A DNA stretch of 64,000 nt from assembly GCA_016191165.1 (NCBI GenBank), contig JACPPF010000114.1:60677-124676 (forward strand), written 5' to 3'. Shown here piece after piece: positions 1-64,000 of this stretch. Origin of the DNA: Planctomycetota bacterium. GTDB lineage: Bacteria; Planctomycetota; Planctomycetia; Gemmatales; Gemmataceae. How positions within the stretch are numbered: position 1 is the stretch's first letter; each line of letters opens with the position of its first letter. The notes beneath the pieces were generated by a model, which saw only the letters and a program-made list of their open reading frames with translations, searched no databases and was not told where the DNA came from. The position numbers and the translations under genes were made by a program.

Positions 1-1
1 C

Positions 2-685
2 CAAAGCTTCGGCGCCTTCCTGCCGCGCGGCATGACGTTGACTCTCGAAGGCGACGCCAACGATTACGTCGGCAAGGGCCTCTCCGGCGGCAAGATCATC
101 GTCTATCCCCACCGCGACGCGACTTTCGTCGCGGAGGATAACGTCATCATCGGCAACGTCGCTTTCTACGGCGCCACCGCCGGCGAAGCCTACATCCGCG
201 GGCTGGCGGGCGAACGCTTCTGCGTGCGCAACTCCGGCGTCAACGCCGTCGTCGAGGCCGTCGGCGATCACGGGTGCGAATACATGACCGGCGGCCGCGT
301 TGTGGTCTTGAGTTCCACCGGCAAAAACTTCGCCGCCGGCATGTCCGGCGGTATCGCCTACGTTCTCGACGAGCGCGGCAACTTCGATCAACGCTGCAAC
401 AAGGAGATGGTCAAGCTCTACCAACTTGAAGACGCCGACGAAATCGACGAGGTCCGGACGATGATCCAGAAACATGCCGATTACACTCAGAGCTTCCGCG
501 CCTGGCAAATCTTGACGCACTGGGACGAAATGGTCTCCAAGTTCGTGAAGGTCTATCCCAACGACTATCGCCGCGTCATCGAGACCCAAAAACGCTTCAA
601 GGCGCAAGGGCTTGCCGACGAGGAAGCCATCATGGCGGCGTTCGAGGAAAACGCGCATGATACAATGCGCGTGGGAGGGAAATGA
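2..685 (+). CDS. gltB: Glutamate synthase large subunit, C-terminal end (partial)
   Basis: The frame is open from the first bases of the window, so the gene begins upstream and only about 227 C-terminal residues are seen. They form the right-handed GXGXG beta-helix that ends the large subunit of NADPH-dependent glutamate synthase (glutamine + 2-oxoglutarate to two glutamates). Visible marks are [14 protein letters not shown], the repeated [18 protein letters not shown] and the [16 protein letters not shown] turns. The tail after about residue 150 is helical, as in the family. It lies upstream of gltD in the same direction, but a toxin-antitoxin pair starts one base after its stop and separates the two subunit genes. 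The identification is secure; start and N-terminal glutaminase domain are outside the window. Confidence 0.95.
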
Positions 686-686
686 C

Positions 687-926
687 ATGAAATTCACAGT
701 CCTATTGACGCCCGACATGGAAGATGGTGGCTATGTTGCCGAGTGTCCCACGATTCCGGGCTGCGTCAGCGAAGGGGATACGGTCGAGGAGGCACTGACC
801 AACATCAAGGGCGCGATCGAAGGATGTCTTGAATCGCTGGCCGCCAATCAGCAGGCGCTGCCGGAAGACCAACCAATGATCGTGGCGACAGTGGACGCGG
901 AGATTCCGAATCCGGTGGGCGTGTAA
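687..926 (+). CDS. hicB: HicB-family antitoxin
   Basis: A 79-residue protein starting at the ATG one base after the gltB stop; GGGAGGGA just upstream is a strong ribosome site inside the end of gltB. It has the HicB partial RNase H-like fold: KFTVLLTPDMEDGGYVAECP, then the conserved PGCVSEGDTVEEAL and a helix with NIKGAIEGCLE. HicB proteins bind and block the partner HicA toxin, and often repress their own operon. There is no extra DNA-binding domain, so this is the short form. Its stop overlaps the start of the toxin gene (TAATG), which implies coupled translation. Antitoxin-first order is common for this subfamily. Confidence 0.88.
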   Translation: MKFTVLLTPDMEDGGYVAECPTIPGCVSEGDTVEEALTNIKGAIEGCLESLAANQQALPEDQPMIVATVDAEIPNPVGV

Positions 927-1147
927 TGCCGATACTGCCTTCGATTCATTGGCGCGACGTTGTCAACGCCTTTGCCAAGGCGGGCTGGCAACATGACCGT
1001 TCGCGCAGCAGCCATTACATCATGATTCGTCCCGGGCGGCCCGGCTTGTTGTCGGTTCCGATGCACAATCCCGTCAAGCGCGGGACGCTGCGAAAACTGA
1101 TTCGGGAAGCGGGAATGACCGTAAAGGAGTTTGTCGATTTATTGTAA
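926..1147 (+). CDS. hicA: HicA-family toxin (YcfA-like mRNA interferase)
   Basis: A 73-residue basic protein with the HicA double-stranded-RNA-binding-like fold. It shows an N-terminal helix (WRDVVNAFAKAGW), the SHYIMIRPG strand carrying the catalytic histidine, a PMHNPVKRGTL loop and a C-terminal helix (LRKLIREAGMTVKEFVDLL). HicA toxins cleave mRNA and are neutralised by HicB. The start codon overlaps the antitoxin stop. The pair fills the space between gltB and gltD with only 54 bases left before gltD, so it is probably read from the glutamate synthase promoter as well as its own. All family landmarks are present, so it may be active. Confidence 0.88.
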   Translation: MPILPSIHWRDVVNAFAKAGWQHDRSRSSHYIMIRPGRPGLLSVPMHNPVKRGTLRKLIREAGMTVKEFVDLL

Positions 1148-1201
1148 CCGGTCGCCACGCAGACGAGAAATGGTCACAACCCCTTTTGAGGGTCCTGAAT
1201 A

Positions 1202-2764
<1,563 letters not shown>

Positions 2765-2845
2765 CGCGAGAACCGACCTTGCACCAGCGCCCAAGCCCCG
2801 GCATGAGCGCAGCGATTGCCGGGGGTTCCCGCCGCCCTTCTCCCA

Positions 2846-2990
2846 CACCGCCCTCGGCAACATCACCCCGCGATCCTTGGCCCCCTGGCCCTGACGCACC
2901 ATGATCTGGTTCCGCGCCAGATCGATGTCCTTCACTCGCATCGTCCGTAGGACCTGATCGAGCAGCCGCGACGGTCGGGGCCAGGGAATC
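2846..2990 (-). pseudogene. Remnant of an integron-type tyrosine recombinase
   Basis: On the minus strand one frame reads IPWPRPSRLLDQVLRT followed at once by MRVKDIDLARNQIMV and GQGAKDRGVMLPRAV. The second part matches the catalytic-domain strand region of integron integrases and related phage integrases (RVKDxDF...GKGxKDRxxMLP). The first part resembles a more N-terminal segment. The stretch normally between them, including the first catalytic arginine region, is missing, and nothing recognisable of the C-terminal HxxR...Y box follows. It is therefore a short, internally deleted relic, not a working gene. Recognition is by motif only. Confidence 0.45.
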
Positions 2991-3265
2991 TCGCCCGGTT
3001 CGCGCCGTAAAAAGATATCGCAGGCGCACCGTTTCGACCCCCGTTTTCAAAGCCCAACGCCGCCCCGCGTACGGGGTGCGCGCCGAGTCGGGTTTTACCG
3101 TGGAATCGGGTTTGTCGCCCGCCGCCGAGGCCCGCACGAATCTGCGTTTGGCCCGGAAAAATCGTTGACAGGAGCCATCAGCGCCGGTTAAGTTAAACCC
3201 GTGGCGGCATTCCTGCTCCATAGCCGCTGGCTGTGGCATCCGCGGTTCAGTTCGACTGAATTTTA

Positions 3266-3329
3266 TCCTGCGTGCTCGTTGATGACGCGAAAGCACGTGA
3301 GTGAGTTGTTGCACGCGGAGCACGCAGGA
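3266..3329. repeat. Inverted repeat, 12-bp perfect arms
   Basis: TCCTGCGTGCTC at 3266-3277 and its exact reverse complement at 3318-3329, with a 40-base spacer, lie about 67 bases upstream of the start codon at 3396. It could form a leader hairpin or be a decayed mobile repeat. Confidence 0.6.
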
Positions 3330-3395
3330 GAATATCCTTAACGTTCGGCGGCAAGTGTGGCTGCGATTCACGCTTCCTATTCCAGGAGTCTGCTC

Positions 3396-3833
3396 ATGCG
3401 AGCTCTATTCTACTTCCTCCTTCTCGCCGTATCCTCGACGGTCGCTGCCGACGACGGCAAGGCAGACAAAAAGTTCGAGGACAAGGAACTGAAAAAGCTG
3501 CAAGGTCGCTGGCAGGTCATCCGGTACATCGCTGGTAACCATGAGCAGCAAGGCATCCCGGGCAAAGAAGTGATTATCAAAGGCGGGACCATAAAGACCA
3601 ATTTCGAGCGTGGACTACTAATCGTCGAAGGGGAGTTCGTCATCGACACTACCGGGCGGCCGAAGAAGCTGATTGCCTCTTATGTCGAGCCAAACAAGAC
3701 CAAACGCAAGGTGTCCTTCATTTATACTTTCGACGACGAGCAGTTGCTGCTGGGGACGAGCTTTTTCCGCAACGCACCCCTTGACTTTTGCGATGCGGAT
3801 ACGTTCATTCGACTCAAGCGCATGAAGGATTAA
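3396..3833 (+). CDS. Small secreted protein, TIGR03067-like
   Basis: A 145-residue protein starting at the ATG preceded by AGGAG (3384-3388). The N-terminus MRALFYFLLLAVSSTVAADD is a signal peptide with a probable AxA-type cut. The mature part has KKLQGRWQVIRYIAGNHEQQG near its start, resembling the LxGxWxVxxxxxxG opening of the planctomycete TIGR03067 family, followed by beta strands (KEVIIKGGTIKTNF, FVIDTTGRPKKL, KVSFIYTFDDEQLLL) and a terminal FIRLKRMK strand. These proteins are lipocalin-like in outline and their role is not known. It stands alone between repeat-rich gaps. Confidence 0.75.
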   Translation: MRALFYFLLLAVSSTVAADDGKADKKFEDKELKKLQGRWQVIRYIAGNHEQQGIPGKEVIIKGGTIKTNFERGLLIVEGEFVIDTTGRPKKLIASYVEPNKTKRKVSFIYTFDDEQLLLGTSFFRNAPLDFCDADTFIRLKRMKD

Positions 3834-4283
3834 TCAAGCCGAACCGCCTTATGGCCTCGCCGCTTTGAACAAAAACAAAACGTACGCTCCCGGCATCGAC
3901 TAACGATGTAGGCTTTGTTTGTTTCAAGCCCTCTGCCGTCCGGGGGGAAAACGCACCAGGACCCCTTCTGGCGTACGGGACTTTTTTGCACGCCTTCGAT
4001 TATCCATCGCCACCGGCTGAAGTTTATCGAATTTGGCATTTGCCGGGCGAGTTGCGTGAGGCCGGCGGGGTGAGGCGTGGCATGCTCCCCGCCCTTCGCT
4101 TCGCTCAGGGCGGGGCTTGGGGGCGGTTGCAAGGTCAGTTGTTGCATCATCCTCAGAAAAAACACCGCGAATAATCGTAAAACAACGACTTGCAACGGGA
4201 TTACGACTTTTCACTTGCTCGCGTGCCTGGGCATCGAAGCGTGCGCCGGGCGATCGGCCCGGAATTGGCGACATCAAATGGAA
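3834..4283. other. Non-coding stretch with a GC-rich hairpin
   Basis: About 450 bases without a convincing gene. It contains a hairpin with perfect arms CCCCGCCCT (4087-4095) and AGGGCGGGG (4107-4115), and an imperfect A/T-rich inverted repeat around 3866-3933 (AACAAAAACAAAAC against GTTTGTTTC). The genes on either side point toward each other (3396 gene + and ppk1 -), so it may serve as a bidirectional 3' region. Short open frames here have no family features. Confidence 0.55.
4087..4115. repeat. GC-rich hairpin repeat
   Basis: CCCCGCCCT and AGGGCGGGG are exact inverted copies around CGCTTCGCTC-type loop sequence. No T-tract follows on either strand, so it looks like a palindromic repeat and not a classical terminator. 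Confidence 0.6.
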
Positions 4284-6515
4284 TCACCCGCGCGTCTCGC
4301 CTGCTGGTTTCGGGCCGCGCTTGCGGTTGGCGCGCGTCTTGGCGGGGGTTGGAGCTAACACCGGAACCGGGGGCGGGATTTCCATGGAGCGCCGCTGGGC
4401 GTTCTGGGCGGCGATCTCCAGGAAACGCTCCTGGCTGCGCAGGGCGGGTTGATCCGGCTTGCGCTCGACGCGGCGATAGGTTCCGTCCGGCAGGAGCGCC
4501 CGCGCCTTGGTGTTGTCGGCCAGGCCGATTGCCAGGATTTCGTGGATGAGCCGATTCTTCAATTCCGTGTGCTCCACCGGGAAGACCACCTCGACGCGCC
4601 GGCTGAGGTTGCGGTCCATCCAGTCGGCGGAGCCGATGTAGACCTGGGCGTCGCCGTTGTTGTGGAAGTAGAAGATGCGGCTATGTTCCAGGAAGCGATC
4701 GACGATGGAGATGACGCGAATGTTCTCGCTGATGCCGGGCAGACCTGGCCGCAGGGCGCAGATGCCCCGGCAGAGCAGGTCGATCTTCACTCCAGCCTGG
4801 CTGGCGCGGTAGAGCCCCTGGACGATGGTCGGCTCCAACAGGCCGTTCACTTTCACGATGATCTGCCCCAATCTGCCTGCCCGGGCGTTGTCCGCCTCTT
4901 GCTGGATGCGCTCGAGCATGAACGCCTGCATTCGGCTCGGCGCGACGACGATCTTGCGCCATTGCGGCAGTTCGGAGTAGCCGGTCAGGTAGTTGAAGAG
5001 AGCGGAGGCGTCGTCGCAGAAGTCGTTGTTGCAGGTGAAGAAACCGAGGTCGGTGTAGACGCGCGCGGTCTGCGGGTTGTAGTTGCCCGTCGCCATGTGT
5101 ACGTAGCGGCGGATGCCGTCGTCCTCCCGGCGTACGACCAGGGCGACCTTGCAATGGGTCTTGAGGCCGACGAAGCCGAAGACGACGTGAACGCCGGATT
5201 TTTCCAGTTCGCGTGCCCAAAGGATGTTGCGTTCCTCGTCGAGGCGCGCCTTGAGCTCGATGACCGCGGTCACCTGTTTGCCGTTGTCGGCGGCAAGTTG
5301 CAGGGCCTTGACGACGGGCGAATCGCTGGAGGTGCGATAGAGGGTCTGCTTGATCGCCAGGACGCGTTCGTCCTTGGCGGCGGTCTCGATGAAATCGACG
5401 ACATGGCTGAAGGAGTCGTAGGGATGATGCACCAGAATGTCGCGCGCCCGGATGGCGCCGAACACGTTTGGCGCGTTGACGAATTCCGTCACGAGTTGTG
5501 GCGCGAACTGAGGGTCGCGAAGATGCGGGTAGCCGGGCAGGTTGCAAATCTGAAACAGCCCGGTGAGGTCGAGCAGGTCGGCGAAGGAATACACATCGGC
5601 CGCGTCGAGGTCGAGCGACTGCATCAGATAGTTGCTGATGACCGGATGGGCGTTCGCCTCGATTTCCAGGCGAACCGCGAAACCCCGGCGGCGTTTGCGG
5701 ACCTCCTCCTCGATGGTCTTGAGCAGGTCCTCGACCTCGTCATCGTCGATCTCGTATTCGCTATTTCGGCTCACGCGGAAGACGCTGGCATGCTCGATTT
5801 CCATGCCGGGGAACAAATCGGCCAGGTGGAGGCGGATGACGGTTTCGAGCGGAATCAACAGCTCGCCCGTTTCGAGTTTTTGGGGCACAAAGCGAGGCAG
5901 CACGGCCGGCACCTGGACGACTGCGAGCAATTTTTCACCGTCGCGCGGCCTTTTCAAGAGCACAGCGAGGTTGAGCGATTTGTTCAGGAGGTGCGGGAAT
6001 GGATGGCCCTGATCGACGGCCAGGGGAGTCAGGACCGGGAAGACGTCCCGGCGAAAGTAGGCGGTGAGCCCGTCTTTTTGCTTATTGTCAAGGTCCTTGT
6101 GGATGCGCAGAAAGATGCCCTCTTTTTCCAGCGTGGGTAGGAGTTGTTCGCGCAGGCACTGGTAGGCTTCCTGGAACAACTCGCGCACGATCTGGCTGAT
6201 GGCCGCCAGCTGGTCGCGCGGCGCCAAACGATCCGCCCCGGAGCCCACGTTGATGCCGGCCGCGGCTTTCTGCTGCAGGCCGCCGACGCGCACCATGAAG
6301 AATTCGTCGAGATTGGCCGCGAAGATGGCGAGGAACTTGGTGCGCTCCAGAAGCGGCACGCCGGGGTCGAGTGCCTCCTCGAGAACGCGGCGATTGAACG
6401 CCAGCCAGCTCAACTCGCGATTGATGTACAAACTCGGATCGTCGAGCGGCGGCCCAGCCGGGGGTGCCGCATCGGGCTTGCGCACGACCAACGATCCGTT
6501 CGCGTCCGCTTGCAT
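4284..6515 (-). CDS. ppk1: Polyphosphate kinase 1
   Basis: A 743-residue cytoplasmic or membrane-associated enzyme that reversibly polymerises the gamma-phosphate of ATP into inorganic polyphosphate. The family's four domains are recognisable: N-terminal helical domain (YINRELSWLAFNRRVLEEA), the head domain (FVPQKLETGELLIPLE), and two phospholipase D-like halves. The phospho-accepting histidine is in GLKTHCKVALVVRRE, and the second conserved histidine/aspartate region is YFHNNGDAQVYIGSADWM. Other landmarks are DRVLEHSRIFYF-type and RVEVVFPVE. Length slightly exceeds the usual 690 because of a proline- and lysine-rich tail. AGGAGA seven bases before the ATG supports the start. It is monocistronic; a perfect TATAAT lies upstream. 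Confidence 0.96.
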   Translation of the reverse strand: MQADANGSLVVRKPDAAPPAGPPLDDPSLYINRELSWLAFNRRVLEEALDPGVPLLERTKFLAIFAANLDEFFMVRVGGLQQKAAAGINVGSGADRLAPRDQLAAISQIVRELFQEAYQCLREQLLPTLEKEGIFLRIHKDLDNKQKDGLTAYFRRDVFPVLTPLAVDQGHPFPHLLNKSLNLAVLLKRPRDGEKLLAVVQVPAVLPRFVPQKLETGELLIPLETVIRLHLADLFPGMEIEHASVFRVSRNSEYEIDDDEVEDLLKTIEEEVRKRRRGFAVRLEIEANAHPVISNYLMQSLDLDAADVYSFADLLDLTGLFQICNLPGYPHLRDPQFAPQLVTEFVNAPNVFGAIRARDILVHHPYDSFSHVVDFIETAAKDERVLAIKQTLYRTSSDSPVVKALQLAADNGKQVTAVIELKARLDEERNILWARELEKSGVHVVFGFVGLKTHCKVALVVRREDDGIRRYVHMATGNYNPQTARVYTDLGFFTCNNDFCDDASALFNYLTGYSELPQWRKIVVAPSRMQAFMLERIQQEADNARAGRLGQIIVKVNGLLEPTIVQGLYRASQAGVKIDLLCRGICALRPGLPGISENIRVISIVDRFLEHSRIFYFHNNGDAQVYIGSADWMDRNLSRRVEVVFPVEHTELKNRLIHEILAIGLADNTKARALLPDGTYRRVERKPDQPALRSQERFLEIAAQNAQRRSMEIPPPVPVLAPTPAKTRANRKRGPKPAGETRG

Positions 6516-6522
6516 ACGTGCA

Positions 6523-6550
6523 TCTCCTGATAGGTATGCCCGGTATTATA
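6523..6550 (-). promoter_or_regulatory. Probable ppk1 promoter -10 box and ribosome site
   Basis: On the minus strand TATAAT occurs at 6550-6545, inside the small palindrome GGTATAATACC, and AGGAGA at 6528-6523 lies seven bases from the ppk1 ATG. No good -35 box is seen at the usual distance, so the -10 call is tentative; the ribosome site is clear. Confidence 0.45.
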
Positions 6551-6683
6551 CCGAGGGCGCACCGGTGGCCCACCACCTGGCGACGCGATCGAGCGGTTTT
6601 CACCGGTTGTTCACAATCAGGCTGGCACGCGACTCATCGAGCGTCAAGCGAAATCCGACGACGCACCAAGCACTCCGAACCGT

Positions 6684-6705
6684 GCCCCACGCTTGCGCGT
6701 GGGGC
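6684..6705. repeat. Short perfect hairpin
   Basis: GCCCCACGC and GCGTGGGGC flank a TTGC loop, 18 bases past the stop of the DUF1501 gene. No T-run follows on the minus strand, so a terminator role is possible but not shown. Confidence 0.5.
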
Positions 6706-6722
6706 TGGTGTGATTCGCAGTG

Positions 6723-8132
6723 CTAATTCCAAAGTTCGCCGATCACGCGTCCCGGGCTGACCGCGTAGGGGCGATCGGCCGGGTCGTGGTAGTGCGAGGC
6801 GGGATCGATGCCAAGGGCGTGGAACATCGTGGCGGCAAGGTCGCACGGACTGTACGGCGTCGTACTGGGGTACGCGGCAATGCGATCGGACGCGCCAACG
6901 ATGTGGCCGCCACGCACGCCGGCGCCGGCGAAGAGTACCGAGTAAGCGCCCGCCCAGTGCTTGCGGCCCGGGATGCTGCCCGCGAAGCCCGGTTCGAGGG
7001 CGACGAGAGGGGCGCGGCCGAATTCGCCCATGCACACCACCAGCGTGGTTTCCAAAAGGCCGCGCTGTTCCATATCTTCCAGAAGCGCGGACAGACTGCG
7101 GTCGAGCCTGGGCAGAAGATGGTCCTTGAGGGACGGGAAGATGTCGTTGTGGGTATCCCAGCCGTATTCGTCCTCGGGCGTCGGCGTCATGTCCTGCCCG
7201 CGGATCATGTGATTCCAGAAGACCGTCACCCACGGCACGCCGGTTTCGATGAGCCGTCGCCCCAGGAGGCACGCCTGCCCGGAGCGATTTGGGCCATAGC
7301 GCTCGCGAACCCGCGTCGGCTCGCGCGACAGGTCGAACGCCTGCCGATAACGCGGCGAATCGAGAAACGCATACGCCTGGCGATAGAGATGATCGCGCTC
7401 CAGCAAGGTCGGCTGATTGCGCCAGGCCGACGCCTGATTGTTGATCGATTGCAAGAGCGACCGCCGCGCATGCAAACGCACGCTCGGCAAGTCGGGCTGC
7501 GGTTCCAGGCCGGGCATGGTCGTAGCGCCATCGGTGCAATCGCCGAGGATCAAGGGTTCGTTGGCGCGGCCAAGGAAGCCGCCGAACTGGCCCGGTCCCG
7601 CTTCGCGGGGCGTCAACAGTGGGCCGTTGAGGTGGACCGCGGTGTAGGGAAAATTACGGCTCGGGCGCAGGCGGCGCAGGATGGCGCCATAGGTCGGAAA
7701 ATCCGTGGGCCGGATCGGCGGGTTCGAAGATTTGCGCAGGTGGAACTGCCCGGTCAAGGCGAGGTAGCTGGCAGAGCCGTGATCGACGTCGTCATGTGAC
7801 ACGCTGCGGACGATGGCGTAGCGATCGGCGAGCCGGGCGACGCGCGGAAGATGTTCGGTGATTTGCGTGCCGGGAACACGGGTCGAGACGGCGCGAAACT
7901 CGCCGCGGATTTCCGCGGGAGCATCGGGCTTCATGTCAAAGGTATCAAGCTGGCTGACGCCGCCGCCAGTGAAAACGAGAAGTACCGACCGCGCACGCGC
8001 TCGGACCGCTTGCGGTTTCGCGCATGCGGCCTGAGTCAGGAAACCCAGTGCCCCTAGCCCACCGACGCGCAACCATTCGCGGCGCGTCAATCGGCCATTC
8101 GGACAGCGTTCATCGCAAAGGAAGCGGAGCAT
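6723..8132 (-). CDS. DUF1501 protein with twin-arginine signal
   Basis: A 469-residue protein of the DUF1501 family, abundant in planctomycetes and related to alkaline phosphatase/sulfatase-like folds. The N-terminus has a twin-arginine export signal (TRREWLRVGGLGALGF, arginines at about 17-18). The mature domain starts with SVLLVFTGGGVSQLDTFDMKPD, which carries the acidic metal-ligand-type residues, followed by SVSHDDVDHGSASYLALTG, WVTVFWNHM, WDTHNDIF and VVCMGEFGRAPLV. The last region, GGHIVGASDRIAAYPS and PCDLAATMFHALGIDP, is typical of the family's C-terminus. In planctomycetes these genes often follow a DUF1553/DUF1549 cytochrome gene; none is present here, so this is a solo copy. Substrate is unknown. 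Confidence 0.88.
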   Translation of the reverse strand: MLRFLCDERCPNGRLTRREWLRVGGLGALGFLTQAACAKPQAVRARARSVLLVFTGGGVSQLDTFDMKPDAPAEIRGEFRAVSTRVPGTQITEHLPRVARLADRYAIVRSVSHDDVDHGSASYLALTGQFHLRKSSNPPIRPTDFPTYGAILRRLRPSRNFPYTAVHLNGPLLTPREAGPGQFGGFLGRANEPLILGDCTDGATTMPGLEPQPDLPSVRLHARRSLLQSINNQASAWRNQPTLLERDHLYRQAYAFLDSPRYRQAFDLSREPTRVRERYGPNRSGQACLLGRRLIETGVPWVTVFWNHMIRGQDMTPTPEDEYGWDTHNDIFPSLKDHLLPRLDRSLSALLEDMEQRGLLETTLVVCMGEFGRAPLVALEPGFAGSIPGRKHWAGAYSVLFAGAGVRGGHIVGASDRIAAYPSTTPYSPCDLAATMFHALGIDPASHYHDPADRPYAVSPGRVIGELWN

Positions 8133-8262
8133 GTTCGACGACCTTCGCCTGCTTTTCTCTTACGATGGTTTTTATTCTAGGCGATATTCATCACATTTGT
8201 AGGACGGGAATCTCCGCCCGCGTGTGCCCGAGGCGGGTCGATAGCGTTTGCGATCAATCCAC

Positions 8263-9246
8263 TCAGGCAGCCACGACGTGCCGCGAGTTGGCAAGATGGC
8301 GGTCGAGAAATGCCAACAGGAGCTGGCGATAACCGTCCCCGCCTTGGGCGACCACGTTCTCATGGTCCGCGCCAGCGATGATGTGAAACCGCGCGGACTC
8401 CGGCATCTGCTCGGCCAGGGTGCGGACCTCGTGGGGCGGCGCGTGCGGATCGTCGCTGCCGGTGAGCAGGAGCGTGGGGCGCGGCACCAGCCTGGCGATG
8501 TGGTCGATCGGCGCGATCTCGTGTATCGGCACTCCAAGCCGGCGCTGTGTGAACCAGATGACGCCACGACGAAAATGCTGGAACCATTCGGGAAATACGC
8601 CACCGATCCGATGATGAAAGGCACGCGCCAGGTCGTGATACACGCTCTCGAGGATGATTGCATCAAAAGCATGCGTGTTCGGCCCGGCAAAACATAACGC
8701 CGCTGCGCCCATGGAAAACCCAAGCGCCGCGCGGGGTTCGTCCGGCCAGCGCGACGTAACCAGTTGGGCGACGGCGGCCACATCATGCCGCTCGTGATAG
8801 CCGAAGCTGGTAACGCCCCCGCCGCTCTCGCCATGCGCCCGATGATCGAAGGCCACGCAGCGGTAGCCGCCTTCGATCAGGATTGTTATTCGATCCAAAA
8901 GGGACATCCGGTTGCCTCGCAAACCGTGAAACAACGCGATCGTTCCACGCGGCGTAGGCGGTTCGATGATCCAACCCTGCAGGCGCACTCCATCGGTCGT
9001 GACGCAGATAGGGTTTTCAAGTTTGACTTCGCCCAGACCGACGGGCGCCGAGACAACGGCCGGGGAACGGCGCGTCAGCCAGCGCGAGACGCCGTACGCG
9101 ACGGCCAGGTAACCAACGCCGCTATGGGCGATGACACGAGGCCAGAGGCCGGCAAGCCAGGAGATTGGATGCGACGTTGCCATGAGGCGGGTTTCGTCAT
9201 GAGGAAGTTCGCGCCGGGACAATCGTTGGGCCATTTTTTCGACCAC
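8263..9246 (-). CDS. Alpha/beta hydrolase, membrane-anchored
   Basis: An alpha/beta-hydrolase of up to 327 residues. A hydrophobic segment near the N-terminus (HSGVGYLAVAYGV) suggests a membrane anchor. The hydrolase core shows the oxyanion strand IALFHGLRGNRMS, VAFDHRAHGESGG, the nucleophile elbow GFSMGAAALCF (GxSxG serine), the acid in LLTGSDDPHAPP and the catalytic histidine in AGADHENVVAQGGDGY. The order matches peptidase S9/serine aminopeptidase-type hydrolases. The start is uncertain: ATG codons at 9234 and 9183 are alternatives, and none has a strong ribosome site. It follows the MFS gene on the same strand by 33 bases and may be cotranscribed with it. Confidence 0.85.
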   Translation of the reverse strand: MVEKMAQRLSRRELPHDETRLMATSHPISWLAGLWPRVIAHSGVGYLAVAYGVSRWLTRRSPAVVSAPVGLGEVKLENPICVTTDGVRLQGWIIEPPTPRGTIALFHGLRGNRMSLLDRITILIEGGYRCVAFDHRAHGESGGGVTSFGYHERHDVAAVAQLVTSRWPDEPRAALGFSMGAAALCFAGPNTHAFDAIILESVYHDLARAFHHRIGGVFPEWFQHFRRGVIWFTQRRLGVPIHEIAPIDHIARLVPRPTLLLTGSDDPHAPPHEVRTLAEQMPESARFHIIAGADHENVVAQGGDGYRQLLLAFLDRHLANSRHVVAA

Positions 9247-9279
9247 TCGCCAGATGTGAGCGCGCCTTGGCCTACTCCA

Positions 9280-10476
9280 TCATATCACGGATTCGGCTGG
9301 CGCGCGGTTCGAGACCCCGCGATTCGCCCGATTGCTTTCCGCGAATTTGCGGCGCGGCCAGCCGAGCACGGCCCAGCCTAACAACACCAGCAGAAGAGCT
9401 GCAAGACCGACACCGAACATGGCCGACTCGCCCCAGATGTCCCGAGCTCGGCCCATGACGGCGGCGCCTCCCAGGCTGCCGATGCATTCGATCGCGAGAT
9501 ACCACGCGTAGGCGCGCGTAAGTGAGCCCGCGGGCACGTTGCCGCTCAGACGAGCCAGGCCCAGCGGGTACATCGCTCCCGTACAGGCGCCAAATACGAA
9601 GAGGGCGGCCGCCAGGGCGATGGGGCCGGCCAACCACGGGATGCCCATCAACCCGAACCCAACGATTCCGTAACAGGCGAGCAACACGGGCGTATTACCC
9701 CAGCGATCGGCCAGCCACGATACGGGAACCTGAAAAACGATGACGCCAATCATCACGACGCCCATGAGCACGCCCGCGAAATCGACGCTGAAGCCGCGCG
9801 ACACCAGGAAAAGGGACAGGAAGACGAGCATGCCACCCTCGAGAAACCCCTGCCACCATGCGGTGGCGAAGCTCAAGTAGTTGGCGCGCCAGTTGAGAGC
9901 GAAAGCCGGCCCTTGCTGCTCGGCCAATTCGCGGGGCCGCAGCAAGATCGCGAGCATCCCCCCGGCGGCCAGTGCGGGCGCGCCGCCCAAATAGAAGGCG
10001 ACGATTTCCCCCGGTTGATGCCAGTGCAGCCCCAGGCCGATGCCCAGCGCGCCGCCCACGGTAAGTGAAACTCCGTAATAGGCGAAGTGCTGCGTCTTCT
10101 TGTCCGACGGCGAATCCCGACTCACAAGCGTTTCCAGAGGCACCAGGCTCATGGCGCCGGCGCAACCGTTGAGAAACCGCAGCAGGCACCAGGACACCTC
10201 GTCAGCGCCGAACGGGAATGCGATCAATGTCGCTCCCGCGCCGATCATGCCGACCGCAGCGCATCGGGCCGTGCCCAGGCGCCGCGTCATGAAGGGGACC
10301 AGGCAAGATGCAACGGCCAGGCCGAGGTAGTAAAACGCATGACTCAGGCCGATGATCGTGTCGCTAACATCCTGGTCGTTGAGCCGATGCGTGACGACCT
10401 GCGAGCCCAGGCCGAAGCTGAACGCCCAGAGAAGCGTGGCGGAACAAATCAGGATCAAAGAACGCGTGGTCAGCAT
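9280..10476 (-). CDS. MFS transporter
   Basis: A 398-residue integral membrane protein with the major facilitator layout of about 12 hydrophobic segments, for example LILICSATLLWAFSFGLGS at the N-terminus and GLAALLLVLLGWAVLGW at the end. The loop between helices 2 and 3 has MTRRLGTARCAAVG, and the matching loop in the second half is LADRWGNTPVLL, the usual GxLaDRxGrk pattern. The general shape resembles YcaD-like sugar or drug transporters, but the substrate cannot be read. The longer frame begins at 10560, but its first 28 residues are not helix-like; I chose the ATG at 10476 directly before the first membrane segment. Probably upstream partner of the hydrolase gene. Confidence 0.82.
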   Translation of the reverse strand: MLTTRSLILICSATLLWAFSFGLGSQVVTHRLNDQDVSDTIIGLSHAFYYLGLAVASCLVPFMTRRLGTARCAAVGMIGAGATLIAFPFGADEVSWCLLRFLNGCAGAMSLVPLETLVSRDSPSDKKTQHFAYYGVSLTVGGALGIGLGLHWHQPGEIVAFYLGGAPALAAGGMLAILLRPRELAEQQGPAFALNWRANYLSFATAWWQGFLEGGMLVFLSLFLVSRGFSVDFAGVLMGVVMIGVIVFQVPVSWLADRWGNTPVLLACYGIVGFGLMGIPWLAGPIALAAALFVFGACTGAMYPLGLARLSGNVPAGSLTRAYAWYLAIECIGSLGGAAVMGRARDIWGESAMFGVGLAALLLVLLGWAVLGWPRRKFAESNRANRGVSNRAPAESVI

Positions 10477-10599
10477 CGGCAGCCAGTTTCTACCCCAAGC
10501 GGGGCAAGATGAGGAACAAGGCCACTGCGGGGCATCCGTCGCGCAGCGACTCAATTCCAATATCGGCGAGGAGCGTTGGAAAAATCAACAGAAGTTGCC

Positions 10600-10665
10600 A
10601 ACCAGCCCCCGGCGCAAGCCGGGGGGTGAAGCCGCTTCACCGCCGGCTTGCGCCGGGGGCTGGTT
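10600..10665. repeat. 66-bp palindrome with nested hairpin
   Basis: Perfect 23-bp arms at 10600-10622 and 10643-10665 (beginning AACCAGCCCCCGGCGCAAGC). The 20-base centre is itself a hairpin (GGTGAAG-CCG-CTTCACC). This would extrude as a cruciform or fold as a long RNA stem. Confidence 0.9.
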
Positions 10666-10736
10666 TTCCTTGACGCGCCGGGGGCGCTAGGGTTTCTTAA
10701 TCCAAAAAACTCATAGCGCATGAGTCAAGTTTCGAT

Positions 10737-10963
10737 ACAAGCCCGAAGTGTTAGCGAGGGAGGATGCGGAAGATTTCCCTCGCTAACCAACATCTTTCAA
10801 GGATGACGTAACTCATTGAACGTAAATGTGATACGGCGTTGGAAGCCTATGCAGCTGCGGTACTTGCATTCATAGCACCCAAAAATGGGCGATTTGGCCG
10901 TATCTGCTTGTCGTTCGGAAGGTTACACCACCTTTGAAAGATGTTGTAACGCTTCGGGCTTGT
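10737..10963. repeat. Compound inverted-repeat element, MITE-like
   Basis: ACAAGCCCGAAG (10737-10748) is exactly inverted at 10952-10963. Inside it, TTGAAAGATGTTG at 10934-10946 is the exact inverse of 10788-10800. A further perfect 12-bp hairpin (GTTAGCGAGGGA, 10750-10761, with 10776-10787) sits at the left end. The nested termini and the 227-bp length resemble a small non-autonomous mobile element or a pair of head-to-head palindromic repeats. Confidence 0.7.
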
Positions 10964-11048
10964 GTGGCGGGCCTTTTGGTCTGAGGTGAAACCTCGCTAG
11001 TTTTTTCCAGGCCCCGCGGGGCGGGTTTTCATTGACGTGAGCACGCTG

Positions 11049-11453
11049 CTAGGTTGGCCGATACGCCGCGAATGAATCCTCGGTTTCCCAGAGCTTGACC
11101 TCGATGACCGGGAAACCCTGGGACGCCAGGCAATCGTAAATCAGCTTCGCGATATTCTCGGCCGTCGGGTTGACATCGATCACATGGACGGGTTCGCCTT
11201 GTTGTTTGAGCGTCGGCAAAATGGGATCGTCCTTGTGAAGGATCATGCGGTGATCGAGATTGGCGTCGATCCAGTTGCTGGCGACTCGTTTGATCGTGGA
11301 GAAATCGACGACCATGCCGAGGGCGTCGAGCTGGTTTGCCTGGAGCGTGATGATCGCCCGCCCGTTGTGGCCGTGGAGGTGCCGGCATTTGCCATCGTAG
11401 TTCAATAGGCGATGCCCATAGCAGAAGCGAATCTCACGCGTGACCTGGAACAT
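11049..11453 (-). CDS. queD: 6-pyruvoyl-tetrahydropterin synthase / QueD family
   Basis: A 134-residue enzyme of the PTPS fold. The zinc site is His14 (FCYGHRL), His27 and His29 (HLHGHNG), and the catalytic cysteine is Cys23 (GKCRHLHGHN), as in 6-carboxytetrahydropterin synthase, which makes the second intermediate of queuosine and other 7-deazaguanines from dihydroneopterin triphosphate. MVVDFSTIK and the NLDHRMIL catalytic histidine segment follow, and the C-terminal glutamate that binds the pterin is in KLWETEDSF. Queuosine partners (queC, queE) are not in the window. A folate- or biopterin-type role cannot be excluded, but the Cys-x3-His-x-His arrangement favours QueD. Confidence 0.88.
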   Translation of the reverse strand: MFQVTREIRFCYGHRLLNYDGKCRHLHGHNGRAIITLQANQLDALGMVVDFSTIKRVASNWIDANLDHRMILHKDDPILPTLKQQGEPVHVIDVNPTAENIAKLIYDCLASQGFPVIEVKLWETEDSFAAYRPT

Positions 11454-11651
11454 CGGAACTCCTCATGGTTTAAGCCCAAGGCGTGGTGGTACGGTCAGGG
11501 GACGGCGCCACAGCCTGGGAGCGTCGCCGGCGTCGGGAACGCGAACGTAAACATTTTATAGCAGCCGATTCACCCAAGGCGATGTGACCAATTGCGCAGA
11601 ATCTCTTAAAATGACCCGGGAAGTAGCCTCACGCCCGTTGTGGAGATCGGT

Positions 11652-12548
11652 ATGGCCTCGACGAACGTGTCCGCGGAGCTGAAGGATTTTGCCGACTTCG
11701 TTCAAGCCGGCGCCTCGCTCGCTGCATTTACGCAGTTAAAAATGGGCGGTCCGGCGGAGTTATTAGTTCAACCGCGCTCGCTGCCGGAGTTGCGCGCTTT
11801 TTTGAAACGCTGTTTCGACAAGGAGCTTCCGTTCCGAATTCTGGGCAACGGCGGAAATGTGCTGGTCCAGGACGAGGGGGTTTCCGGGATCATTCTTCGC
11901 CTGGCCGCCCCGGCCTTCACGCAGATTTCGACCGAAGGGTCGCGTCTCAAGGCCGGCGCCGGCGCGACGCTGGCCGCTGTCATCGCCCATGCCACGCATC
12001 ACGGCCTGGCTGGATTGGAAACGCTGATCGGTCTGCCCGGGACTCTTGGCGGCGCCTTGCTCCTCAACGCTGGCGACCGCAGCTCCGACATCGGCCAGTT
12101 TGTCCGCCGCATCGAGGTGATCGACAATCAGGCCGCCGTCCGCGTGCGCGAACACGATGAAATGCGCTTCACCTCGGCAGGCACCATTCTTGAAGACCCC
12201 GTGTTGCTCTCGGCGGAGTTTGACCTGGAAACCGATCGAGCGGACGCCATCATCAAACGACTGCGCAAGGCCTGGATTCAATACAAGGCATCCCAACCCT
12301 ACAGTTATCAGCGGTCGGCGCGAATCTTCAAGAATCCGCCCGGTCTGAATGCCGCGGCGTTGATCGAACAAACGGGCCTGGTTGGCACGACCGTTGGCGG
12401 GGCTCAAGTTAGCGACCGCAACGCGAACTGTATCATGGTCGAGACCGCCGCGACGGCTCGCGACGTGATCCGCCTGATCGATCTGATCCGTACCCGGGTG
12501 CAGGATCGCTTCCGCCTGGAACTTGAACTTGCCATTTCCGTGTGGTGA
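11652..12548 (+). CDS. murB: UDP-N-acetylenolpyruvoylglucosamine reductase
   Basis: A 298-residue flavoenzyme that reduces UDP-GlcNAc-enolpyruvate to UDP-MurNAc in peptidoglycan synthesis. The FAD-binding domain has FTQLKMGGPAELLV, LGNGGNVLV and LAGLETLIGLPGTLGGALLLNAG; the substrate domain has SYQRSARIFKNPPG and the catalytic serine in VGGAQVSDRNANCI. It is the shorter type lacking the extra fold of E. coli MurB. The ATG at 11652 is preceded by GGAG (11642-11645), better placed than the in-frame GTG at 11640. An FtsQ-like gene follows six bases after the stop, the usual dcw-cluster order, so the organism seems to make peptidoglycan. Confidence 0.95.
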   Translation: MASTNVSAELKDFADFVQAGASLAAFTQLKMGGPAELLVQPRSLPELRAFLKRCFDKELPFRILGNGGNVLVQDEGVSGIILRLAAPAFTQISTEGSRLKAGAGATLAAVIAHATHHGLAGLETLIGLPGTLGGALLLNAGDRSSDIGQFVRRIEVIDNQAAVRVREHDEMRFTSAGTILEDPVLLSAEFDLETDRADAIIKRLRKAWIQYKASQPYSYQRSARIFKNPPGLNAAALIEQTGLVGTTVGGAQVSDRNANCIMVETAATARDVIRLIDLIRTRVQDRFRLELELAISVW

Positions 12549-12554
12549 TCCGCC

Positions 12555-13124
12555 GTGGCGAAAACCCGTCCCGAGAAGGTTCCGTGGTTTCGGAGCCGAT
12601 TGCTTCATGCCATGCTGGTGCTGGCGCTGATCGGCGCGTTCCTGGGTGGAATCATCTGGCTGGGTCGATCCGGGCGAGACCACCTTCAGGGCCAACCGCG
12701 TTACGAGGTGGCGTTTGCGGAAATTGAATGCCAGCCGCCGCCAATCATGACACGCGAAAAATTCTTGCACCAGGCCCACTACTACGCCCGGCTTCCGGAG
12801 CGGCTCAACCTTCTTGACGAGGAATTGCCCGGCCGGCTGCGGACCGGTTTCGCCAAACATCCCTGGGTGGAAAAGGTGGAGGACGTCGAGATCGTCCCGC
12901 CCAACAAGATCGTCGTGAAGGTGACCTATCGAACTCCGGTCCTGGCCATCAAGCACGGCGGTAGTTTGCGCGTCGTCGATGGCAACGGCGTGCTCTTGCC
13001 CAAAGATGCGCCGTCGCTCGGCTTGCCGATTTACGAGGGCGACCCCCAGCCGCCAGCCGGACTTGAGGGCACACGCTGGGGCGACCCGAACGTCGAGGCC
13101 GCGGCGCGCAAGCTGAAGAAATAA
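12555..13124 (+). CDS. FtsQ-like POTRA-domain membrane protein (short)
   Basis: A 189-residue protein beginning at a GTG six bases after murB. One N-terminal membrane helix (LLHAMLVLALIGAFLGGIIWL) is followed by a POTRA-type module: GFAKHPWVEKVEDVEIVPPNKIVVKVTYRTP, then SLRVVDGNGVLLPKDAP and LPIYEGDPQPP. This is the pattern of the division protein FtsQ/DivIB, whose place beside murB is conserved. The protein stops soon after that motif, whereas FtsQ normally continues through a longer beta domain, so it is either a reduced version or truncated. It would be anchored in the cytoplasmic membrane with the POTRA domain outside. The call rests on position plus the PWVxxVxVxxxxPNxxxVxVxxRxPV motif. 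Confidence 0.65.
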   Translation: MAKTRPEKVPWFRSRLLHAMLVLALIGAFLGGIIWLGRSGRDHLQGQPRYEVAFAEIECQPPPIMTREKFLHQAHYYARLPERLNLLDEELPGRLRTGFAKHPWVEKVEDVEIVPPNKIVVKVTYRTPVLAIKHGGSLRVVDGNGVLLPKDAPSLGLPIYEGDPQPPAGLEGTRWGDPNVEAAARKLKK

Positions 13125-13201
13125 CCTTTGGCCCTCGGTTGCGATTGCATCGCGCTGGCCCACATTCCCGAAGAACATTCGATGAAAACCCCGTCGATCT
13201 A

Positions 13202-13229
13202 TTGACGCTTCTTCCCGCGTCGCTACGCT
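13202..13229 (+). promoter_or_regulatory. Possible promoter for the arg operon
   Basis: TTGACG (13202-13207) and TACGCT (13224-13229) with a 16-base spacer lie 47 bases before the argB ATG. The -35 is good, the -10 weak. No arginine-box-like operator was recognised. Confidence 0.35.
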
Positions 13230-13275
13230 TAATCTTTTGTTTCGCAGGTTCCGGTTTCGCAGGGCTCCCTTGAAC

Positions 13276-14154
13276 ATGGACGATGCGATTCGCAAGGCTG
13301 AAACGCTCATCGAGGCGCTCAGCTACATTCGTCAATTTCGCAATCGGCTGATCGTCATCAAACTCGGCGGCAGCGCGATGGAAGAACCCGCTGCGCTCAA
13401 GGCCACCCTGGAAGACGTGATCTTCATGGCCACCGTCGGGCTGCGGCCCATCGTCGTGCATGGCGGCGGCAAGCCGATCGATCGCGCGATGGCCGAGTCA
13501 GGGCTGAAGCCCCGCAAGGTCCTTGGCCGACGCTACACCGACGAAGAGACGCTCGCCATCGTCGTGCGCGTCCTTCTGAAAGAAATCAACGCCGACCTCG
13601 AAAAACAGGTGCGTTCCCTGGGGGGCCGGGCGGTGGGGCCGCACCTTGGGTCCCTGCAATTTCTTTTTGGACAAAAGCTTACGTTGCCGGGTGACGACGG
13701 CAAGCCCATCGACTTGGGCCGCGTCGGGCAGGTGACGCGCATCGACGCCGACTTGCTCCGCGATTTCTGTGCGGCCGGCATCATTCCGCTCATCCCCTCG
13801 GTTGCCCTGGCCGACGACGGCGGCTGGCTGAACGTGAACGCCGACACCGCCGCCGCCGCGGTTGCCGCCCAGCTGGATGCCGAGAAACTCGTTCTACTCA
13901 CCGATACGCCCGGCATCCTTTTGGACCGAAACAACCCGGCTTCGCTGCTGGCGAGCCTCGACGTGGCACGTTGCCGGGAGTTGATTCAGCAAAAAATCAT
14001 CGATGAGGGCATGATCCCCAAGGTCGAAGCGTGCTTCGACGCGCTAAACGCCGGCGTCAGGAAGACGCACATCATTGACGGCCGCCTCCGGCATTCGCTC
14101 CTGCTGGAAATCTACACCGACCGCGGCGTCGGCACGGAGATTAGTGGTTCGTAG
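13276..14154 (+). CDS. argB: Acetylglutamate kinase
   Basis: A 292-residue amino-acid kinase that phosphorylates N-acetylglutamate, the second step of arginine synthesis. Landmarks in order: LIVIKLGGSAME (nucleotide loop), PIVVHGGGKPIDRAM (substrate glycine loop), GRRYTDEETLAIV, GLGRVGQV-type DLGRVGQVTRID, WLNVNADTAAAAVAAQLDAEKLVLLTDTPGIL and GMIPKVEACFDALNAGV. An N-terminal helix (MDDAIRKAETLIEALSYI) like that of arginine-sensitive hexameric enzymes is present, suggesting feedback inhibition by arginine. I chose the ATG at 13276, since the 13 residues before it are basic and unlike the family. It heads an argB-argD-argF cluster. Confidence 0.95.
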   Translation: MDDAIRKAETLIEALSYIRQFRNRLIVIKLGGSAMEEPAALKATLEDVIFMATVGLRPIVVHGGGKPIDRAMAESGLKPRKVLGRRYTDEETLAIVVRVLLKEINADLEKQVRSLGGRAVGPHLGSLQFLFGQKLTLPGDDGKPIDLGRVGQVTRIDADLLRDFCAAGIIPLIPSVALADDGGWLNVNADTAAAAVAAQLDAEKLVLLTDTPGILLDRNNPASLLASLDVARCRELIQQKIIDEGMIPKVEACFDALNAGVRKTHIIDGRLRHSLLLEIYTDRGVGTEISGS

Positions 14155-14221
14155 GGAGCGCTGAGTGCTGATCACGAATTGTAGCAAACCACTGACCCCT
14201 AACCCCTAATCCCTGACTACC

Positions 14222-15412
14222 ATGACAAGCCAAGAAACCATCGCGATTTTTGAAAAGTATGTGATCGGCAACTATCGCCGGTTTCCCGTTTCGCTGGTGC
14301 GGGGAGAGGGATCGTATGTATGGGATGCCGAAGGCAAACGCTACCTCGACTTTTTCCCTGGTTGGGGCTGCAACCTCGTCGGCCATTGTCCGCCTCGCGT
14401 GGTGAAAGCGGTTGCCGAGCAAGCCGCCAGGTTAATCCACGTGCCCAACACCTGGTACATGGAGCCGCAGGGCTTGCTGGCAATGGCGCTGGTCGAACGC
14501 AGCGGGCTGGATGCGCAGTGTTTTTTCTGCAATAGCGGCACCGAGGCGAACGAGGCGGTCATCAAACTGGCCAGGCTCAACGGCAAGCCGAAGGGCCGGT
14601 ACAAGATTATCACGATGCTCGACAGTTTTCACGGGCGAACGTTTGGCGCCTTGAGCGCGACCGGGCAGCCCAAGTATCATCAGAACCTGGAACCAATGCT
14701 CGCGGGCTTCGCTTACGCCCCATTCGGTGATCTCGATGCGGCGTCCCGGCTGGTGGATGACGAAACCTGTGCCATTATGATCGAGCCGATCCAGGGCGAA
14801 GGTGGCGTGAACATTCCGCCCGAAGGCTATCTCGAAGGCCTGCGGAAACTTTGCGATCAACATGGCCTCATGCTAATCTTCGACGAAGTCCAGACCGGTA
14901 TGGGCCGAACCGGTACCTGGTACGCCTTTCAGAACTTCGGCGTGGAACCCGACGCGATCACGCTCGCCAAAGCCCTGGCCGGCGGTGTCGCCTGCGGCGG
15001 CTTGCTGGCGAAAACGGAGTTCGCGGCCAAACTCGTTCCGGGCACCCATGCCGCGACGTTCGGCGGCAACCCCCTGGCCTGCGCGGCGGCGCTGGCGACC
15101 ATCGACACCATCGAGGCGGACCATCTTCTCGCCCGCGCGGGACGCATCGGCGCCGCCTTCCACGCCCGCTTCGATGCCTTGCAAAAGCGCTGCCCGCTCG
15201 TCCAGGAAATCCGCACCCGTGGCACGATGGTCGGCGTCGAACTCTCCATCGATGGCACGCCGATCGTCAACGAATGCTTGAAGCGCAACCTCCTCATCAA
15301 CTGCACCCACGGCACGGTGCTGCGACTCCTCCCCGCCTTGAATCTGCCCGACGACGCGCTGCAAGCGGGTTGCGACATCCTGGACGACGTCTTGCTGTCC
15401 TACAAAGGCTGA
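14222..15412 (+). CDS. argD: Acetylornithine aminotransferase
   Basis: A 396-residue class III pyridoxal-phosphate aminotransferase that converts N-acetylglutamate semialdehyde to N-acetylornithine. Landmarks: LDFFPGWGCNLVGHCPPRVV, FFCNSGTEANEAVIKLAR (phosphate-binding turn), SFHGRTFGALSATGQPKYH, EPIQGEGGVNIP, LMLIFDEVQTGMGRTG (cofactor aspartate) and DAITLAKALAGGVACGG with the Schiff-base lysine. It is 67 bases downstream of argB; that gap carries C-rich tandem-like text (GACCCCTAACCCCTAATCCC) and no clear promoter. The family also accepts other omega-amino acids, but its place between argB and argF makes the arginine role the sensible choice. Confidence 0.95.
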   Translation: MTSQETIAIFEKYVIGNYRRFPVSLVRGEGSYVWDAEGKRYLDFFPGWGCNLVGHCPPRVVKAVAEQAARLIHVPNTWYMEPQGLLAMALVERSGLDAQCFFCNSGTEANEAVIKLARLNGKPKGRYKIITMLDSFHGRTFGALSATGQPKYHQNLEPMLAGFAYAPFGDLDAASRLVDDETCAIMIEPIQGEGGVNIPPEGYLEGLRKLCDQHGLMLIFDEVQTGMGRTGTWYAFQNFGVEPDAITLAKALAGGVACGGLLAKTEFAAKLVPGTHAATFGGNPLACAAALATIDTIEADHLLARAGRIGAAFHARFDALQKRCPLVQEIRTRGTMVGVELSIDGTPIVNECLKRNLLINCTHGTVLRLLPALNLPDDALQAGCDILDDVLLSYKG

Positions 15413-15414
15413 GC

Positions 15415-15517
15415 GCCAAAACCGAAATCCGAATCTCGAAAACCGAAACTGATCCGAATCTCAAGAAACAAGTCGGACACGCTTTTTTTTCCATTTTCGT
15501 TTCGGATTTGTTTTGGC
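15415..15517. repeat. A/T-rich inverted repeat between argD and argF
   Basis: GCCAAAACCGAAATCCGAA at 15415-15433 is mirrored imperfectly on the other strand by 15495-15517 (reading GCCAAAACAAATCCGAAACG). Within the left arm CCGAATCTC is repeated directly. It lies in the argD-argF gap and looks like a small degenerate mobile repeat. Confidence 0.55.
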
Positions 15518-15563
15518 TTTCGCCATGCGATATGCGGATTTTTTTCGTGTTGGGAGATTCTTG

Positions 15564-16475
15564 ATGCGTCACTTCATCGACCTGCTCGACTGGAACGGGG
15601 AACAGATCCTCAAGCTCCTGAAGGAAGCCGCCCGGATCAAGAAGGGCCTGCTCAAGGGGAAGCACAAACCCATCCTCGAAGGGCGTGTGCTGGGCATGAT
15701 CTTCGAGAAGCCCTCGCTGCGCACCCGGGTCAGCTTCCAGGCGGGCATGGCCCAGTTGGGCGGGGGGGCGATCTTTCTCAACGGCGCCGAGGTCGGCCTG
15801 GGCAATCGCGAGAGCCTGCCCGACATCGCGCGCACCGTTTGCGAGTACGTTGACGCGATCGTGCTGCGCACGTTTCTACACGAAAACGTGGTCGAGTTCG
15901 CGCGCTGGGCATCCAAGCCGGTGATCAACGGCCTGTCAGATTATCATCATCCCTGCCAGGCCCTGGGCGATTTGCTCACCATCCGCGAAACGTTCGGCGA
16001 TCTTGAAGGACGCACGATCGTCTTCGTCGGCGACGGCAACAACGTGGCCCGCTCGCTCGCCATCGCGGCGGGAAAGGTCGGGGCGCGGTTTATCCTGTCC
16101 GCGCCGGAGGCGTATCGCTTCGATCAGCCATTTTTGGAGATGTATCAAACGCACGTGCGTGGCCAGCTGGACGAGATCGCCGATCCCGCGAAAGCGGTCG
16201 CGAATGCCGATGTGATCTATACCGACGTGTGGGCCAGCATGGGCCAGGAGTCGGAGGCGAAGGTCCGCGCGGAACATTTCGAGGCGTACCAGGTCAACGC
16301 CGAGTTGTTGAAGGCCGCCCCGGAACACGCGCGTGTCATGCACTGCCTGCCCGCCCATCGCGGCGAGGAAATCACCGACGACGTCCTCGACGGCCCGCAT
16401 TCGCTCGCCTTCCCGCAAGCCGGCAACCGCATGCACGCCCAGAAAGCCCTCCTGATCTGGGCGATGGGCGGTTAG
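15564..16475 (+). CDS. argF: Ornithine carbamoyltransferase
   Basis: A 303-residue enzyme joining carbamoyl phosphate and ornithine to give citrulline. The carbamoyl-phosphate loop is EKPSLRTRVSFQ (the STRTR box is SLRTR here), the next phosphate contact is in LRTFLHENV, and HPCQALGDLLTIRE is the canonical HPxQ motif. The ornithine side shows FVGDGNNVARSL, DVWASMGQE and HCLPAHRGEEITDDV with the conserved cysteine. Start is the ATG at 15564 with GGGAG (15552-15556) in front; the longer frame from a TTG at 15513 adds residues foreign to the family. It closes the argB-argD-argF group, after an intergenic repeat of about 150 bases. Confidence 0.95.
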   Translation: MRHFIDLLDWNGEQILKLLKEAARIKKGLLKGKHKPILEGRVLGMIFEKPSLRTRVSFQAGMAQLGGGAIFLNGAEVGLGNRESLPDIARTVCEYVDAIVLRTFLHENVVEFARWASKPVINGLSDYHHPCQALGDLLTIRETFGDLEGRTIVFVGDGNNVARSLAIAAGKVGARFILSAPEAYRFDQPFLEMYQTHVRGQLDEIADPAKAVANADVIYTDVWASMGQESEAKVRAEHFEAYQVNAELLKAAPEHARVMHCLPAHRGEEITDDVLDGPHSLAFPQAGNRMHAQKALLIWAMGG

Positions 16476-16525
16476 CAGCTCACGATGACCGCAAGAGTTT
16501 TTTCTCGACAGCTCGGCGCCCCTGG

Positions 16526-17737
<1,212 letters not shown>

Positions 17738-17789
17738 GGTATTGCTCTGCCGATGGGCGCCATGCCAACGACACGCCGCAAGTGGCGCC

Positions 17790-18533
17790 TCACGACGCCG
17801 CGGGATACGGGGAAGCAGAAGCGCGCACGCCCAACGCGGGATCGGGCAAGCGGCGGATATCGCTGGCGATGACGCCGTCGCGCACCGTGATCTGCCGCGG
17901 CGCGCGCTCGGCAACGGCGACATCGTGCGTCACCATCACGATGGTTTGACCCAGCTCGCGATTGAGCCGCTCGAACTCCGCCAGGATCTCCTGGCCCGTC
18001 TTGGAATCCAGATTGCCGGTCGGTTCATCGGCAAACAGGATTTGCGGGTCATTGACGAGCGCTCGCGCAATGGCGGCGCGCTGCTGCTGGCCCCCTGACA
18101 TTTGATTGGGCATGTGAAAAGCGCGATGGGACAGCCCGACCAGGTCAAGCATCCCAAGCGCCTTCGCACGGCGGCGCGCGGGGGACAGGCCGGAGTACAC
18201 CAGCGGCATCTCGACGTTCTCGATGGCGCTCATGCGCTTCAGCAGGTTGAACCCCTGGAACACGAAGCCAAGCTTGCGATTGCGCAGATGGGCCAGGGCG
18301 GTCCTTGTCAGGATTTGCGTGTTCTCACCGTCCAGATAATATTCGCCGTGGGTCGGTCGATCGAGGCAGCCCAGGATGTTCATCAGCGTGGACTTGCCCG
18401 AACCGCTGGACCCGCGAATGGTGACGAATTCGCCAGCGCCAATCTTGAGCGAGACGCCGTTGAGGGCACGGACCTCGGCGGCGCCAGGGTCGTAGATCTT
18501 GGCAATATCCTGCAGTTCGATGACGATTCGCAT
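17790..18533 (-). CDS. ABC transporter ATP-binding protein, MacB/LolD type
   Basis: A 247-residue ATPase subunit. Walker A is GSSGSGKST at 41-49, the Q-loop glutamine is Q93, the signature MSGGQQQR is at 145-152, Walker B ends in D169-E170 ([12 protein letters not shown]), and the switch histidine is in [23 protein letters not shown] before Walker A and TGNLDSKTG after Walker B are typical of the LolD/MacB branch, which drives mechanotransmission and not substrate passage through the membrane. It sits between the HlyD-like adaptor gene (upstream) and the permease gene (52 bases downstream), all on the minus strand. Confidence 0.93.
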
Positions 18534-18584
18534 GGGGGGAAAAATGGTTTAGCCGCACGCCTTGGGCATGCGTGGTTTTATGAA

Positions 18585-19985
18585 CTACAGCTTCACGTTC
18601 GCGGGCTGATCGAAGAATCCCGGCGGGTGGGCGCGCGGCGCGCCGATGATGACACGCACCGGATCCGTCGGCTGGAAGCCGGGCTCCCATTCGAGGATCT
18701 CATTTCCCTCGGCATCCTTGAGGGCGACTTCGCCCGCCCTGGGAACGATGCGAGCAAAGATTGGCTTCGCTGCGCGAGTTGACTCATCCCAGGTCCACAG
18801 GGCACGCCAGTCCTTGGCGTCGGGGCGCTTGGCCCACTCCACGAGGCGCGCCTTCGCGGCGGCGCTTTGGTACGGCTGCTCGAGATCAAAATTGAGCGCC
18901 TTGTCAGGCAAGCGCCAGGCGTTCTTGTGTTCGTAGCGGACGATATCCACGGAGACGGTCATGCCGGGCCGGAGCTGCCAGTCTTGGGTCTCGGGAGCTT
19001 TGCGGTTCTTCACCTCGACGACGGCGTCATAGTAGACCGCTCCCTTGGCGTCCTTGAGGACGCTGGCCTGTGGACGAATCTTCTTGATTGTGCCCTCGTA
19101 GTCGCTGTCCTCGTCGCGGTAATTGGTAATTTTGAACAGGACGGTCAGGCCCGCGCGAATCTTGTTGACGTCCCCCTCGGCGACCTGGGCATGAACCTCG
19201 ACGACGTCAAGGCGTCCGGCGAGTAGAAACAGCGGACCGGACTGTGGGCCGACCATTTGCCCCTCGTGCACCTTGCGGTCGAGAATGAGGAATTCGCGGC
19301 GCACCTTCTTGCTGAGGGGGTCCGTCAAGCCGGGGACACGGATGCGGGTCATGCGGTGAATCAGCTCGGCCTCACGGCTGGCCGTCAGCGCCGCGGCCTG
19401 TTTGGCCTGGGCCACGTGAACCCCGGCCTCCGCGGCCTTGATGCCGGCCAGCGCCGCTTGAAGTTGCGCCTCCGCCAGCTCGCGCTCGGCGCGAATCCCG
19501 CCGGCGTTGGCGATTTCCTTTTGCGTCTTGACGTTCCGCTCGGCAGCGTCCTTGCTGGCCTTCGCCTGAAGGACCAGAGCCTGGGCCTGGCGCAGAGCCG
19601 CGTCGGCCATCTTGATGCCGTCCTTGGCTTCCTCCACTTTGAGGGCGATCCGTTCATCGTCGAGCTGGGCCAACTCGGCTCCTTCCATGACGGAATCGCC
19701 GATGCGCCCGGAGAGCCGGACGACGGCGCCCGGGTTCTTGCTGGTGACGACCACGATTTCCTGGGGTTCGACCAGGCCGGTAGCGCTGACGATGTCGCGG
19801 ATCGTCACCCGGCGAACGTCGGTGAAGGTCAGGCGTTTCTCGGTCAAGGGCTGGACGCCGATACCGACGAGAAAATAGTACAACCCGCCAGCGACTACCA
19901 GGACGCCGACGAGGATGAAAGGCCACTTTTTCACGATGGTGCAACCTTGGTTTGGTGCGAGGGAAAAGCCTACTCTCTTAATCAT
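18585..19985 (-). CDS. Periplasmic adaptor, HlyD/MacA family
   Basis: A 466-residue membrane-fusion protein. An N-terminal anchor (WPFILVGVLVVAGGLYYFLV) is followed by a first lipoyl half (SATGLVEPQEIVVVTSKNPGAV), a coiled-coil hairpin of about residues 115-215 rich in Ala, Glu, Lys and Gln (KVEEAKDGIKMADAALRQAQ and EAQLQAALAGIKAAEAGVHV), the second lipoyl half (VHEGQMVGPQSGPLFLLAG) and a beta-barrel with LRPGMTVSVDIV. It should link the MacB-like permease to an outer-membrane channel, which is not in the window. Start is uncertain: ATG at 19985, or GTG at 19934 (weak AAGG) right before the membrane helix. First gene of a three-gene minus-strand operon. Confidence 0.87.
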   Translation of the reverse strand: MIKRVGFSLAPNQGCTIVKKWPFILVGVLVVAGGLYYFLVGIGVQPLTEKRLTFTDVRRVTIRDIVSATGLVEPQEIVVVTSKNPGAVVRLSGRIGDSVMEGAELAQLDDERIALKVEEAKDGIKMADAALRQAQALVLQAKASKDAAERNVKTQKEIANAGGIRAERELAEAQLQAALAGIKAAEAGVHVAQAKQAAALTASREAELIHRMTRIRVPGLTDPLSKKVRREFLILDRKVHEGQMVGPQSGPLFLLAGRLDVVEVHAQVAEGDVNKIRAGLTVLFKITNYRDEDSDYEGTIKKIRPQASVLKDAKGAVYYDAVVEVKNRKAPETQDWQLRPGMTVSVDIVRYEHKNAWRLPDKALNFDLEQPYQSAAAKARLVEWAKRPDAKDWRALWTWDESTRAAKPIFARIVPRAGEVALKDAEGNEILEWEPGFQPTDPVRVIIGAPRAHPPGFFDQPANVKL

Positions 19986-20301
19986 CGCCCGTTGGGGGTG
20001 GTGGCCTGAGAGAGGCGGCAAGCTTCCGTCCGCAGCTCCGGAAGCTGCTTCACGTAGGTTACTCATAATCCGCACATCCGACAAATGGGAGGAGGAAATT
20101 CGCGCGAGCTGGGTCGGGTTTGCCGATCGCGCCGCCAAGCCCGGGATGACCGAGCGGTCCGAATGGGAGTTTACGAACACGTCGAACACAGTGGTACGTA
20201 ATGTGTCGATTTCTTGCCTTCACATCAATGGTGCGATACAATAACAGCGCCAAGTTACCTGTCTTCATTTGCGCCGGGTGATTGAAATCTGAGGTGTTCA
20301 A
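19986..20301. other. Divergent intergenic region
   Basis: About 316 bases between the divergent exporter operon and the small gene at 20302. No gene is supported. The right part holds a good sigma-70-like promoter pointing right (20214-20242). Confidence 0.6.
20214..20242 (+). promoter_or_regulatory. Sigma-70-like promoter
   Basis: TTGCCT (20214-20219), 17 bases, TACAAT (20237-20242). It is 60 bases before the ATG at 20302 and correctly oriented. Confidence 0.5.
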
Positions 20302-20529
20302 ATGACCGTAGACCAACTGCGGGCTGCGCGCGAGGCCAGTCCTTTTCGCCCGTTTACTATCCATCTGGCAAACGGAAGGTCGTTCCGTGTACAGCATCGC
20401 GATTACCTTTCGATGTCGCCCAATGGGCGGACGGTGATCGTTTATCAAGCCGATGATGCGTTCAATATACTTGACCTTCACCTGGTCACTGAATTGGCGA
20501 TTGAGGCGGCGGCTGCGCCCACCACCTAG
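20302..20529 (+). CDS. Small conserved-looking hypothetical protein
   Basis: A 75-residue acidic-to-neutral protein with a clear architecture: helix (VDQLRAAREASPF), then beta strands RPFTIHLANGRSFRVQHRDYLSMSPNGRTVIVYQ, and a final helix-prone tail. Small planctomycete proteins with the RPFxxHLADGR opening are familiar to me as a recurrent unnamed group, but no function is known. It has its own promoter-like sequence upstream and lies 96 bases before the radical SAM gene, with another promoter between, so it is likely a separate transcription unit. Confidence 0.68.
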   Translation: MTVDQLRAAREASPFRPFTIHLANGRSFRVQHRDYLSMSPNGRTVIVYQADDAFNILDLHLVTELAIEAAAAPTT

Positions 20530-20549
20530 CCGGTTTGCGTCGCGAACCC

Positions 20550-20578
20550 TTGAGCAAATCTACATTCACCCCTATCAT
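20550..20578 (+). promoter_or_regulatory. Sigma-70-like promoter for the radical SAM cluster
   Basis: TTGAGC (20550-20555), 17 bases, TATCAT (20573-20578), 47 bases before the ATG at 20626. It would drive the three-gene radical SAM / lipoyl carrier / ferredoxin group. Confidence 0.5.
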
Positions 20579-20625
20579 GGTAATGCCAGGCCCGCCAAGC
20601 GCTGCCGAGTTCTCAGGCATTCACC

Positions 20626-21984
20626 ATGACCGATCAAGAAAAAACCGGACTGGGCAACTATTTCGTCGCTAACTATCCGCCTTTCTCCGCTTGGAATATT
20701 GACGGATTACGAGACGCCCATGCCGCGCTCGCCGCGCCGCCGCGCCCGGACACGCCCCTGGGCCTATACCTGCACATCCCGTTTTGCCGCAAACGTTGCA
20801 AGTTCTGCTATTTCCGCGTCTACACCGACAAGAACGCGCGCGATGTGGAAGTCTACCTTGATGCACTCTTGCGCGAGATCGAGTTATATCGAGCGACGCC
20901 GTTCGCGCGTGATCGCAAGTTGCACTACGTCTATTTCGGCGGCGGCACGCCGTCTTACCTGAGCGCGACGCAACTGGGCGGATTGTTCGAACGCGTGCAG
21001 GCGCTCTTCCCCTGGCACGATGCGGCCGAGGTCACCTTTGAATGCGAGCCCGGCACTTTGCAGCAGCACAAGCTCGAAGCACTGAAAGCCGCTGGCGTCA
21101 CGCGGCTGAGCCTGGGGGTTGAAAACTTCAGCGACAAGATCCTGGAAAGCAACGGCCGAGCGCATTTGTCGCCGGAGATTTTCCGGGCGTATCAGTGGGC
21201 GCGCGACCTGCACTTCACGCAGATCAACATCGATTTGATCGCAGGCATGGTCGGCGAGACGTGGGACAACTGGCGCGATTGCGTCCAGAAGACCATCGAC
21301 CTGGCCCCGGAGAGCGTGACCGTCTACCAGATGGAGCTGCCTTACAATACCGTGTTCTCGAAGGAATTGCATAACGTCACAGCCTCCCCTCTGCCGTTGG
21401 CGGCGGGATCGGCGGTGAGGGCCGACCACGTCGTCGATCCGGACACGGTCGCCGATTGGCCAACGAAGCGCGCCTGGGTCGATTACGCCTTCGCGGAAAT
21501 GGCAAAGGCCGGCTACACGGTGTCAAGCGCTTACACGATGGTGCGCGATCCCGAAAAGACCAAGTTCGTTTACCGTGACGCACTCTGGCACGGCGCGGAT
21601 ATGATGGGCACCGGCGTGGCTTCATTCGGGCACGTCAGCGGCGTCCATGTTCAAAACCTTGATCGCTGGGAAGATTACACGGAGCGCCTGCAAAAGGGCG
21701 AGCTGCCCCTGGGCCGGGCGCTCAAGGTTGCCCCCAACCAACTGCTGCGCCGCGAGTTGATGCTTCAACTCAAGACGGGCCGATTGCAGCCCGACTACTT
21801 CCGCGCCAAGTTCGGCACCGACATCCTCGGCACGTTCGCCGAGGATTTTGGTCAACTGCAAAACGATGGCTTCCTGACCCTTGCCAACGGGAACATCGAA
21901 CTGACGCGCGCTGGGTTATTGCAAGTGGATCGTATCCTGCCCGCATTTTTCGAGGCGGAGCATCGCGGGGCGCGGTACACGTAG
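20626..21984 (+). CDS. HemW/HemN-like radical SAM protein
   Basis: A 452-residue radical SAM protein of the coproporphyrinogen dehydrogenase-like group. The 4Fe-4S cysteines are Cys54, Cys58 and Cys61 (CRKRCKFCYF, a CxxxCxxC box), preceded by LGLYLHIPFC. Other landmarks are HYVYFGGGTPSYLS (GGE-like), TFECEPGTL, GVTRLSLGVENFSDKILESNGR and INIDLIAGMVGETWDNW. The C-terminal HemN domain is present (LMLQLKTGRLQPDYF, DGFLTLANGNIELTRAG). Residues about 250-268 (ASPLPLAAGSAVRADHV) look like an insertion coded by an imperfect palindrome. Because a GcvH-like carrier and a ferredoxin follow, it may modify a lipoyl-bound substrate rather than serve haem; true oxygen-independent HemN activity is less likely given the HemW-like spacing. 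Confidence 0.85.
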   Translation: MTDQEKTGLGNYFVANYPPFSAWNIDGLRDAHAALAAPPRPDTPLGLYLHIPFCRKRCKFCYFRVYTDKNARDVEVYLDALLREIELYRATPFARDRKLHYVYFGGGTPSYLSATQLGGLFERVQALFPWHDAAEVTFECEPGTLQQHKLEALKAAGVTRLSLGVENFSDKILESNGRAHLSPEIFRAYQWARDLHFTQINIDLIAGMVGETWDNWRDCVQKTIDLAPESVTVYQMELPYNTVFSKELHNVTASPLPLAAGSAVRADHVVDPDTVADWPTKRAWVDYAFAEMAKAGYTVSSAYTMVRDPEKTKFVYRDALWHGADMMGTGVASFGHVSGVHVQNLDRWEDYTERLQKGELPLGRALKVAPNQLLRRELMLQLKTGRLQPDYFRAKFGTDILGTFAEDFGQLQNDGFLTLANGNIELTRAGLLQVDRILPAFFEAEHRGARYT

Positions 21985-21992
21985 CCGTTTCC

Positions 21993-22030
21993 CGTTTAGC
22001 GCTCGCTCGGCGCGACGGGATCGCTAAACG
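21993..22030. repeat. Small inverted repeat (GTTTAGC family)
   Basis: CGTTTAGCG (21993-22001) is inverted exactly at 22022-22030. Similar GTTTAGC termini occur at 43811-43846 and 52382-52447, which suggests one dispersed palindrome family. Confidence 0.6.
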
Positions 22031-22050
22031 TAAACGTCGTTTGGATACCA

Positions 22051-22500
22051 ATGTCAGAGCCGTTGACATTCATGATGGGCAAGTTCGCCGCCGTGTTGCC
22101 GACGGACCGGCGCTATGCGCGAAATCACATGTGGTGCCTGTCCAGCAACGGAGGCTTTCGTTTCGGCTTCACCGCCTACGCCGTCCGCCTGATGCAGGAT
22201 GTGTACTTTCTTGACTGGGAAGTCAACGCCGGCGACGCGGTTGCGCTCAAGCAAAAGATCGGTCATATTGAAACGTCCAAGGCGATGTCCGACCTGTTCG
22301 CCCCGATCGCCGGCACGCTCGCTCAGTTCAATCCGGAATTGCTGAATGATCCTTCCGCGATCAACGTCGATATGTACGGTAACGGCTGGCTGTTCGAGAT
22401 GACCGGCGCGGACGCCGACATGCTGAGTGCCGAAGAATACTTTTCCTTCCTTGAAGCCGGCTGGGAAAAGACCCAGAATATGCTGAAGGGGCACATGTAG
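22051..22500 (+). CDS. GcvH-like lipoyl-carrier protein
   Basis: A 149-residue protein with the fold of glycine cleavage H protein. It has HMWCLSSNGGFRFGFTAYAVRLMQDVYFLD where H proteins have HEWV...GITDYAQxxLGDIV, and the lipoylation loop is HIETSKAMSDLFAP with the candidate lipoyl lysine at Lys77 (ExxKA pattern as in ESVKA). After it come AGTLAQFNPELLNDPSAIN and YGNGWLFEM, the standard NxxL..P..IN..pyg.GWl pattern. No other glycine cleavage genes (gcvT, gcvP) are here. It lies between a radical SAM gene (66 bases upstream) and a ferredoxin gene, so I infer that it carries a bound intermediate or acts as a redox arm for these partners. Confidence 0.85.
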   Translation: MSEPLTFMMGKFAAVLPTDRRYARNHMWCLSSNGGFRFGFTAYAVRLMQDVYFLDWEVNAGDAVALKQKIGHIETSKAMSDLFAPIAGTLAQFNPELLNDPSAINVDMYGNGWLFEMTGADADMLSAEEYFSFLEAGWEKTQNMLKGHM

Positions 22501-22504
22501 CCTC

Positions 22505-22581
22505 CACGCCCACAGCCGAAAGGCTGTGGGATTTCCACGAGCTTCCATTGCTTGATCCCGCAGCCTTTCGGCTGCGGGCGT
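22505..22581. repeat. Pair of opposing hairpins
   Basis: Two hairpins, 22509-22530 (CCCACAGCC-GAAA-GGCTGTGGG) and 22557-22578 (CCCGCAGCC-TTTC-GGCTGCGGG), are inverted copies of each other, so the whole unit is also one large inverted repeat. It fills the gap between the lipoyl-carrier and ferredoxin genes and could stabilise or attenuate the message. Confidence 0.8.
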
Positions 22582-22595
22582 GCAGAGAAATATTT

Positions 22596-23696
22596 ATGAA
22601 CCGACACCGCATCACTGTCGTCCTGTCGCAAGCCCAGGGCAAGCATCCCGGCAAGCGGGCACTGGAAGAGTCGATTGTCGCGGCCCTCATCATGGAGCCG
22701 GGCCTCGACGTCTCCGTGATCCCGCATCTTTACGATCTGGGCGCCGACCACACGGGCCGGCTATTTCTTGGCTCCGTGCGCGGCGACATGGTTTTGCTCT
22801 CGTGGCTGTTTCCGCGTGCGGCGTTCTGGGTCATGGATCGCGACGGCATCAAGGGACACTGGGGCGAATCGCAACTCAAGTCGGCTCACGCCGATGACGA
22901 CGACGACGCCGCCCCCGAGCCGCCCAAGGGAATTGGTTCTCTCGATGTTCCCGATCGGCATATCTACTGCCTCGACTTGCGCGACTTCAATCAGCACGAG
23001 CCGTACGTCAACGAGATTCGCCGCATCGCGGAAGAAAGCCGCGCGCGTGCCGAGCAAAAACAGAGCCAACGCGCCCCAGCGCTGGTACAACTCGGCGGCC
23101 TGGGCGAGTCGGCAGCCTCAGCGACCGGAGGGCCGTTGACACTCACTCCGGTCGCCGGCGCTTTCGGCTCGCCGTTCGTCAATGGCACTCCCGCCACTGA
23201 CGCTCCCGGCTCGCCATTTGCGCCGGACCAGTTGTTGCAAGCGGCAGGCCGACGCTGGTATCCGGTCATCGACTATAGCCGCTGCACCAATTGCATGGAG
23301 TGCATCGACTTCTGCCTGTTCGGTGTCTACGGCGTTGACGGGCAGGAACGCATTCTCGTCGAGAATCAGGACAACTGCAAAAAGGGCTGCCCCGCCTGTA
23401 GCAGAGTCTGCCCCGAACAAGCGATCATGTTCCCGGATTACAAGACGGCCGCGATCGCCGGCGCTCCGGTCGGGGCGATCGGGAATCTCAAGATCGATCT
23501 GACCAAGCTCTTCGGGGGCGCCGACAAGGACGCCCTGTCGCAAGCCGTGGAAGAGCGCGACCGCGAACTCGTCGCCGATGGCCGCGATGCCGTCGGTGCA
23601 ACCGTGGGCATCCCGAAACGCCAGAACAACGCGACCGTCGGACCCAAGGACGACCTTGACAACTTGATGGACGCGCTGGACGCCATGGAGATCTGA
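22596..23696 (+). CDS. Two-cluster 4Fe-4S ferredoxin with a large N-terminal domain
   Basis: A 366-residue protein. The N-terminal 120 residues form an unrecognised alpha/beta domain (ITVVLSQAQGKHPGKRALEESIVAALIMEP as first strand and helix, then DMVLLSWLFPRAAFWVMD). A low-complexity Gly/Ala/Pro/Thr linker leads to a ferredoxin module with two cysteine sets, Cys230/233/236/240 (CTNCMECIDFC) and Cys261/265/268/272 (CKKGCPACSRVCP). The first set has the normal CxxCxxCxxxC spacing; the second has an extra residue in its first gap. A charged tail ends in DDLDNLMDALDAMEI. It is the third gene of the trio with the radical SAM and lipoyl-carrier genes and is a natural electron donor to one of them. 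Confidence 0.82.
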   Translation: MNRHRITVVLSQAQGKHPGKRALEESIVAALIMEPGLDVSVIPHLYDLGADHTGRLFLGSVRGDMVLLSWLFPRAAFWVMDRDGIKGHWGESQLKSAHADDDDDAAPEPPKGIGSLDVPDRHIYCLDLRDFNQHEPYVNEIRRIAEESRARAEQKQSQRAPALVQLGGLGESAASATGGPLTLTPVAGAFGSPFVNGTPATDAPGSPFAPDQLLQAAGRRWYPVIDYSRCTNCMECIDFCLFGVYGVDGQERILVENQDNCKKGCPACSRVCPEQAIMFPDYKTAAIAGAPVGAIGNLKIDLTKLFGGADKDALSQAVEERDRELVADGRDAVGATVGIPKRQNNATVGPKDDLDNLMDALDAMEI

Positions 23697-23777
23697 GTTC
23701 GCCGCGGCGCACGCGAGGCGCCTTGCGAGTGCTACGCCGCAAGTAACGAAACCTGGGCAAAATTTTCCGATTATTCC

Positions 23778-23805
23778 TTGCGTCGCGCATTCAATTGTGT
23801 AACAT
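23778..23805 (+). promoter_or_regulatory. Probable promoter of the MoxR/Bat-like operon
   Basis: TTGCGT (23778-23783), a 16-base spacer and TAACAT (23800-23805) lie 58 bases upstream of the moxR start. The local sequence is more A/T-rich than its surroundings. No other promoter-like site of equal quality was seen in this gap. Confidence 0.42.
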
Positions 23806-23862
23806 AAGCAAGCCCTCCCACCCAGATGCATCCTTTTCCGCCCTCCCACCAGGAACTCCACC

Positions 23863-24879
23863 ATGAGCCCTTCCGTGCCTGAATCCGATGTTCAAATGCT
23901 GGAAACCTTGCGCGCAGCGCATCAGAAGATGCGCAAGGAAGTCGGTAAAATCATCATCGGCCAGGAAAAAGTCCTCGATCAGCTGCTGATGGCGATCTTC
24001 TGCCGCGGACACGCCTTGCTGGTGGGCGTACCGGGTCTGGCCAAGACGCTCATGGTGAGCACGCTGGCACAGGCGCTCGACATGACGTTCAAACGCATTC
24101 AGTTCACTCCCGACTTGATGCCGACCGATATCACCGGCTCGGAAGTCATTCAAGACGATCCGGTAACGCGCCAACGCATGTTCAAGTTTTTGCCCGGCCC
24201 GATCTTCGCGAACATCGTTCTCGCCGACGAAATCAACCGCACGCCACCCAAGACGCAGGCGGCCCTTCTGGAAGCCATGCAAGAACGCAAGGCGTCCATC
24301 GGCGGCGTTGATTATCCGATGATGAACCCGTTCTTCGTCCTGGCGACCCAGAACCCAATCGAACAAGAAGGAACCTATCCGCTGCCCGAAGCCCAGCAGG
24401 ATCGATTCCTCTTTGAAATCCGCGTCAATTATCCCACCGATGCCGAGGAAGAGTTGATCATGCGTCAGGGCACGTCGGACGTACAACAAAGCGTGTCGAA
24501 GGTTTTGCACGGCGAGGACATCATCAAGCTCCAGCACATCGTCCGCCGCGTGCCGGTCGCGGATCACGTGTTCCAGTACGCCAAGCGCATCACCCGGCTC
24601 TCCCGCCCCGGCACTCCGGAGGCGGCCGACTTCGTCAAGAAATGGCTGACCTGGGGCGCCGGCCCGCGCGCCTCGATGAATCTCATCCTCGCCGCCAAGG
24701 CCCACGCCATCCTGGAAGGCAAGCACCACGTGTCGGCCGACGATGTCGCCGCCGTCGCCGAGCCGATCCTGCGGCATCGCCTCATCCTCAACTTCGCCGC
24801 CCAGAGCGAAGGCGTCACCGTGGAAAAAGTGATTCGTCAGCTGCTGAAGGCGGTGCCGAAGAATCAGGCCGCCGCGTGA
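23863..24879 (+). CDS. MoxR-family AAA+ ATPase
   Basis: A 338-residue AAA+ ATPase. Walker A is GVPGLAKT at 55-62, Walker B is in IVLADEINRTPPKTQAALLEAM, sensor 1 is ATQNPIEQEGTYPLPEAQQD with the arginine-finger region DRFLFEI, and the C-terminal lid has APRASMNLILAAKAHAIL-like text (GPRASMNLILAAKAHAILEG). MoxR proteins act as chaperones for von Willebrand A-domain proteins coded next to them, as here. It heads a long same-strand operon that runs to about 38.9 kb. The nearest downstream partner, DUF58, is normally adjacent; in this genome a small four-helix-bundle cassette has come between the two. Confidence 0.93.
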   Translation: MSPSVPESDVQMLETLRAAHQKMRKEVGKIIIGQEKVLDQLLMAIFCRGHALLVGVPGLAKTLMVSTLAQALDMTFKRIQFTPDLMPTDITGSEVIQDDPVTRQRMFKFLPGPIFANIVLADEINRTPPKTQAALLEAMQERKASIGGVDYPMMNPFFVLATQNPIEQEGTYPLPEAQQDRFLFEIRVNYPTDAEEELIMRQGTSDVQQSVSKVLHGEDIIKLQHIVRRVPVADHVFQYAKRITRLSRPGTPEAADFVKKWLTWGAGPRASMNLILAAKAHAILEGKHHVSADDVAAVAEPILRHRLILNFAAQSEGVTVEKVIRQLLKAVPKNQAAA

Positions 24880-24890
24880 AAGGGGATTTT

Positions 24891-24925
24891 CAATTTCCAA
24901 TTGACAATTAGCAATTTACAATTGG
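24891..24925. repeat. Left inverted repeat of the four-helix-bundle cassette
   Basis: An A/T-rich 35-base repeat, starting CAATTTCCAATT and ending CAATTTACAATTGG. The right end at 25316-25343 is the same sequence in inverse orientation except for seven extra bases in the middle of the left copy. Confidence 0.85.
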
Positions 24926-24938
24926 AACCACAATCGCC

Positions 24939-25325
24939 ATGACTCCGGATGAACTGTCGGATCGTTTGCTGGATTTCGCGGCGAGGATTGGGAAGGTCGT
25001 GGATTCGCTTCCCGATAGCCGGCTGGGCCGACATGTGGGAGGCCAAATGATTCGCTGCGGGACATCGCCCGGGCCGAATTATGAAGAATCCCGAGCGGCG
25101 GAAAGCAAGGCGGATTTTGTCCACAAGCTAAAAATCGTGTTGAAGGAGTTACGTGAAACTCGCTATTGGTTGCGGCTCGTCGTCAAGACGGGACTTTTGC
25201 CATCGACCAAGATGAACGAGCTGATCGATGAAGCAACACAACTTTGCAACATCTTCGGTCAATCCATCGTTACCTGCAAGGGCATCAAAAAATCAGAGAA
25301 CCGTGACCCGCCAAACCAATTGTAA
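24939..25325 (+). CDS. Four-helix-bundle protein (23S rRNA IVS-type, TIGR02436)
   Basis: A 128-residue helical protein of the family first seen in intervening sequences of 23S rRNA genes. The four helices are visible: SDRLLDFAARIGKVVDSL, RHVGGQMIRCGTSPGPNYEESRAA, KADFVHKLKIVLKELRETRYWLRL and MNELIDEATQLCNIFGQSIV; the RCGTSxGxNYxExRAA motif joining helices 2 and 3 is diagnostic. It forms a pentameric bundle in known cases but no activity is established. The gene is flanked by near-identical inverted repeats and lies between moxR and DUF58, where it has no obvious functional link, so it behaves like a small cassette that has moved into the operon without blocking transcription. Confidence 0.9.
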   Translation: MTPDELSDRLLDFAARIGKVVDSLPDSRLGRHVGGQMIRCGTSPGPNYEESRAAESKADFVHKLKIVLKELRETRYWLRLVVKTGLLPSTKMNELIDEATQLCNIFGQSIVTCKGIKKSENRDPPNQL

Positions 25326-25343
25326 ATTGATAATTGGAAATTG
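25316..25343. repeat. Right inverted repeat of the four-helix-bundle cassette
   Basis: CCAATTGTAAATTG followed by ATAATTGGAAATTG is the inverse of the left repeat at 24891-24925, apart from a seven-base difference. It begins inside the last codons of the cassette gene. Confidence 0.85.
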
Positions 25344-25362
25344 GAATTTGTAGATTTCTCTC

Positions 25363-26253
25363 ATGCCAAAGTATCTCAATCCCGAAGTCATCGCCAAAGC
25401 TCAGGCCCTGGGTCTCAAGGCTCGAACCGTCGTCGAAGGACTGCGCGTCGGCGATCACAAGAGCCCCTACCGCGGCTTTTCCGTCGAATTCGTCCAGCAT
25501 CGCGAATACGTGCCCGGCGACGACATTCGGCACATCGACTGGAAAAGCTACGGCCGCTCCGAGCGCTACACCATTAAGCAATACGAGCAAGAAACGAACT
25601 TCACCGCCCACATCATGATCGATGCAAGTCGATCGATGCTCTACGGGGAAGGGGATACGAATAAACTCGAATACGCTAAAACTCTTACGGCGGCGCTATC
25701 GTACCTGATCATTCATCAGCGCGACAGCGTCGCCCTGGATATTTTCGATTCCGACTGGCGCGATCGCCTGCCCGCGAGCGGTCAAATGGGGCACATCCAG
25801 ACCATTCTGGAAACGCTCGAATCGCTGGAGCCGCGCGATAAGAATGCGATGGGGCCGCTATTGCACGATATCGCCAACCAGGTGCAGCGGCGCGGCCTGT
25901 TCTTCCTGATTTCCGATTGCTTCGACGACGTCGAATCAATCCTGGGCGGGTTGCAGCATCTGCGCTTCGGCGGACACGAGGTCATCGTGTTCCACATCCT
26001 GCATCCCGATGAGATCGATTTCCCGTTCAATGGCATGGTCAAGTTCGATGCGATGGAAGAAAGAATGCACCTGTTGACCAGGCCGCAGATGATTCGCCCG
26101 ACCTACCTGAAGGCCCTGCAAAAATACCTGGAAGATTTCCAGCAAGGCTGCGAGCGCAACCGCATCAACCATGTATTGATGAACACGGGCAAACCGCTGG
26201 CGGAGTCGCTGACGGAATACCTGGCGCGCCGGCTGCGGACGCGCGTGGCATGA
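25363..26253 (+). CDS. DUF58 domain protein
   Basis: A 296-residue soluble protein of the DUF58 family, which carries a von Willebrand A-like fold. The signature VGDHKSPYRGFSVEFVQHREYVPGDDIRHIDWKSYGRSERYTIKQYEQE fills about residues 29-77 (only the parts GFSVEFVQHREYVPGDD and HIDWKSYGR are diagnostic). A MIDAS-like DASRSM motif follows, and FFLISDCFDD marks the third conserved acidic site. It has no membrane helix. Such proteins are encoded directly after MoxR ATPases and are thought to be their clients in envelope or stress systems. Start is the ATG at 25363; the cassette's right repeat lies only 20 bases before it. Confidence 0.92.
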   Translation: MPKYLNPEVIAKAQALGLKARTVVEGLRVGDHKSPYRGFSVEFVQHREYVPGDDIRHIDWKSYGRSERYTIKQYEQETNFTAHIMIDASRSMLYGEGDTNKLEYAKTLTAALSYLIIHQRDSVALDIFDSDWRDRLPASGQMGHIQTILETLESLEPRDKNAMGPLLHDIANQVQRRGLFFLISDCFDDVESILGGLQHLRFGGHEVIVFHILHPDEIDFPFNGMVKFDAMEERMHLLTRPQMIRPTYLKALQKYLEDFQQGCERNRINHVLMNTGKPLAESLTEYLARRLRTRVA

Positions 26254-26311
26254 TCGCGTGTTCGCGCATTCGCGCGGGCCGAACGCCCGCGGCTAAACGA
26301 TCGGGAACAAC

Positions 26312-28678
26312 ATGACCTTCCTTACTCCATTCATGCTGGCTGGCGCCCTGGCCGCGGGCATTCCCGTTGCGATTCATTTTTTCTTTCGCAGCCGATACCG
26401 CACCGTGCCCTGGGCGGCGATGAAGTTCCTGCTCACGAGCGTCGAGCAGACGAGCAGGCGCCTGAAATTCCAGGAATTGCTGCTGCTTCTCTTACGCATG
26501 GCCGTGCTGGTGATGCTGGCGATCGCGTTTGCCAGGCCCATTTCTTCAGCAGTCGTCGGGACCGGGCGGGGCGACTCGGTCGATGCCGCGTTGGTGTTCG
26601 ACGTTTCCTACAGCATGGCCGCCCAGGACGGCGCCAAATCGCGGCTGCAACGCGCCAAGGACGAGGCGCTCAAAATCATTGACGAACTGCCGCCCCAGTC
26701 GACGGTGCAGATCATCACCTGCACGGAGAAGAATCACACGCTCGTCGGTCCGCGCTCCCCCGGGAACCTCGACCAGGCTCGCCTTCTCGTGCAGAACCTG
26801 GAGATCGCGCATCGCGCGACCGACCTTTCCCCCGGCGTTATCGAGGCGCAAGGCGTTCTCCAGCGCGGGCAGGCGTCGAACAAGGAACTCTACATTTTCA
26901 GCGACATGCAGGCGCAGGGATTCGAAAAAGAGGGGGACAAGCTCAAGGCCACGCTGACCGCGATCAAGGAAAAGGCTCTCATTCACCTGATTCGCTGCGG
27001 CAAGGGCAATCTGAAAAACGTCGCCATCGTTGGCATCACGCCACAGACCGGCATCCCGCGCCCCGGTGAGCGCGTCGGCTTCGCGGTGCTCGTCAAGAAT
27101 ACGGGCCGCGACGCCGCGGAGAACTTGACCGTGTCGCTTGCCGTGGCCGGTGACAAGGCGCCGCCGGAAAAAGCGATCATCAAAAAGCTGCCGCCTGGCG
27201 AAACCCGCGCCGTGACACTCGACGCCAAGCTCGAGACAGCCGGATTGCGTGTGCTCTCCGCCAAGGTCATTCAGGACGATCTCGATGCGGACAATCGCTT
27301 CGATCACGTCATCCTGGTGCGCGAGCAAGTCAACATTCTTGTCGTGGATGGCAACTACAAAGAGAAGGATGCCGACACGTCGTCAAGTTATTTCCTGATG
27401 CACTCGCTTCTCCCCGTCCGCGAGGAGCAGCGGGCCACATACAAATACAATCCGCGCGTGGTCCCCGCCCGCCAGGCGACCGCGCTGCACCTGAAGAACC
27501 AGGACGTCGTGGTCCTTGTCAATTGCTCCCTGAAGGCCAAGCTCGGCAAACGCGCCGACGTCCTGCAAGCGGAATTTGTCAATGGCCTTGAGCCGTTCGT
27601 GCGGAAGGGCAAGGGGCTGGTGATTTTCTGCGGCGACAATGTCGATCCCGAAAGCTACAACACGACGCTTGGCAAAAAGCTCGGCCTGTTGCCCATGCCG
27701 ATCAAGAGCCTGTTCAAGGCGGAAAAGAAACCGCTCCTGGTCAACCGCACCAGTTTTGGCAATGGCCCGCCCGCCTATTGGGTTTTCAAGGATGAGAAAT
27801 ACTACGAAGACTTCAATAACGTCGAAGTCTGGAAGCACGTGGACCTGGACGAAGCCGCCGTCGCCAAGAAAATCGAGCCAAAGAAAAAGCCGACGCCGCT
27901 CGACGAAGCTGATCCAGACGATCCGGAAGCCAAGGACAAAAACGACGCCAAGGAGAAACCAAGTCCGAAGGACGAAAGCCCGCTCAGCGTGGTGGTAAGG
28001 CTGAGCAACGGCAAGCCGCTCGCCGTGGCAAAGAAAGTAGACTCCGGCGAGGTTCTTTTCGTGGCAACCGCTGCCCACCACGAGGGACTCGACCCCAAGA
28101 CGTTTATCCCATCGTGGACCGATTTCGGCACTGCCCCGCAGTTCATTCCGTTCATGGATGTGACGATCAACTACCTCGTGAACGGGCAAACGCAAACCTA
28201 CAACCTCAAGGCAGGCGATACGCTCAACTGGTACGTCACCGATAAACAAGACTTCGTCTACAACCTCGTCCATCCCGATGGCAAGGTCGCGCGCCTGGGC
28301 ACACCGGAACGCATTGGCAAGCGCTTCATCGTCACGGCATCCGACCTGCCTCGCGCCGGCGTTTACCACATGACGGTTCACCCGCGCGGCGCTGATTCCA
28401 GCGGCGACACGATCGATCCCGCCGAGGCCGCCAAAATCGGCACGCCCATCGCCGTCATCCCCGACCTGAGCGAAAGCGAAAACCTGGCGACGCTTTCCGA
28501 AGCCGACATCGACTCCAGGCTCGGCTTTACGCCCATCCACATCGTCGCCGGGGAGAATAGCGTCTCCACCGGCGACGAACGGCTCAATCGCGAATGGACC
28601 GTCTGGGCCTTGCTCGCGGTCCTGGCGCTCGTGCTCCTGGAGGCCGGCTTTGCCTGGTGGTGCGGGCGCGCCTGGTAA
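26312..28678 (+). CDS. BatA-like membrane protein with a von Willebrand A domain
   Basis: A 788-residue protein beginning with the BatA/Aerotolerance N-terminal pattern: FLTPFMLAGALAAGIPVAIHFFFRSRYRTVPWAAM, a helix, then LLLLLRMAVLVMLAIAFARP as a second membrane segment. The von Willebrand A fold starts at about residue 90 with the metal site FDVSYSM (DxSxS type). A long extracytoplasmic region of beta domains follows, with a charged low-complexity segment near 540 (EPKKKPTPLDEADPDDPEAK), and a last membrane helix at the end (WALLAVLALVLLEAGFAWW). Bat proteins form envelope complexes with MoxR/DUF58 partners. The real role in planctomycetes is unknown. Confidence 0.87.
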   Translation: MTFLTPFMLAGALAAGIPVAIHFFFRSRYRTVPWAAMKFLLTSVEQTSRRLKFQELLLLLLRMAVLVMLAIAFARPISSAVVGTGRGDSVDAALVFDVSYSMAAQDGAKSRLQRAKDEALKIIDELPPQSTVQIITCTEKNHTLVGPRSPGNLDQARLLVQNLEIAHRATDLSPGVIEAQGVLQRGQASNKELYIFSDMQAQGFEKEGDKLKATLTAIKEKALIHLIRCGKGNLKNVAIVGITPQTGIPRPGERVGFAVLVKNTGRDAAENLTVSLAVAGDKAPPEKAIIKKLPPGETRAVTLDAKLETAGLRVLSAKVIQDDLDADNRFDHVILVREQVNILVVDGNYKEKDADTSSSYFLMHSLLPVREEQRATYKYNPRVVPARQATALHLKNQDVVVLVNCSLKAKLGKRADVLQAEFVNGLEPFVRKGKGLVIFCGDNVDPESYNTTLGKKLGLLPMPIKSLFKAEKKPLLVNRTSFGNGPPAYWVFKDEKYYEDFNNVEVWKHVDLDEAAVAKKIEPKKKPTPLDEADPDDPEAKDKNDAKEKPSPKDESPLSVVVRLSNGKPLAVAKKVDSGEVLFVATAAHHEGLDPKTFIPSWTDFGTAPQFIPFMDVTINYLVNGQTQTYNLKAGDTLNWYVTDKQDFVYNLVHPDGKVARLGTPERIGKRFIVTASDLPRAGVYHMTVHPRGADSSGDTIDPAEAAKIGTPIAVIPDLSESENLATLSEADIDSRLGFTPIHIVAGENSVSTGDERLNREWTVWALLAVLALVLLEAGFAWWCGRAW

Positions 28679-28679
28679 T

Positions 28680-28697
28680 TAAGCCGCTTGCGGCTTA
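28680..28697. repeat. Short hairpin after the BatA-like gene
   Basis: TAAGCCG-CTTG-CGGCTTA, a perfect 7-bp stem just past the stop. It resembles half of the GTTTAGCCGC-type palindromes found elsewhere. Confidence 0.5.
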
Positions 28698-28744
28698 GCG
28701 CTCGCACAAGGACCAGTTTCGCAAACGATTCTTGGTATTTCCAA

Positions 28745-31189
28745 ATGAACCTCATCACCCGAATCCTGGCCGTGGATGTGCCCGCGAACACCACGCTCTC
28801 CTCCGTGGACTTTACCTTCCGCGGCATGTCGCTCTTGTGGCTAATCATCCTGCTGCTAATCGTTCTCGTTGGCCTGGGGGTCGTCGGTTTTTTTTACGTG
28901 CTCGAAAAAGGGACGCTTGGCTGGCTGCGCCGCATCTTGCTCATCGGCCTGCGCTCAGCGCTGGTGATCTTGCTTCTGTTGCTCATTCTGCGGCCCATGC
29001 TGCTTGCCGAGTTTGAGGGGCATCGCCCGCGCGGCGTGGTGCTATTGATCGACAACACCCAGAGCATGAAGCAGCGCGATCGCCGCCTTACCGACGCCGA
29101 CAAGGCGCGCGTCGCGATCGCGCTGGGCAAGTTGCCCTTGCAGACAAAGCTTCTCGAAAAAATGTCCGATTTGCCATCCGAGGCGGGAAAGAACCCGGCC
29201 CGCATCGAAATCGTGGAAAACGTCCTCAAGCTGCCCGAATTGAAGTTTGTCGAACGCCTGCAAAAATTTGGCCCACTTCGGCCTTATGTCTTCGGCTCGG
29301 ACGTGCGCGGCCCGCAAGAAGACAAGGCGAAGTCGTTCACAGAAAACCTCCTGGAAAGCATCAAGGCCGAGGACGCCAAGACCGCGCTGGCGGACAGCAT
29401 CGTCAAGATCGTGCAATCCAAGGACAGCGATCCACCCAGCGCCATCGTCGTCATCACCGATGGCCAGGACAACGCCAGCAAGTTCACGCTGCAAGAGGCC
29501 GCGGTTGAGTGTCTGCGACACAACGTCCCGCTGCACATCTATGGTGTGGGCAGTTCCGAAGGCGGGCAACTCCAGCTCAAGGAAGTCAACTCGCCGGATA
29601 CGCTATTCGTGGACGACACGATCTCGATCCCGCTGCGCTGGCGCGCTCAAGGGTTCAAAAAGGGCGACGTCGAAATCACGATCAAGCTGGGCGACAAGAT
29701 CGTCGCCGAGAAAAAGCTCACGCTGCAAACCGGCGAAGATCTGCGCGACGCCTTGAGCTTCGTCGTGCCAAAGGATCCGGAGAAACGTGAAAACCTGGAT
29801 CTGGTCACGACGATCAAGTACACCTCGGGCGGCGAGAAGTTCGAGGACAAGCTGACCCGGACGCTGCGGATCGCCGACACGAAAATCAAAATCCTCTACA
29901 TCGAGCACTCGCCGCGCTGGGAGTACAAGTTTTTGCAGCCGGCGCTTTTGCGCGATCGCCGGCTGGAGGTGCATTTCATCCTGGTCAACGCCGCGCCGGA
30001 GGTTGCCAAGGCCGGGCTGCCTTTTTTGCCTGAGTTCCCCAAGGAGCGCGAAAAGTTTTTTGACGCCAAGTACAACCTGATCATTTTGGGCGATGTCGCG
30101 TCGAGTTATTTCACGAAAGAACAGCAGGAATGGATTCGCGAGTTCGTCCAGAATCGTGGCGGCTTGATCGTGCTGGCGGGCCGGCAGAACATGCCGAATT
30201 CTTATGAAAAGGACAAGAGCCCGATTGCCGACGTGCTGCCCGTCGAGTTCAAGAAAGAAAAGTTCGGCATCGACTCGGACACCCGCACGCAGGAATACAT
30301 GCCGACGTTGACCGAGGCCGGCCTACGCGCCGAATGGTTGACGCTCGCCGACACGCCGGAAGAAAGCCAGGAGGTCTGGCAAAAGAAACTGCTCGGGTTC
30401 CACTGGAACTTCCCGATCACGAAGCTGAAGCCGGCGGCCACGTCGCTCATCGTCAATCCTCGCGCCAAGATGGGCGATCAGCCGATGCCGATCCTGGTCA
30501 ACCATTATTACGGCAAAGGCCAGGTGCTCTGGTTCGGCACCGACGAAACGTGGCGCTGGCGGTGGAACTATCAGGACAAATATTTCGTTCGCTTCTGGGG
30601 TCAGGTGATTTACCAGATGGGTTTGCCCAGCCTGTTGGGCGAAAGCGCCAAGCGCGCTCAGATGGCGCTGGATCGCACGCAGACGGTGGTGGGAACGCCC
30701 AACACGATCTACGTTCGGCTGCTCGATGAAAAGTTCAACCCACGCAAGGACCGCAAAGTCGAGGCCGACCTGGAACACCTGGACGCCAAGCAGGGAGAAG
30801 AACGCACAAGCACGATCACGCTCAACGCGATCCCCGGTCGGCCGGGCGATTACGCGGTGCTGGTGCCGAACAATCGCCCCGGGCGGTATGAGTTGCACGT
30901 GCGGAACCCGGACGTCAACACGTTCTCCTATCGCGTCGATCTGCCGCCCAAGCACGAACTGGAGGAATCGGGGCTGGCGGAGAAGGCGCTGCGCGACGCC
31001 GCCCAGCTTTCCGGCGGACGCTTTTATCGTGAAGAAGACCTCCACGATCTCGGCACGCAGATCGAGCCGCGCAAGACCGAGTTCACGCGCCGCCAGGAAG
31101 TGCTCCTGTGGAATCCGCTCGCGGTGATTCTATTTCTCGGCTTGATCACGATGGAGTGGTTAGTAAGAAAGTTTTCTGATTTGAGCTAG
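28745..31189 (+). CDS. Second vWA/glutamine-amidotransferase-like membrane protein
   Basis: An 814-residue protein with two N-terminal membrane helices (LLWLIILLLIVLVGLGVVGFF and GLRSALVILLLLLILRPM), a von Willebrand A domain with LLIDNTQSMKQRD as metal site and AIVVITDGQDNASKF later, then immunoglobulin-like strands and an amidotransferase-like segment (YNLIILGDVASSYFTKEQQEW and RGGLIVLAGRQNMPNSYE). A C-terminal helix (WNPLAVILFLGLITMEWLV) anchors the end. This two-anchor layout with a DUF1355-like region is a common companion of BatA-like proteins in planctomycetes and Bacteroidota. I chose the ATG at 28745 ahead of the first helix over the longer frame from 28688. Confidence 0.83.
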   Translation: MNLITRILAVDVPANTTLSSVDFTFRGMSLLWLIILLLIVLVGLGVVGFFYVLEKGTLGWLRRILLIGLRSALVILLLLLILRPMLLAEFEGHRPRGVVLLIDNTQSMKQRDRRLTDADKARVAIALGKLPLQTKLLEKMSDLPSEAGKNPARIEIVENVLKLPELKFVERLQKFGPLRPYVFGSDVRGPQEDKAKSFTENLLESIKAEDAKTALADSIVKIVQSKDSDPPSAIVVITDGQDNASKFTLQEAAVECLRHNVPLHIYGVGSSEGGQLQLKEVNSPDTLFVDDTISIPLRWRAQGFKKGDVEITIKLGDKIVAEKKLTLQTGEDLRDALSFVVPKDPEKRENLDLVTTIKYTSGGEKFEDKLTRTLRIADTKIKILYIEHSPRWEYKFLQPALLRDRRLEVHFILVNAAPEVAKAGLPFLPEFPKEREKFFDAKYNLIILGDVASSYFTKEQQEWIREFVQNRGGLIVLAGRQNMPNSYEKDKSPIADVLPVEFKKEKFGIDSDTRTQEYMPTLTEAGLRAEWLTLADTPEESQEVWQKKLLGFHWNFPITKLKPAATSLIVNPRAKMGDQPMPILVNHYYGKGQVLWFGTDETWRWRWNYQDKYFVRFWGQVIYQMGLPSLLGESAKRAQMALDRTQTVVGTPNTIYVRLLDEKFNPRKDRKVEADLEHLDAKQGEERTSTITLNAIPGRPGDYAVLVPNNRPGRYELHVRNPDVNTFSYRVDLPPKHELEESGLAEKALRDAAQLSGGRFYREEDLHDLGTQIEPRKTEFTRRQEVLLWNPLAVILFLGLITMEWLVRKFSDLS

Positions 31190-31194
31190 ATCCG

Positions 31195-31264
31195 TCCGAG
31201 AGCGAGCGCCGGCGAAGTGCGGCCACAGCGCCGCACATGCCCTTCGCTGGCGCTTGGGCTCGGA
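31195..31264. repeat. Palindromic repeat (family C)
   Basis: Arms 31195-31217 and 31242-31264 (right arm starts CTTCGCTGGCGCTTGGGCTC) are near inverted copies. The same arm is used at 54260-54317. It lies between two operon genes and overlaps the leader of the next one. Confidence 0.75.
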
Positions 31265-31279
31265 AAGAAGGACATGATC

Positions 31280-33232
31280 ATGGTCCCACCAAATATCCAA
31301 AGCAACCTCGCCAGCCTGCGCATGCGCGAACGCATGCTCGCCTTCGCCTGGGGCGCGGCATGCTGGCTGGCAGTCGTGCTGCTCCTGCTCCTGGTCGCGT
31401 GCCTCGTCGATTGGGTTATCGATCAGGATCGCGAAACCCCCTTTGGCGTTCGGTTCGCGCTTTTTATCGTGCAGGCGGTGATCGCGGGCGTCGGGGCACT
31501 GCTCCTGATCGTGTTGCCGCAGATTCGCCGTTTGCCCGACACGACGCTGGCGCTGTGGGTGGAGGAGAAAATTCGCAAGTTCGATCATCGCCTCATCAGC
31601 GCGGTGCAATTCAATCAACCCGGCGCGGACCTCGGGGGTATGTCCGCGGAACTGGTTAGCGTGGTGACCAAGGAGGCGGAAAAGGAGGCCCAGCGGGTCG
31701 GCTTTGCCCAGGTCGCCGACCACCGCCGACTCAAGTGGAGCATGTTCGCCCTTGTGCCAGTGCTGCTTGTGGTCGCTGTGCCCGTTGGCATCTGGCCCGG
31801 GGTCGCCTTCGCCCTGTTGGCCCGGCAGGCGCTGCTGCCGATCGATGTGCCCCATTCGGTGGAACTGGAAAGTGTGTCGCCCGAGGTTTGGCCCATTGGC
31901 GACACGATCCCACTGCGTTACCGCGTGAAGGGGAAGTTCAACGCCGATCTGATCGGTTCGGTCTGGGTCACACCCGAGGGACAAACGACCGACCGCTACG
32001 ATCTCACGTTTATCCGCGAGGACCAGGGGGATGCCATCTTCGGCGCCGACGTGCATCCGTCGTCCAGTAACATTCGCTACTCCGCTCGCCTCGCCGACGG
32101 GCGCACGAAGTACCCAAGCGAGATGACGCTCGTCGCGCGTCCCGTCGTGCGCGACAACCTCGCCTGGACCGTCCTGCCCGTTTACTGCGACTCGCGACCC
32201 AACGTGAAGGTAAAGAAGCGGTACGAAATCCAACAGGGCCGGGGCGATGTTGTCGGCATCCCTGGCTCGGCGATCAAGGTCCGCTTCGAGGTCGATAACC
32301 TGGAGCACAAGGCCTGGCTCGTCCCACTCGAAGCCGCCGACCCAGCAACCAGGCCCGATGAAGGAACGCCGCTCGTCGAGAAGGAGACCAAACTCAAGAT
32401 TCCCATGACGATCAAGAAGATCACCCGGGCTGTCAAGCAAGACGGCAAGGAGGCGCGGGAAGAAATCGTCGTCGCCGAGGCATCGTTCGATCTCACCGAG
32501 AACTTGACGGGCTACCGCATGGTCGTGCAAAACGAATACGGCTTTGACAATCGCCCGCCGCCGCGTCGCTCCGTCCGGTTGGCGCCGGAGGACCCGCCCC
32601 AGGTCAATTTGCTGCGCGATACGTTCGGCCTGGGCTCGACCGCGAGTTTCGACCTTGAAGGATTACCCGTCCGCCTCGGCAAGAAAATCCGCATCCCTTA
32701 CGCCTGCTTCGGGCCCTACGGTCTCGGCAAGGCCGTATTGCAGTATCGGGTCCTCAAGAAACACGAGAGTGGCAACGATCCGGTCCAGGAGGAGCGCTGG
32801 ATCTCCTATCCACTCACCGAATACCAGCCCGACGCCAGCGCCGGCAACTTCGACATCAAGACGGGCGTCTTTCAGAACACGCCGTTTGACCGGGCGGTCG
32901 AGTTTCACGCCATTCCTTCGTTCGCGCCGGATTTTGTCATGGGCCGCACTCAGGGCGGTGGTATGGTCTTGTTGAAAACCGACGGACTACTGGATAGCAA
33001 TTTCAAATCGCTGGCGTTAAAATCAGGGGATCAGGTGGAATACTGCGTCGTGGTATACGCCGCGGAACGCCTGCCCGCGGGAACCACGCCGTTCACGCGC
33101 TCGGAAACGCGTGTCGCCACCGTGCTCGACCGTACCGCCTGGGAAAACTGGCTGACCCAGGTCGGCCGTGAGGATGAAAGGGTTCGTCAGCTGGAATTGC
33201 GAGAAAAGGCGGTCTTTGGACCGAATCAATAA
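31280..33232 (+). CDS. DUF4175-like membrane protein
   Basis: A 650-residue protein with two N-terminal membrane helices (AACWLAVVLLLLLVACLVDWV and FALFIVQAVIAGVGALLLIVL), a helical stretch (LALWVEEKIRKFDHRLISAVQF), a further hydrophobic segment (FALVPVLLVVAVPVGIWPGVAFAL) and a long region of beta-sandwich domains up to the end. This order resembles the DUF4175 type found next to MoxR/DUF58/BatA in many bacteria. No enzyme motif was seen. Two ATGs, 31274 and 31280, are possible; GAAGGA at 31267-31272 fits the second better. It comes before the giant coiled/repeat protein, and the 5' half likely interacts with it. Confidence 0.7.
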   Translation: MVPPNIQSNLASLRMRERMLAFAWGAACWLAVVLLLLLVACLVDWVIDQDRETPFGVRFALFIVQAVIAGVGALLLIVLPQIRRLPDTTLALWVEEKIRKFDHRLISAVQFNQPGADLGGMSAELVSVVTKEAEKEAQRVGFAQVADHRRLKWSMFALVPVLLVVAVPVGIWPGVAFALLARQALLPIDVPHSVELESVSPEVWPIGDTIPLRYRVKGKFNADLIGSVWVTPEGQTTDRYDLTFIREDQGDAIFGADVHPSSSNIRYSARLADGRTKYPSEMTLVARPVVRDNLAWTVLPVYCDSRPNVKVKKRYEIQQGRGDVVGIPGSAIKVRFEVDNLEHKAWLVPLEAADPATRPDEGTPLVEKETKLKIPMTIKKITRAVKQDGKEAREEIVVAEASFDLTENLTGYRMVVQNEYGFDNRPPPRRSVRLAPEDPPQVNLLRDTFGLGSTASFDLEGLPVRLGKKIRIPYACFGPYGLGKAVLQYRVLKKHESGNDPVQEERWISYPLTEYQPDASAGNFDIKTGVFQNTPFDRAVEFHAIPSFAPDFVMGRTQGGGMVLLKTDGLLDSNFKSLALKSGDQVEYCVVVYAAERLPAGTTPFTRSETRVATVLDRTAWENWLTQVGREDERVRQLELREKAVFGPNQ

Positions 33233-33488
33233 GTCGATTTCTTGCCCTCTCCGCGCAGTCAGGGCCGCGCCGAACCACTTTCGGCCGGTTTGCCGCGCGG
33301 GAGTTCTGGTGCGACGGAACTTCTCGGCGCCGCTGGCGTTGAATTTGCGTCCTCGAGGTTTTCCGCCCGAAAGCGAAGAATTTGCGTTTTTCCACTGGAA
33401 CCAAGGTTGACAAACCGTTAACATCGAATGGTCAACGAACTCACGCAGGGGCATCGGTTGCCCGCGCGACTCATCTAGGGGGGATCTC

Positions 33489-36400
33489 ATGAAGTCCATC
33501 CACCGCATCGGCCTGTGTGCCCTGGCCTTTTTCTCTCTCATCCTGACGGCGAACGCCTTCGCCAACGACGACGAGGAAATCCGCGGCCAGCAGGAAAGGC
33601 AGCGCCAGGTTCAAGCGGAGACCGATCACGTCGTCCGTCGAATCACCACGATGCTGCGCGTGATGCAGTTCTACGACATCGAATCCCCCGAGCAGAAGAT
33701 CATGGAGGAAATGAAGGGAACCCTGTCCAAGTTGAGCAAAAACCAGATGGCGGAAGTCATCAAACAACTCGACGTGGCTGCACTCACCACCGATCCGAAG
33801 AAATCCAAGGAAGCCAACGACAAGGCCTACGAGAATCATCGCCAGGTCGTCGTCGCTCTGCACGAGATCGTCGCTCGCTTCGACGCGGTCAAATCGCTTG
33901 AACAGGCCGCCGATCGTTTCGAGAAACAGGCCAAGGGCCAGTTTGACCTGCACCTGCAATCGAGCCAGGCGATCCGTGACCTGGTCGAATATTACAAGCC
34001 CGACGCCTCGCCGACCCTGAAGCAGCTGATGGTCAAGCGAATTCAGAAGCAAGGAACGGAGATGAAACGCCAAAGCGATACCCAGAGCGATCTGGAACGC
34101 GACGTGGTCATTCTCGTCCGGCAAATCAAGGACCTCGGCCCGAAGCTGGACGCCGAGCAACAGGTTCGCATCGCGACCATGACCAAGAAAATCTCCGAAG
34201 TCAGCCTGTTCGAGAATCTGACCGTCGCATCACGTAAACTCCGCACGGTCGGTTATCAACAGCGCCGGCTGGAAGAATTCCAGGGAGGCAACCTGCTGCA
34301 GGCGAAAACCGCCAGCAACCTGCAAGAGCTTGCCCGTATCCTGCGCGTCCCCGGCGATACGCTGTCCATCCTCAAGGAAGCACGTGAAAAGATCGATCAG
34401 GCCATCGCCAAGCAGGAAGCCATCAAGGAAGAAATCAAACAGCAAGACGAGAAGAAAAAGATCCCCGAGGAAAAGAACAACCCGGCCGTCCAGCCCAAAG
34501 ATCCCAAGGCGCTCGTCATCCCCGGCACGGAGCCGCTGCCCAAGGCGACGCCGGCACAGACCAAGGCCGAGCAAATCAAGAATACCAAGGAAAAAGCCAT
34601 CCAGGACGCCGTGAATGCGGAGAAAAATGTCAAAGTCGCCGAGCAACAGGCCAAGCTCGCGTTTGACACGAAAGACACCGCCAACATCCTCAAGCCGCTC
34701 GCCAAGGATGCCGCCAAGGCTCTTGAAAACGCGGAGAAGGCGATGAAGGCCGCGGCCGAGAAACTCATCAAGAACGAACCGAAAAAGGCGGCCGAGCCAC
34801 AAGCCAAAGCGACCGATCAACTCAAGGACGCCAAGGCCCAACTCGATAAGATGATCGCGCAGGCGCAGAAAGAGAAAAACGATCCACTCGCCGCGGTGAA
34901 GAAGGCGATCGAGAACATAGACAATTTCATCAAGGAACACACCAAGACCCTCAACGACACCAAGGAAACGGTCGGCCAGCCGCAAAATCTCAAGCTACCC
35001 GAGTTGGCCAATACGCAAAAAGAACTGGCGAAAAAGACCGACGAAGTCAAGAACACACCGTTGCCCAACAAAGACAAAGTTGAAAAAGCGCTGGTCAAGG
35101 CTACCGAGGCCATGAAGGACGCGGCCAAGAACCTCGACGCCAAGAAGTCGCCCGACGCCGTCGCCAAGCAAGAGAAGGCGCTCGAAAACCTGAAGGACGC
35201 CCGCAATGAGCTGGTCGAGAAGGCCGCCGAGATCGAGAAGCGGCAAGCCGACATCGCCAAACTTCAGGAGGCGGCCAAAAAACTCGACGCGCTGGCCAAG
35301 GCGGAAAAGGACGTCGCCCAAAAGGCGGATGCCAACGCCAATCAACCCAAGGCTGACCCCGCCGCCAACAAGGACCTGGCCAAGCAGCAGGGCGACTTGA
35401 CGCCCAAGGCCAACGACCTGGCCAAGGACATCAAGCAGGCCGCCCCCAAGGCGGCGGAAAAGATCGGCGAAAGCGCCAAGAACATGGAAGCGGCCAAGAA
35501 GGGCCTCGACAAGAATGAGGCCAAGCCGGCCGCTCAGGACGCCAAGCAGGCAGCCCAAAAACTGGACGACGCCAAGAAGGCACTGGAAAACGCGCTTGCC
35601 GACCTCAAGGGCAAGGACATTGCCGATCAGGCCGCGCTCAAGAAGGATGCCGACCCCCAGGCCACCGCGCAACAGGTCGCCAAAGCCCTGGAAGAAGCAA
35701 AGAAAGCCGCCGAGGCCGCCAAACAGGCCGACCAGGCCAAGAACGATCCGATGGCCCAGAAAGCCAAGGCGGACCTCGCCAAACAACAGGCGGAAATCGC
35801 CAAGCAGGCGGACCAGGCCAAGCTACCCGAAGCCGCCAAGCAAGCGCAAAAAGCAGCCGAGGCGATCAAGCAGGGCGACATTCCCGAAGCTCTCAAAAAT
35901 CAAGCTCAGGCATTGAAGCAACTTCAGGAAGCCGCCAACGCCAAGCCGATGAACGCCGAGCCGATGGCCAAGGGCGAACCCATGAAGGCCGACCCGATGG
36001 CCAAGGGTGAACCGATGAAGGGCGACCCGATGAAGGGTGAGCCGATGGCCAAGGCAGGTGACGCCAAGCCGGCCGGCGAAGCCAAGAAGGGCGAGGAACC
36101 AGGCAAGGCCAAGGAAAACATGGCCCAGCCCGGCGAAGCCAAGGGCGCCGAGCCGATGGCCAAGGGCGAACCGATGAAAGGCCAACCGCCGATGGCTGGC
36201 GAGAAGCCGATGCCCGGCCAGGCCAAGGGCGCCCAGCCCAAGGCCGGTCAACAGCCGATGAAGGGCGACCAGCCGATGGCCCAGGCCAAGAAAGCCGGCG
36301 AAGCCCCGATGAAGGGTCAACAACCGATCCCAGGCCAAAAGGGCGAACCGATGGCTCAGGCCAAGGCAGCGCCGATGAAGGGCCAGGAACCGATGCCTGG

Positions 36401-37667
36401 CCAAAAAGGTGAACAACCAATGCCCGGCCAGGCCAAGCAAGGCGAAGCCAAGGCCGGCCAGGCCAAGGGCGAACAACCCATGAAGGGCGACCAGCCGATG
36501 GCCCAGGCCAAAAAGGCCGGCGAAGCCCCCATGAAGGGTCAAAACCCGAAGGCCGGTCAGAAGGGCGAACAACCCATGGCGCAGGCCAAGGGCGAGAAAG
36601 GCCAAAAGGGCGAACCAATGGCCCAGGCCAAGGCCCCCGGCGAAAAAGGCATGGGCGAGAAAGGCCAGGCCAAGGCCGCCGGTGAAAAGGGCATGGGCGA
36701 AAAAGGCATGGGCGAAAAGGGAATGGGTGAGGCCAAGGGCGACAAGGGCATGGGCGAAAAAGGCCAGGCCAAGGGTGAAGGCAAGGGCATGGGCGAAGGA
36801 AAGGGCGAGGGACAAGGCAAGGGCCAGCCGTCCCCAGCCCAACTTGCGCAGCAGCAGAAAGCCCTGATGGACGCCACCAAGGCGCTTGGTCAAGCTCAGG
36901 CCAAAGCCGATGCTCAGCCGCAACCCCAACCGACGCCGCAACAGCAGGCAGCCACCAAGCAATCTCAGGACGCGACCCAGGCGGCCCAGGCGGCGTTGGC
37001 GCAAGCCCAGGCCCAGGCGCCGCAGGCCATCCAACCTCAGCTGCAACAGGCCCAGCAGCAGTTGCAGCAGGCGCAACAGCAACTTGACCAGGGCAAACCC
37101 GGTCAGGCAGGCGAGGCCCAGCAGCAGGCGGCCCAAAACCTCGATCAGGCGCTCAAGGCGCTCAACAGCGCCCTCGATCAGGCCGGTCAACCCCAGGCCA
37201 AGCCAGGCGAACCTGGCACCGCCAAGGGCGATCCGATGGCCGGTGAACCCAAGGAAGGCATGGGCGAAGGCAAGGACGGCATGGGCCAGGCCAAGGACGG
37301 AATGGGGCAAGGCAAGGACGGCATGGGCGAGGGCAAGGACGGCATGGGCGAAGGAAAGGACGGCAAGGGCCAGGCCAAGGGAAAACAACCCGGCAAAGCG
37401 CAGGAGAAAAACACCGCCAAGGGCGACGGCAACCGCAAGGCCGATGGCAACGTCAGCAACAAGAAATCCGACCTCAAGAACAACAACGGCGACGGCAGCT
37501 TCCTGCACCTGCCGCCGCGCCAGCGGGAATTGATTCGCCAGGCGATCTCCGGCAATCTGCCGCCGGAATACGCCAACCTGATTCAGCAGTATTACATCAA
37601 CATCGCCCGCGGCCGGGCCGCCAACGGCACAGCCCCCAGCGCTCCACCCCCGCCGCCACGGCGCTAA
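33489..37667 (+). CDS. Giant secreted coiled-coil and Met/Pro/Gly/Lys repeat protein
   Basis: A 1392-residue protein with a signal peptide (LCALAFFSLILTANAFAND) and a strong ribosome site (GGGGGGA, 33478-33484). Residues about 30-290 look like an ordered helical domain. Residues 290-820 are Ala/Lys/Glu/Gln/Asp-rich coiled coil with heptad-like runs such as AEKALENLKDAR-type text. Residues about 820-1125 are low-complexity repeats: PMAKGEP, PMKGDQPMAQAKKAGEAPMKG (twice, 222 bases apart) and GEKGMGEKG runs. A Gln/Ala-rich segment, then GKDGMGEGKDGMGQ repeats precede an ordered end, FLHLPPRQRELIRQAISGNLPPEYANLIQQYY. That end resembles tails I know from DUF4175 partners. It is mostly disordered or helical and exported; function unknown. 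Confidence 0.85.
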   Translation: MKSIHRIGLCALAFFSLILTANAFANDDEEIRGQQERQRQVQAETDHVVRRITTMLRVMQFYDIESPEQKIMEEMKGTLSKLSKNQMAEVIKQLDVAALTTDPKKSKEANDKAYENHRQVVVALHEIVARFDAVKSLEQAADRFEKQAKGQFDLHLQSSQAIRDLVEYYKPDASPTLKQLMVKRIQKQGTEMKRQSDTQSDLERDVVILVRQIKDLGPKLDAEQQVRIATMTKKISEVSLFENLTVASRKLRTVGYQQRRLEEFQGGNLLQAKTASNLQELARILRVPGDTLSILKEAREKIDQAIAKQEAIKEEIKQQDEKKKIPEEKNNPAVQPKDPKALVIPGTEPLPKATPAQTKAEQIKNTKEKAIQDAVNAEKNVKVAEQQAKLAFDTKDTANILKPLAKDAAKALENAEKAMKAAAEKLIKNEPKKAAEPQAKATDQLKDAKAQLDKMIAQAQKEKNDPLAAVKKAIENIDNFIKEHTKTLNDTKETVGQPQNLKLPELANTQKELAKKTDEVKNTPLPNKDKVEKALVKATEAMKDAAKNLDAKKSPDAVAKQEKALENLKDARNELVEKAAEIEKRQADIAKLQEAAKKLDALAKAEKDVAQKADANANQPKADPAANKDLAKQQGDLTPKANDLAKDIKQAAPKAAEKIGESAKNMEAAKKGLDKNEAKPAAQDAKQAAQKLDDAKKALENALADLKGKDIADQAALKKDADPQATAQQVAKALEEAKKAAEAAKQADQAKNDPMAQKAKADLAKQQAEIAKQADQAKLPEAAKQAQKAAEAIKQGDIPEALKNQAQALKQLQEAANAKPMNAEPMAKGEPMKADPMAKGEPMKGDPMKGEPMAKAGDAKPAGEAKKGEEPGKAKENMAQPGEAKGAEPMAKGEPMKGQPPMAGEKPMPGQAKGAQPKAGQQPMKGDQPMAQAKKAGEAPMKGQQPIPGQKGEPMAQAKAAPMKGQEPMPGQKGEQPMPGQAKQGEAKAGQAKGEQPMKGDQPMAQAKKAGEAPMKGQNPKAGQKGEQPMAQAKGEKGQKGEPMAQAKAPGEKGMGEKGQAKAAGEKGMGEKGMGEKGMGEAKGDKGMGEKGQAKGEGKGMGEGKGEGQGKGQPSPAQLAQQQKALMDATKALGQAQAKADAQPQPQPTPQQQAATKQSQDATQAAQAALAQAQAQAPQAIQPQLQQAQQQLQQAQQQLDQGKPGQAGEAQQQAAQNLDQALKALNSALDQAGQPQAKPGEPGTAKGDPMAGEPKEGMGEGKDGMGQAKDGMGQGKDGMGEGKDGMGEGKDGKGQAKGKQPGKAQEKNTAKGDGNRKADGNVSNKKSDLKNNNGDGSFLHLPPRQRELIRQAISGNLPPEYANLIQQYYINIARGRAANGTAPSAPPPPPRR
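35935..36830 (+). repeat. Internal tandem-like repeats in the giant protein
   Basis: Short codon-aligned repeats based on ATGAAGGGC / CCGATGGCC / CAGGCCAAG units dominate. The longest near-exact copy pair begins at 36258 and 36480 (74 codons apart), coding KGDQPMAQAKKAGEAPMKGQ in both. The array is imperfect and gives no frameshift. Confidence 0.85.
37250..37385 (+). repeat. GKDGMGEG tandem repeat array
   Basis: About seven 7-8 residue units (GKDGMGE / AKDGMGQ) coded by repeats of GGCAAGGACGGCATGGGC. The region is G-rich on the coding strand. Confidence 0.8.
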
Positions 37668-37675
37668 ACACCAAG

Positions 37676-37710
37676 CCCCGCGAGGAGCCCATCGCTTCGC
37701 GGGGGTTTTT
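37676..37710 (+). terminator. Rho-independent terminator after the giant protein gene
   Basis: Stem CCCCGCGA (37676-37683) with TCGCGGGG (37697-37704), followed by five Ts. It lies nine bases past the stop of the giant protein gene. Confidence 0.75.
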
Positions 37711-37742
37711 CCTTTGTCGGCCTGGTTCAAGTTAAAGTCAAA

Positions 37743-37818
37743 GCGAGCCGCCGGGCTTGTCCCGGAGGTGTATTCCGGTCCGCCTTGGTTCACCGCCGGG
37801 ACAAGCCCGGCGGCTCGC
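37743..37818. repeat. Palindromic repeat with perfect 23-bp arms
   Basis: Arms 37743-37765 (starting GCGAGCCGCCGGGCTTGTCC) and 37796-37818 are exact inverted copies with a 30-base centre. It is between the two terminator-like hairpins, and could form a stable stem in DNA or RNA. Confidence 0.9.
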
Positions 37819-37879
37819 GGATTGTTTGTTACCCTAAAATCGATTGATTTGAACCAGGCCCCTTGGTCGTAATCCATTC

Positions 37880-37915
37880 CCCGCAGGCGCGCGATACGAG
37901 TCTGCGGGTTTTTTT
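37880..37915 (+). terminator. Terminator-like hairpin in the leader of the cyclase-like gene
   Basis: CCCGCAG (37880-37886) pairs with CTGCGGG (37902-37908), followed by seven Ts, only 18 bases before the ATG at 37934. It is either a second terminator for the upstream unit or an attenuator for the gene that follows. Confidence 0.55.
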
Positions 37916-37933
37916 CTAGGTTTGGAGCTACCC

Positions 37934-38935
37934 ATGCGACGCTTTGGCCTGGTTTTGTTGGCATCGTTTCTCGGTCTGTCACCGGCGTATCCCCAGGAAA
38001 AGCGCGTCGAGATGAGCGACGCCACCAAGAAGGCGACCGCCAAGGCGCTCGAATGGCTCAAGACACGCCAGAACGAGGATGGCTCGTTCTCGGATGGCGC
38101 TTACGCTCACAATACCGCCATCACCGCCTACGCCATGCTCGCGTTCATGTCGCAAGGGCACCTGCCCAACCAGGGCCAATACGGCCCCGAAGTCGCCAAG
38201 GCCGCTCGCTTTCTTGTTGCCTCGCAGCGAGGCGATGGCTACCTGGTTGGCGCCCGCGGCGGCAACATGTACTGTCATGCGATGGCGACCCTCGCCGTCG
38301 CCGAACTCTACGGCCAAACCAACGACGATACGCTCAAACCCGTGGTCGAGAAAGCTTCCAAGCTCATCATCGGTTCGCAAAGCGCCAATGGCGGCTGGCG
38401 GTATGAACCCAGGCCGACCGGAGCGGACATCTCCGTCACGATCATGCAGGTGATGGCCCTACGCGCCGCCAAGAACGCCGGGCTCCACGTGCCCGACAAC
38501 ACACTCAAGAAAGCAATCGCGTATATCAAGTCGTGTTATCAGCCGCGCTCGGGCGGTTTTACCTACATGCCACGCGGCGGCGCGCCGGGGTTCGCACGCA
38601 CGGCTGCGGGGTTGTGCGTGCTCTTCCTCACGGGTGAATACAAGGCCAAGGAGATTCCGCAGGGTGTACAGTACCTGAAGACCCATTTCAGCAGTCCGAT
38701 CCACTTCTATTACGGCCATTACTACGCTGCCCACGCCATGCACCAGGTGGGCGGCAAGGACTGGGAGGACTGGTACGGCCGGCTCGTCAATTATTTCGTG
38801 ACCAGCCGCAGCCAGCATGCCGACGGCAGCTGGTCCACGACCAATCGCCGTGAAGTCGGTCCGGTGTATCAAACCAGCATTGCCGTAATCGTTCTCTCCG
38901 TGCCTGCCCATTACCTGCCGATCTTTCAGCGCTAA
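37934..38935 (+). CDS. Secreted prenyltransferase/squalene-cyclase-repeat protein
   Basis: A 333-residue protein with a signal peptide (MRRFGLVLLASFLGLSPAYPQ) and the alpha-alpha toroid of terpene cyclase or prenyltransferase repeats. The QW-like repeats are ALEWLKTRQNEDGSFSDGAY, AARFLVASQRGDGYLVGAR, ASKLIIGSQSANGGWRYEP, AIAYIKSCYQPRSGGFTYMP and NYFVTSRSQHADGSWST. The catalytic DxDD of cyclases is absent, so it is likely a binding or structural protein, in a family common in planctomycetes. TGGAG precedes the ATG at 37934. It follows the giant protein but after a terminator, so it may be separately expressed. Confidence 0.82.
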   Translation: MRRFGLVLLASFLGLSPAYPQEKRVEMSDATKKATAKALEWLKTRQNEDGSFSDGAYAHNTAITAYAMLAFMSQGHLPNQGQYGPEVAKAARFLVASQRGDGYLVGARGGNMYCHAMATLAVAELYGQTNDDTLKPVVEKASKLIIGSQSANGGWRYEPRPTGADISVTIMQVMALRAAKNAGLHVPDNTLKKAIAYIKSCYQPRSGGFTYMPRGGAPGFARTAAGLCVLFLTGEYKAKEIPQGVQYLKTHFSSPIHFYYGHYYAAHAMHQVGGKDWEDWYGRLVNYFVTSRSQHADGSWSTTNRREVGPVYQTSIAVIVLSVPAHYLPIFQR

Positions 38936-38989
38936 GCTACGTTTGGCCCCGACCCGAAGGGGAGCGTGGGCAGGGTTACGCGCCGCTGA

Positions 38990-39050
38990 CGAGCCGCGAC
39001 CGTAAGGGAGCGGGCGGGCGCTAGGAGCGCTCGCTCACGCTCGCGGCTCG
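38990..39050. repeat. Palindromic repeat (family A), intergenic copy
   Basis: Begins CGAGCCGCGACCGTAAGGGA and ends TCGCGGCTCG. It is a sibling of the copy inside gltD (2052-2116) and of 46025-46084. It lies 32 bases before the tricorn start. Confidence 0.8.
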
Positions 39051-39081
39051 AAAATGCCGTTCGTTCCGTGACGAGGTTACC

Positions 39082-42000
39082 ATGAAACAACGATTCCTGC
39101 TCGCCGTGGTCTGTTTGTGCGCGTCCGCCGCCCCAGTTCTGGCCCAGGACGAAACGCGCCTGCTGCGCTTTCCAGCCATTCACGGCGACCGCATCGCCTT
39201 CTCCTACGCAGGCAACCTTTACACCGTTTCAGCAGGCGGCGGCATGGCGCGGCGACTCACGAGCCATGAAGGCTACGAGATGTTTGCCCGCTTCTCCCCC
39301 GACGGTAAGTGGCTTACCTTCACCGGCCAGTACGACGGCAACACCGAAGTGTACCTCATGCCCGCCGACGGCGGCGTTCCGAAGCGTCTGACCTTCACGG
39401 CAACGCTTGGCCGCGACGAAATCTCCGATCGCATGGGCCCCAACAACATCGTCATGGGCTGGAAAAACAACACCGAGATTATCTTCCGCTCGCGCATGCG
39501 CGAGCCGAACGATTTCATCGGGCAACTCTATACCGTCCACGTCAGCGGCGGGTTGCCGAGGCAAATCCCGGTGCCGCGCGGCGGGTTCGCATCGTTCTCG
39601 CCCGATGGCAAGAAGATGGCCTATAACCGCATCTTCCGCGAATTTCGCACCTGGAAGCGTTATCGCGGCGGCATGGCGGACGACATCTGGATTCACGACT
39701 TTGAAACGAAGAAAACCAGCGCCATTGCGGAGGACCCCGCCTGTGATGTCTTCCCAATGTGGGCGGGTGACAAGATCTACTTCCTGTCCGACCGCGGCGA
39801 CAAGAAACGATTCAATCTCCATGTTTACGACCTGCCTACGAAGGCCACCAAGCAGCTGACCAACTTCACCGACTTCGACATCAAGTTCCCCTCGCTGGGC
39901 GACAAGGCGATCGTCTTCGAGAACGCCGGTTACATTTACCGCTTCGACCTCGTGACGGAAAAGGCGGTCAAGGTCAGCATCCGCATTCGCGAGGATTTCG
40001 CCGCGGGCCGCAATGGTCTCAAGGATGTCAGCAAGAGCATCGCCGCCTACGAGATCTCGCCCGACGGCAAGCGTGCCCTCTTCGGCGCGCGCGGCGATTT
40101 GTTCACGGTGCCCGCCAAGGAAGGGCCGACGCGCAATCTGACCGCGACCTCGGGCATCCACGAGCGCAATCCCAAGTGGTCGCCCGACGGACGCTGGATT
40201 GCCGCCATCACGGACGCGACCGGCGCGGATGAGATCCACCTCCTCCCGCAAGACGGTGTTGGCGAAACAAAGCAGCTCACCTCATCCGGCGGCCCGTACA
40301 AGTACCACGTCGTCTGGTCTCCCGATTCGAAGAAGCTGATGTGGGCCGACAAGAAAATGCGCCTTCAGATCGTCGATATCGCGACCAAACAGACCCGGTT
40401 GGTCGCGCAGGCCAAAGTGTGGGAGATCAAGGATTATGTCTGGTCGCCGGACAGCAAGTGGATCGCCTATGCCCGCGCCGACGAACAGACGATGCCGAGG
40501 GTTTGGCTCTATTCGCTCGAACAGGACAAGCATTTCGCCGTCACGGATGGCTGGCACGAGTCGCTGCATCCGGAATTCTCCGGCGATGGCAAGTACCTGT
40601 TCTTCGTCTCCGAACGCGACTTCAGTCCGCTTTACAGCGGCACCGAGTGGAACCATGCCTACGCCGATATGGCGCGCATCTATCTGGTGACCCTGGCAAA
40701 AGAAACGCCTTCGCCCTTCAAGCCGGTTAGCGACGAGGTTGCCATCGACCGACCCAAGTTAAAGCCGATGGTGGCGCCGGACCCGAAACCGGAGAAGAAG
40801 AAGGACGGCTTCCACATCGACACCGACGGCATCGCCAAACGTATCCTGCAACTACCGATCCCGCCCGGCACCTATCGCAACCTGTCGTCGGTTGGCAGCA
40901 CCCTCTACTACGGGCGAAACACCACGCGCGGTGATCATTCGGGCTTCTTCCTCTTCGATCTTCACGCCAAGACGGAAATCAGCCTGGGCAAATTCTCCGG
41001 ATACGAGATTTCCGCCGACGGCAGGAAGATGCTCGTCGCCAAGGACGGCAGCCACCACATCATTGACCTCCCCAAAGGACCGATCACGCTGGGTAAATCG
41101 CTCAACCTTTCCGGCCTGTCCGTACAGCTCGATCGCCAAAAGGAATGGAAGCAAATCTTCCACGAGGCCTGGCGGCAGATGGGCGATTACTTCTACGATC
41201 CCAAGATGCACGGCGTTGACTGGAAGGCCGTGCGCGACAAGTACGAACCGCTCGTCGCCCACGTCAACCACCGGGCCGACCTGAGCTATATCATCGGCGA
41301 GATGATCTCCGAGTTGAACGCCAGTCATGCCTACGTGGGCGGCGGTGATCTGCCCAAGGTTCCGCGTGTGCAGACCGGACTTCTCGGCGCGGAATTGGTC
41401 CAAGACGAAAAAACGAAATACTACAAAGTCTCCAGGCTTCTGGCAGGCAACACCTGGGACAAGAACCTGCGCTCGCCGCTGACCGAACTGGGCGTCAACG
41501 TCCTGGAAGGCGAATACATCATCGCCGTCAATGGCCAGCCCACCAATGAGATGATCAACATCTACGAGTCGCTCGTCAACACCGTCGGCAAGCAGGTTCG
41601 CCTGAAGGTCAACAAGGCGCCGGCCGACAAGGGCAGCCGCGAGATCGTCATCGTGCCCATCGCCAACGAGCAGCCGCTCTACTATCACGCCTGGGTGCAG
41701 GGGAATATCAAGAAGGTCAGCGACGCCACCAAGGGGCAGGTCGGCTATCTCCACATTCCCGACATGCTCCCCACCGGACTGAACGAGTTTGCCAAATACT
41801 ACTATCCCCAGCTTCGCAAAAAGGCCCTCATCATCGACGTGCGAGGCAACGGCGGCGGCAACGTCTCCCCCCAAATCATCGAACGCCTGCGCCGCGAGAT
41901 CGCTCTCATCAGCATCTCACGCGATACCATCCCACACCCCAATCCCAACGAAATCCTTTATGGCCCCAAGGTCTGCTTGATGAACGAATTCTCCGCCTCC

Positions 42001-42333
42001 GACGGGGACCTCTTCCCCTACCGCTTTCGCCATTACAAGCTCGGCAAACTCGTCGGCAAACGAAGCTGGGGCGGCGTCATCGGCATTCGCGGGTCGCTTC
42101 CGTTCGTGGACGGCGGGTCCCTCAACAAGCCCGAGTTCGCTTCCTATGACCTCGATGGTAAAAAGTGGGTCATCGAAAATCACGGCGTCGATCCCGATAT
42201 CGTCGTCGATAACGAGCCGGCCGAGGAATTCCGGGGCAACGACCAGCAACTCAACCGCGGCATCGAGGTGATTCTGGAGGACCTGCGCAACTGGCGGCCA
42301 CTCCCGCCGCCACCGCCGTTTCCGAAGCGATGA
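39082..42333 (+). CDS. Tricorn protease homologue (S41-type, secreted)
   Basis: A 1083-residue protein with a signal peptide (FLLAVVCLCASAAPVLAQ). The first 600 residues are TolB/WD-like beta-propellers (FARFSPDGKWLTFTG, PKWSPDGRWIAAITD, VVWSPDSKKLMWADK and similar blades). A helical segment, a PDZ-like domain and a C-terminal S41/tricorn core follow. In the core, SELNASHAYVGGGD has the conserved histidine region, YLHIPDMLPTGLNEF and LIIDVRGNGGGNVS form the strands, and NEFSASDGDLFPYRF contains the nucleophile serine. A tricorn-type acidic residue is in the final DPDIVVDNEPAEE. It would trim peptides from other proteases, here in the periplasm-like space, since tricorn in archaea is cytosolic. 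Confidence 0.93.
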   Translation: MKQRFLLAVVCLCASAAPVLAQDETRLLRFPAIHGDRIAFSYAGNLYTVSAGGGMARRLTSHEGYEMFARFSPDGKWLTFTGQYDGNTEVYLMPADGGVPKRLTFTATLGRDEISDRMGPNNIVMGWKNNTEIIFRSRMREPNDFIGQLYTVHVSGGLPRQIPVPRGGFASFSPDGKKMAYNRIFREFRTWKRYRGGMADDIWIHDFETKKTSAIAEDPACDVFPMWAGDKIYFLSDRGDKKRFNLHVYDLPTKATKQLTNFTDFDIKFPSLGDKAIVFENAGYIYRFDLVTEKAVKVSIRIREDFAAGRNGLKDVSKSIAAYEISPDGKRALFGARGDLFTVPAKEGPTRNLTATSGIHERNPKWSPDGRWIAAITDATGADEIHLLPQDGVGETKQLTSSGGPYKYHVVWSPDSKKLMWADKKMRLQIVDIATKQTRLVAQAKVWEIKDYVWSPDSKWIAYARADEQTMPRVWLYSLEQDKHFAVTDGWHESLHPEFSGDGKYLFFVSERDFSPLYSGTEWNHAYADMARIYLVTLAKETPSPFKPVSDEVAIDRPKLKPMVAPDPKPEKKKDGFHIDTDGIAKRILQLPIPPGTYRNLSSVGSTLYYGRNTTRGDHSGFFLFDLHAKTEISLGKFSGYEISADGRKMLVAKDGSHHIIDLPKGPITLGKSLNLSGLSVQLDRQKEWKQIFHEAWRQMGDYFYDPKMHGVDWKAVRDKYEPLVAHVNHRADLSYIIGEMISELNASHAYVGGGDLPKVPRVQTGLLGAELVQDEKTKYYKVSRLLAGNTWDKNLRSPLTELGVNVLEGEYIIAVNGQPTNEMINIYESLVNTVGKQVRLKVNKAPADKGSREIVIVPIANEQPLYYHAWVQGNIKKVSDATKGQVGYLHIPDMLPTGLNEFAKYYYPQLRKKALIIDVRGNGGGNVSPQIIERLRREIALISISRDTIPHPNPNEILYGPKVCLMNEFSASDGDLFPYRFRHYKLGKLVGKRSWGGVIGIRGSLPFVDGGSLNKPEFASYDLDGKKWVIENHGVDPDIVVDNEPAEEFRGNDQQLNRGIEVILEDLRNWRPLPPPPPFPKR

Positions 42334-42386
42334 GGCGGCCCGCCCGGTCAGCGCCATGGAGGCTCGCGGTGGAACGGACGTGTCAT

Positions 42387-43011
42387 TCAGTAGCCGCCCG
42401 CCGGCACGCGAATTCGCAGCGCCTTACATGCCGCGAGATAGCAACCGTCCAGATCGACCGGCACCGCGACGATGTCCGACAACCAGAGCGGCAGGGTCGA
42501 AAGTGGTTGGCCAATTGCCAGTCGCTCGGGCCAGACTGCAACCTGGTGCGCGGGTTGGGAACGATACGCGACCGCATAGAGTGCGTCATCCTCGTTCAAG
42601 TCGATGGTGACGGTGGGCGCCAATTCTTCAATCAATTCCGCGTGCAGATTGCCAGAACGCTCGGTCACCACATCGACGATCATCACACTGACACCTGCTT
42701 GAAGGTATGCCGCGCATTTGGTGATGAACGCATGCCGATGCATCGGGCGATCCTTGTTGGCGGGGCTGACAAGCTCGATGGCCGCGACAAAACGCCTCCG
42801 TTTTCGCTGCCTTCGTGTGAACATTCTGTTCCAAGGCCGCAACGTCAACTTCGACTTCCTTGCCAAACTTGATGTGTGTAATTGCGAAATACTCGGTTGG
42901 CAGCAGCGACTCGTTGAGCCGCGCCACGATGGCGTTAGCCCAGAAACTATGGAACCCTTCCCACGGGCGTTCGTCCTTGAGCGGCGGCTGAAAGTGGTCC
43001 AGGAGCGGCAT
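42387..43011 (-). pseudogene. Frameshifted hypothetical gene
   Basis: Read from 43011 the minus strand gives MPLLDHFQPPLKDERPWEGF and AVEVDVAALEQ-type text (HIKFGKEVEVDVAALEQ), an N-terminus that I recognise from planctomycete hypothetical proteins. Around 42800 the coding moves to another frame and continues VAAIELVSPANKDRPMHRHA, FITKCAAYLQAGVSVMIVD and so on to a stop at 42387. A one-base shift sits in GAGGCGTTTTGTC. Several tens of residues normally between the two motifs also seem missing, so an internal deletion is likely. The VAAIELVSPANK motif is shared with DUF4058-like proteins, and a complete DUF4058 gene is nearby. As it stands it is not a working single protein. Confidence 0.65.
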
Positions 43012-43039
43012 GGTTCGGCCCTCGTCGATTTTGGTTTGG

Positions 43040-43759
43040 TCACCGGACGGCCGCATTGCGCAGTTTCTCGCAAAACGCCGCGTGTTCCGGTGTCGCCAAA
43101 CCTTGCTGCAACACGGCGAGCACGCGCTGCATGTCGCCGGCGATCATCGCGTCGGCGTCGAGCCAGAGGCCCGGGAAGACGCGGCTGCGATAGATGCCGG
43201 CTTCGGGCTTCAGGTTCTGGTACTCCGCGTCGGTATGCACAAACCAATCGATCGCGCGGTCCCACACGCGCCAGACGACGTACTCCAAAACGCCGGCCTT
43301 GTGGTATTCGCGCAGCTTGCTGTGCAGATCGTAGCTGACGCTCGAGGTGGCGATTTCGTCGATGTGTTCCGGCGGACCGGCCACGTATTTGTCCACCGTG
43401 GCGGTGCGGCCGCCGTGACTCGGCAAAATGCGCAGCAACAGATCGGGCTGCGGTTCGCTTTTGCTCCCAGGCAAAAACACCGTGGAGTTGTCCCCCGCCT
43501 GCACCCCGGGCGTGTATGCGCGATAAAATGCGAGCCATCCGGCAAAGTCAACGTGCGGGCTTCCGTGTCCTTCAATCGAAATGGGAGAAGGCATGTATAC
43601 AACTCCGTCGATCAGTTCCGCCTTCTTCACGTCGGGCATTGCGAGGTAGCGCCGATGGAACTCTTCCACAGACAGATGATCGCCCGGCTGTAACGGGGGA
43701 ATGCCTCGCTCCAAAGACGGGGGCGCGGACGGCAGCGGTGCAGTTGACGTGGTTGACAT
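43040..43759 (-). CDS. Uma2-family (DUF820) endonuclease-like protein
   Basis: A 239-residue protein of the Uma2 family, a restriction-like PD-(D/E)XK fold expanded in planctomycetes and cyanobacteria. Landmarks are LSVEEFHRRYLAMPDVKKAELIDGVVYM, the middle strand FLPGSKSEPQPDLLLRI (PD motif) and EIATSSVSYDLHSKLREYHKAG with the E...K pair, then VLEYVVWRVWDRAIDWF. Its targets and physiological function are unknown. It precedes the frameshifted gene (28 bases apart) on the same strand. The start ATG at 43759 is supported by the next gene's distance and a purine-rich upstream stretch (GGAGGAAA on the minus strand). Confidence 0.85.
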   Translation of the reverse strand: MSTTSTAPLPSAPPSLERGIPPLQPGDHLSVEEFHRRYLAMPDVKKAELIDGVVYMPSPISIEGHGSPHVDFAGWLAFYRAYTPGVQAGDNSTVFLPGSKSEPQPDLLLRILPSHGGRTATVDKYVAGPPEHIDEIATSSVSYDLHSKLREYHKAGVLEYVVWRVWDRAIDWFVHTDAEYQNLKPEAGIYRSRVFPGLWLDADAMIAGDMQRVLAVLQQGLATPEHAAFCEKLRNAAVR

Positions 43760-43810
43760 GGAGAATTTCCTCCGCGAAGGTTACTCCGCTATTTTAGCAC
43801 AGGTTGATAC

Positions 43811-43846
43811 GTTTAGCGCTCGCGTGACGCCGCGCGAGCGCTAAAC
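43811..43846. repeat. Palindrome, 14-bp perfect arms (GTTTAGC family)
   Basis: GTTTAGCGCTCGCG (43811-43824) and its exact inverse (43833-43846) surround an eight-base loop. Lies between the Uma2 gene and the aldehyde dehydrogenase gene. Confidence 0.8.
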
Positions 43847-43854
43847 GGGATCGG

Positions 43855-45291
43855 CTAAATCTTGATGAAATCCTTCTCAAATTGAAACGCCCGTGCCCGG
43901 AACAGGAAATCGACGATGCTGCCCTCGTGCGGTTGCAGCCAGTTCAGGGCGATCGTTTTCATCGGGCCGATATTGAGCCGGTCGATGTGGGTGGCGTCGG
44001 CGAGGGAGCGCTGGAGCTTGGCGTCCTCGGTGATCGCGCTGCACACCAGCGTCGGGCCGATGCTCTCGAGCATCTTTTCTTGCGGGCACTCGACCACCGT
44101 GACGAAGGGGAACATGAACTCCTTTTTCGCGATCGCCTTCTCGTGGTTTTCGCAGTAGACGACGGTTGGCCTCATGTAGTCGCAATGTTCCCGCTTCACG
44201 AGTCGGCTGCCGTACTTCGCGGTAAAGTCGATGACGCCGGCTTCCTTCACGTCCTGGTCGATCTGCGCATTGATGGCATCGGCCTGGCCCTTGACCGTGA
44301 ATGCGGCCAGGGCCGACTTCGGATCCTCCGGGGGCAGCGGTTCGACCGGGCCGATCTTGGCGGCGATGGCCTCGGCGATCTTCTTGCCATGCCGGCTCAC
44401 CCAGACGCCCGAGCAGTTGATGCACCCGCGGCCCGAGTTGACGAAGACGCTATCGCACATGATGTCGATGTGCTTTTCCCATTGATCGACCTTGTCGTCG
44501 CCGAGAATGATCTTCGAGAAACCCGGGCCATGCGCCTGCACGCGCGGGTTGCCCTTGTATTGCTCGACGGTGGGCGTGCCGCCGAAGATCAGGCTGCGCG
44601 GGCAGTGCTGCAAGACGGCGGCGCCGACGTCGCCCAGACCGGGGTAAATGGCAATCGCCTGTTTCGGAATGCCGGCCTTGATGAACGCCTCCATCATGCG
44701 ATAGGGCGTCCACGGCTCCTGCGGGCCAGGCTTGAGGACCAGGCCGACCTGCATCGGAATGATCGGCAGCCACAAGGTATGCACGCCGGGCGAGTTGGAT
44801 GGCAGCACCATGCCCAGCACGGGCGACTGCGCCTGATAGCTGACGGGCACGCCGCGCGCCTCGACGCCGTAGCCGCGCGAGAGGATGTCGAGGTCCAGGC
44901 CGCGCGTGAGCGAGTCGAGGATTTTGTCCATGTTCGCCAGGACGAACTGGTTTTTCTCCATGTTGAATTTGCACATGTGCTCCGGCAGGCCGGTCGTGGC
45001 GGATTGCATGCGCGCGAATTGATCGGGCGTTTGCGATCCGCCCTCACCGAAAGGCAACTCGGCCGTGGCGTAGAGCTCGCCCGCTTTCTTGGCGATCTCC
45101 AGAAGTTTCTTGATCGGAATCTCTTGCAAGACCTTGCGGGCGCGCGGGGCCTGTTTCATATCGCGCTCGACGAGTCCGCCATTGGCCCGGCTGACTTCGG
45201 CCAACACCTCGCCCGTGGCGAAGTGAACGACCTTGTCAAGTTCCAGGCTCTTGTACGGCTCGCCCCAGCGAGAAATCGGGATGTGCAACAT
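43855..45291 (-). CDS. Aldehyde dehydrogenase superfamily protein
   Basis: A 478-residue NAD(P)-dependent aldehyde or acyl-CoA reductase-like enzyme. The cofactor domain has PVLGMVLPSNSPGVHTLW, GLVLKPGPQEPWTP and IFGGTPTVEQY (the GxT/S motif), and the catalytic region is FVNSGRGCINCSGVW with Cys290 as probable nucleophile and Cys293 close by. The usual general-base glutamate stretch is not clear, which is typical for acylating dehydrogenases that use acyl-CoA or acyl-enzyme (as LuxC does). It is on the same strand as an AMP-binding synthetase 2.7 kb upstream (47963-49066). I chose the ATG at 45291 because the preceding residues in the longer frame are unlike the family. Confidence 0.8.
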   Translation of the reverse strand: MLHIPISRWGEPYKSLELDKVVHFATGEVLAEVSRANGGLVERDMKQAPRARKVLQEIPIKKLLEIAKKAGELYATAELPFGEGGSQTPDQFARMQSATTGLPEHMCKFNMEKNQFVLANMDKILDSLTRGLDLDILSRGYGVEARGVPVSYQAQSPVLGMVLPSNSPGVHTLWLPIIPMQVGLVLKPGPQEPWTPYRMMEAFIKAGIPKQAIAIYPGLGDVGAAVLQHCPRSLIFGGTPTVEQYKGNPRVQAHGPGFSKIILGDDKVDQWEKHIDIMCDSVFVNSGRGCINCSGVWVSRHGKKIAEAIAAKIGPVEPLPPEDPKSALAAFTVKGQADAINAQIDQDVKEAGVIDFTAKYGSRLVKREHCDYMRPTVVYCENHEKAIAKKEFMFPFVTVVECPQEKMLESIGPTLVCSAITEDAKLQRSLADATHIDRLNIGPMKTIALNWLQPHEGSIVDFLFRARAFQFEKDFIKI

Positions 45292-45340
45292 GGGTGGGTT
45301 TCTCCGGGTAAAGGTGACGGTTCTAGCGGTAGGCGTGAAT

Positions 45341-45598
45341 TCAATAGGCGTCTTTGCGGTGACGGATGCGTAGAACCAAGACAACGATCTCTTTGTCGCG
45401 AATCTCATATACCACGCGGTAGACGCCGACGCGAATTCGATAAGTGTTTTCCTCGCCCTGAAGTTTCAAGCAGCCGCGCGGCCTTGGGTTTTCGGCGAGT
45501 TCATCGATCGCTCTCGTAATTCGTTGAACAGCTTTTTTCGGCAACTTCTCAAGTTCTTTCTCCGCGGAAGGGGATGTTACCACGCGGTAAACGTTCAC
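45341..45598 (-). CDS. RelE/ParE-family toxin
   Basis: An 85-residue RelE-type protein: YRVVTSPSAEKELEKLPKKAVQRITRAI as first strand and helices, GCLKLQGEENTYRIRVGVYRVVYEI as the beta sheet with the RNase-type basic residues (R-I-R-V-G-x-Y-R), and VVLVLRIRHRKDAY at the end with the terminal R-H-R-K-D-x-Y pattern of the catalytic site. It cleaves mRNA on the ribosome in the family. It starts with GTG that overlaps the antitoxin stop (GTGA on the minus strand), so the two are translationally coupled. Sits upstream of the dehydrogenase gene and has 50 bases between. Confidence 0.92.
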   Translation of the reverse strand: MNVYRVVTSPSAEKELEKLPKKAVQRITRAIDELAENPRPRGCLKLQGEENTYRIRVGVYRVVYEIRDKEIVVLVLRIRHRKDAY

Positions 45599-45783
45599 GG
45601 CAGCTTTCCCTTCTCACGCAATCTTTTTTTGACTTCCTCGAAGGGAACCGGCGTCTCCTTGCGACGCTCGCGCGCCACCAGAATGTCCTTGATGTCTTCC
45701 CAGAGTTTTCGATGCTTCTTGACATCAATGATGACCGCATCGACCTCGCCTCGGTCGTCCAGAACGTACTTTACACCTTTCAT
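45595..45783 (-). CDS. Antitoxin of the RelE pair (Phd/RelB-like)
   Basis: A 62-residue acidic-basic helical protein: MKGVKYVLDDRGEVDAVIIDVKKHRKLWEDIKDIL forms a small beta-alpha module of the prevent-host-death or RelB type, and VPFEEVKKRLREKGKLP is a helix-rich tail that would wrap the toxin. ATG at 45783 is chosen, since the two upstream residues add nothing. The stop overlaps the toxin start by four bases. The gene is separated from the next one upstream by a repeat-containing gap. Confidence 0.85.
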   Translation of the reverse strand: MKGVKYVLDDRGEVDAVIIDVKKHRKLWEDIKDILVARERRKETPVPFEEVKKRLREKGKLP

Positions 45784-46136
45784 GACCAATCCTCGGTTAT
45801 GAGATTACTTTTCGTGCGGCTGTGGGATGGCAAACGTCGTTCATTCCTATTTTTATAGGAGCCAGCGCGTGAATCTCATAGGGAGCGTGTGGGACTATCC
45901 ATGAATTCGCCTTGTGGAAACAGGATGGATCAGCTATCGGGCTGGCGATCCGACAAAATGAAAACTGGACGGCACGGGGCCTGGTGGGAAATATACTGCG
46001 AACGGGCGATATTGATGCGGCACCAACGAGCCGCGACCGTCAGGGAGCGGGAACACTGACGCCCCTGACGGTCGGCGGCTCGTTTCCCAGAATGGCGCAT
46101 TTCGTCCCGCGTGGAGTATATACACGGCGATTTTCT
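45784..46136. other. Gap with a family A repeat
   Basis: About 350 bases without a supported gene, between the antitoxin and the DUF4058 gene. It has an A/T-richer left half, where the toxin-antitoxin promoter should lie, and a 60-bp palindromic repeat at 46025-46084. Confidence 0.55.
46025..46084. repeat. Palindromic repeat (family A), intergenic copy
   Basis: AACGAGCCGCGACCGTCAGG is mirrored by CCTGACGGTCGGCGGCTCGTT with a centre of about 17 bases. It is the closest relative of the in-frame element in gltD. Confidence 0.9.
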
Positions 46137-46904
46137 TTAGAATTGGTTCTTTAGCAATTTCGCCACCCATGCCGCATCCGCGCCGCGCAAGCGAATGCGT
46201 GGCGGCTTTGTGTAATCCACTTCGGAGTCGTACGGCCCTTGATCGTAGGCCGCGTCGAAACATTTCTGCAAAGGCAACGTCACGAAGCCATGCTCCGGCT
46301 TGAGCGGCACGGGGATGTCCGGCAAACGGTCCCGGACCGAGAACGGCCAAACGCCTGTCCTCGGGAAGTCGATGGCCTGGCAAATAAATACATAATAGTC
46401 GGCGAGTGGCGGTTTTGGCTTGCCCATCGGCATGCGTTGACCGGTGCGGTGCAGGTCGATCTCCACCAGATTGGTGCGTGTCGCAAGATACTCGTTACGC
46501 TTGGCCAAGTAGCCATCGCGGTCGGGCCCCGCCATCTTGTTCGCGGGACTCAGGAATTCAAGGATCGTGATCACGCGATCGCTGCGAGTTTCTTTGATCT
46601 TGAGATATTTGTTGCCTTCGCGCCGCGTGGCCGGCAAAAGTGTCGTCATGGGCGCGGGTAGGGTTGCCACTCCGCCATTAGCCACGTGCTCCGGTTTCGA
46701 CGTGATCAAATCGTCCGGTTTGCCTCGCCGCGCCTCGGCGTCGGGTTCATGGAGCCAAACGTAGATGTCGGACCAAACGGAATAACTGCGAGGCAAAAGG
46801 CCTTTCAATTCACCTTTGATTACAGAGAGCATGGTAGCATGTAGGTCACCCCAGAAAGGTGAGGATTCCAGATACGGGTCCATTCCTGGAAACGGCGATG
46901 GCAT
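46137..46904 (-). CDS. DUF4058 family protein
   Basis: A 255-residue protein beginning MPSPFPGMDPYLESSPFWGD, the diagnostic opening of DUF4058. The middle shows KYLKIKETRSDRVITILEFLSPANKMAGPDRDGYLAKRNEYLA, the conserved (V/I)xxxEfLSPaNK and arginine-helix region reminiscent of a PD-(D/E)XK core, and VEIDLHRTGQRMP follows. The N-terminal DIYVWLHEPD and the C-terminal DIPVPLKPEHGFVTLPLQKCFD are also typical. Biological role is unknown. Start chosen at MPSPF (46904), not the longer frame from 46988. The frameshifted gene at 42387-43011 has a related core. Confidence 0.85.
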   Translation of the reverse strand: MPSPFPGMDPYLESSPFWGDLHATMLSVIKGELKGLLPRSYSVWSDIYVWLHEPDAEARRGKPDDLITSKPEHVANGGVATLPAPMTTLLPATRREGNKYLKIKETRSDRVITILEFLSPANKMAGPDRDGYLAKRNEYLATRTNLVEIDLHRTGQRMPMGKPKPPLADYYVFICQAIDFPRTGVWPFSVRDRLPDIPVPLKPEHGFVTLPLQKCFDAAYDQGPYDSEVDYTKPPRIRLRGADAAWVAKLLKNQF

Positions 46905-47038
46905 GGCAAGCACTCCGCGAAATTCGGATGACGTGGATATTCTACCAGACTGCGATTTGCGCGGATGTGGCCGATGGGGAAATGGCATGCACGCCTTGAC
47001 CCATGCGGCCCAGGCGTGCTTCGGATGACGGATGCCAA

Positions 47039-47878
47039 CTATTGTTTTTTTTTCTCAACCTTCTTTTCCCCCACAATCCACAGGTGGAGTTCGTATTCAA
47101 ACCCGTCGGTTCCCTTGACGGTCGTGGTCTTCGTCGGCGTCCAGCTACCCAGCAGGAAGCGGTGCGACACGATGCGTGCCCCGCGTTTCATCGTGCGTTG
47201 CAGGACGGGGCTCAGGCGTTCGCCCAGGTCGTCGCCTATGTAGATCAACACCACGTCGGCGTCGGCCATGTCCTTGACGTTGAGGATGTCACCGACGCGC
47301 AGGTCGATCTTGTTTTCCAGCTTGGCTTTCTTGACGTTCTCCTTGGCCTTGACAATCATCTTCGGATCGATGTCGATGCCCACGCCCTTCTTGGCGTTGA
47401 ATTTTTGGATGGGACGAATGAGCATGACGGCGTCGCCGCAGCCAAGATCGTAGACGGTGTCGCTTTTGGTAACCTTGGCGAGCTTGCACATGGCGTCCAC
47501 GATGTCGTCCGGCGTGGGCACCCAGCGGACGACGATCTTGTCGGTCTTGGGATTCTTGACGGTGAGATCGACCTTCGCCTTGTCGCCGCCCTTGACGGTG
47601 ATTTCCTTGTAGCGCGTGATCTTGGTGTAGTTGTTCGGCTCGATCAAGGCCTCGATCTTGAATTTGTAATCCTTGCCCTTGACGAGCGAGGCCTTGAAGA
47701 CGCGCGTGTCGCCTTCGCCCTTGAGCTTTTTGCCGTTAACCTTGACCTTGGTCTCCTCCTGTCCCTTTTCGGGAACGAGGATGGTGATGACGGTATTCGC
47801 TTTATCCTGCGCGAGGACGAAATTGGAGAGCCCGACAACGAGCAGGCACGCCAGAACGAGACGAAACGCGGTTTTCAT
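47039..47878 (-). CDS. Secreted TIGR03000 domain plus SAM-methyltransferase fold
   Basis: A 279-residue protein with a signal peptide (TAFRLVLACLLVVGLSNFVLAQ). The first 100 residues of the mature part match the planctomycete TIGR03000 pattern (ITILVPEKGQEETKVKVNG, then YKFKIEALIEP and KEITVKGGDKAKVDLTV). The second half is a class I methyltransferase fold: DTVYDLGCGDAVMLI (motif I), GVGIDIDPKMIVKAKENVK, IDLRVGDILNV and ADVVLIYIGDDLGE. It ends with a lysine-rich tail. An exported protein with a SAM-binding fold is unexpected because SAM is cytosolic. Either the signal is not cleaved, the fold binds another ligand, or SAM reaches the compartment. Start at 47878, the ATG before the hydrophobic stretch. 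Confidence 0.82.
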   Translation of the reverse strand: MKTAFRLVLACLLVVGLSNFVLAQDKANTVITILVPEKGQEETKVKVNGKKLKGEGDTRVFKASLVKGKDYKFKIEALIEPNNYTKITRYKEITVKGGDKAKVDLTVKNPKTDKIVVRWVPTPDDIVDAMCKLAKVTKSDTVYDLGCGDAVMLIRPIQKFNAKKGVGIDIDPKMIVKAKENVKKAKLENKIDLRVGDILNVKDMADADVVLIYIGDDLGERLSPVLQRTMKRGARIVSHRFLLGSWTPTKTTTVKGTDGFEYELHLWIVGEKKVEKKKQ

Positions 47879-47962
47879 GGTAGCCCATTGCAAAAGAGGA
47901 AACGTTTGTGGGAATAACACTCAATCATTTAGCCGCGAGGGGTACCCGCGGCCAAAGAAATC

Positions 47963-49066
47963 TTAATAGACGCCGACGACCGTGGTCGCCGCGAAGCCGC
48001 GATAGGGTTTGACGCCGGAGCAGCCGTCCCAGGGATATTTTGCCGACGGCTTCTCGCGGACGGCTTCATCGCGTTCCATGAAGCGTGGGATGAACAATTC
48101 GTTCGTGAGGGTGGTCAGCATGACCCTACCATCGGCGCCATAGGGGACCAGCTTGTTGTAGTCGTCGAAATCAACTACCTGGGCGACGGCGCGCGGTTGC
48201 GGAGCGTAGTAATTGATTTTATAGCCGTCGGCGGCGGTTGGCATGTCGGAGGCGGCCAAACCCATGAGCGTGTTGCCATAGGTGGGCGCGATGTAGATGC
48301 CGGGGCCGAGCAGTTCCTCGATGGCGAAGCGGATCCATTGCGAGGTCATTTCGGTGCCGCCGCAGAAGACGCCGGTGATGCCTTTTTCCTTGAGGGACGT
48401 GCCGTCCTTCTCGAGTCGTCCGCACAGGGCGTCCAGGAGCTTGGGCGTGGTGAACATGCATTTGATGTCATGATTGGCGGAGAGGATGGTGATCGCTTGA
48501 TCGATGACGTGATCCTGATACGCTTTCAGGTGTTCCATCCAGCCTTTCTTGATGACTTTGATGACCCAGCGCGGGTCGAGATCGACGCAGAAGCTGATGC
48601 CGCCGCGGAACTGGGCGAGATGCTCGACGGCCAGACGAAGCCGGCGCGGGCCGGACGGGCCGAGCATGAGCCAGTTGGAATCTTTGGGGAAATACTGATC
48701 GGGGAGGGTGGCGCTGAACATCTCGTAGTCGATCCAGTGATCCTCGCAGACGACGCGGCTTTTGGGGATGCCGGTGGTGCCGCCGGTCTCGAAGACGTAG
48801 GTCGGCTTGCCGTGAAGTTTCTTGGGCAACCAGCGGCGCACAGGGCCGCCGCGCAGCCAGTCATCCTCGAAGAGGCCGAATTTTTTGAGATCCTCGAAAC
48901 ACTTGACGTCTTTACGTGGATCGAAGTCGAGTTTCAGCAGCGGGTTCTTGCCCGCGGCGGCTTCGACCCAGAACGGCGTGCCGGTCTCGGGGTGGAAGTG
49001 CTGCTCGATGGTCGCGCGCACATGGGCGTCGAGTTGTTCCTGGGCTTGTTGGGGTGTCATGCTCAT
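47963..49066 (-). CDS. AMP-binding acyl synthetase-like protein (PaaK/LuxE relative)
   Basis: A 367-residue adenylate-forming protein shorter than classical CoA ligases. Motifs include KPTYVFETGGTTGIPKSRVVCE (the GTTGxPK phosphate loop), FVDLDPRW-like and AYQDHVIDQAITIL helices, MFTTPKLLDALC, TGVFCGGTEMTSQW (adenine strand) and IYIAPTYGNTLMG where ligases have YGxTE. LuxE-type acyl-protein synthetases and phenylacetate-CoA ligase are the nearest relatives that I can name. Its ATG overlaps the upstream gene's stop (ATGA), so translation is coupled. With the dehydrogenase at 43855-45291 it could supply an acid-to-aldehyde route, but several genes lie between. Confidence 0.75.
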   Translation of the reverse strand: MSMTPQQAQEQLDAHVRATIEQHFHPETGTPFWVEAAAGKNPLLKLDFDPRKDVKCFEDLKKFGLFEDDWLRGGPVRRWLPKKLHGKPTYVFETGGTTGIPKSRVVCEDHWIDYEMFSATLPDQYFPKDSNWLMLGPSGPRRLRLAVEHLAQFRGGISFCVDLDPRWVIKVIKKGWMEHLKAYQDHVIDQAITILSANHDIKCMFTTPKLLDALCGRLEKDGTSLKEKGITGVFCGGTEMTSQWIRFAIEELLGPGIYIAPTYGNTLMGLAASDMPTAADGYKINYYAPQPRAVAQVVDFDDYNKLVPYGADGRVMLTTLTNELFIPRFMERDEAVREKPSAKYPWDGCSGVKPYRGFAATTVVGVY

Positions 49067-49863
49067 TGGGGTAATTCTTCTCCGAATAGGATCTTCCAGT
49101 TGTTCTCCGCGAGTTCCTTCAAGCGAGGCGCCGCAAGGAAATCGTGGCACGTTTCGCGGAATCGCCGCGCAATGATCTCCTTGTCCAGTTGCGGGGCCAG
49201 CACTTTCAAATCGCCGACGTCTTTCATGCGAGCACTGAAGAGCTTGCTAAGAAAAACATCGTACACGTCCACCAGCGCGACTTGCAGGTGATGGTAGACG
49301 CCGAAGGCGTGAACCCTTTCCTGCCAGCCGCGCGGAAAATAATGCGGCTGTACATGTCCCAGGTGCAGGCCGTGGAGTTTTTCCAAGCCATCCAGCAACT
49401 GATATTCTGCGCGAATATCCTCGGGGACTTCACCGACGACGTCAATGTCTTCGGTAAAGCGTGTGATATAGCCCGGCAAGATCAGGGCACAACCGCCGCC
49501 CACGGCGATTTTCACGGTTTGCCTGAGTGAAAAACCCAACTGTTGAAAATACTGCCGAATCGTTTCTGGGTCCAGTTTGTCCATGAGCCGTTTCCTGATG
49601 GACGGGAAACCGACTTCCTCAAACGGGGCGTGGCAGATTCCCACGATATTTCCGCGCGTCGGGCACGCCACCAGCCAATGGTCGAACCGTTGATTTCCCC
49701 AGTAGTCGCGCAGCGCGTCAACGCTATCGCGTATCAGCAACCGGGTGCGGTAATCGCGCGGCTCCTGCGCGGCCTGGCTGACAACGGCGGCCGCGAGATC
49801 GTTGGGATCGATCTGCGGTTGGCCACGCACCAGCGACCAGAGGTCTATCGATTTGGCAACCAT
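49063..49863 (-). CDS. Nucleotidyltransferase-fold protein (DUF6036-like)
   Basis: A 266-residue protein. The C-terminal half has KIAVGGGCALILPGYITRFTEDIDVVGEVPEDIRAEY, which is a minimal nucleotidyltransferase core (GG-x-x-L, R-x-T-x-DIDV), then DVYDVFLSKLFSARMKDVGDLKVL, a helix with the KDxxDL acid pattern common in AbiEii or DUF6036 proteins. The N-terminal half is an unknown helical region (WSLVRGQPQIDPNDLAAAVV). It shares a four-base overlap with the synthetase gene downstream. Enzyme type and target cannot be told; toxin-like roles occur in this superfamily. The start ATG at 49863 has priority over a TTG one codon before it. Confidence 0.68.
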   Translation of the reverse strand: MVAKSIDLWSLVRGQPQIDPNDLAAAVVSQAAQEPRDYRTRLLIRDSVDALRDYWGNQRFDHWLVACPTRGNIVGICHAPFEEVGFPSIRKRLMDKLDPETIRQYFQQLGFSLRQTVKIAVGGGCALILPGYITRFTEDIDVVGEVPEDIRAEYQLLDGLEKLHGLHLGHVQPHYFPRGWQERVHAFGVYHHLQVALVDVYDVFLSKLFSARMKDVGDLKVLAPQLDKEIIARRFRETCHDFLAAPRLKELAENNWKILFGEELPQ

Positions 49864-49879
49864 CAACGGATTCCCGCGG

Positions 49880-50797
49880 TCATTGTGGTTTCCAGAGCTT
49901 GCGGATCACTTCGAGCGAACCTGCCGTCTTGCCGGCGCGTAGGATCTTGCGTAGGAGTTCAAGGTCCGTGATTTCTTGAAGTTCTTCCCGGTACTCGTTC
50001 CCGCCGCCTTCAAACTTGTAATCCCAATCCATCAGGATGGATTCGATGATCCCTTTTTCCATTCCCTTGCGCGTGGCGACATCGATGAATGGCATTTGGT
50101 TCTCCTTTTCAAACTGGGTGACGTCGTCCCAGAACATGTCTTCCGCCTCTTTGGGCAAATCCATCATCCAATCGATGCAGCGAAACAACGTCCGAACCGC
50201 GTCCGGCGAAAGGCCTCGCTGGTAAAGGCTCTTGATCAGCCGAAATTTCCACGCCCGACGCGCCTCGGGGTCGTTCCGCGTCTCTTGTGTTCGCACATGG
50301 GCGAGGGTCAAGACCGCAAATGGGTTGGCGTCAATCTCCAGGTCCGTTCGGCTGTTGACAATGTCCAGCAGCTTGACCGTGGGGAACGCCATACGAACGC
50401 GGAACCCCCATATTTCATATTCATAGCAGCTGGGCCGCCAATTTTCGCGGTCATCCGCCAGGATCGCAAACGTGACGACCGGGCGTTGAAAGCGGTCGAA
50501 GATCCGGTAATTGCACGCATAGAGCCGGGTCGCGAAGTCGGCCTCGGGCTGCGCCTGAACCTCCACGTGGATCAACAGCCATTCTTCGGTGCCGTCGGTG
50601 AGCCAGACCTTGACCAGGTGATCGACCACCCGCCGCCCGGATTCCGCGTCGCGCAGAACCTGCTGCAATTCCTTGTCCAGCGATTCAAACTGCCGGGTCC
50701 AATCAATGCCCCGGTGAGCAGTGGGAAAATAATAGGCCAGAAACCGCTCGAACAGGAGCGTCAGTGCCTCCTTCCAGGGCGAATCGAAATCCGTCAT
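49880..50797 (-). CDS. Rpn/YhgA-like PD-(D/E)XK nuclease-family protein
   Basis: A 305-residue protein typical of the recombination-promoting nuclease and transposase-like group. Landmarks are MTDFDSPWKEALTLLFERFLAYYFP at the start, VVDHLVKVWLTDGTEEWLLIHVEVQAQPEADFATRLYACNYRIFDR (the D...E-x-Q core, about 57-100), then PVVTFAILADDRENW and a C-terminal helical segment with GMEKGIIESI, a frequent tail in this family. Such proteins are common accessory genes with no fixed role and often show copies in tandem; only one is seen here. It lies 16 bases upstream of the nucleotidyltransferase gene on the same strand and may be in one unit. Confidence 0.8.
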   Translation of the reverse strand: MTDFDSPWKEALTLLFERFLAYYFPTAHRGIDWTRQFESLDKELQQVLRDAESGRRVVDHLVKVWLTDGTEEWLLIHVEVQAQPEADFATRLYACNYRIFDRFQRPVVTFAILADDRENWRPSCYEYEIWGFRVRMAFPTVKLLDIVNSRTDLEIDANPFAVLTLAHVRTQETRNDPEARRAWKFRLIKSLYQRGLSPDAVRTLFRCIDWMMDLPKEAEDMFWDDVTQFEKENQMPFIDVATRKGMEKGIIESILMDWDYKFEGGGNEYREELQEITDLELLRKILRAGKTAGSLEVIRKLWKPQ

Positions 50798-50809
50798 GAA
50801 GGCATTCCC

Positions 50810-52351
50810 TCAACGGATTGCGTAGAGCTTCGTCTTCGTAACGATATAGAGCACGCCATTGGCGACGACCGGCGTGCTCTGAATCCCGTCGTCCAGGTTA
50901 TTGGACGGCACGACGCGCCGGTCGTTGTCCTTGTTGCCCGGGGCGAGTTTGCCGGCGATGTAGTATTGGCGTTCCTTGCCGTGCTTGAAGATGAGGACAT
51001 CGCCGTCATCGTTGGCGATGTAGACCTTGCCGTCGACCCAGTAGGGGCTTCCCCAAACGGAGGTCTTGAAGTCGTGGGACCAGTATTGCTTGCCGGTCTT
51101 GGCGTCGAGGCAGTGCAGGTACCCGCCCTCTTCGTTGATGTAGGCGAGGCCATCGTGAACGGCGGCGGTGCTGATCGTGGAGCCAAAGTAGACCTGGCGG
51201 CCCTTTTCCGGCGGCGGGTTGATCGGGCCGCCGAACGCCCACACCAGGGCGGAGCCCTTGTTCTTGACGTCTTTGGGATCGTAGCTCTTCATCGACACGT
51301 CACCCTTTTTGGTGACATCCAGGCACAGGAAATAACTGAACCGTGGCGTATGAGCATTGGTGGGATAAACCCCCAGGCCGATGTAGAGGCGATCGCCCGC
51401 GATGACCGGCGTGGAGATGAAATAGGGGTCGATGCCGCGCATGCCTTTTTTGCGCGGGAACGGGTTGCAGTTGCATTTCCAGATCAAATCGCCGGTCTCG
51501 GGTTTGAGTGCATAGATCACATCATCGCCGCCGGGGAAGATGACTTGCGGCTGGCCGTTGACGATGGCGAGAGCCGGGTTGGACCATTGCCCTTCGATGA
51601 TCTTGGTGCCGGGGAGGCTCGACTGCCAGACCAGTTTGCCGGTCTTTTTGTTGACGGCAATGAAGCTTGGAGCTTTGGGTGAAGTGAGGGTGCCCTCGTT
51701 GTCCACGCCGTTGCTGGTGACGACCATGACGAGATCGCCGACGATGAGCGGCGAGCAGTTGCCCAGGTGATGCGGGACGACCTTCAATTCTTTCATCATG
51801 TCGTAGGTCCAGCGGACCTTGCCGGCGGTGTCGGCGCAGATCACTTCGCACCCCGGCGCCACGTAATAGAGCCGATCTCCCTCGACAACGGGTGTGGAGC
51901 ATAATCCTGAACCCTTGCCTTCACTGAACAATTCGTCCGGGGGGAAGTCGTGGACGATCTTCCAGAGCAATTTGCCGTCGGCTTCGTTGAAGGCCAGAAG
52001 CAGCGCTTTCTCGAAGGTGTTGTTACCTTTTTGGTTCGTGCCGATGTAAATTTTGCCGCCGGCGACGACGGGTCCGCCGTAGGCCGTGTTGCCGCCAAGT
52101 TGGGCCATCCACTTGATGTTTTTTTTCTTCCCCTCGGCGACGCTCCAGAGGACGGGGGTGTCCTTGTCGATGGTGTTGACCATGTTCCGCTGCGGGCTGC
52201 CGCCGAACATGGGGCAATCGGAATTCTTCGCCGATACTTTTTCCCCGGGCGGCTGGACGGTTGGCGCGACCGGGCCCTGACAGCCCGCGAGGGCGGCGGT
52301 CAAGAGGGGTGCGAACAGGACGGTGGCGAAAGCCAAACGCTTGGAATTCAT
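50810..52351 (-). CDS. PQQ-like beta-propeller lipoprotein 1
   Basis: A 513-residue protein with a lipoprotein signal (FAPLLTAALAGC, lipid cysteine at 24). The rest is an eight-bladed PQQ/BamB-type propeller: blades have AYGGPVVAGGKIYIGTN, CSTPVVEGDRLYYVAPG, CSPLIVGDLVMVVTSNG, LDAKTGKQYWSHDFKTS-type (WSHDF) and GSPYWVDGKVYIANDDGDV. A catalytic calcium and PQQ aspartate pair is not evident, so it is probably a structural or binding protein. The order and wording of blades closely follow the next gene (52471-54186), for example GGSPQRNMVNTI, so the two are paralogues. Confidence 0.88.
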   Translation of the reverse strand: MNSKRLAFATVLFAPLLTAALAGCQGPVAPTVQPPGEKVSAKNSDCPMFGGSPQRNMVNTIDKDTPVLWSVAEGKKKNIKWMAQLGGNTAYGGPVVAGGKIYIGTNQKGNNTFEKALLLAFNEADGKLLWKIVHDFPPDELFSEGKGSGLCSTPVVEGDRLYYVAPGCEVICADTAGKVRWTYDMMKELKVVPHHLGNCSPLIVGDLVMVVTSNGVDNEGTLTSPKAPSFIAVNKKTGKLVWQSSLPGTKIIEGQWSNPALAIVNGQPQVIFPGGDDVIYALKPETGDLIWKCNCNPFPRKKGMRGIDPYFISTPVIAGDRLYIGLGVYPTNAHTPRFSYFLCLDVTKKGDVSMKSYDPKDVKNKGSALVWAFGGPINPPPEKGRQVYFGSTISTAAVHDGLAYINEEGGYLHCLDAKTGKQYWSHDFKTSVWGSPYWVDGKVYIANDDGDVLIFKHGKERQYYIAGKLAPGNKDNDRRVVPSNNLDDGIQSTPVVANGVLYIVTKTKLYAIR

Positions 52352-52381
52352 GAAGGCCTCAAAAACGTTTTCACGAAACTT

Positions 52382-52447
52382 GTTTAGCCGCTCGCCTTTG
52401 GCGAGCGGGTGCGGTGTATACCGCTCGCCAAAGGCGAGCGGCTAAAC
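52382..52447. repeat. Palindrome with perfect 27-bp arms
   Basis: Arms 52382-52408 (starting GTTTAGCCGCTCGCCTTTGG) and 52421-52447 are exact inverted copies with a 12-base loop. Each arm is itself a hairpin (CGCTCGCC-TTT-GGCGAGCG). It lies between propeller genes 1 and 2. Confidence 0.92.
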
Positions 52448-52470
52448 GAACCAAACGAACCAAACGAACC

Positions 52471-54186
52471 CTACTTGATCGCATATAGCTTGTTCTCGGT
52501 CATCACGTACAAGACGCCGTTGGCGGCCACCGGGGTGGCGCGGACGCGGGCGCCCATGTCGTTCTCGGCCAGCTTGTTCAGGACCTTGCCGTGCTTGAAC
52601 ACGTAGACCACGTTGTCATCGGTGCCGAGATAGACTTTGCCGTCGGCGTAATAGGGGGAACTCCAGATGTCAGCGCGGGTATCGAACTCCCAATGCTTGG
52701 TTCCCTTGTCAGCGTCGAGCACGTGCAGAACGCCATTGAGATCGGTGATGTAGACGATGTCCTCGTGAATGGCCGCCGTGGACATGGTGCGGCCGAAATA
52801 GTAATTGCGTTTCAGCTTTCGCTGCACAGCCGGGTCGGTGATCGCGCCGCCGTAGTGCCAGACCATGCCGGAATTCGGATTGGCCTTGGTCTTGGGCGGG
52901 AACACGGAATCATCGGTGACGAGGTCGGGTGAAATGTCACCCTTCTTGGTCATGTCAATGCAGTAGAAATGCCCGACGCCGGTGCGGTGCTCGGGGTCCT
53001 GACCGACGCCGATGTAGACGCGGTTTTTATAAATAACGGGCGTGGCGATAAAGTCGCTGCGCGTGCCCTTGCCGGCCAACTCGTACTTGGAGTCCTTGGG
53101 GTTGGCGTCAAACTTCCAGATCGGCGCGTCGCCAGGCCTGGCATCGGCATCGAAGCCGTAGATCCAGCCGTCGCCGCCGGGGAAGATTACTTGCTTCTGT
53201 CCGTTGACGACGCCATAGGCGGGGTTGGCCCACTGGCCGTGCTGGATCAGTTTGCCGCTGTTGACCAGGGCCTTGAGGAAGTCTTTCTGTGCGAGTTGCC
53301 CCTTCGGTGCAACCAGCAGGGACGCCGTCGGCGAGTTGTCCTGCCAGGTGACGTCGCCCTTGTCCTTGGCAACTTTTATGCGAATGAAGCTAGGCGCCTT
53401 CGGCGCCGGCACGGTGATGTGATCCTGGTTCACGCCGTTCGAGGTGACGACGTAAAGCTGGTCCCCCACGATCAGCGGCGAGCCATCGGCGATGTTGTGC
53501 GGGAAAACACCAAGCTGACCAATCATGTCCACCTTCCAGGCGGCTTTTCCGGTGGCGACGTCGGCGCACACCACCTCGCAACGATTGGAGACGTAGTATA
53601 GCCGATTGCCTTTCACGAACGCACTGGAGCAGATGCCCTCGCGGGGCCAATCGACGACCTGGCCGCCCGGCAATTTCTCATGCACCGCTTGCCACTGGAA
53701 CTGGCCAGTGGCCTCTTCGAACGCCATGACGATTCCCAGATCAACCGGTTGAAGCTTGATGATTTGCTTGCCGTTCTTGTCGAGCTTGGGCTTCAGCGTT
53801 TTGTCATCGAGGACGGGCAACGGCTTGATCCACGCCTTGTCGCGCGGGGTTTGGTTGTTGGTGCCGATAAAAACGCGCCCGCCGGCAACGATCGGCCCGC
53901 CGTAGGCCTTGGACCCGAGCTCGGCGAACCACTTGATGTTTTTCTTGGTATCGACATCCCATGTCGTGGGCAGTCCCTTGGCAATCGTGTTGACCATGTT
54001 GCGCGCGGGACTGCCGCCGTACATGATCCAGTCGCCGGCGCCAGCCTTGCCGCCCTGGGCCAAGGCCGGCGTGACCTCGACGACATTCGATTCGCCGCGC
54101 GTCATCACATAGGCGACCGGCAGACCGACCACAAGAGCCGTAATCACGGCAGCGGCCCAGCGGCGCAACGAGGGATATGCGTTCAT
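52471..54186 (-). CDS. PQQ-like beta-propeller protein 2
   Basis: A 571-residue protein with an N-terminal membrane helix (WAAAVITALVVGLPVAYVM) that may be an uncleaved signal. Propeller blades are like those of gene 1: GGSPARNMVNTIAKG, KNIKWFAELGSKAYGGPIVAGGRVFIGTN, CSSAFVKGNRLYYVSN, GSPLIVGDQLYVVTSNGVNQD, WDFDTRADIW-type and SSPYYADGKVYLGTDDNVVYVFKHG. Start ATG at 54186 is chosen because the residues before it in the longer frame come from a palindromic repeat. It shares at least the first two blades and the last one with gene 1, in the same order. Confidence 0.85.
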   Translation of the reverse strand: MNAYPSLRRWAAAVITALVVGLPVAYVMTRGESNVVEVTPALAQGGKAGAGDWIMYGGSPARNMVNTIAKGLPTTWDVDTKKNIKWFAELGSKAYGGPIVAGGRVFIGTNNQTPRDKAWIKPLPVLDDKTLKPKLDKNGKQIIKLQPVDLGIVMAFEEATGQFQWQAVHEKLPGGQVVDWPREGICSSAFVKGNRLYYVSNRCEVVCADVATGKAAWKVDMIGQLGVFPHNIADGSPLIVGDQLYVVTSNGVNQDHITVPAPKAPSFIRIKVAKDKGDVTWQDNSPTASLLVAPKGQLAQKDFLKALVNSGKLIQHGQWANPAYGVVNGQKQVIFPGGDGWIYGFDADARPGDAPIWKFDANPKDSKYELAGKGTRSDFIATPVIYKNRVYIGVGQDPEHRTGVGHFYCIDMTKKGDISPDLVTDDSVFPPKTKANPNSGMVWHYGGAITDPAVQRKLKRNYYFGRTMSTAAIHEDIVYITDLNGVLHVLDADKGTKHWEFDTRADIWSSPYYADGKVYLGTDDNVVYVFKHGKVLNKLAENDMGARVRATPVAANGVLYVMTENKLYAIK

Positions 54187-54259
54187 ATGAGGGTTCTCCT
54201 GGCAGTCCGTTTTGTGATCGATCTCAATCAAATATAAGGCAATGCGCCGCATGACTAAT

Positions 54260-54317
54260 CCGAGCCCGAGCGCCAGCGAAGGGCGTTGCGTTGCGCTTCG
54301 CTGGCGCTCAGGCTCGG
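54260..54317. repeat. Palindromic repeat (family C)
   Basis: Arms 54260-54281 (CCGAGCCCGAGCGCCAGCG and so on) and 54296-54317 are inverted with one mismatch. Its arm matches the repeat at 31195-31264. It lies in the gap before propeller gene 2 and touches the last bases of propeller gene 3's 3' side. Confidence 0.8.
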
Positions 54318-54326
54318 AAATACACG

Positions 54327-56798
54327 TCACCGCAGGATGCGTCGCAGCATGCGCAGGATAGGCCGGCGCCGCTGCGACCCGTCGGACCGGGCTTCCGTCG
54401 CTTTCGGTGGGGCCGGCATGACTACTCGATTCTTCGACACGGGGTGGGCGGCAACCTTCTTCGCGGGCGCCGGTGCTCCCTTGGCGCCGGCCTTGTTCGG
54501 CATGATGCGCACGTTGTCGAAATAGACCTCGGTTCCCGGCACATCGTTGAAGTTTCCGGTCACGTAGCCGTAGAGGGTGGCGCTGCCTTCGGTGTTGGGA
54601 CGCGAATCGGCGACCTCAACGGTCCACTCGCCCGGTTCCTTTTCGCCGCGCGGCCAGGCCTTGCCCTTGATGACCCCCTTGCCGCCGGCGATCTCGGTCG
54701 TGAGCTTCATCCGATACCAGACGCCGGGTTTGAAATCAAAATTCACCGTTTTGTCGATGCGCGGAATGGCGTCCCACGCCATCAAACGCAATTTCTTGAC
54801 GTTGCCTGAAAAGAAGAACGTGTAGCGATTGGCGCCGATGCCGACATCGGGAAGAAAGTGGGTGTTGGCGTTGCCCTTGTCATCCTTGCCGACAATCTCC
54901 GTGCCCATGACGTCGGCTTCGATGGTGTAATCCTTGGCCGTGGACGAGGTGATGTAAGCATGGCCGCCGGAAAAGAGTGGGCTGAACTTGTTGTTGACCT
55001 TGGCGAAGACCTTGTTGCCCTTGACGGTCTTGATGATCCATTTTCCCTGCGCGTTGACCCAGCCGCCGGGAACGACGCCATTGGGTAGCTTTTCAAAGTC
55101 AATCGCGTAGGGAATGCTGGGGACGACGCGCACGCGTGCCACGCTGGTGAGGCCGTCGAACTTGGCGACGACGATGCTCCCCTGGTTGGGCACCTTGGCA
55201 TCGACGGTCAGTTCGCCGGCGGGCGTGATGGTCGCCTTGAGGGCGGGCGGTTTCGCCTTGCTGCCAGGCGGGCCCATGGGGGCGGGCAGCGACCATTGTG
55301 CCTTGACCTCCTTGACAAAGTTGCCGTCGGCATCGAACCCGCGCACCTTGAAGCTGACGGTTTGTCCCGCGTGGACCGCGGCCTCGGCGGGGATGACTTG
55401 CAGATGCGCGATCTTGCCTGGCGTCACCTTGATCGCCGGGGCGGCCTCGACCTTGCCAGCTTGGCCGTCCTTGCGGCCGATGCAGATGATTTCATCGGTC
55501 GTGGAGAAATAGACTTTCCCGTTGGCGATCGCTGGCGTGCCGTTGAGTTCGACATCGACGCCGCCGACGCCCGGGAAGAAATGCTCGTCAAGCCGTTTGC
55601 ACTTTTTCAACCCGGGTTCGAGGATGTGAAACTGGGCGCTGACCTCGCCGACGTAGATCTTGCCGTCGGCGAAAACCGGGCTGCCGCGCGCCTCGCCGCG
55701 GCCGTAGTTGAATTTCCAGTATTGTTTGCCGGTCTTGGCGTCGAGGCAATAGAGCCGGCTGCCGTCGTCGGGCATGTAAAGTCGGCCGTCGTGGATGATC
55801 GGCGAGGCGTAGCGGGCGTGGATGCCGTCTTTTTGCCAGACCAACTTCGGCGAGCCGTCGGTGATGTCGCCGGCATCGAGGCAGACCACGCGGCCCTGGA
55901 CGCTCGTGCCATCGCTTTCCTCGCCGTGGCCGATATAGACGTAATTACCATCGACGACGGGGGAGCTGTTGATGGCGCTGAGACTGAAGTTGGAATAGCG
56001 CCAAACGGGCACGCCGGTGCGGACTTGAATGGCGAAGACGCTGCCATCGGATCCGCCGCAGATCAGGAGTCGTTGCCCCTTGATGGTGGCGATGACCGGA
56101 ACGGAGTAGTAGGTTCCCTTCACGCCCGCGGGTTCGGAGACCCAGACGACTTGACCGGTAAGTTTGTTGAACGCGTAATAACGATTGGCCCCCTTGGCCT
56201 GGCCGCCCCAGCTCGAGTTGACCATGCCAAGAATCGCCAGGTCTTCATCGACCAGCGGGCTGGTGACGCGGCCGCCGTAGCCAGACACCCGGCCATATTC
56301 TTCACCCATCGAGCGCTGCCAGACGACCTTGCCGTCCTTGCCGTCGAGGCACATGAACAGGCCTTGCGTACCGTGGGCGTAGAGGTACCCGGTCTTGGGA
56401 TCGGCGGCCATGTTGGTCCAGCCCAGGCGCGAAGTGACGATGTCGGTGTGAAAGACCGGGAAGTTGTGCTGCCAGATTTTCTTGCCGGTTTTTTCGTCCA
56501 GGCACATGACGCATTCCTGAATGGTTTCGTGGATATCCTCCACCTTTCCCGCGACCTTTTTCTTTTCGGAATCGTAGTTGAGGATGTAAACCCGGCCATT
56601 CAACACCAGGGGCGTGGAGCGGCAGCCATAGGGCTGGCGCCAGATGACATTTCCCTCGACCTTGTCGGGCAGGTTCTTGTCCGGAGCGACCCCCGTTTGC
56701 CAGGGGCCTCGCCAGTGCGTCCAGTCCGACGCGGAGAGGGAGATAGGAAAAAGGAAAAAGGAAAAAGTCATGCAGGTCCAAACGAGCTGTCGCATCAT
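54327..56798 (-). CDS. PQQ-like beta-propeller protein 3, with C-terminal beta domains
   Basis: An 823-residue secreted protein (signal peptide TCMTFSFFLFPISLSAS). Residues about 20-430 are a PQQ-type propeller: WTHWRGPWQTGVAPDKNLP opening, RSTPLVLNGRVYILNYD, YAHGTQGLFMCLDGKDGKVVW, SAINSSPVVDGNYVYIGHG, YMPDDGSRLYCLDAKTGKQYW and NGTPAIANGKVYFSTTDEI. An Ig-like domain (about 450-540, VHAGQTVSFKVRGFDADG) and a LamG-like or concanavalin-like domain (AIDFEKLPNGVVPGGW to EVYFDNVRI) follow. A basic tail ends the protein. It resembles PQQ proteins that are usually near sulfatases, but none lies here. Confidence 0.87.
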   Translation of the reverse strand: MMRQLVWTCMTFSFFLFPISLSASDWTHWRGPWQTGVAPDKNLPDKVEGNVIWRQPYGCRSTPLVLNGRVYILNYDSEKKKVAGKVEDIHETIQECVMCLDEKTGKKIWQHNFPVFHTDIVTSRLGWTNMAADPKTGYLYAHGTQGLFMCLDGKDGKVVWQRSMGEEYGRVSGYGGRVTSPLVDEDLAILGMVNSSWGGQAKGANRYYAFNKLTGQVVWVSEPAGVKGTYYSVPVIATIKGQRLLICGGSDGSVFAIQVRTGVPVWRYSNFSLSAINSSPVVDGNYVYIGHGEESDGTSVQGRVVCLDAGDITDGSPKLVWQKDGIHARYASPIIHDGRLYMPDDGSRLYCLDAKTGKQYWKFNYGRGEARGSPVFADGKIYVGEVSAQFHILEPGLKKCKRLDEHFFPGVGGVDVELNGTPAIANGKVYFSTTDEIICIGRKDGQAGKVEAAPAIKVTPGKIAHLQVIPAEAAVHAGQTVSFKVRGFDADGNFVKEVKAQWSLPAPMGPPGSKAKPPALKATITPAGELTVDAKVPNQGSIVVAKFDGLTSVARVRVVPSIPYAIDFEKLPNGVVPGGWVNAQGKWIIKTVKGNKVFAKVNNKFSPLFSGGHAYITSSTAKDYTIEADVMGTEIVGKDDKGNANTHFLPDVGIGANRYTFFFSGNVKKLRLMAWDAIPRIDKTVNFDFKPGVWYRMKLTTEIAGGKGVIKGKAWPRGEKEPGEWTVEVADSRPNTEGSATLYGYVTGNFNDVPGTEVYFDNVRIMPNKAGAKGAPAPAKKVAAHPVSKNRVVMPAPPKATEARSDGSQRRRPILRMLRRILR

Positions 56799-56844
56799 CG
56801 GCGTACCCTTTCCATCAAATGAGTCACGTTTTCCTTTTTCCCGT

Positions 56845-58128
56845 TTACTTGATCAAGATTCGCTGTGCCTTCATCTCAAACCGCGGCAACGTGCCCTTGG
56901 CTACCAGGACCACCTCGGCGCGGAACATCAACTCGTCGCGAATCGCCTCGACGATTCGCGCCGGCAAGCGGTCGTCCGGTTGATCGGTTTCAATCTCGAT
57001 CCGCATCTCGGCAAGTGCGTTCGAACGATCCAGGCTGGCGCGATATTCGACCACCTCGGCGAATCGTCGCAGCACGTTTTCCAGGGCACCGGGGTAAAAA
57101 TTATTACCCCGGATGGCAATCATGTCGTCCGTCCGGCCCAGGATGCCGCCGGCGAGCCGCATCCACGTTCGGCCACACGGGCATGGGTTGGGATCGACGC
57201 GAACCAGGTCGCCTGTTCGATAGCGTATGAGCGGACTGCCGATTCGTCCCAGGTTTGTCAGCACCAATTCGCCGATGGTGTTCCCCTGTCCTGGTGTCTC
57301 GTAGGTCAGGCTTTCCAGCCTGACCTGGCTTCCAACCCGGTCAGGCTGGAAAGCCTGACCTACTCGAATGGGGAGCATTCGGCCTGTCGCGGGATCAATC
57401 ACCTCCGCGAAAAAATCGTCCTCCAGAATATGTAGACCGCCGGGGTTCTCCGGGCATTCAATGGCCAGCGGCCCGACTTCGGTCATGCCGCTGTGGTCGA
57501 ACACGCGGGCCTTCCAGGCCTCCTCGATGCGGGCCCGCGTGCCCGGAATGCTGCCGCCGGGCTCGCCGGCGACGATCAGAGCACGGACGCCGTCGAGCTG
57601 GATACCGTTTTCCTTTGCGAACTGGGCGAGGTGCAGGGCATAGGTTGGCGTGCAGAGAACCACGGTGGCGCGATTGTCCAGCAGCATCCGCACGCGGGCG
57701 CCGCTCGACAGGCCCCCCGCTGCCAGGCAAAGGCAGCCCATCCGCGCAGCCGACTCGAACGCCGTCCAGAACCCCAGGAACGGCCCGAACGAAAACGCGA
57801 ACAGCAGCCGATCCGCAGGCGTCACGCCGACGATGTCAAACATCTTCCGCCAGGAGCCGAGCATCCGGTCCCAGCTTTCCGCGGTATCGAGCCAGCGCAG
57901 CGGCACACCGCGCGTGCCCGAAGTTTGATGGAGCCGGGTGTAGCGCTCTAGCGGGTAGGTCAGCAATTCCCCATACGGCGGGTGCTCGGCCTGGTTGGCA
58001 AGCAACTCGTCCTTGGTCGTGAACGGCAATGCTTGCCAATCATCAAGTGACAGCCCGGCGAATTTTCGCGCATAGAAGCGGTGCGCAGGCAGGATCGTGT
58101 GCAACAAATTCGCCAAACGCGGGTCCAT
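56845..58128 (-). CDS. Phenylacetate-CoA-ligase-like protein with an in-frame palindromic insertion
   Basis: A 427-residue adenylate-forming enzyme of the PaaK type. Landmarks are YTRLHQTSGTRGVPLRWLD (the SGTxGxP loop), LLFAFSFGPFLGFW, CTPTYALHLAQFAKENG, LIVAGEPGGSIPGTR, FDHSGMTEVGPLAIEC (adenine strand) and LIRYRTGDLVRVD (the hinge aspartate) with CPCGRTW and GRTDDMIAIRGNNFYPGALENVL. Residues 256-276 (VGQAFQPDRVGSQVRLESLT and one more) are coded exactly by the 63-bp palindrome 57301-57363, inserted between MLPIR and ETPGQGNTIGELVLTN. The frame stays open through it. A substrate cannot be read; the neighbours are PQQ propeller genes. Confidence 0.9.
   Translation of the reverse strand: MDPRLANLLHTILPAHRFYARKFAGLSLDDWQALPFTTKDELLANQAEHPPYGELLTYPLERYTRLHQTSGTRGVPLRWLDTAESWDRMLGSWRKMFDIVGVTPADRLLFAFSFGPFLGFWTAFESAARMGCLCLAAGGLSSGARVRMLLDNRATVVLCTPTYALHLAQFAKENGIQLDGVRALIVAGEPGGSIPGTRARIEEAWKARVFDHSGMTEVGPLAIECPENPGGLHILEDDFFAEVIDPATGRMLPIRVGQAFQPDRVGSQVRLESLTYETPGQGNTIGELVLTNLGRIGSPLIRYRTGDLVRVDPNPCPCGRTWMRLAGGILGRTDDMIAIRGNNFYPGALENVLRRFAEVVEYRASLDRSNALAEMRIEIETDQPDDRLPARIVEAIRDELMFRAEVVLVAKGTLPRFEMKAQRILIK
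57301..57363 (-). repeat. Palindromic repeat (family B) inside the ligase-like gene
   Basis: Perfect 25-bp arms (57301-57325 and 57339-57363, starting GTAGGTCAGGCTTTCCAGCC) with a 13-base loop. The whole unit is 63 bp, exactly 21 codons, and supplies 21 residues in frame. The peptide VGQAFQPD it codes is a string I have seen in many annotated planctomycete proteins. Confidence 0.92.
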
Positions 58129-58131
58129 CGC

Positions 58132-59451
58132 TCACTTTGTCAACTTGAACGCAAAAATATACTCGTGATCGCGTAGATACAGATTCCCGTTGGCAACAAC
58201 CGGGATCGCCCACACCTTGCTGTTGCGGCTCGTCAATCGCTGTTGCGGGATCTTGGAGCGTATCGGAATCGTCAAGCTGCTGACAATCTTGAGTTCGCCA
58301 GCTTCCGGATTCGGATTGACCAGCGCCGCCACACCTTCATCGGTGTAAAGGTAAAGCTGCCCACCCGCCGCGGTGATCCCGCCGCTTTCGCAGCTGAGCG
58401 TGATGCGTTCATCCCATTCCAGTCTCCCGCTCTGAAGATTCTGGCAGAACCACATGCGGTTTTCACTATGTCCGTAGACGTGGCCATCGATCAGGACGAC
58501 GCCGCCTTGCCTGTTCTTGACTTTTTTCCACAGAAGCTTCTTGTACTTCTCGGTGGCGATTTGCTTTTTGCTGATTTCAAAAAGGTGGCAGCCGCCACCG
58601 AATCCGGATGACACATAGACGGAGTTCTTGGAAACGAGTGGCGTCGCGCTGATGCCGTCATTGGCGCCGCCCAGGATTTTTTCGCTCCAGAGGACGGCGC
58701 CGTCCTTGGGTGAAAAGCCGGTGAGAACGCCCTGGATATCGCCCGCCTTGCTGTTGTAACTGGTTTGAATGTACTGGCGGACGCCGCCGAGAGTGGCCAC
58801 GATTGGTGAGGAGAACGTGGCGCTGTTGGTCAGTTTGGCGCTGCGCCATTGGACCTTGCCGGTCTTCTTGTCAAGTGCGGCAAGGGTCCCGTTTTTGCCG
58901 CCGGGGGTGCAGATCAACAGGTCGCCGTCAACGAGAGGTGATTCGCTGTAGCCATACTTGTCCATGATCTCGCTGTCGAGATCCTTGGGCAGGCTGACGC
59001 GCCAAACTTCCTTGCCTTTCTTGGCGGCATCCAGGCAAACGAGATCGCCGAGTCCACCGAGGGCGAAGAGCAGGTGGCCGTCCACGGTCGGAGTGCTGCG
59101 CGGTCCATCGCCATAGGCGTTGCCCTGGTAGGTATAAAGCGGGCCGACCCTGGCGCGCCAGAGTTCCGTGCCGCTCTTTTCGTCGATGGCGATGACGTAT
59201 TCTTCGGTGAACTTCGCATCGGTTCCCAGGGTGTAGACAACGCCCTTGGCAATGGAAACGCTGGAGTGCCCCAGGCCGGCGTCCTTGAACGTCCACGCCA
59301 GCTTCGGTCCGCCCTTGGGCCAGGCCTTGAGCAGCCCCTTTTCCCTGGAGATGCCATTGAGATCCGGGCCACGAAAGTTCGGCCAATCATCGGCCAGCGC
59401 AATCGTCGCGAACAATAGGCCGCACGGAACGGCAAGAAAGGCCTTGTTCAT
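58132..59451 (-). CDS. PQQ-like beta-propeller protein 4
   Basis: A 439-residue secreted protein (signal peptide [17 protein letters not shown]) with a single propeller. Opening [19 protein letters not shown] is diagnostic of the PQQ-binding-like group from planctomycetes; blades are [69 protein letters not shown] and [19 protein letters not shown]. No catalytic dehydrogenase residues are clear. It begins a minus-strand run with the ligase gene (three bases apart), so they are almost certainly cotranscribed; the other propeller genes follow after small gaps. Confidence 0.87.
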
Positions 59452-59626
59452 GGGAACCTCGTCGAAATCGAAGGGGAACCGGCAGATTAAAAGTCGGGAG
59501 GCGGGTAGAACCGTCTATAGAATTCAGTATAGGAGAATCGCGAGAAAAAAAAACGTTGGCGATGCAGCGCTCGGCTATCGTGGATCCGGCTCGGAATATT
59601 TCCTTGGCTCGACAGAATTGCCAGTC

Positions 59627-60595
59627 ATGCCACCACCTCCCATTGCCATCATCGATTCTCATACCGCGGGCGAACCAACGCGCGTCGTCGTCAGCGGCGG
59701 GCCCGACCTTGGGGTCGGCTCACTTGCTGAACGGCGCAAACGCTTCCAGCGCCATTTTGACCACTATCGCACGGCCATCATCAACGAACCACGCGGCTCC
59801 GAGGTGCTGGTCGGGGCGCTTTTGTGCACGCCTTGCGATCCGACCTGTGCCGCCGGCGTGATCTTTTTCAACAACGTGGGCTATCTCGGCATGTGCGGAC
59901 ACGGGACGATCGGCGTCATCGTGACCTTGGCGCATCTGGGCCGAATCGGCGCCGGCATTCACCTACTTGAGACGCCAGTCGGCTGCGTCAGCGCCGAGTA
60001 CGATGGCGGGAACACCGTCACCGTTGCCAACGTGCCGAGCTATCGGCATCGCAAAGACGTCAAGGTGCGTATGGATGACGGGAGCACGATCACCGGCGAC
60101 GTGGCGTGGGGCGGCAACTGGTTCTTCCTGCTCGACGCGCATGGGCAATCGCTGGACCGCGCCAACGTGGATGCCCTAACCCATTTCACCTGGGGAATTC
60201 GCCGAGCTTTGCAGGAACAGGCCATCACCGGTGTGGACGGCGCGGAAATCGATCATATCGAACTGTTCGGGCCGCCACGCGATTCACGCAATCAGGGCCG
60301 AAATTTTGTGCTGTGCCCTGGCAAGGCGTACGATCGATCGCCGTGCGGCACAGGCACCAGCGCGAAGATCGCCTGCCTGATCGCCGACGGTAAACTCAAG
60401 CCCGGTGCGACCTGGCGGCAGGAGAGCATCCTCGGTAGCGTGTTTGAGGCTTCTGGAATCGTGATTACCGATGCCGCGCCGGTAGACGCCGGGCCCGTGG
60501 TGCTGCCGTCGATTCGGGGCAGCGCTCACATCACCGCCGAGGCGCGGCTGGTGCTGGATGAGGCCGACCCCTTTCAGTGGGGGATCTCGGGATGA
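59627..60595 (+). CDS. lhpA: 4-Hydroxyproline 2-epimerase
   Basis: A 322-residue member of the proline racemase fold. The two catalytic cysteines are Cys90 ([13 protein letters not shown]) and Cys240 ([14 protein letters not shown]); both are present, as needed for racemase or epimerase activity (dehydratase relatives have Thr at the second site). [18 protein letters not shown] opens the fold. It turns trans-4-hydroxy-L-proline into cis-4-hydroxy-D-proline, the first step of the D-route. The choice of hydroxyproline epimerase over proline racemase rests on the genes that follow (an FAD amine oxidase and a hydroxyproline-dehydrogenase-like protein). Start chosen at the ATG at 59627; the next gene overlaps by ATGA. 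Confidence 0.88.
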
Positions 60596-61719
60596 GCGTG
60601 GTGACGTGCGATGTCGCGATCCTAGGCGCCGGCATCGTCGGAGCGGCCTGCGCCCGGGCGCTGGCGAACGCCGGGATGCGCGTCACGGTTATCGATGGGC
60701 GCGGCATCGCCGGCGGCGCCACCGCGGCGGGCATGGGGCACATCACCGTCATGGACGATTCCGAGGCCCAGTTTGCCCTCACTTCCTACTCGCAACAGCT
60801 CTGGAATGAATTATCCGAACAACTACCTGACGATGCCGAATACGTGAAAACCGGTACGCTGTGGCTCGCGGCCGACGACGACGAAATGGCCGCGGCCCGG
60901 GCGAAACATGCCTACTATGAAGCCCGCGGCGTTGCCACCGAGGTCCTCGACGCCTGGGCGTTGGCCGAAGCGGAGCCTAACCTGCGCCCAGGCCTGACGG
61001 GCGCCCTGCGCGTCGTCAACGAGAGCGTGATCTATCCCCCGTGCGCCGCGCGCTGGCTTCTCGAACAGGCACGCCAACAAGGCGCCACGCTGGCGCTTGG
61101 CCAACCAGTCGTCCAGATCGATGGCGCCCTCCTTCGCATTCACGACGGCACCACTTTTTCCTGTGGCAGCATGGTCCATGCGACCGGTACATGGGCTGCC
61201 GAGTTGTTTCCCGGTCTGCCAATTCGTCCACGCAAGGGGCACCTTGTCATCACCGATCGCTATCCCGGCTTCGCGCGGCATCAACTCGTCGAACTCGGCT
61301 ATCTGAAAAGCGCCCACGGCCATACCACTGAGTCGGTGGCGTTCAATTTGCAGCCTCGCCGGACCGGGCAAATGCTTCTGGGTTCGTCCCGGCAGTTCGA
61401 CGTTTTGCACAAGGACGTCGAACCGCGGATGCTGAATCGCATGGTCGCGCGAGCTCTGGCGTACATGCCCCGCCTGGCGGGTCTCAGCGCGATCCGAACC
61501 TGGACCGGCTTTCGCGCCGCGACGCCCGATTCGCTGCCCTTGATCGGCCCAGCCGAGGTTGACCGACACTACCTCGCCACGGGGCACGAGGGACTGGGCA
61601 TCACCACCTCGCTTGGAACGGCGGAATTGGTCGCGTGCCATCTGACGGGACGCTCGTCCGCGATTCCAGGACTACCCTACCTGCCGTCGCGATTCAAGAA
61701 AGGGGCGCCGCATGGGTAA
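60592..61719 (+). CDS. FAD-dependent D-amino-acid (hydroxyproline) oxidoreductase
   Basis: A 375-residue protein of the D-amino-acid oxidase/glycine oxidase family. The FAD loop is [21 protein letters not shown] near residue 8, the next conserved stretch is [16 protein letters not shown], the middle has [20 protein letters not shown], and the C-terminal FAD contact is [24 protein letters not shown]. In hydroxyproline clusters such a subunit oxidises cis-4-hydroxy-D-proline (the beta-type subunit LhpB in Pseudomonas). The start ATG overlaps the stop of the epimerase gene (ATGA), and the next gene's ATG lies within its last codons, so the three are tightly coupled. Confidence 0.83.
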
Positions 61720-63241
61720 GCGCGTCACCGTCACGATTGAAGGGTGTCCCGTCGAAACGCAAACGGGTTGCAGCATCGCCGCCTGCGTCATGCAGGCTAA
61801 TGGCCCGGCCCTGAGGCAATCGGTATCCGGCGCCCCGCGCGGCCCGTTCTGTGGCATGGGCGTTTGCTTCGAGTGCCGCATGACGGTGGATGGGACCCTC
61901 CATCAACGAACCTGTATGGTGAATTGTCGGGACGGCATGCGAATTCAGAACGAGCCCGCAACGCAGGCACCGGTTACACCGGCCTCAAAAATCGAGGCGG
62001 ACGTGATCGTCATCGGCGCCGGTCCTGGCGGGATCGCCGCGGCGGTGTGTGCGGCCGAGGCGGGACGTCGCGTCGCGCTGATCGATGACAACCCCGAGGG
62101 CGGCGGGCAGATCTGGCGGCGCGATGCCGGTAAGCCGCCGCCGCGCCTTGCCGCCGACTGGCTGAAACGCCTGGACAGGAATAAGGTAGATGTTTTTACG
62201 CATACGCAAATTCTCGGATCGGCCGGCCCTGGAACTCTGCGCGCGGACGGACCGGCAGGGCCCAGGGCGGTGCATCATGGGCGGTTGATCCTGGCGTGCG
62301 GGGCGCGCGAGCGCTTCGTGCCGTTTCCGGGCTGGACGCTGCCCGGCGTCTTCGGAGCCGGAGGCCTGCAAGCGCTCGTGAAATCCGGGTACGCGGTGCG
62401 CGGGCAACGGATTGTCGTCGCCGGCTCCGGACCGCTCCTGCTGGCCGTCGCCGCCTTCTTGCACGAACACGACGCCAACGTGCGCCTCGTGGCGGAGCAG
62501 ACGCCGCGAGGCAAATTGGTTCGCTTCGGCGCCTCCCTGGTTTTGCGGCAACCAGCGAAGATTGCCGAGGCGATCGGGCTACGCTGGCGGGTGCGCGGCG
62601 TTCCCTTTCGCGCGGGCTGCTGGCCGTTGGGCTGCGAGGGCGACGGGCGGATCGTGGCCGTCACGTTGACCGATGGCAAGAATACCTGGACGGAGCCCTG
62701 TGATGCGCTGGCGTGCGGATTTGGCCTCGTGCCCAATACCGAGTTGCCCCGCCATCTCGGTTGCACGCTCGACAGGGGAAGCGTGCGGGTCGATGATCTT
62801 CAGCAGACGACGGTTCCCGGTGTTTACGCCGTTGGCGAATTGACGGGGATCGGCGGACTGGACAAGGCCTTGCTCGAAGGGCAGATCGCCGGCTGGGCCG
62901 CGACCGACCAGGCCGATCGTGCGCGCACCATGCAGGAAGCACGCCGGAAAACGCCACGCTTCGCGACCTTGCTTGAGGACACGTTTTCGCTTCGCCCGGA
63001 GTTGCGCGAACTCGCCCGGGATGATACGTTGGTGTGCCGCTGCGAAGATGTGCCGTTTGGCGTCCTGAAGCAATTCAGCGACTGGCGCGACGCCAAGCTG
63101 CAAACGCGTTGCGGCACGGGTCCGTGCCAGGGACGCGTCTGTGGGCCAGCGGTCGAATTTCTTTTTGGGTGGGTACACGAATCGGGGCGGTTGCCGATTT
63201 TTCCAACAGCGCTAGGGAATCTGATCGAGGCGCCAATGTGA
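61712..63241 (+). CDS. Hydroxyproline dehydrogenase-like 2Fe-2S/FAD fusion protein
   Basis: A 509-residue protein with two parts that are separate subunits in Pseudomonas-type hydroxyproline dehydrogenases. The N-terminal 80 residues form a 2Fe-2S domain (FCGMGVCFECRMTVDG and later TCMV, pattern C-x4-C-x2-C...C). The rest is an FAD/NAD-type oxidoreductase: DVIVIGAGPGGIAAAVCAAEAG, GGGQIWRRD, the AGSGPLLLAVAAFL second fold and GVYAVGELTGIGGLDKALLEG. The C-terminus has CRCEDVPFGVL and CGTGPCQGRVCGP, a BFD-like 2Fe-2S site. It works with the FAD oxidase as a dehydrogenase complex passing electrons to the chain. Its ATG lies inside the end of the oxidase gene. Confidence 0.85.
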   Translation: MGKRVTVTIEGCPVETQTGCSIAACVMQANGPALRQSVSGAPRGPFCGMGVCFECRMTVDGTLHQRTCMVNCRDGMRIQNEPATQAPVTPASKIEADVIVIGAGPGGIAAAVCAAEAGRRVALIDDNPEGGGQIWRRDAGKPPPRLAADWLKRLDRNKVDVFTHTQILGSAGPGTLRADGPAGPRAVHHGRLILACGARERFVPFPGWTLPGVFGAGGLQALVKSGYAVRGQRIVVAGSGPLLLAVAAFLHEHDANVRLVAEQTPRGKLVRFGASLVLRQPAKIAEAIGLRWRVRGVPFRAGCWPLGCEGDGRIVAVTLTDGKNTWTEPCDALACGFGLVPNTELPRHLGCTLDRGSVRVDDLQQTTVPGVYAVGELTGIGGLDKALLEGQIAGWAATDQADRARTMQEARRKTPRFATLLEDTFSLRPELRELARDDTLVCRCEDVPFGVLKQFSDWRDAKLQTRCGTGPCQGRVCGPAVEFLFGWVHESGRLPIFPTALGNLIEAPM

Positions 63242-63327
63242 GGGCACTGCCCTGGGCGCGAAACCGCCAGGCGTGGCGCGAAGTGGGTCTCATGGACGGC
63301 GCAGAAGCTCGGGTTTGGGTGGGTTGC

Positions 63328-63894
63328 ATGTCCGCGTTTCTTTCCAAACACTGGTTCTTGCTGCTGCTCACGCTCGGGCTTGGGGCAGCGTTGAGCGCGC
63401 CTGCGGCGCTGCGGCACGCGACCGATTTTTTGAACCCGCGGCCCACAATCGCCGTGTCGCTCTTACTAATGGCCTGGACGATGCCGACGCGGTCGCTTCT
63501 TGCCGAGGCGCGCCAACCGTACGCCGCGTTGTGGGCGGTGCTGCTTAGCTACGGCGTGGTTCCGCCGTTGGGTTGGGCGTTGGGGTTCCTGACGCCGTTT
63601 CAGGACCTCCAGATCGGCCTGGCGATCATCGGCAGCGTGCCATGTACGCTGGCGTCAGCGATTCTCTGGACTCGCCTGGCCGGCGGAAATGAGGCCACCG
63701 CGCTCTTGACCGTCCTTGGAACGACGTTCACAAGCTGGTTCATGACGACCGCGTGGTTGTACGTCCTGACCGGCGCGACGCTTCAGCTCGACGCGGCCGG
63801 CATGATGCTCGACCTGGTCTTGATTCTGATCCTGCCCGTGGTTTTTGGGCAAGCACTACGTTCGAGTTTCGCAGATTTCACGAGGGGAGTTTAG
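63328..63894 (+). CDS. Bile-acid:sodium symporter (SBF)-like transporter, short
   Basis: A 188-residue membrane protein with at least five hydrophobic segments: FLLLLLTLGLGAAL-type start, PTIAVSLLLMAWTMP, ALWAVLLSYGVVPPLGWALGFL, IGLAIIGSVPCTLASAILWTRLAGGNEATALLTVLGT and MLDLVLILILPVVFGQ. SVPCTLASAILWTRLAGGN is the pattern of SBF-like proteins (YfeH type), which normally have around 320 residues and ten helices. It ends after VVFGQALRSSFADFTRGV, so about 130 residues are missing, and the DNA after it is more A/T-rich. It may be truncated by an insertion or rearrangement at the window's right end. Start is the ATG at 63328. A role in hydroxyproline uptake is only inferred from position. Confidence 0.65.
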   Translation: MSAFLSKHWFLLLLTLGLGAALSAPAALRHATDFLNPRPTIAVSLLLMAWTMPTRSLLAEARQPYAALWAVLLSYGVVPPLGWALGFLTPFQDLQIGLAIIGSVPCTLASAILWTRLAGGNEATALLTVLGTTFTSWFMTTAWLYVLTGATLQLDAAGMMLDLVLILILPVVFGQALRSSFADFTRGV

Positions 63895-64000
63895 GTAAAT
63901 ATTGGTATCGGCTTCCCAGCCGTTTTTTGGCATCTTGGGTCACTACTGTCCGGTTATATGTCGAATAGTGTCAACTGTTTATGACTGGGCGTTTTTTCCT
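63895..64000. other. A/T-richer tail, possible mobile-element edge
   Basis: The last 106 bases are clearly less GC-rich than the genes before them and follow a transporter gene that stops early. GGGTCACTACTGTCCGGTTA (63938-63957) looks like an insertion-sequence terminus, but no transposase can be seen before the window ends. Confidence 0.3.

What the first reader, a model, noticed from the sequence alone, without database searches (positions are those of the whole stretch)
57301..57363. Exact 63-bp, 21-codon palindrome inserted in a PaaK-like ligase
The element has perfect 25-bp arms and a 13-base loop, is exactly 21 codons long and keeps the reading frame, adding VGQAFQPD... between two conserved segments of an adenylate-forming enzyme. 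It is unrelated in sequence to the gltD element, so two different palindrome families in one 64-kb window have entered coding sequence in frame. A length divisible by three with one stop-free frame suggests selection for, or a mechanism favouring, protein-compatible insertion.
Basis: partly seen in the sequence, partly recalled or inferred. Interest (0 to 1): 0.82.

Follow-up and report, generated by a model that had tools for sequence, protein, structure and literature searches.

The report
Mobile DNA palindrome filling enzyme loop
A 63-base DNA palindrome, of a family with hundreds of matches in this bacterium's genome and likely spread by a transposase, sits in frame inside an enzyme gene where it is predicted to add a floppy 21-residue loop, and in close relatives of the enzyme the same loop holds other inserts, many of them matching other repeated palindromes.

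Summary
In detail: a 63-bp palindrome with perfect 25-bp arms lies in frame in a PaaK-like ligase. It is a head-to-head pair of GTAG-tagged REP units (24+15+24 bp), a REPIN. The genome gives 365 pattern matches, about 314 distinct units by extrapolation (control 0), and has a RAYT-like transposase gene with 12 units around it; mobilisation by it is inferred. 63 bp is no rule of the family: of 62 sampled pairs 34 are 62 bp, 14 are 63, 3 are 64. 31 of 34 62-bp copies are closed in all six frames; every 63- and 64-bp copy has an open frame, and only these occur in genes. In-gene clusters are rare (7 of 63 assessable, against about 85% coding), so selection after insertion explains the frame. None of six same-genus orthologues has this insert. 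The surprise: in four of these six the same loop holds a different repeated palindrome; of 58 other close homologues 49 have a loop longer than the usual 29 residues and 29 match translations of three other palindrome families (61 more distant homologues: 0 longer, 1 matching). Intragenic REPs are known; one loop colonised repeatedly by unrelated families is the new part.

The parts
57301..57363 (-). 63-bp REPIN (inverted pair of GTAG-REP units), translated on the - strand as VGQAFQPDRVGSQVRLESLTY, residues 256-276
57301..57324 (+). REP unit 1: GTAG tag + 8-bp stem GTCAGGCT, loop TTCC, AGCCTGAC
   Evidence: exact match to the pattern; this exact sequence is 99 of 161 sampled units
57325..57339 (.). 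15-bp spacer between the two REP units
   Evidence: pairs one base shorter are commoner in the family
57340..57363 (-). REP unit 2, same sequence on the opposite strand
56845..58128 (-). PaaK-like adenylate-forming ligase, 427 aa, host gene of the insert
   Evidence: Pfam AMP-binding_C_2 52 bits (cut-off 25), AMP-binding 24.5 bits (cut-off 29.9, not reached); PDB 4r1l 185 bits; Foldseek best 4rvn_D TM 0.82
57253..57423 (-). variable loop EDD...GELVLTN (57 codons here, 29 in most homologues of the family) that holds the insert

Best explanation
The 63-bp palindrome is a head-to-head pair of GTAG-tagged REP units (a REPIN), likely spread by the RAYT-like transposase gene that lies among such units on contig C14 of the same genome, and it sits in frame in a PaaK-like ligase gene where it is predicted to be translated as a disordered 21-residue loop that the enzyme likely tolerates. 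Shown: sequence, copy number, pairing, the RAYT-like gene with 12 units around it, absence of the insert from six same-genus orthologues, open frame, low-confidence loop in the model. Inferred: the RAYT nicks and joins single-stranded REP DNA as its studied relatives do in vitro; insertions fall in many places, most of those in genes are purged, and the survivors are those that (a) have a length and phase without stop or net frameshift and (b) hit a loop that tolerates extra residues. The ligase loop is such a place: other palindrome families occupy it in other species, so it behaves as a sink for small palindromic elements.
For: 365 pattern matches in the own genome (about 314 units), control 0; matches in 6 of 6 other same-genus genomes, 2 of 12 other genomes of the family, 0 of 12 from other families. 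RAYT-like ORF L017:5705-6373: Y1_Tnp 34.4 bits over cut-off 23, best PDB match 4er8 TnpA-REP E 9.5e-5, NHVH and YTEDNP; 12 distinct units in its locus L005, 2 in L004, 0 in the other nine Y1_Tnp loci. Pair lengths and frames. 7 of 63 assessable clusters in genes, all phase 0. BipA and S9-peptidase copies absent from orthologues (4 of 4 same-genus genomes that cover the BipA site, 5 of 5 for S9). Ligase loop: 5 of 7 genus members expanded, each with a different palindrome; those of the four others match their own genome at 5, 58, 26 and 49 places (own copy included; up to 2, 3, 3, 3 mismatches; controls 0). 49 of 58 other close homologues longer than 29, 0 of 61 more distant ones. Residues 258-279 are the only stretch of three or more with pLDDT below 50.
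Against: No expression or activity data. No exact empty site: without the REPIN the loop would still be 36 residues, 7 more than the usual 29, and the S9 and BipA junctions are not clean. The RAYT-like protein scores 65.6 bits in NCBIfam REP_Tyr_transpos, under the cut-off of 80, and its 3' end runs into a REPIN. The G001 palindrome is of low copy (5 places), and in G006 all other places differ by 3 bases. 29 of 59 homologue loops do not match the four families at 5 of 6 residues. The sample of copies is partly drawn from BLAST hits to this in-gene copy.
Confidence: 0.84

Rival explanations
1. Insertion is steered to coding-compatible places or lengths: the family is built so that it can be translated, and selection or the transposition mechanism favours in-frame entry.
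For: 63-bp copies are open in phase 0 on both strands (13 of 14) or one (1 of 14); all seven in-gene clusters use that phase.
Against: Modal length 62 bp, 31 of 34 such copies closed in all six frames; 7 of 63 clusters in genes against about 85% coding; two in-gene copies are 64 bp and need changes beside them to keep the frame.
Confidence: 0.06
2. The insert is domesticated: the peptide or the mRNA hairpin has a function in this gene (regulatory loop, RNA stability or translational pausing).
For: Very stable predicted hairpin, -57.0 kcal/mol for the coding strand of the 63 bp; the loop is filled again and again in the clade.
Against: Loops differ between homologues (58 distinct among 59); nine of 59 have a loop of 29 or less; predicted disordered.
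Confidence: 0.07
3. The loop varies for reasons of its own (slippage, drift of a low-complexity loop) and the palindrome content of the other species is a coincidence.
For: 29 of 59 loops carry no match to the four families; junctions of other copies are not clean.
Against: The loop DNA in G001, G002, G004 and G006 matches dispersed repeats of that genome with reversed-pattern control 0; loops of more distant homologues are 29 in 57 of 61 and never longer.
Confidence: 0.04

Closest known systems
GTAG-tagged REP families (Di Nocera et al. 2013, PMC3733652)
   Same: 5' GTAG, short stem with small loop, high copy, head-to-head dimers, mostly extragenic, some inside ORFs, more than half of these dimers or groups adding 20-30 residues; GTAG repeats reported also from planctomycetes (R. 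baltica, name expanded from recall: Rhodopirellula) and most intragenic ones from O. terrae (Verrucomicrobia)
   Different: I could not compare this stem with their 24 consensus sequences (in a figure that is not held). They report different REPs at about the same site only for recB of two Xanthomonas; here one loop is occupied by several families across a clade
REPIN-RAYT systems / REPtrons (Bertels and Rainey 2011, PMC3116915; Corneloup et al. 2021, PMC8266576)
   Same: Inverted REP doublet with spacer, a RAYT-like gene flanked by units of the same family, HuH and Tyr motifs, perfect-palindrome type of REP
   Different: The RAYT-like protein is below the NCBIfam cut-off; in Pseudomonas SBW25 14 of 1,067 of the commonest 16-mers overlapped genes, here 7 of 63 sampled clusters lie in genes (samples not comparable in kind)
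Rickettsia palindromic elements (RPE; Ogata et al. 2000, known to me through PMC10969869 and PMC3733652)
   Same: Palindromes inserted in frame in many unrelated genes
   Different: RPEs are given as about 150 bp in the review; RPE-4 and RPE-6 are CGTC repeats, for which no dedicated transposase was seen (PMC3733652). This one is 63 bp, GTAG-tagged and comes with a RAYT-like gene

Membership tests
GTAG-REP superfamily | unpaired GTAG at the 5' foot of the hairpin | tested here: met
   99 of 161 sampled units are exactly GTAGGTCAGGCTTTCCAGCCTGAC (GTAG is part of the search pattern, 2 mismatches allowed)
GTAG-REP superfamily | stem of 6-13 bp and short loop | tested here: met
   8-bp stem, 4-base loop
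GTAG-REP superfamily | high copy number, mainly outside genes | tested here: met
   365 matches, about 314 units; 56 of 63 assessable clusters not within a coding ORF
REPIN | two REP units in inverted orientation with a spacer, as the commonest arrangement | tested here: met
   43 of 69 clusters are a simple +/- pair
REPIN | RAYT gene flanked by units of the same family | tested here: met
   L005/L017: 12 units around the Y1_Tnp gene
REPIN | movement catalysed by the RAYT | not testable with these tools
   needs biochemistry or a laboratory population
RAYT / TnpA-REP | Y1_Tnp domain with HuH motif and catalytic tyrosine | tested here: met
   34.4 bits over 23; NHVH and YTEDNP read from the sequence (motif forms)
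RAYT / TnpA-REP | NCBIfam NF047646 REP_Tyr_transpos at cut-off 80 | tested here: not met
   65.6 bits, E 4.3e-18; hence called RAYT-like; best PDB match 4er8 TnpA-REP
Rickettsia palindromic element | CGTC tag, or the ~150-bp form | tested here: not met
   63 bp with GTAG
PaaK phenylacetate-CoA ligase (equivalog) | TIGR02155 over cut-off 646 | tested here: not met
   166.7 bits: PaaK-like fold, substrate unknown

The most novel reading that the evidence does not exclude
One loop of a single enzyme acts as a standing sink for mobile palindromes: across a planctomycete clade many lineages have received their own REP-type insert there, from at least four unrelated families, with some 25 changes of loop type on the gene tree, so that selfish DNA is the main source of loop diversity in this protein. 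Old inserts may even serve as landing sites for new ones, as the 7 extra residues beside this REPIN hint.
Probability: 0.5. Interest if true: 0.72.

Novelty: new variant of a known kind. Interest (0 to 1): 0.56.

Why it matters
In-frame palindromes in bacterial genes are best known from Rickettsia. Here a planctomycete clade gives a natural replicate experiment: the same loop of the same enzyme, occupied by different elements in different lineages, with a length filter (62 mostly closed, 63 and 64 open) that separates mutation from selection. It makes the question how far selfish DNA supplies new protein sequence directly countable, and it warns annotators that loops such as VGQAFQPD...VRLESLTY, LTPGPSPPEGRGE or PHAPREDSVTRSVTAT are likely translated repeats rather than domains.

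Tried and rejected
Coding-compatible design of the element was tested by pair length and frame and rejected. A target-site rule was sought through orthologues of the BipA and S9-peptidase copies; the junctions are not clean (S9 lacks the SKRGDST of its orthologues; BipA has 27 more residues for a 64-bp element), so none was derived. Base counts beside the units, tandem arrays included, showed no strong consensus. A control enzyme, the neighbouring hydroxyproline epimerase (window 59627-60592), was meant to show that the ligase is special; it has inserts of similar look (PYGARL, AHATRL, PSPRGR) at two loops in a minority of 120 homologues, so the process looks general and the ligase loop is only the most heavily hit place that I looked at. 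A search of genome contigs for named orthologues gave two loci. Family D matches in the rest of the protein (35 of 59) are, but for one, a conserved stretch LGRLGS; A, B and C each match once there, C in a likely second insert of P0019. Tree labels were set by my own regular expressions; only families A-D are backed by DNA repeats; P0055, P0056, P0058 and P0074 (short) were left out of the tree. The set of 59 is P0001-P0058 plus P0074, a short sequence that ranks 74th but is 73% identical; without it 49 of 58 are longer than 29, the window's own included. L039 was dropped from the copy count as it repeats part of the window. A first count at 3 mismatches double-counted the palindrome and was replaced; a count of 13 units at the RAYT gene was likewise raw and is 12 after removal of overlaps.

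Full report
What is there. The 63-bp element at 57301-57363 has perfect 25-bp arms and a 13-base loop and occupies codons 256-276 of a 427-aa ORF on the - strand. It is two 24-bp units, GTAG + 8-bp stem + TTCC loop, head to head with a 15-bp spacer. This is the build of a GTAG-tagged REP dimer, or REPIN (Di Nocera 2013, PMC3733652: passages, outline with abstract, sections 5 and 15 read; Bertels and Rainey 2011, PMC3116915: passages read; PMC6006769: passages read).

Copies. A pattern scan of the own genome (7.23 Mb, 183 contigs) gave 182 + 183 matches at up to 2 mismatches and none for the reversed pattern. The unit is nearly palindromic, so some are matched on both strands: in my sample 187 raw matches are 161 units, which scales to about 314 units. 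BLAST with the 63 bp listed 107 strand-wise matches, with 40 of 154 candidates scored. All six other same-genus genomes have matches, 2 of 12 other genomes of the family, 0 of 12 from other families. I took 60 stretches around copies; with the window, and L039 dropped as a repeat of it, they hold 161 units in 69 clusters, 43 of them simple inverted pairs. 99 of 161 units are identical, which suggests recent spread (inference).

Transposase. Eleven Y1_Tnp matches lie in the genome. One, L017:5705-6373 (222 aa), has 12 units of this family around it; of the other ten loci L004 has 2 and nine have none. It matches PDB 4er8 TnpA-REP (E 9.5e-5) and NCBIfam REP_Tyr_transpos at 65.6 bits, below the cut-off of 80. 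It shows NHVH and YTEDNP. That it moves these units is inferred from its position and from in vitro work on TnpA-REP of E. coli, Stenotrophomonas and Marinomonas (PMC8266576: abstract, outline and first part of the discussion read).

Length and frame. Of 62 inverted pairs with a gap of at most 45 bp, 34 are 62 bp, 14 are 63 and 3 are 64; in the 45 clusters of L012-L049 and the window, drawn mostly from the contig-ordered exact-match list, 27 of 42 are 62 and 6 are 63. 31 of 34 62-bp copies are closed in all six frames; all 14 63-bp and 3 64-bp copies have an open phase 0 on at least one strand. With a simple codon-usage model and the thresholds in the script, 7 of 69 clusters (7 of the 63 not at a stretch or contig end) lie inside a coding ORF: this ligase, a protein kinase, a DAHP synthase, TypA/BipA, a flavoprotein, an S9 peptidase and one ORF without assignment (BipA and S9 by Pfam, the ligase, the other names by eye). 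All seven are in phase 0. In two of them (L027, L050) only one unit passes the pattern, the other being decayed. By strict pairs, 5 of 15 assessable 63/64-bp pairs and 0 of 28 62-bp pairs are in genes (Fisher p 0.003); a looser count that takes the two decayed pairs as 63 bp, leaves the triple cluster L055 out of the in-gene number and keeps stretch ends gives 6 of 19 against 0 of 34 (p 0.001). Coding fraction by the same model is 0.855 in the stretches and 0.877 in the window, so in-gene copies are strongly depleted. The sample is not random: part of it are BLAST hits to this in-gene copy, which if anything inflates the in-gene share and the 63-bp class.

Host gene. The ORF is a PaaK-like ligase whose substrate is unknown; it fails the PaaK equivalog cut-off. 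All six same-genus orthologues lack the insert. The site lies between strands 239-244 and 284-292 of the AlphaFold model (mean pLDDT 87.6); residues 258-279 are the only segment below 50. Foldseek puts the model on solved PaaK-like ligases, TM 0.82 for the best.

The same loop elsewhere. The loop from EDD to GELVLTN is 29 residues in most of the family. A match at E 1e-60 or better was found in 84 of 95 family genomes. Of 75 loops read outside the genus (77 loci, two truncated) two are longer than 29, L109 with 34 and L164 with 31; I did not look into these two. Within the genus 5 of 7 are longer: G000 57, G006 40, G002 38, G001 36, G004 33; G003 and G005 have 29. The DNA of each expanded loop holds a different palindrome, and each matches elsewhere in its own genome: GTAGCCGTCTCGCTCCGCGAGACG, itself GTAG-tagged, 5 places in G001 at up to 2 mismatches (the weakest case by number); CTCCCCTTTCCCTCTGGGAAAGGGG, 58 in G002 at up to 3, only its own exact; CCGTCTCCCCCGGTGGGGAGATGG, 26 in G006, all but its own at 3 mismatches; GCGAGCCGAGCCCCGTAAGGGGCCGG, 49 in G004 at up to 3, 16 of them exact. 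All counts include the loop's own copy. Reversed-pattern controls were 0.

In the protein search (8000 hits, the best 120 listed) I took P0001-P0058 and the short P0074 as the close set of 59, which includes the window's protein and also proteins with the loops of G001, G004 and G006. They have 58 distinct loops; 50 of 59, or 49 of the 58 others, are longer than 29. Of the remaining 61, 57 have 29 and none is longer. 30 of 59 contain a stretch with at least 5 of 6 residues of a translated unit of families A-D (A is this element, found only in the window's protein; so 29 of 58 others match B, C or D), against 1 of 61 more distant loops. On a FastTree of the rest of the protein (55 homologues, 8 outgroup) the loop type changes at least 25 times by parsimony; shuffled labels need 39 on average, 34 at least. 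So the types are partly inherited, and partly replaced many times; node support is low in places, and the labels are partly by eye. Elsewhere in the protein the close set shows one 6-residue two-state variant in 12 sequences and inserts of 4 and 9 residues at one other place, one of them (NLPSPSGRG) of family C type.

Is the loop special? In a neighbouring enzyme taken as control, inserts of similar look occur at two loops in a minority of 120 homologues. So the process looks general in these bacteria, and this loop is the most permissive place that I looked at. Whether elements also prefer it, for instance because they enter older palindromes, is open. Without the 21 codons the loop would have 36 residues, as in P0018 and P0042, which match family C; this hints at entry into an older insert but is weak, and the nearest neighbours on the tree, P0010 and P0015, carry family B.

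Known and new. In-frame REPs and RPEs are known; a review describes RPEs in frame in Rickettsia genes (PMC10969869, passages). Di Nocera et al. mention two Xanthomonas recB genes with different REPs at about the same site. Searches with planctomycete or Gemmata terms and for in-frame palindromes and RPEs in general listed no paper that I recognised as reporting this family or one loop colonised by several families; the library is open-access only, and of the listed papers I read five in part only.

Noticed in passing
window 2052-2116: Second in-gene palindrome, CGAGCCGCGACCGT..., in frame within a gltD-like ORF (1202-2761) as ...TAPLPDGRGSASD...; by eye it resembles the GCGAGCCG... family D and not the GTAG family.
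   Followed up: partly
window 23103-23173: Imperfect 28-bp-arm palindrome inside an ORF (22596-23693) with a cysteine pattern like that of 4Fe-4S ferredoxins, by eye.
   Followed up: no
window 52382-52447; L024:418-477; window 43810-43847: Another REPIN-like family with a GTTTAG foot (GTTTAGCCGCTCGCC...) between genes; it may have its own RAYT among the other ten Y1_Tnp genes.
   Followed up: no
L017:2226-5246 and 5243-5304: A REPIN at the end of a 1006-aa ORF supplies its stop codon (TAG of GTAG); part of the gene's 3' end is repeated downstream between REP units.
   Followed up: no
L017:5425-5699: Array of one forward and seven reverse REP units directly upstream of the RAYT-like gene, whose 3' end runs into a REPIN so that the protein ends with VGQAFQPD and 11 more residues.
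   Followed up: partly
L054:2407-2470: 64-bp REPIN in frame in a TypA/BipA GTPase, within the domain-2 match, absent from the four same-genus orthologues that cover the site.
   Followed up: yes
P0121-P0240 (homologues of window 59627-60592): Hydroxyproline-epimerase homologues carry peptides like translated palindromes (AHATRL, PYGARL, PSPRGR) at two loops.
   Followed up: partly
L109 and L164: Two ligase homologues outside the genus with loops of 34 and 31 residues; their DNA was not examined for palindromes.
   Followed up: no
window 22502-22585, 37743-37818, 10600-10665, 54259-54318, 38990-39050: Five further long palindromes between the called genes of this window.
   Followed up: no
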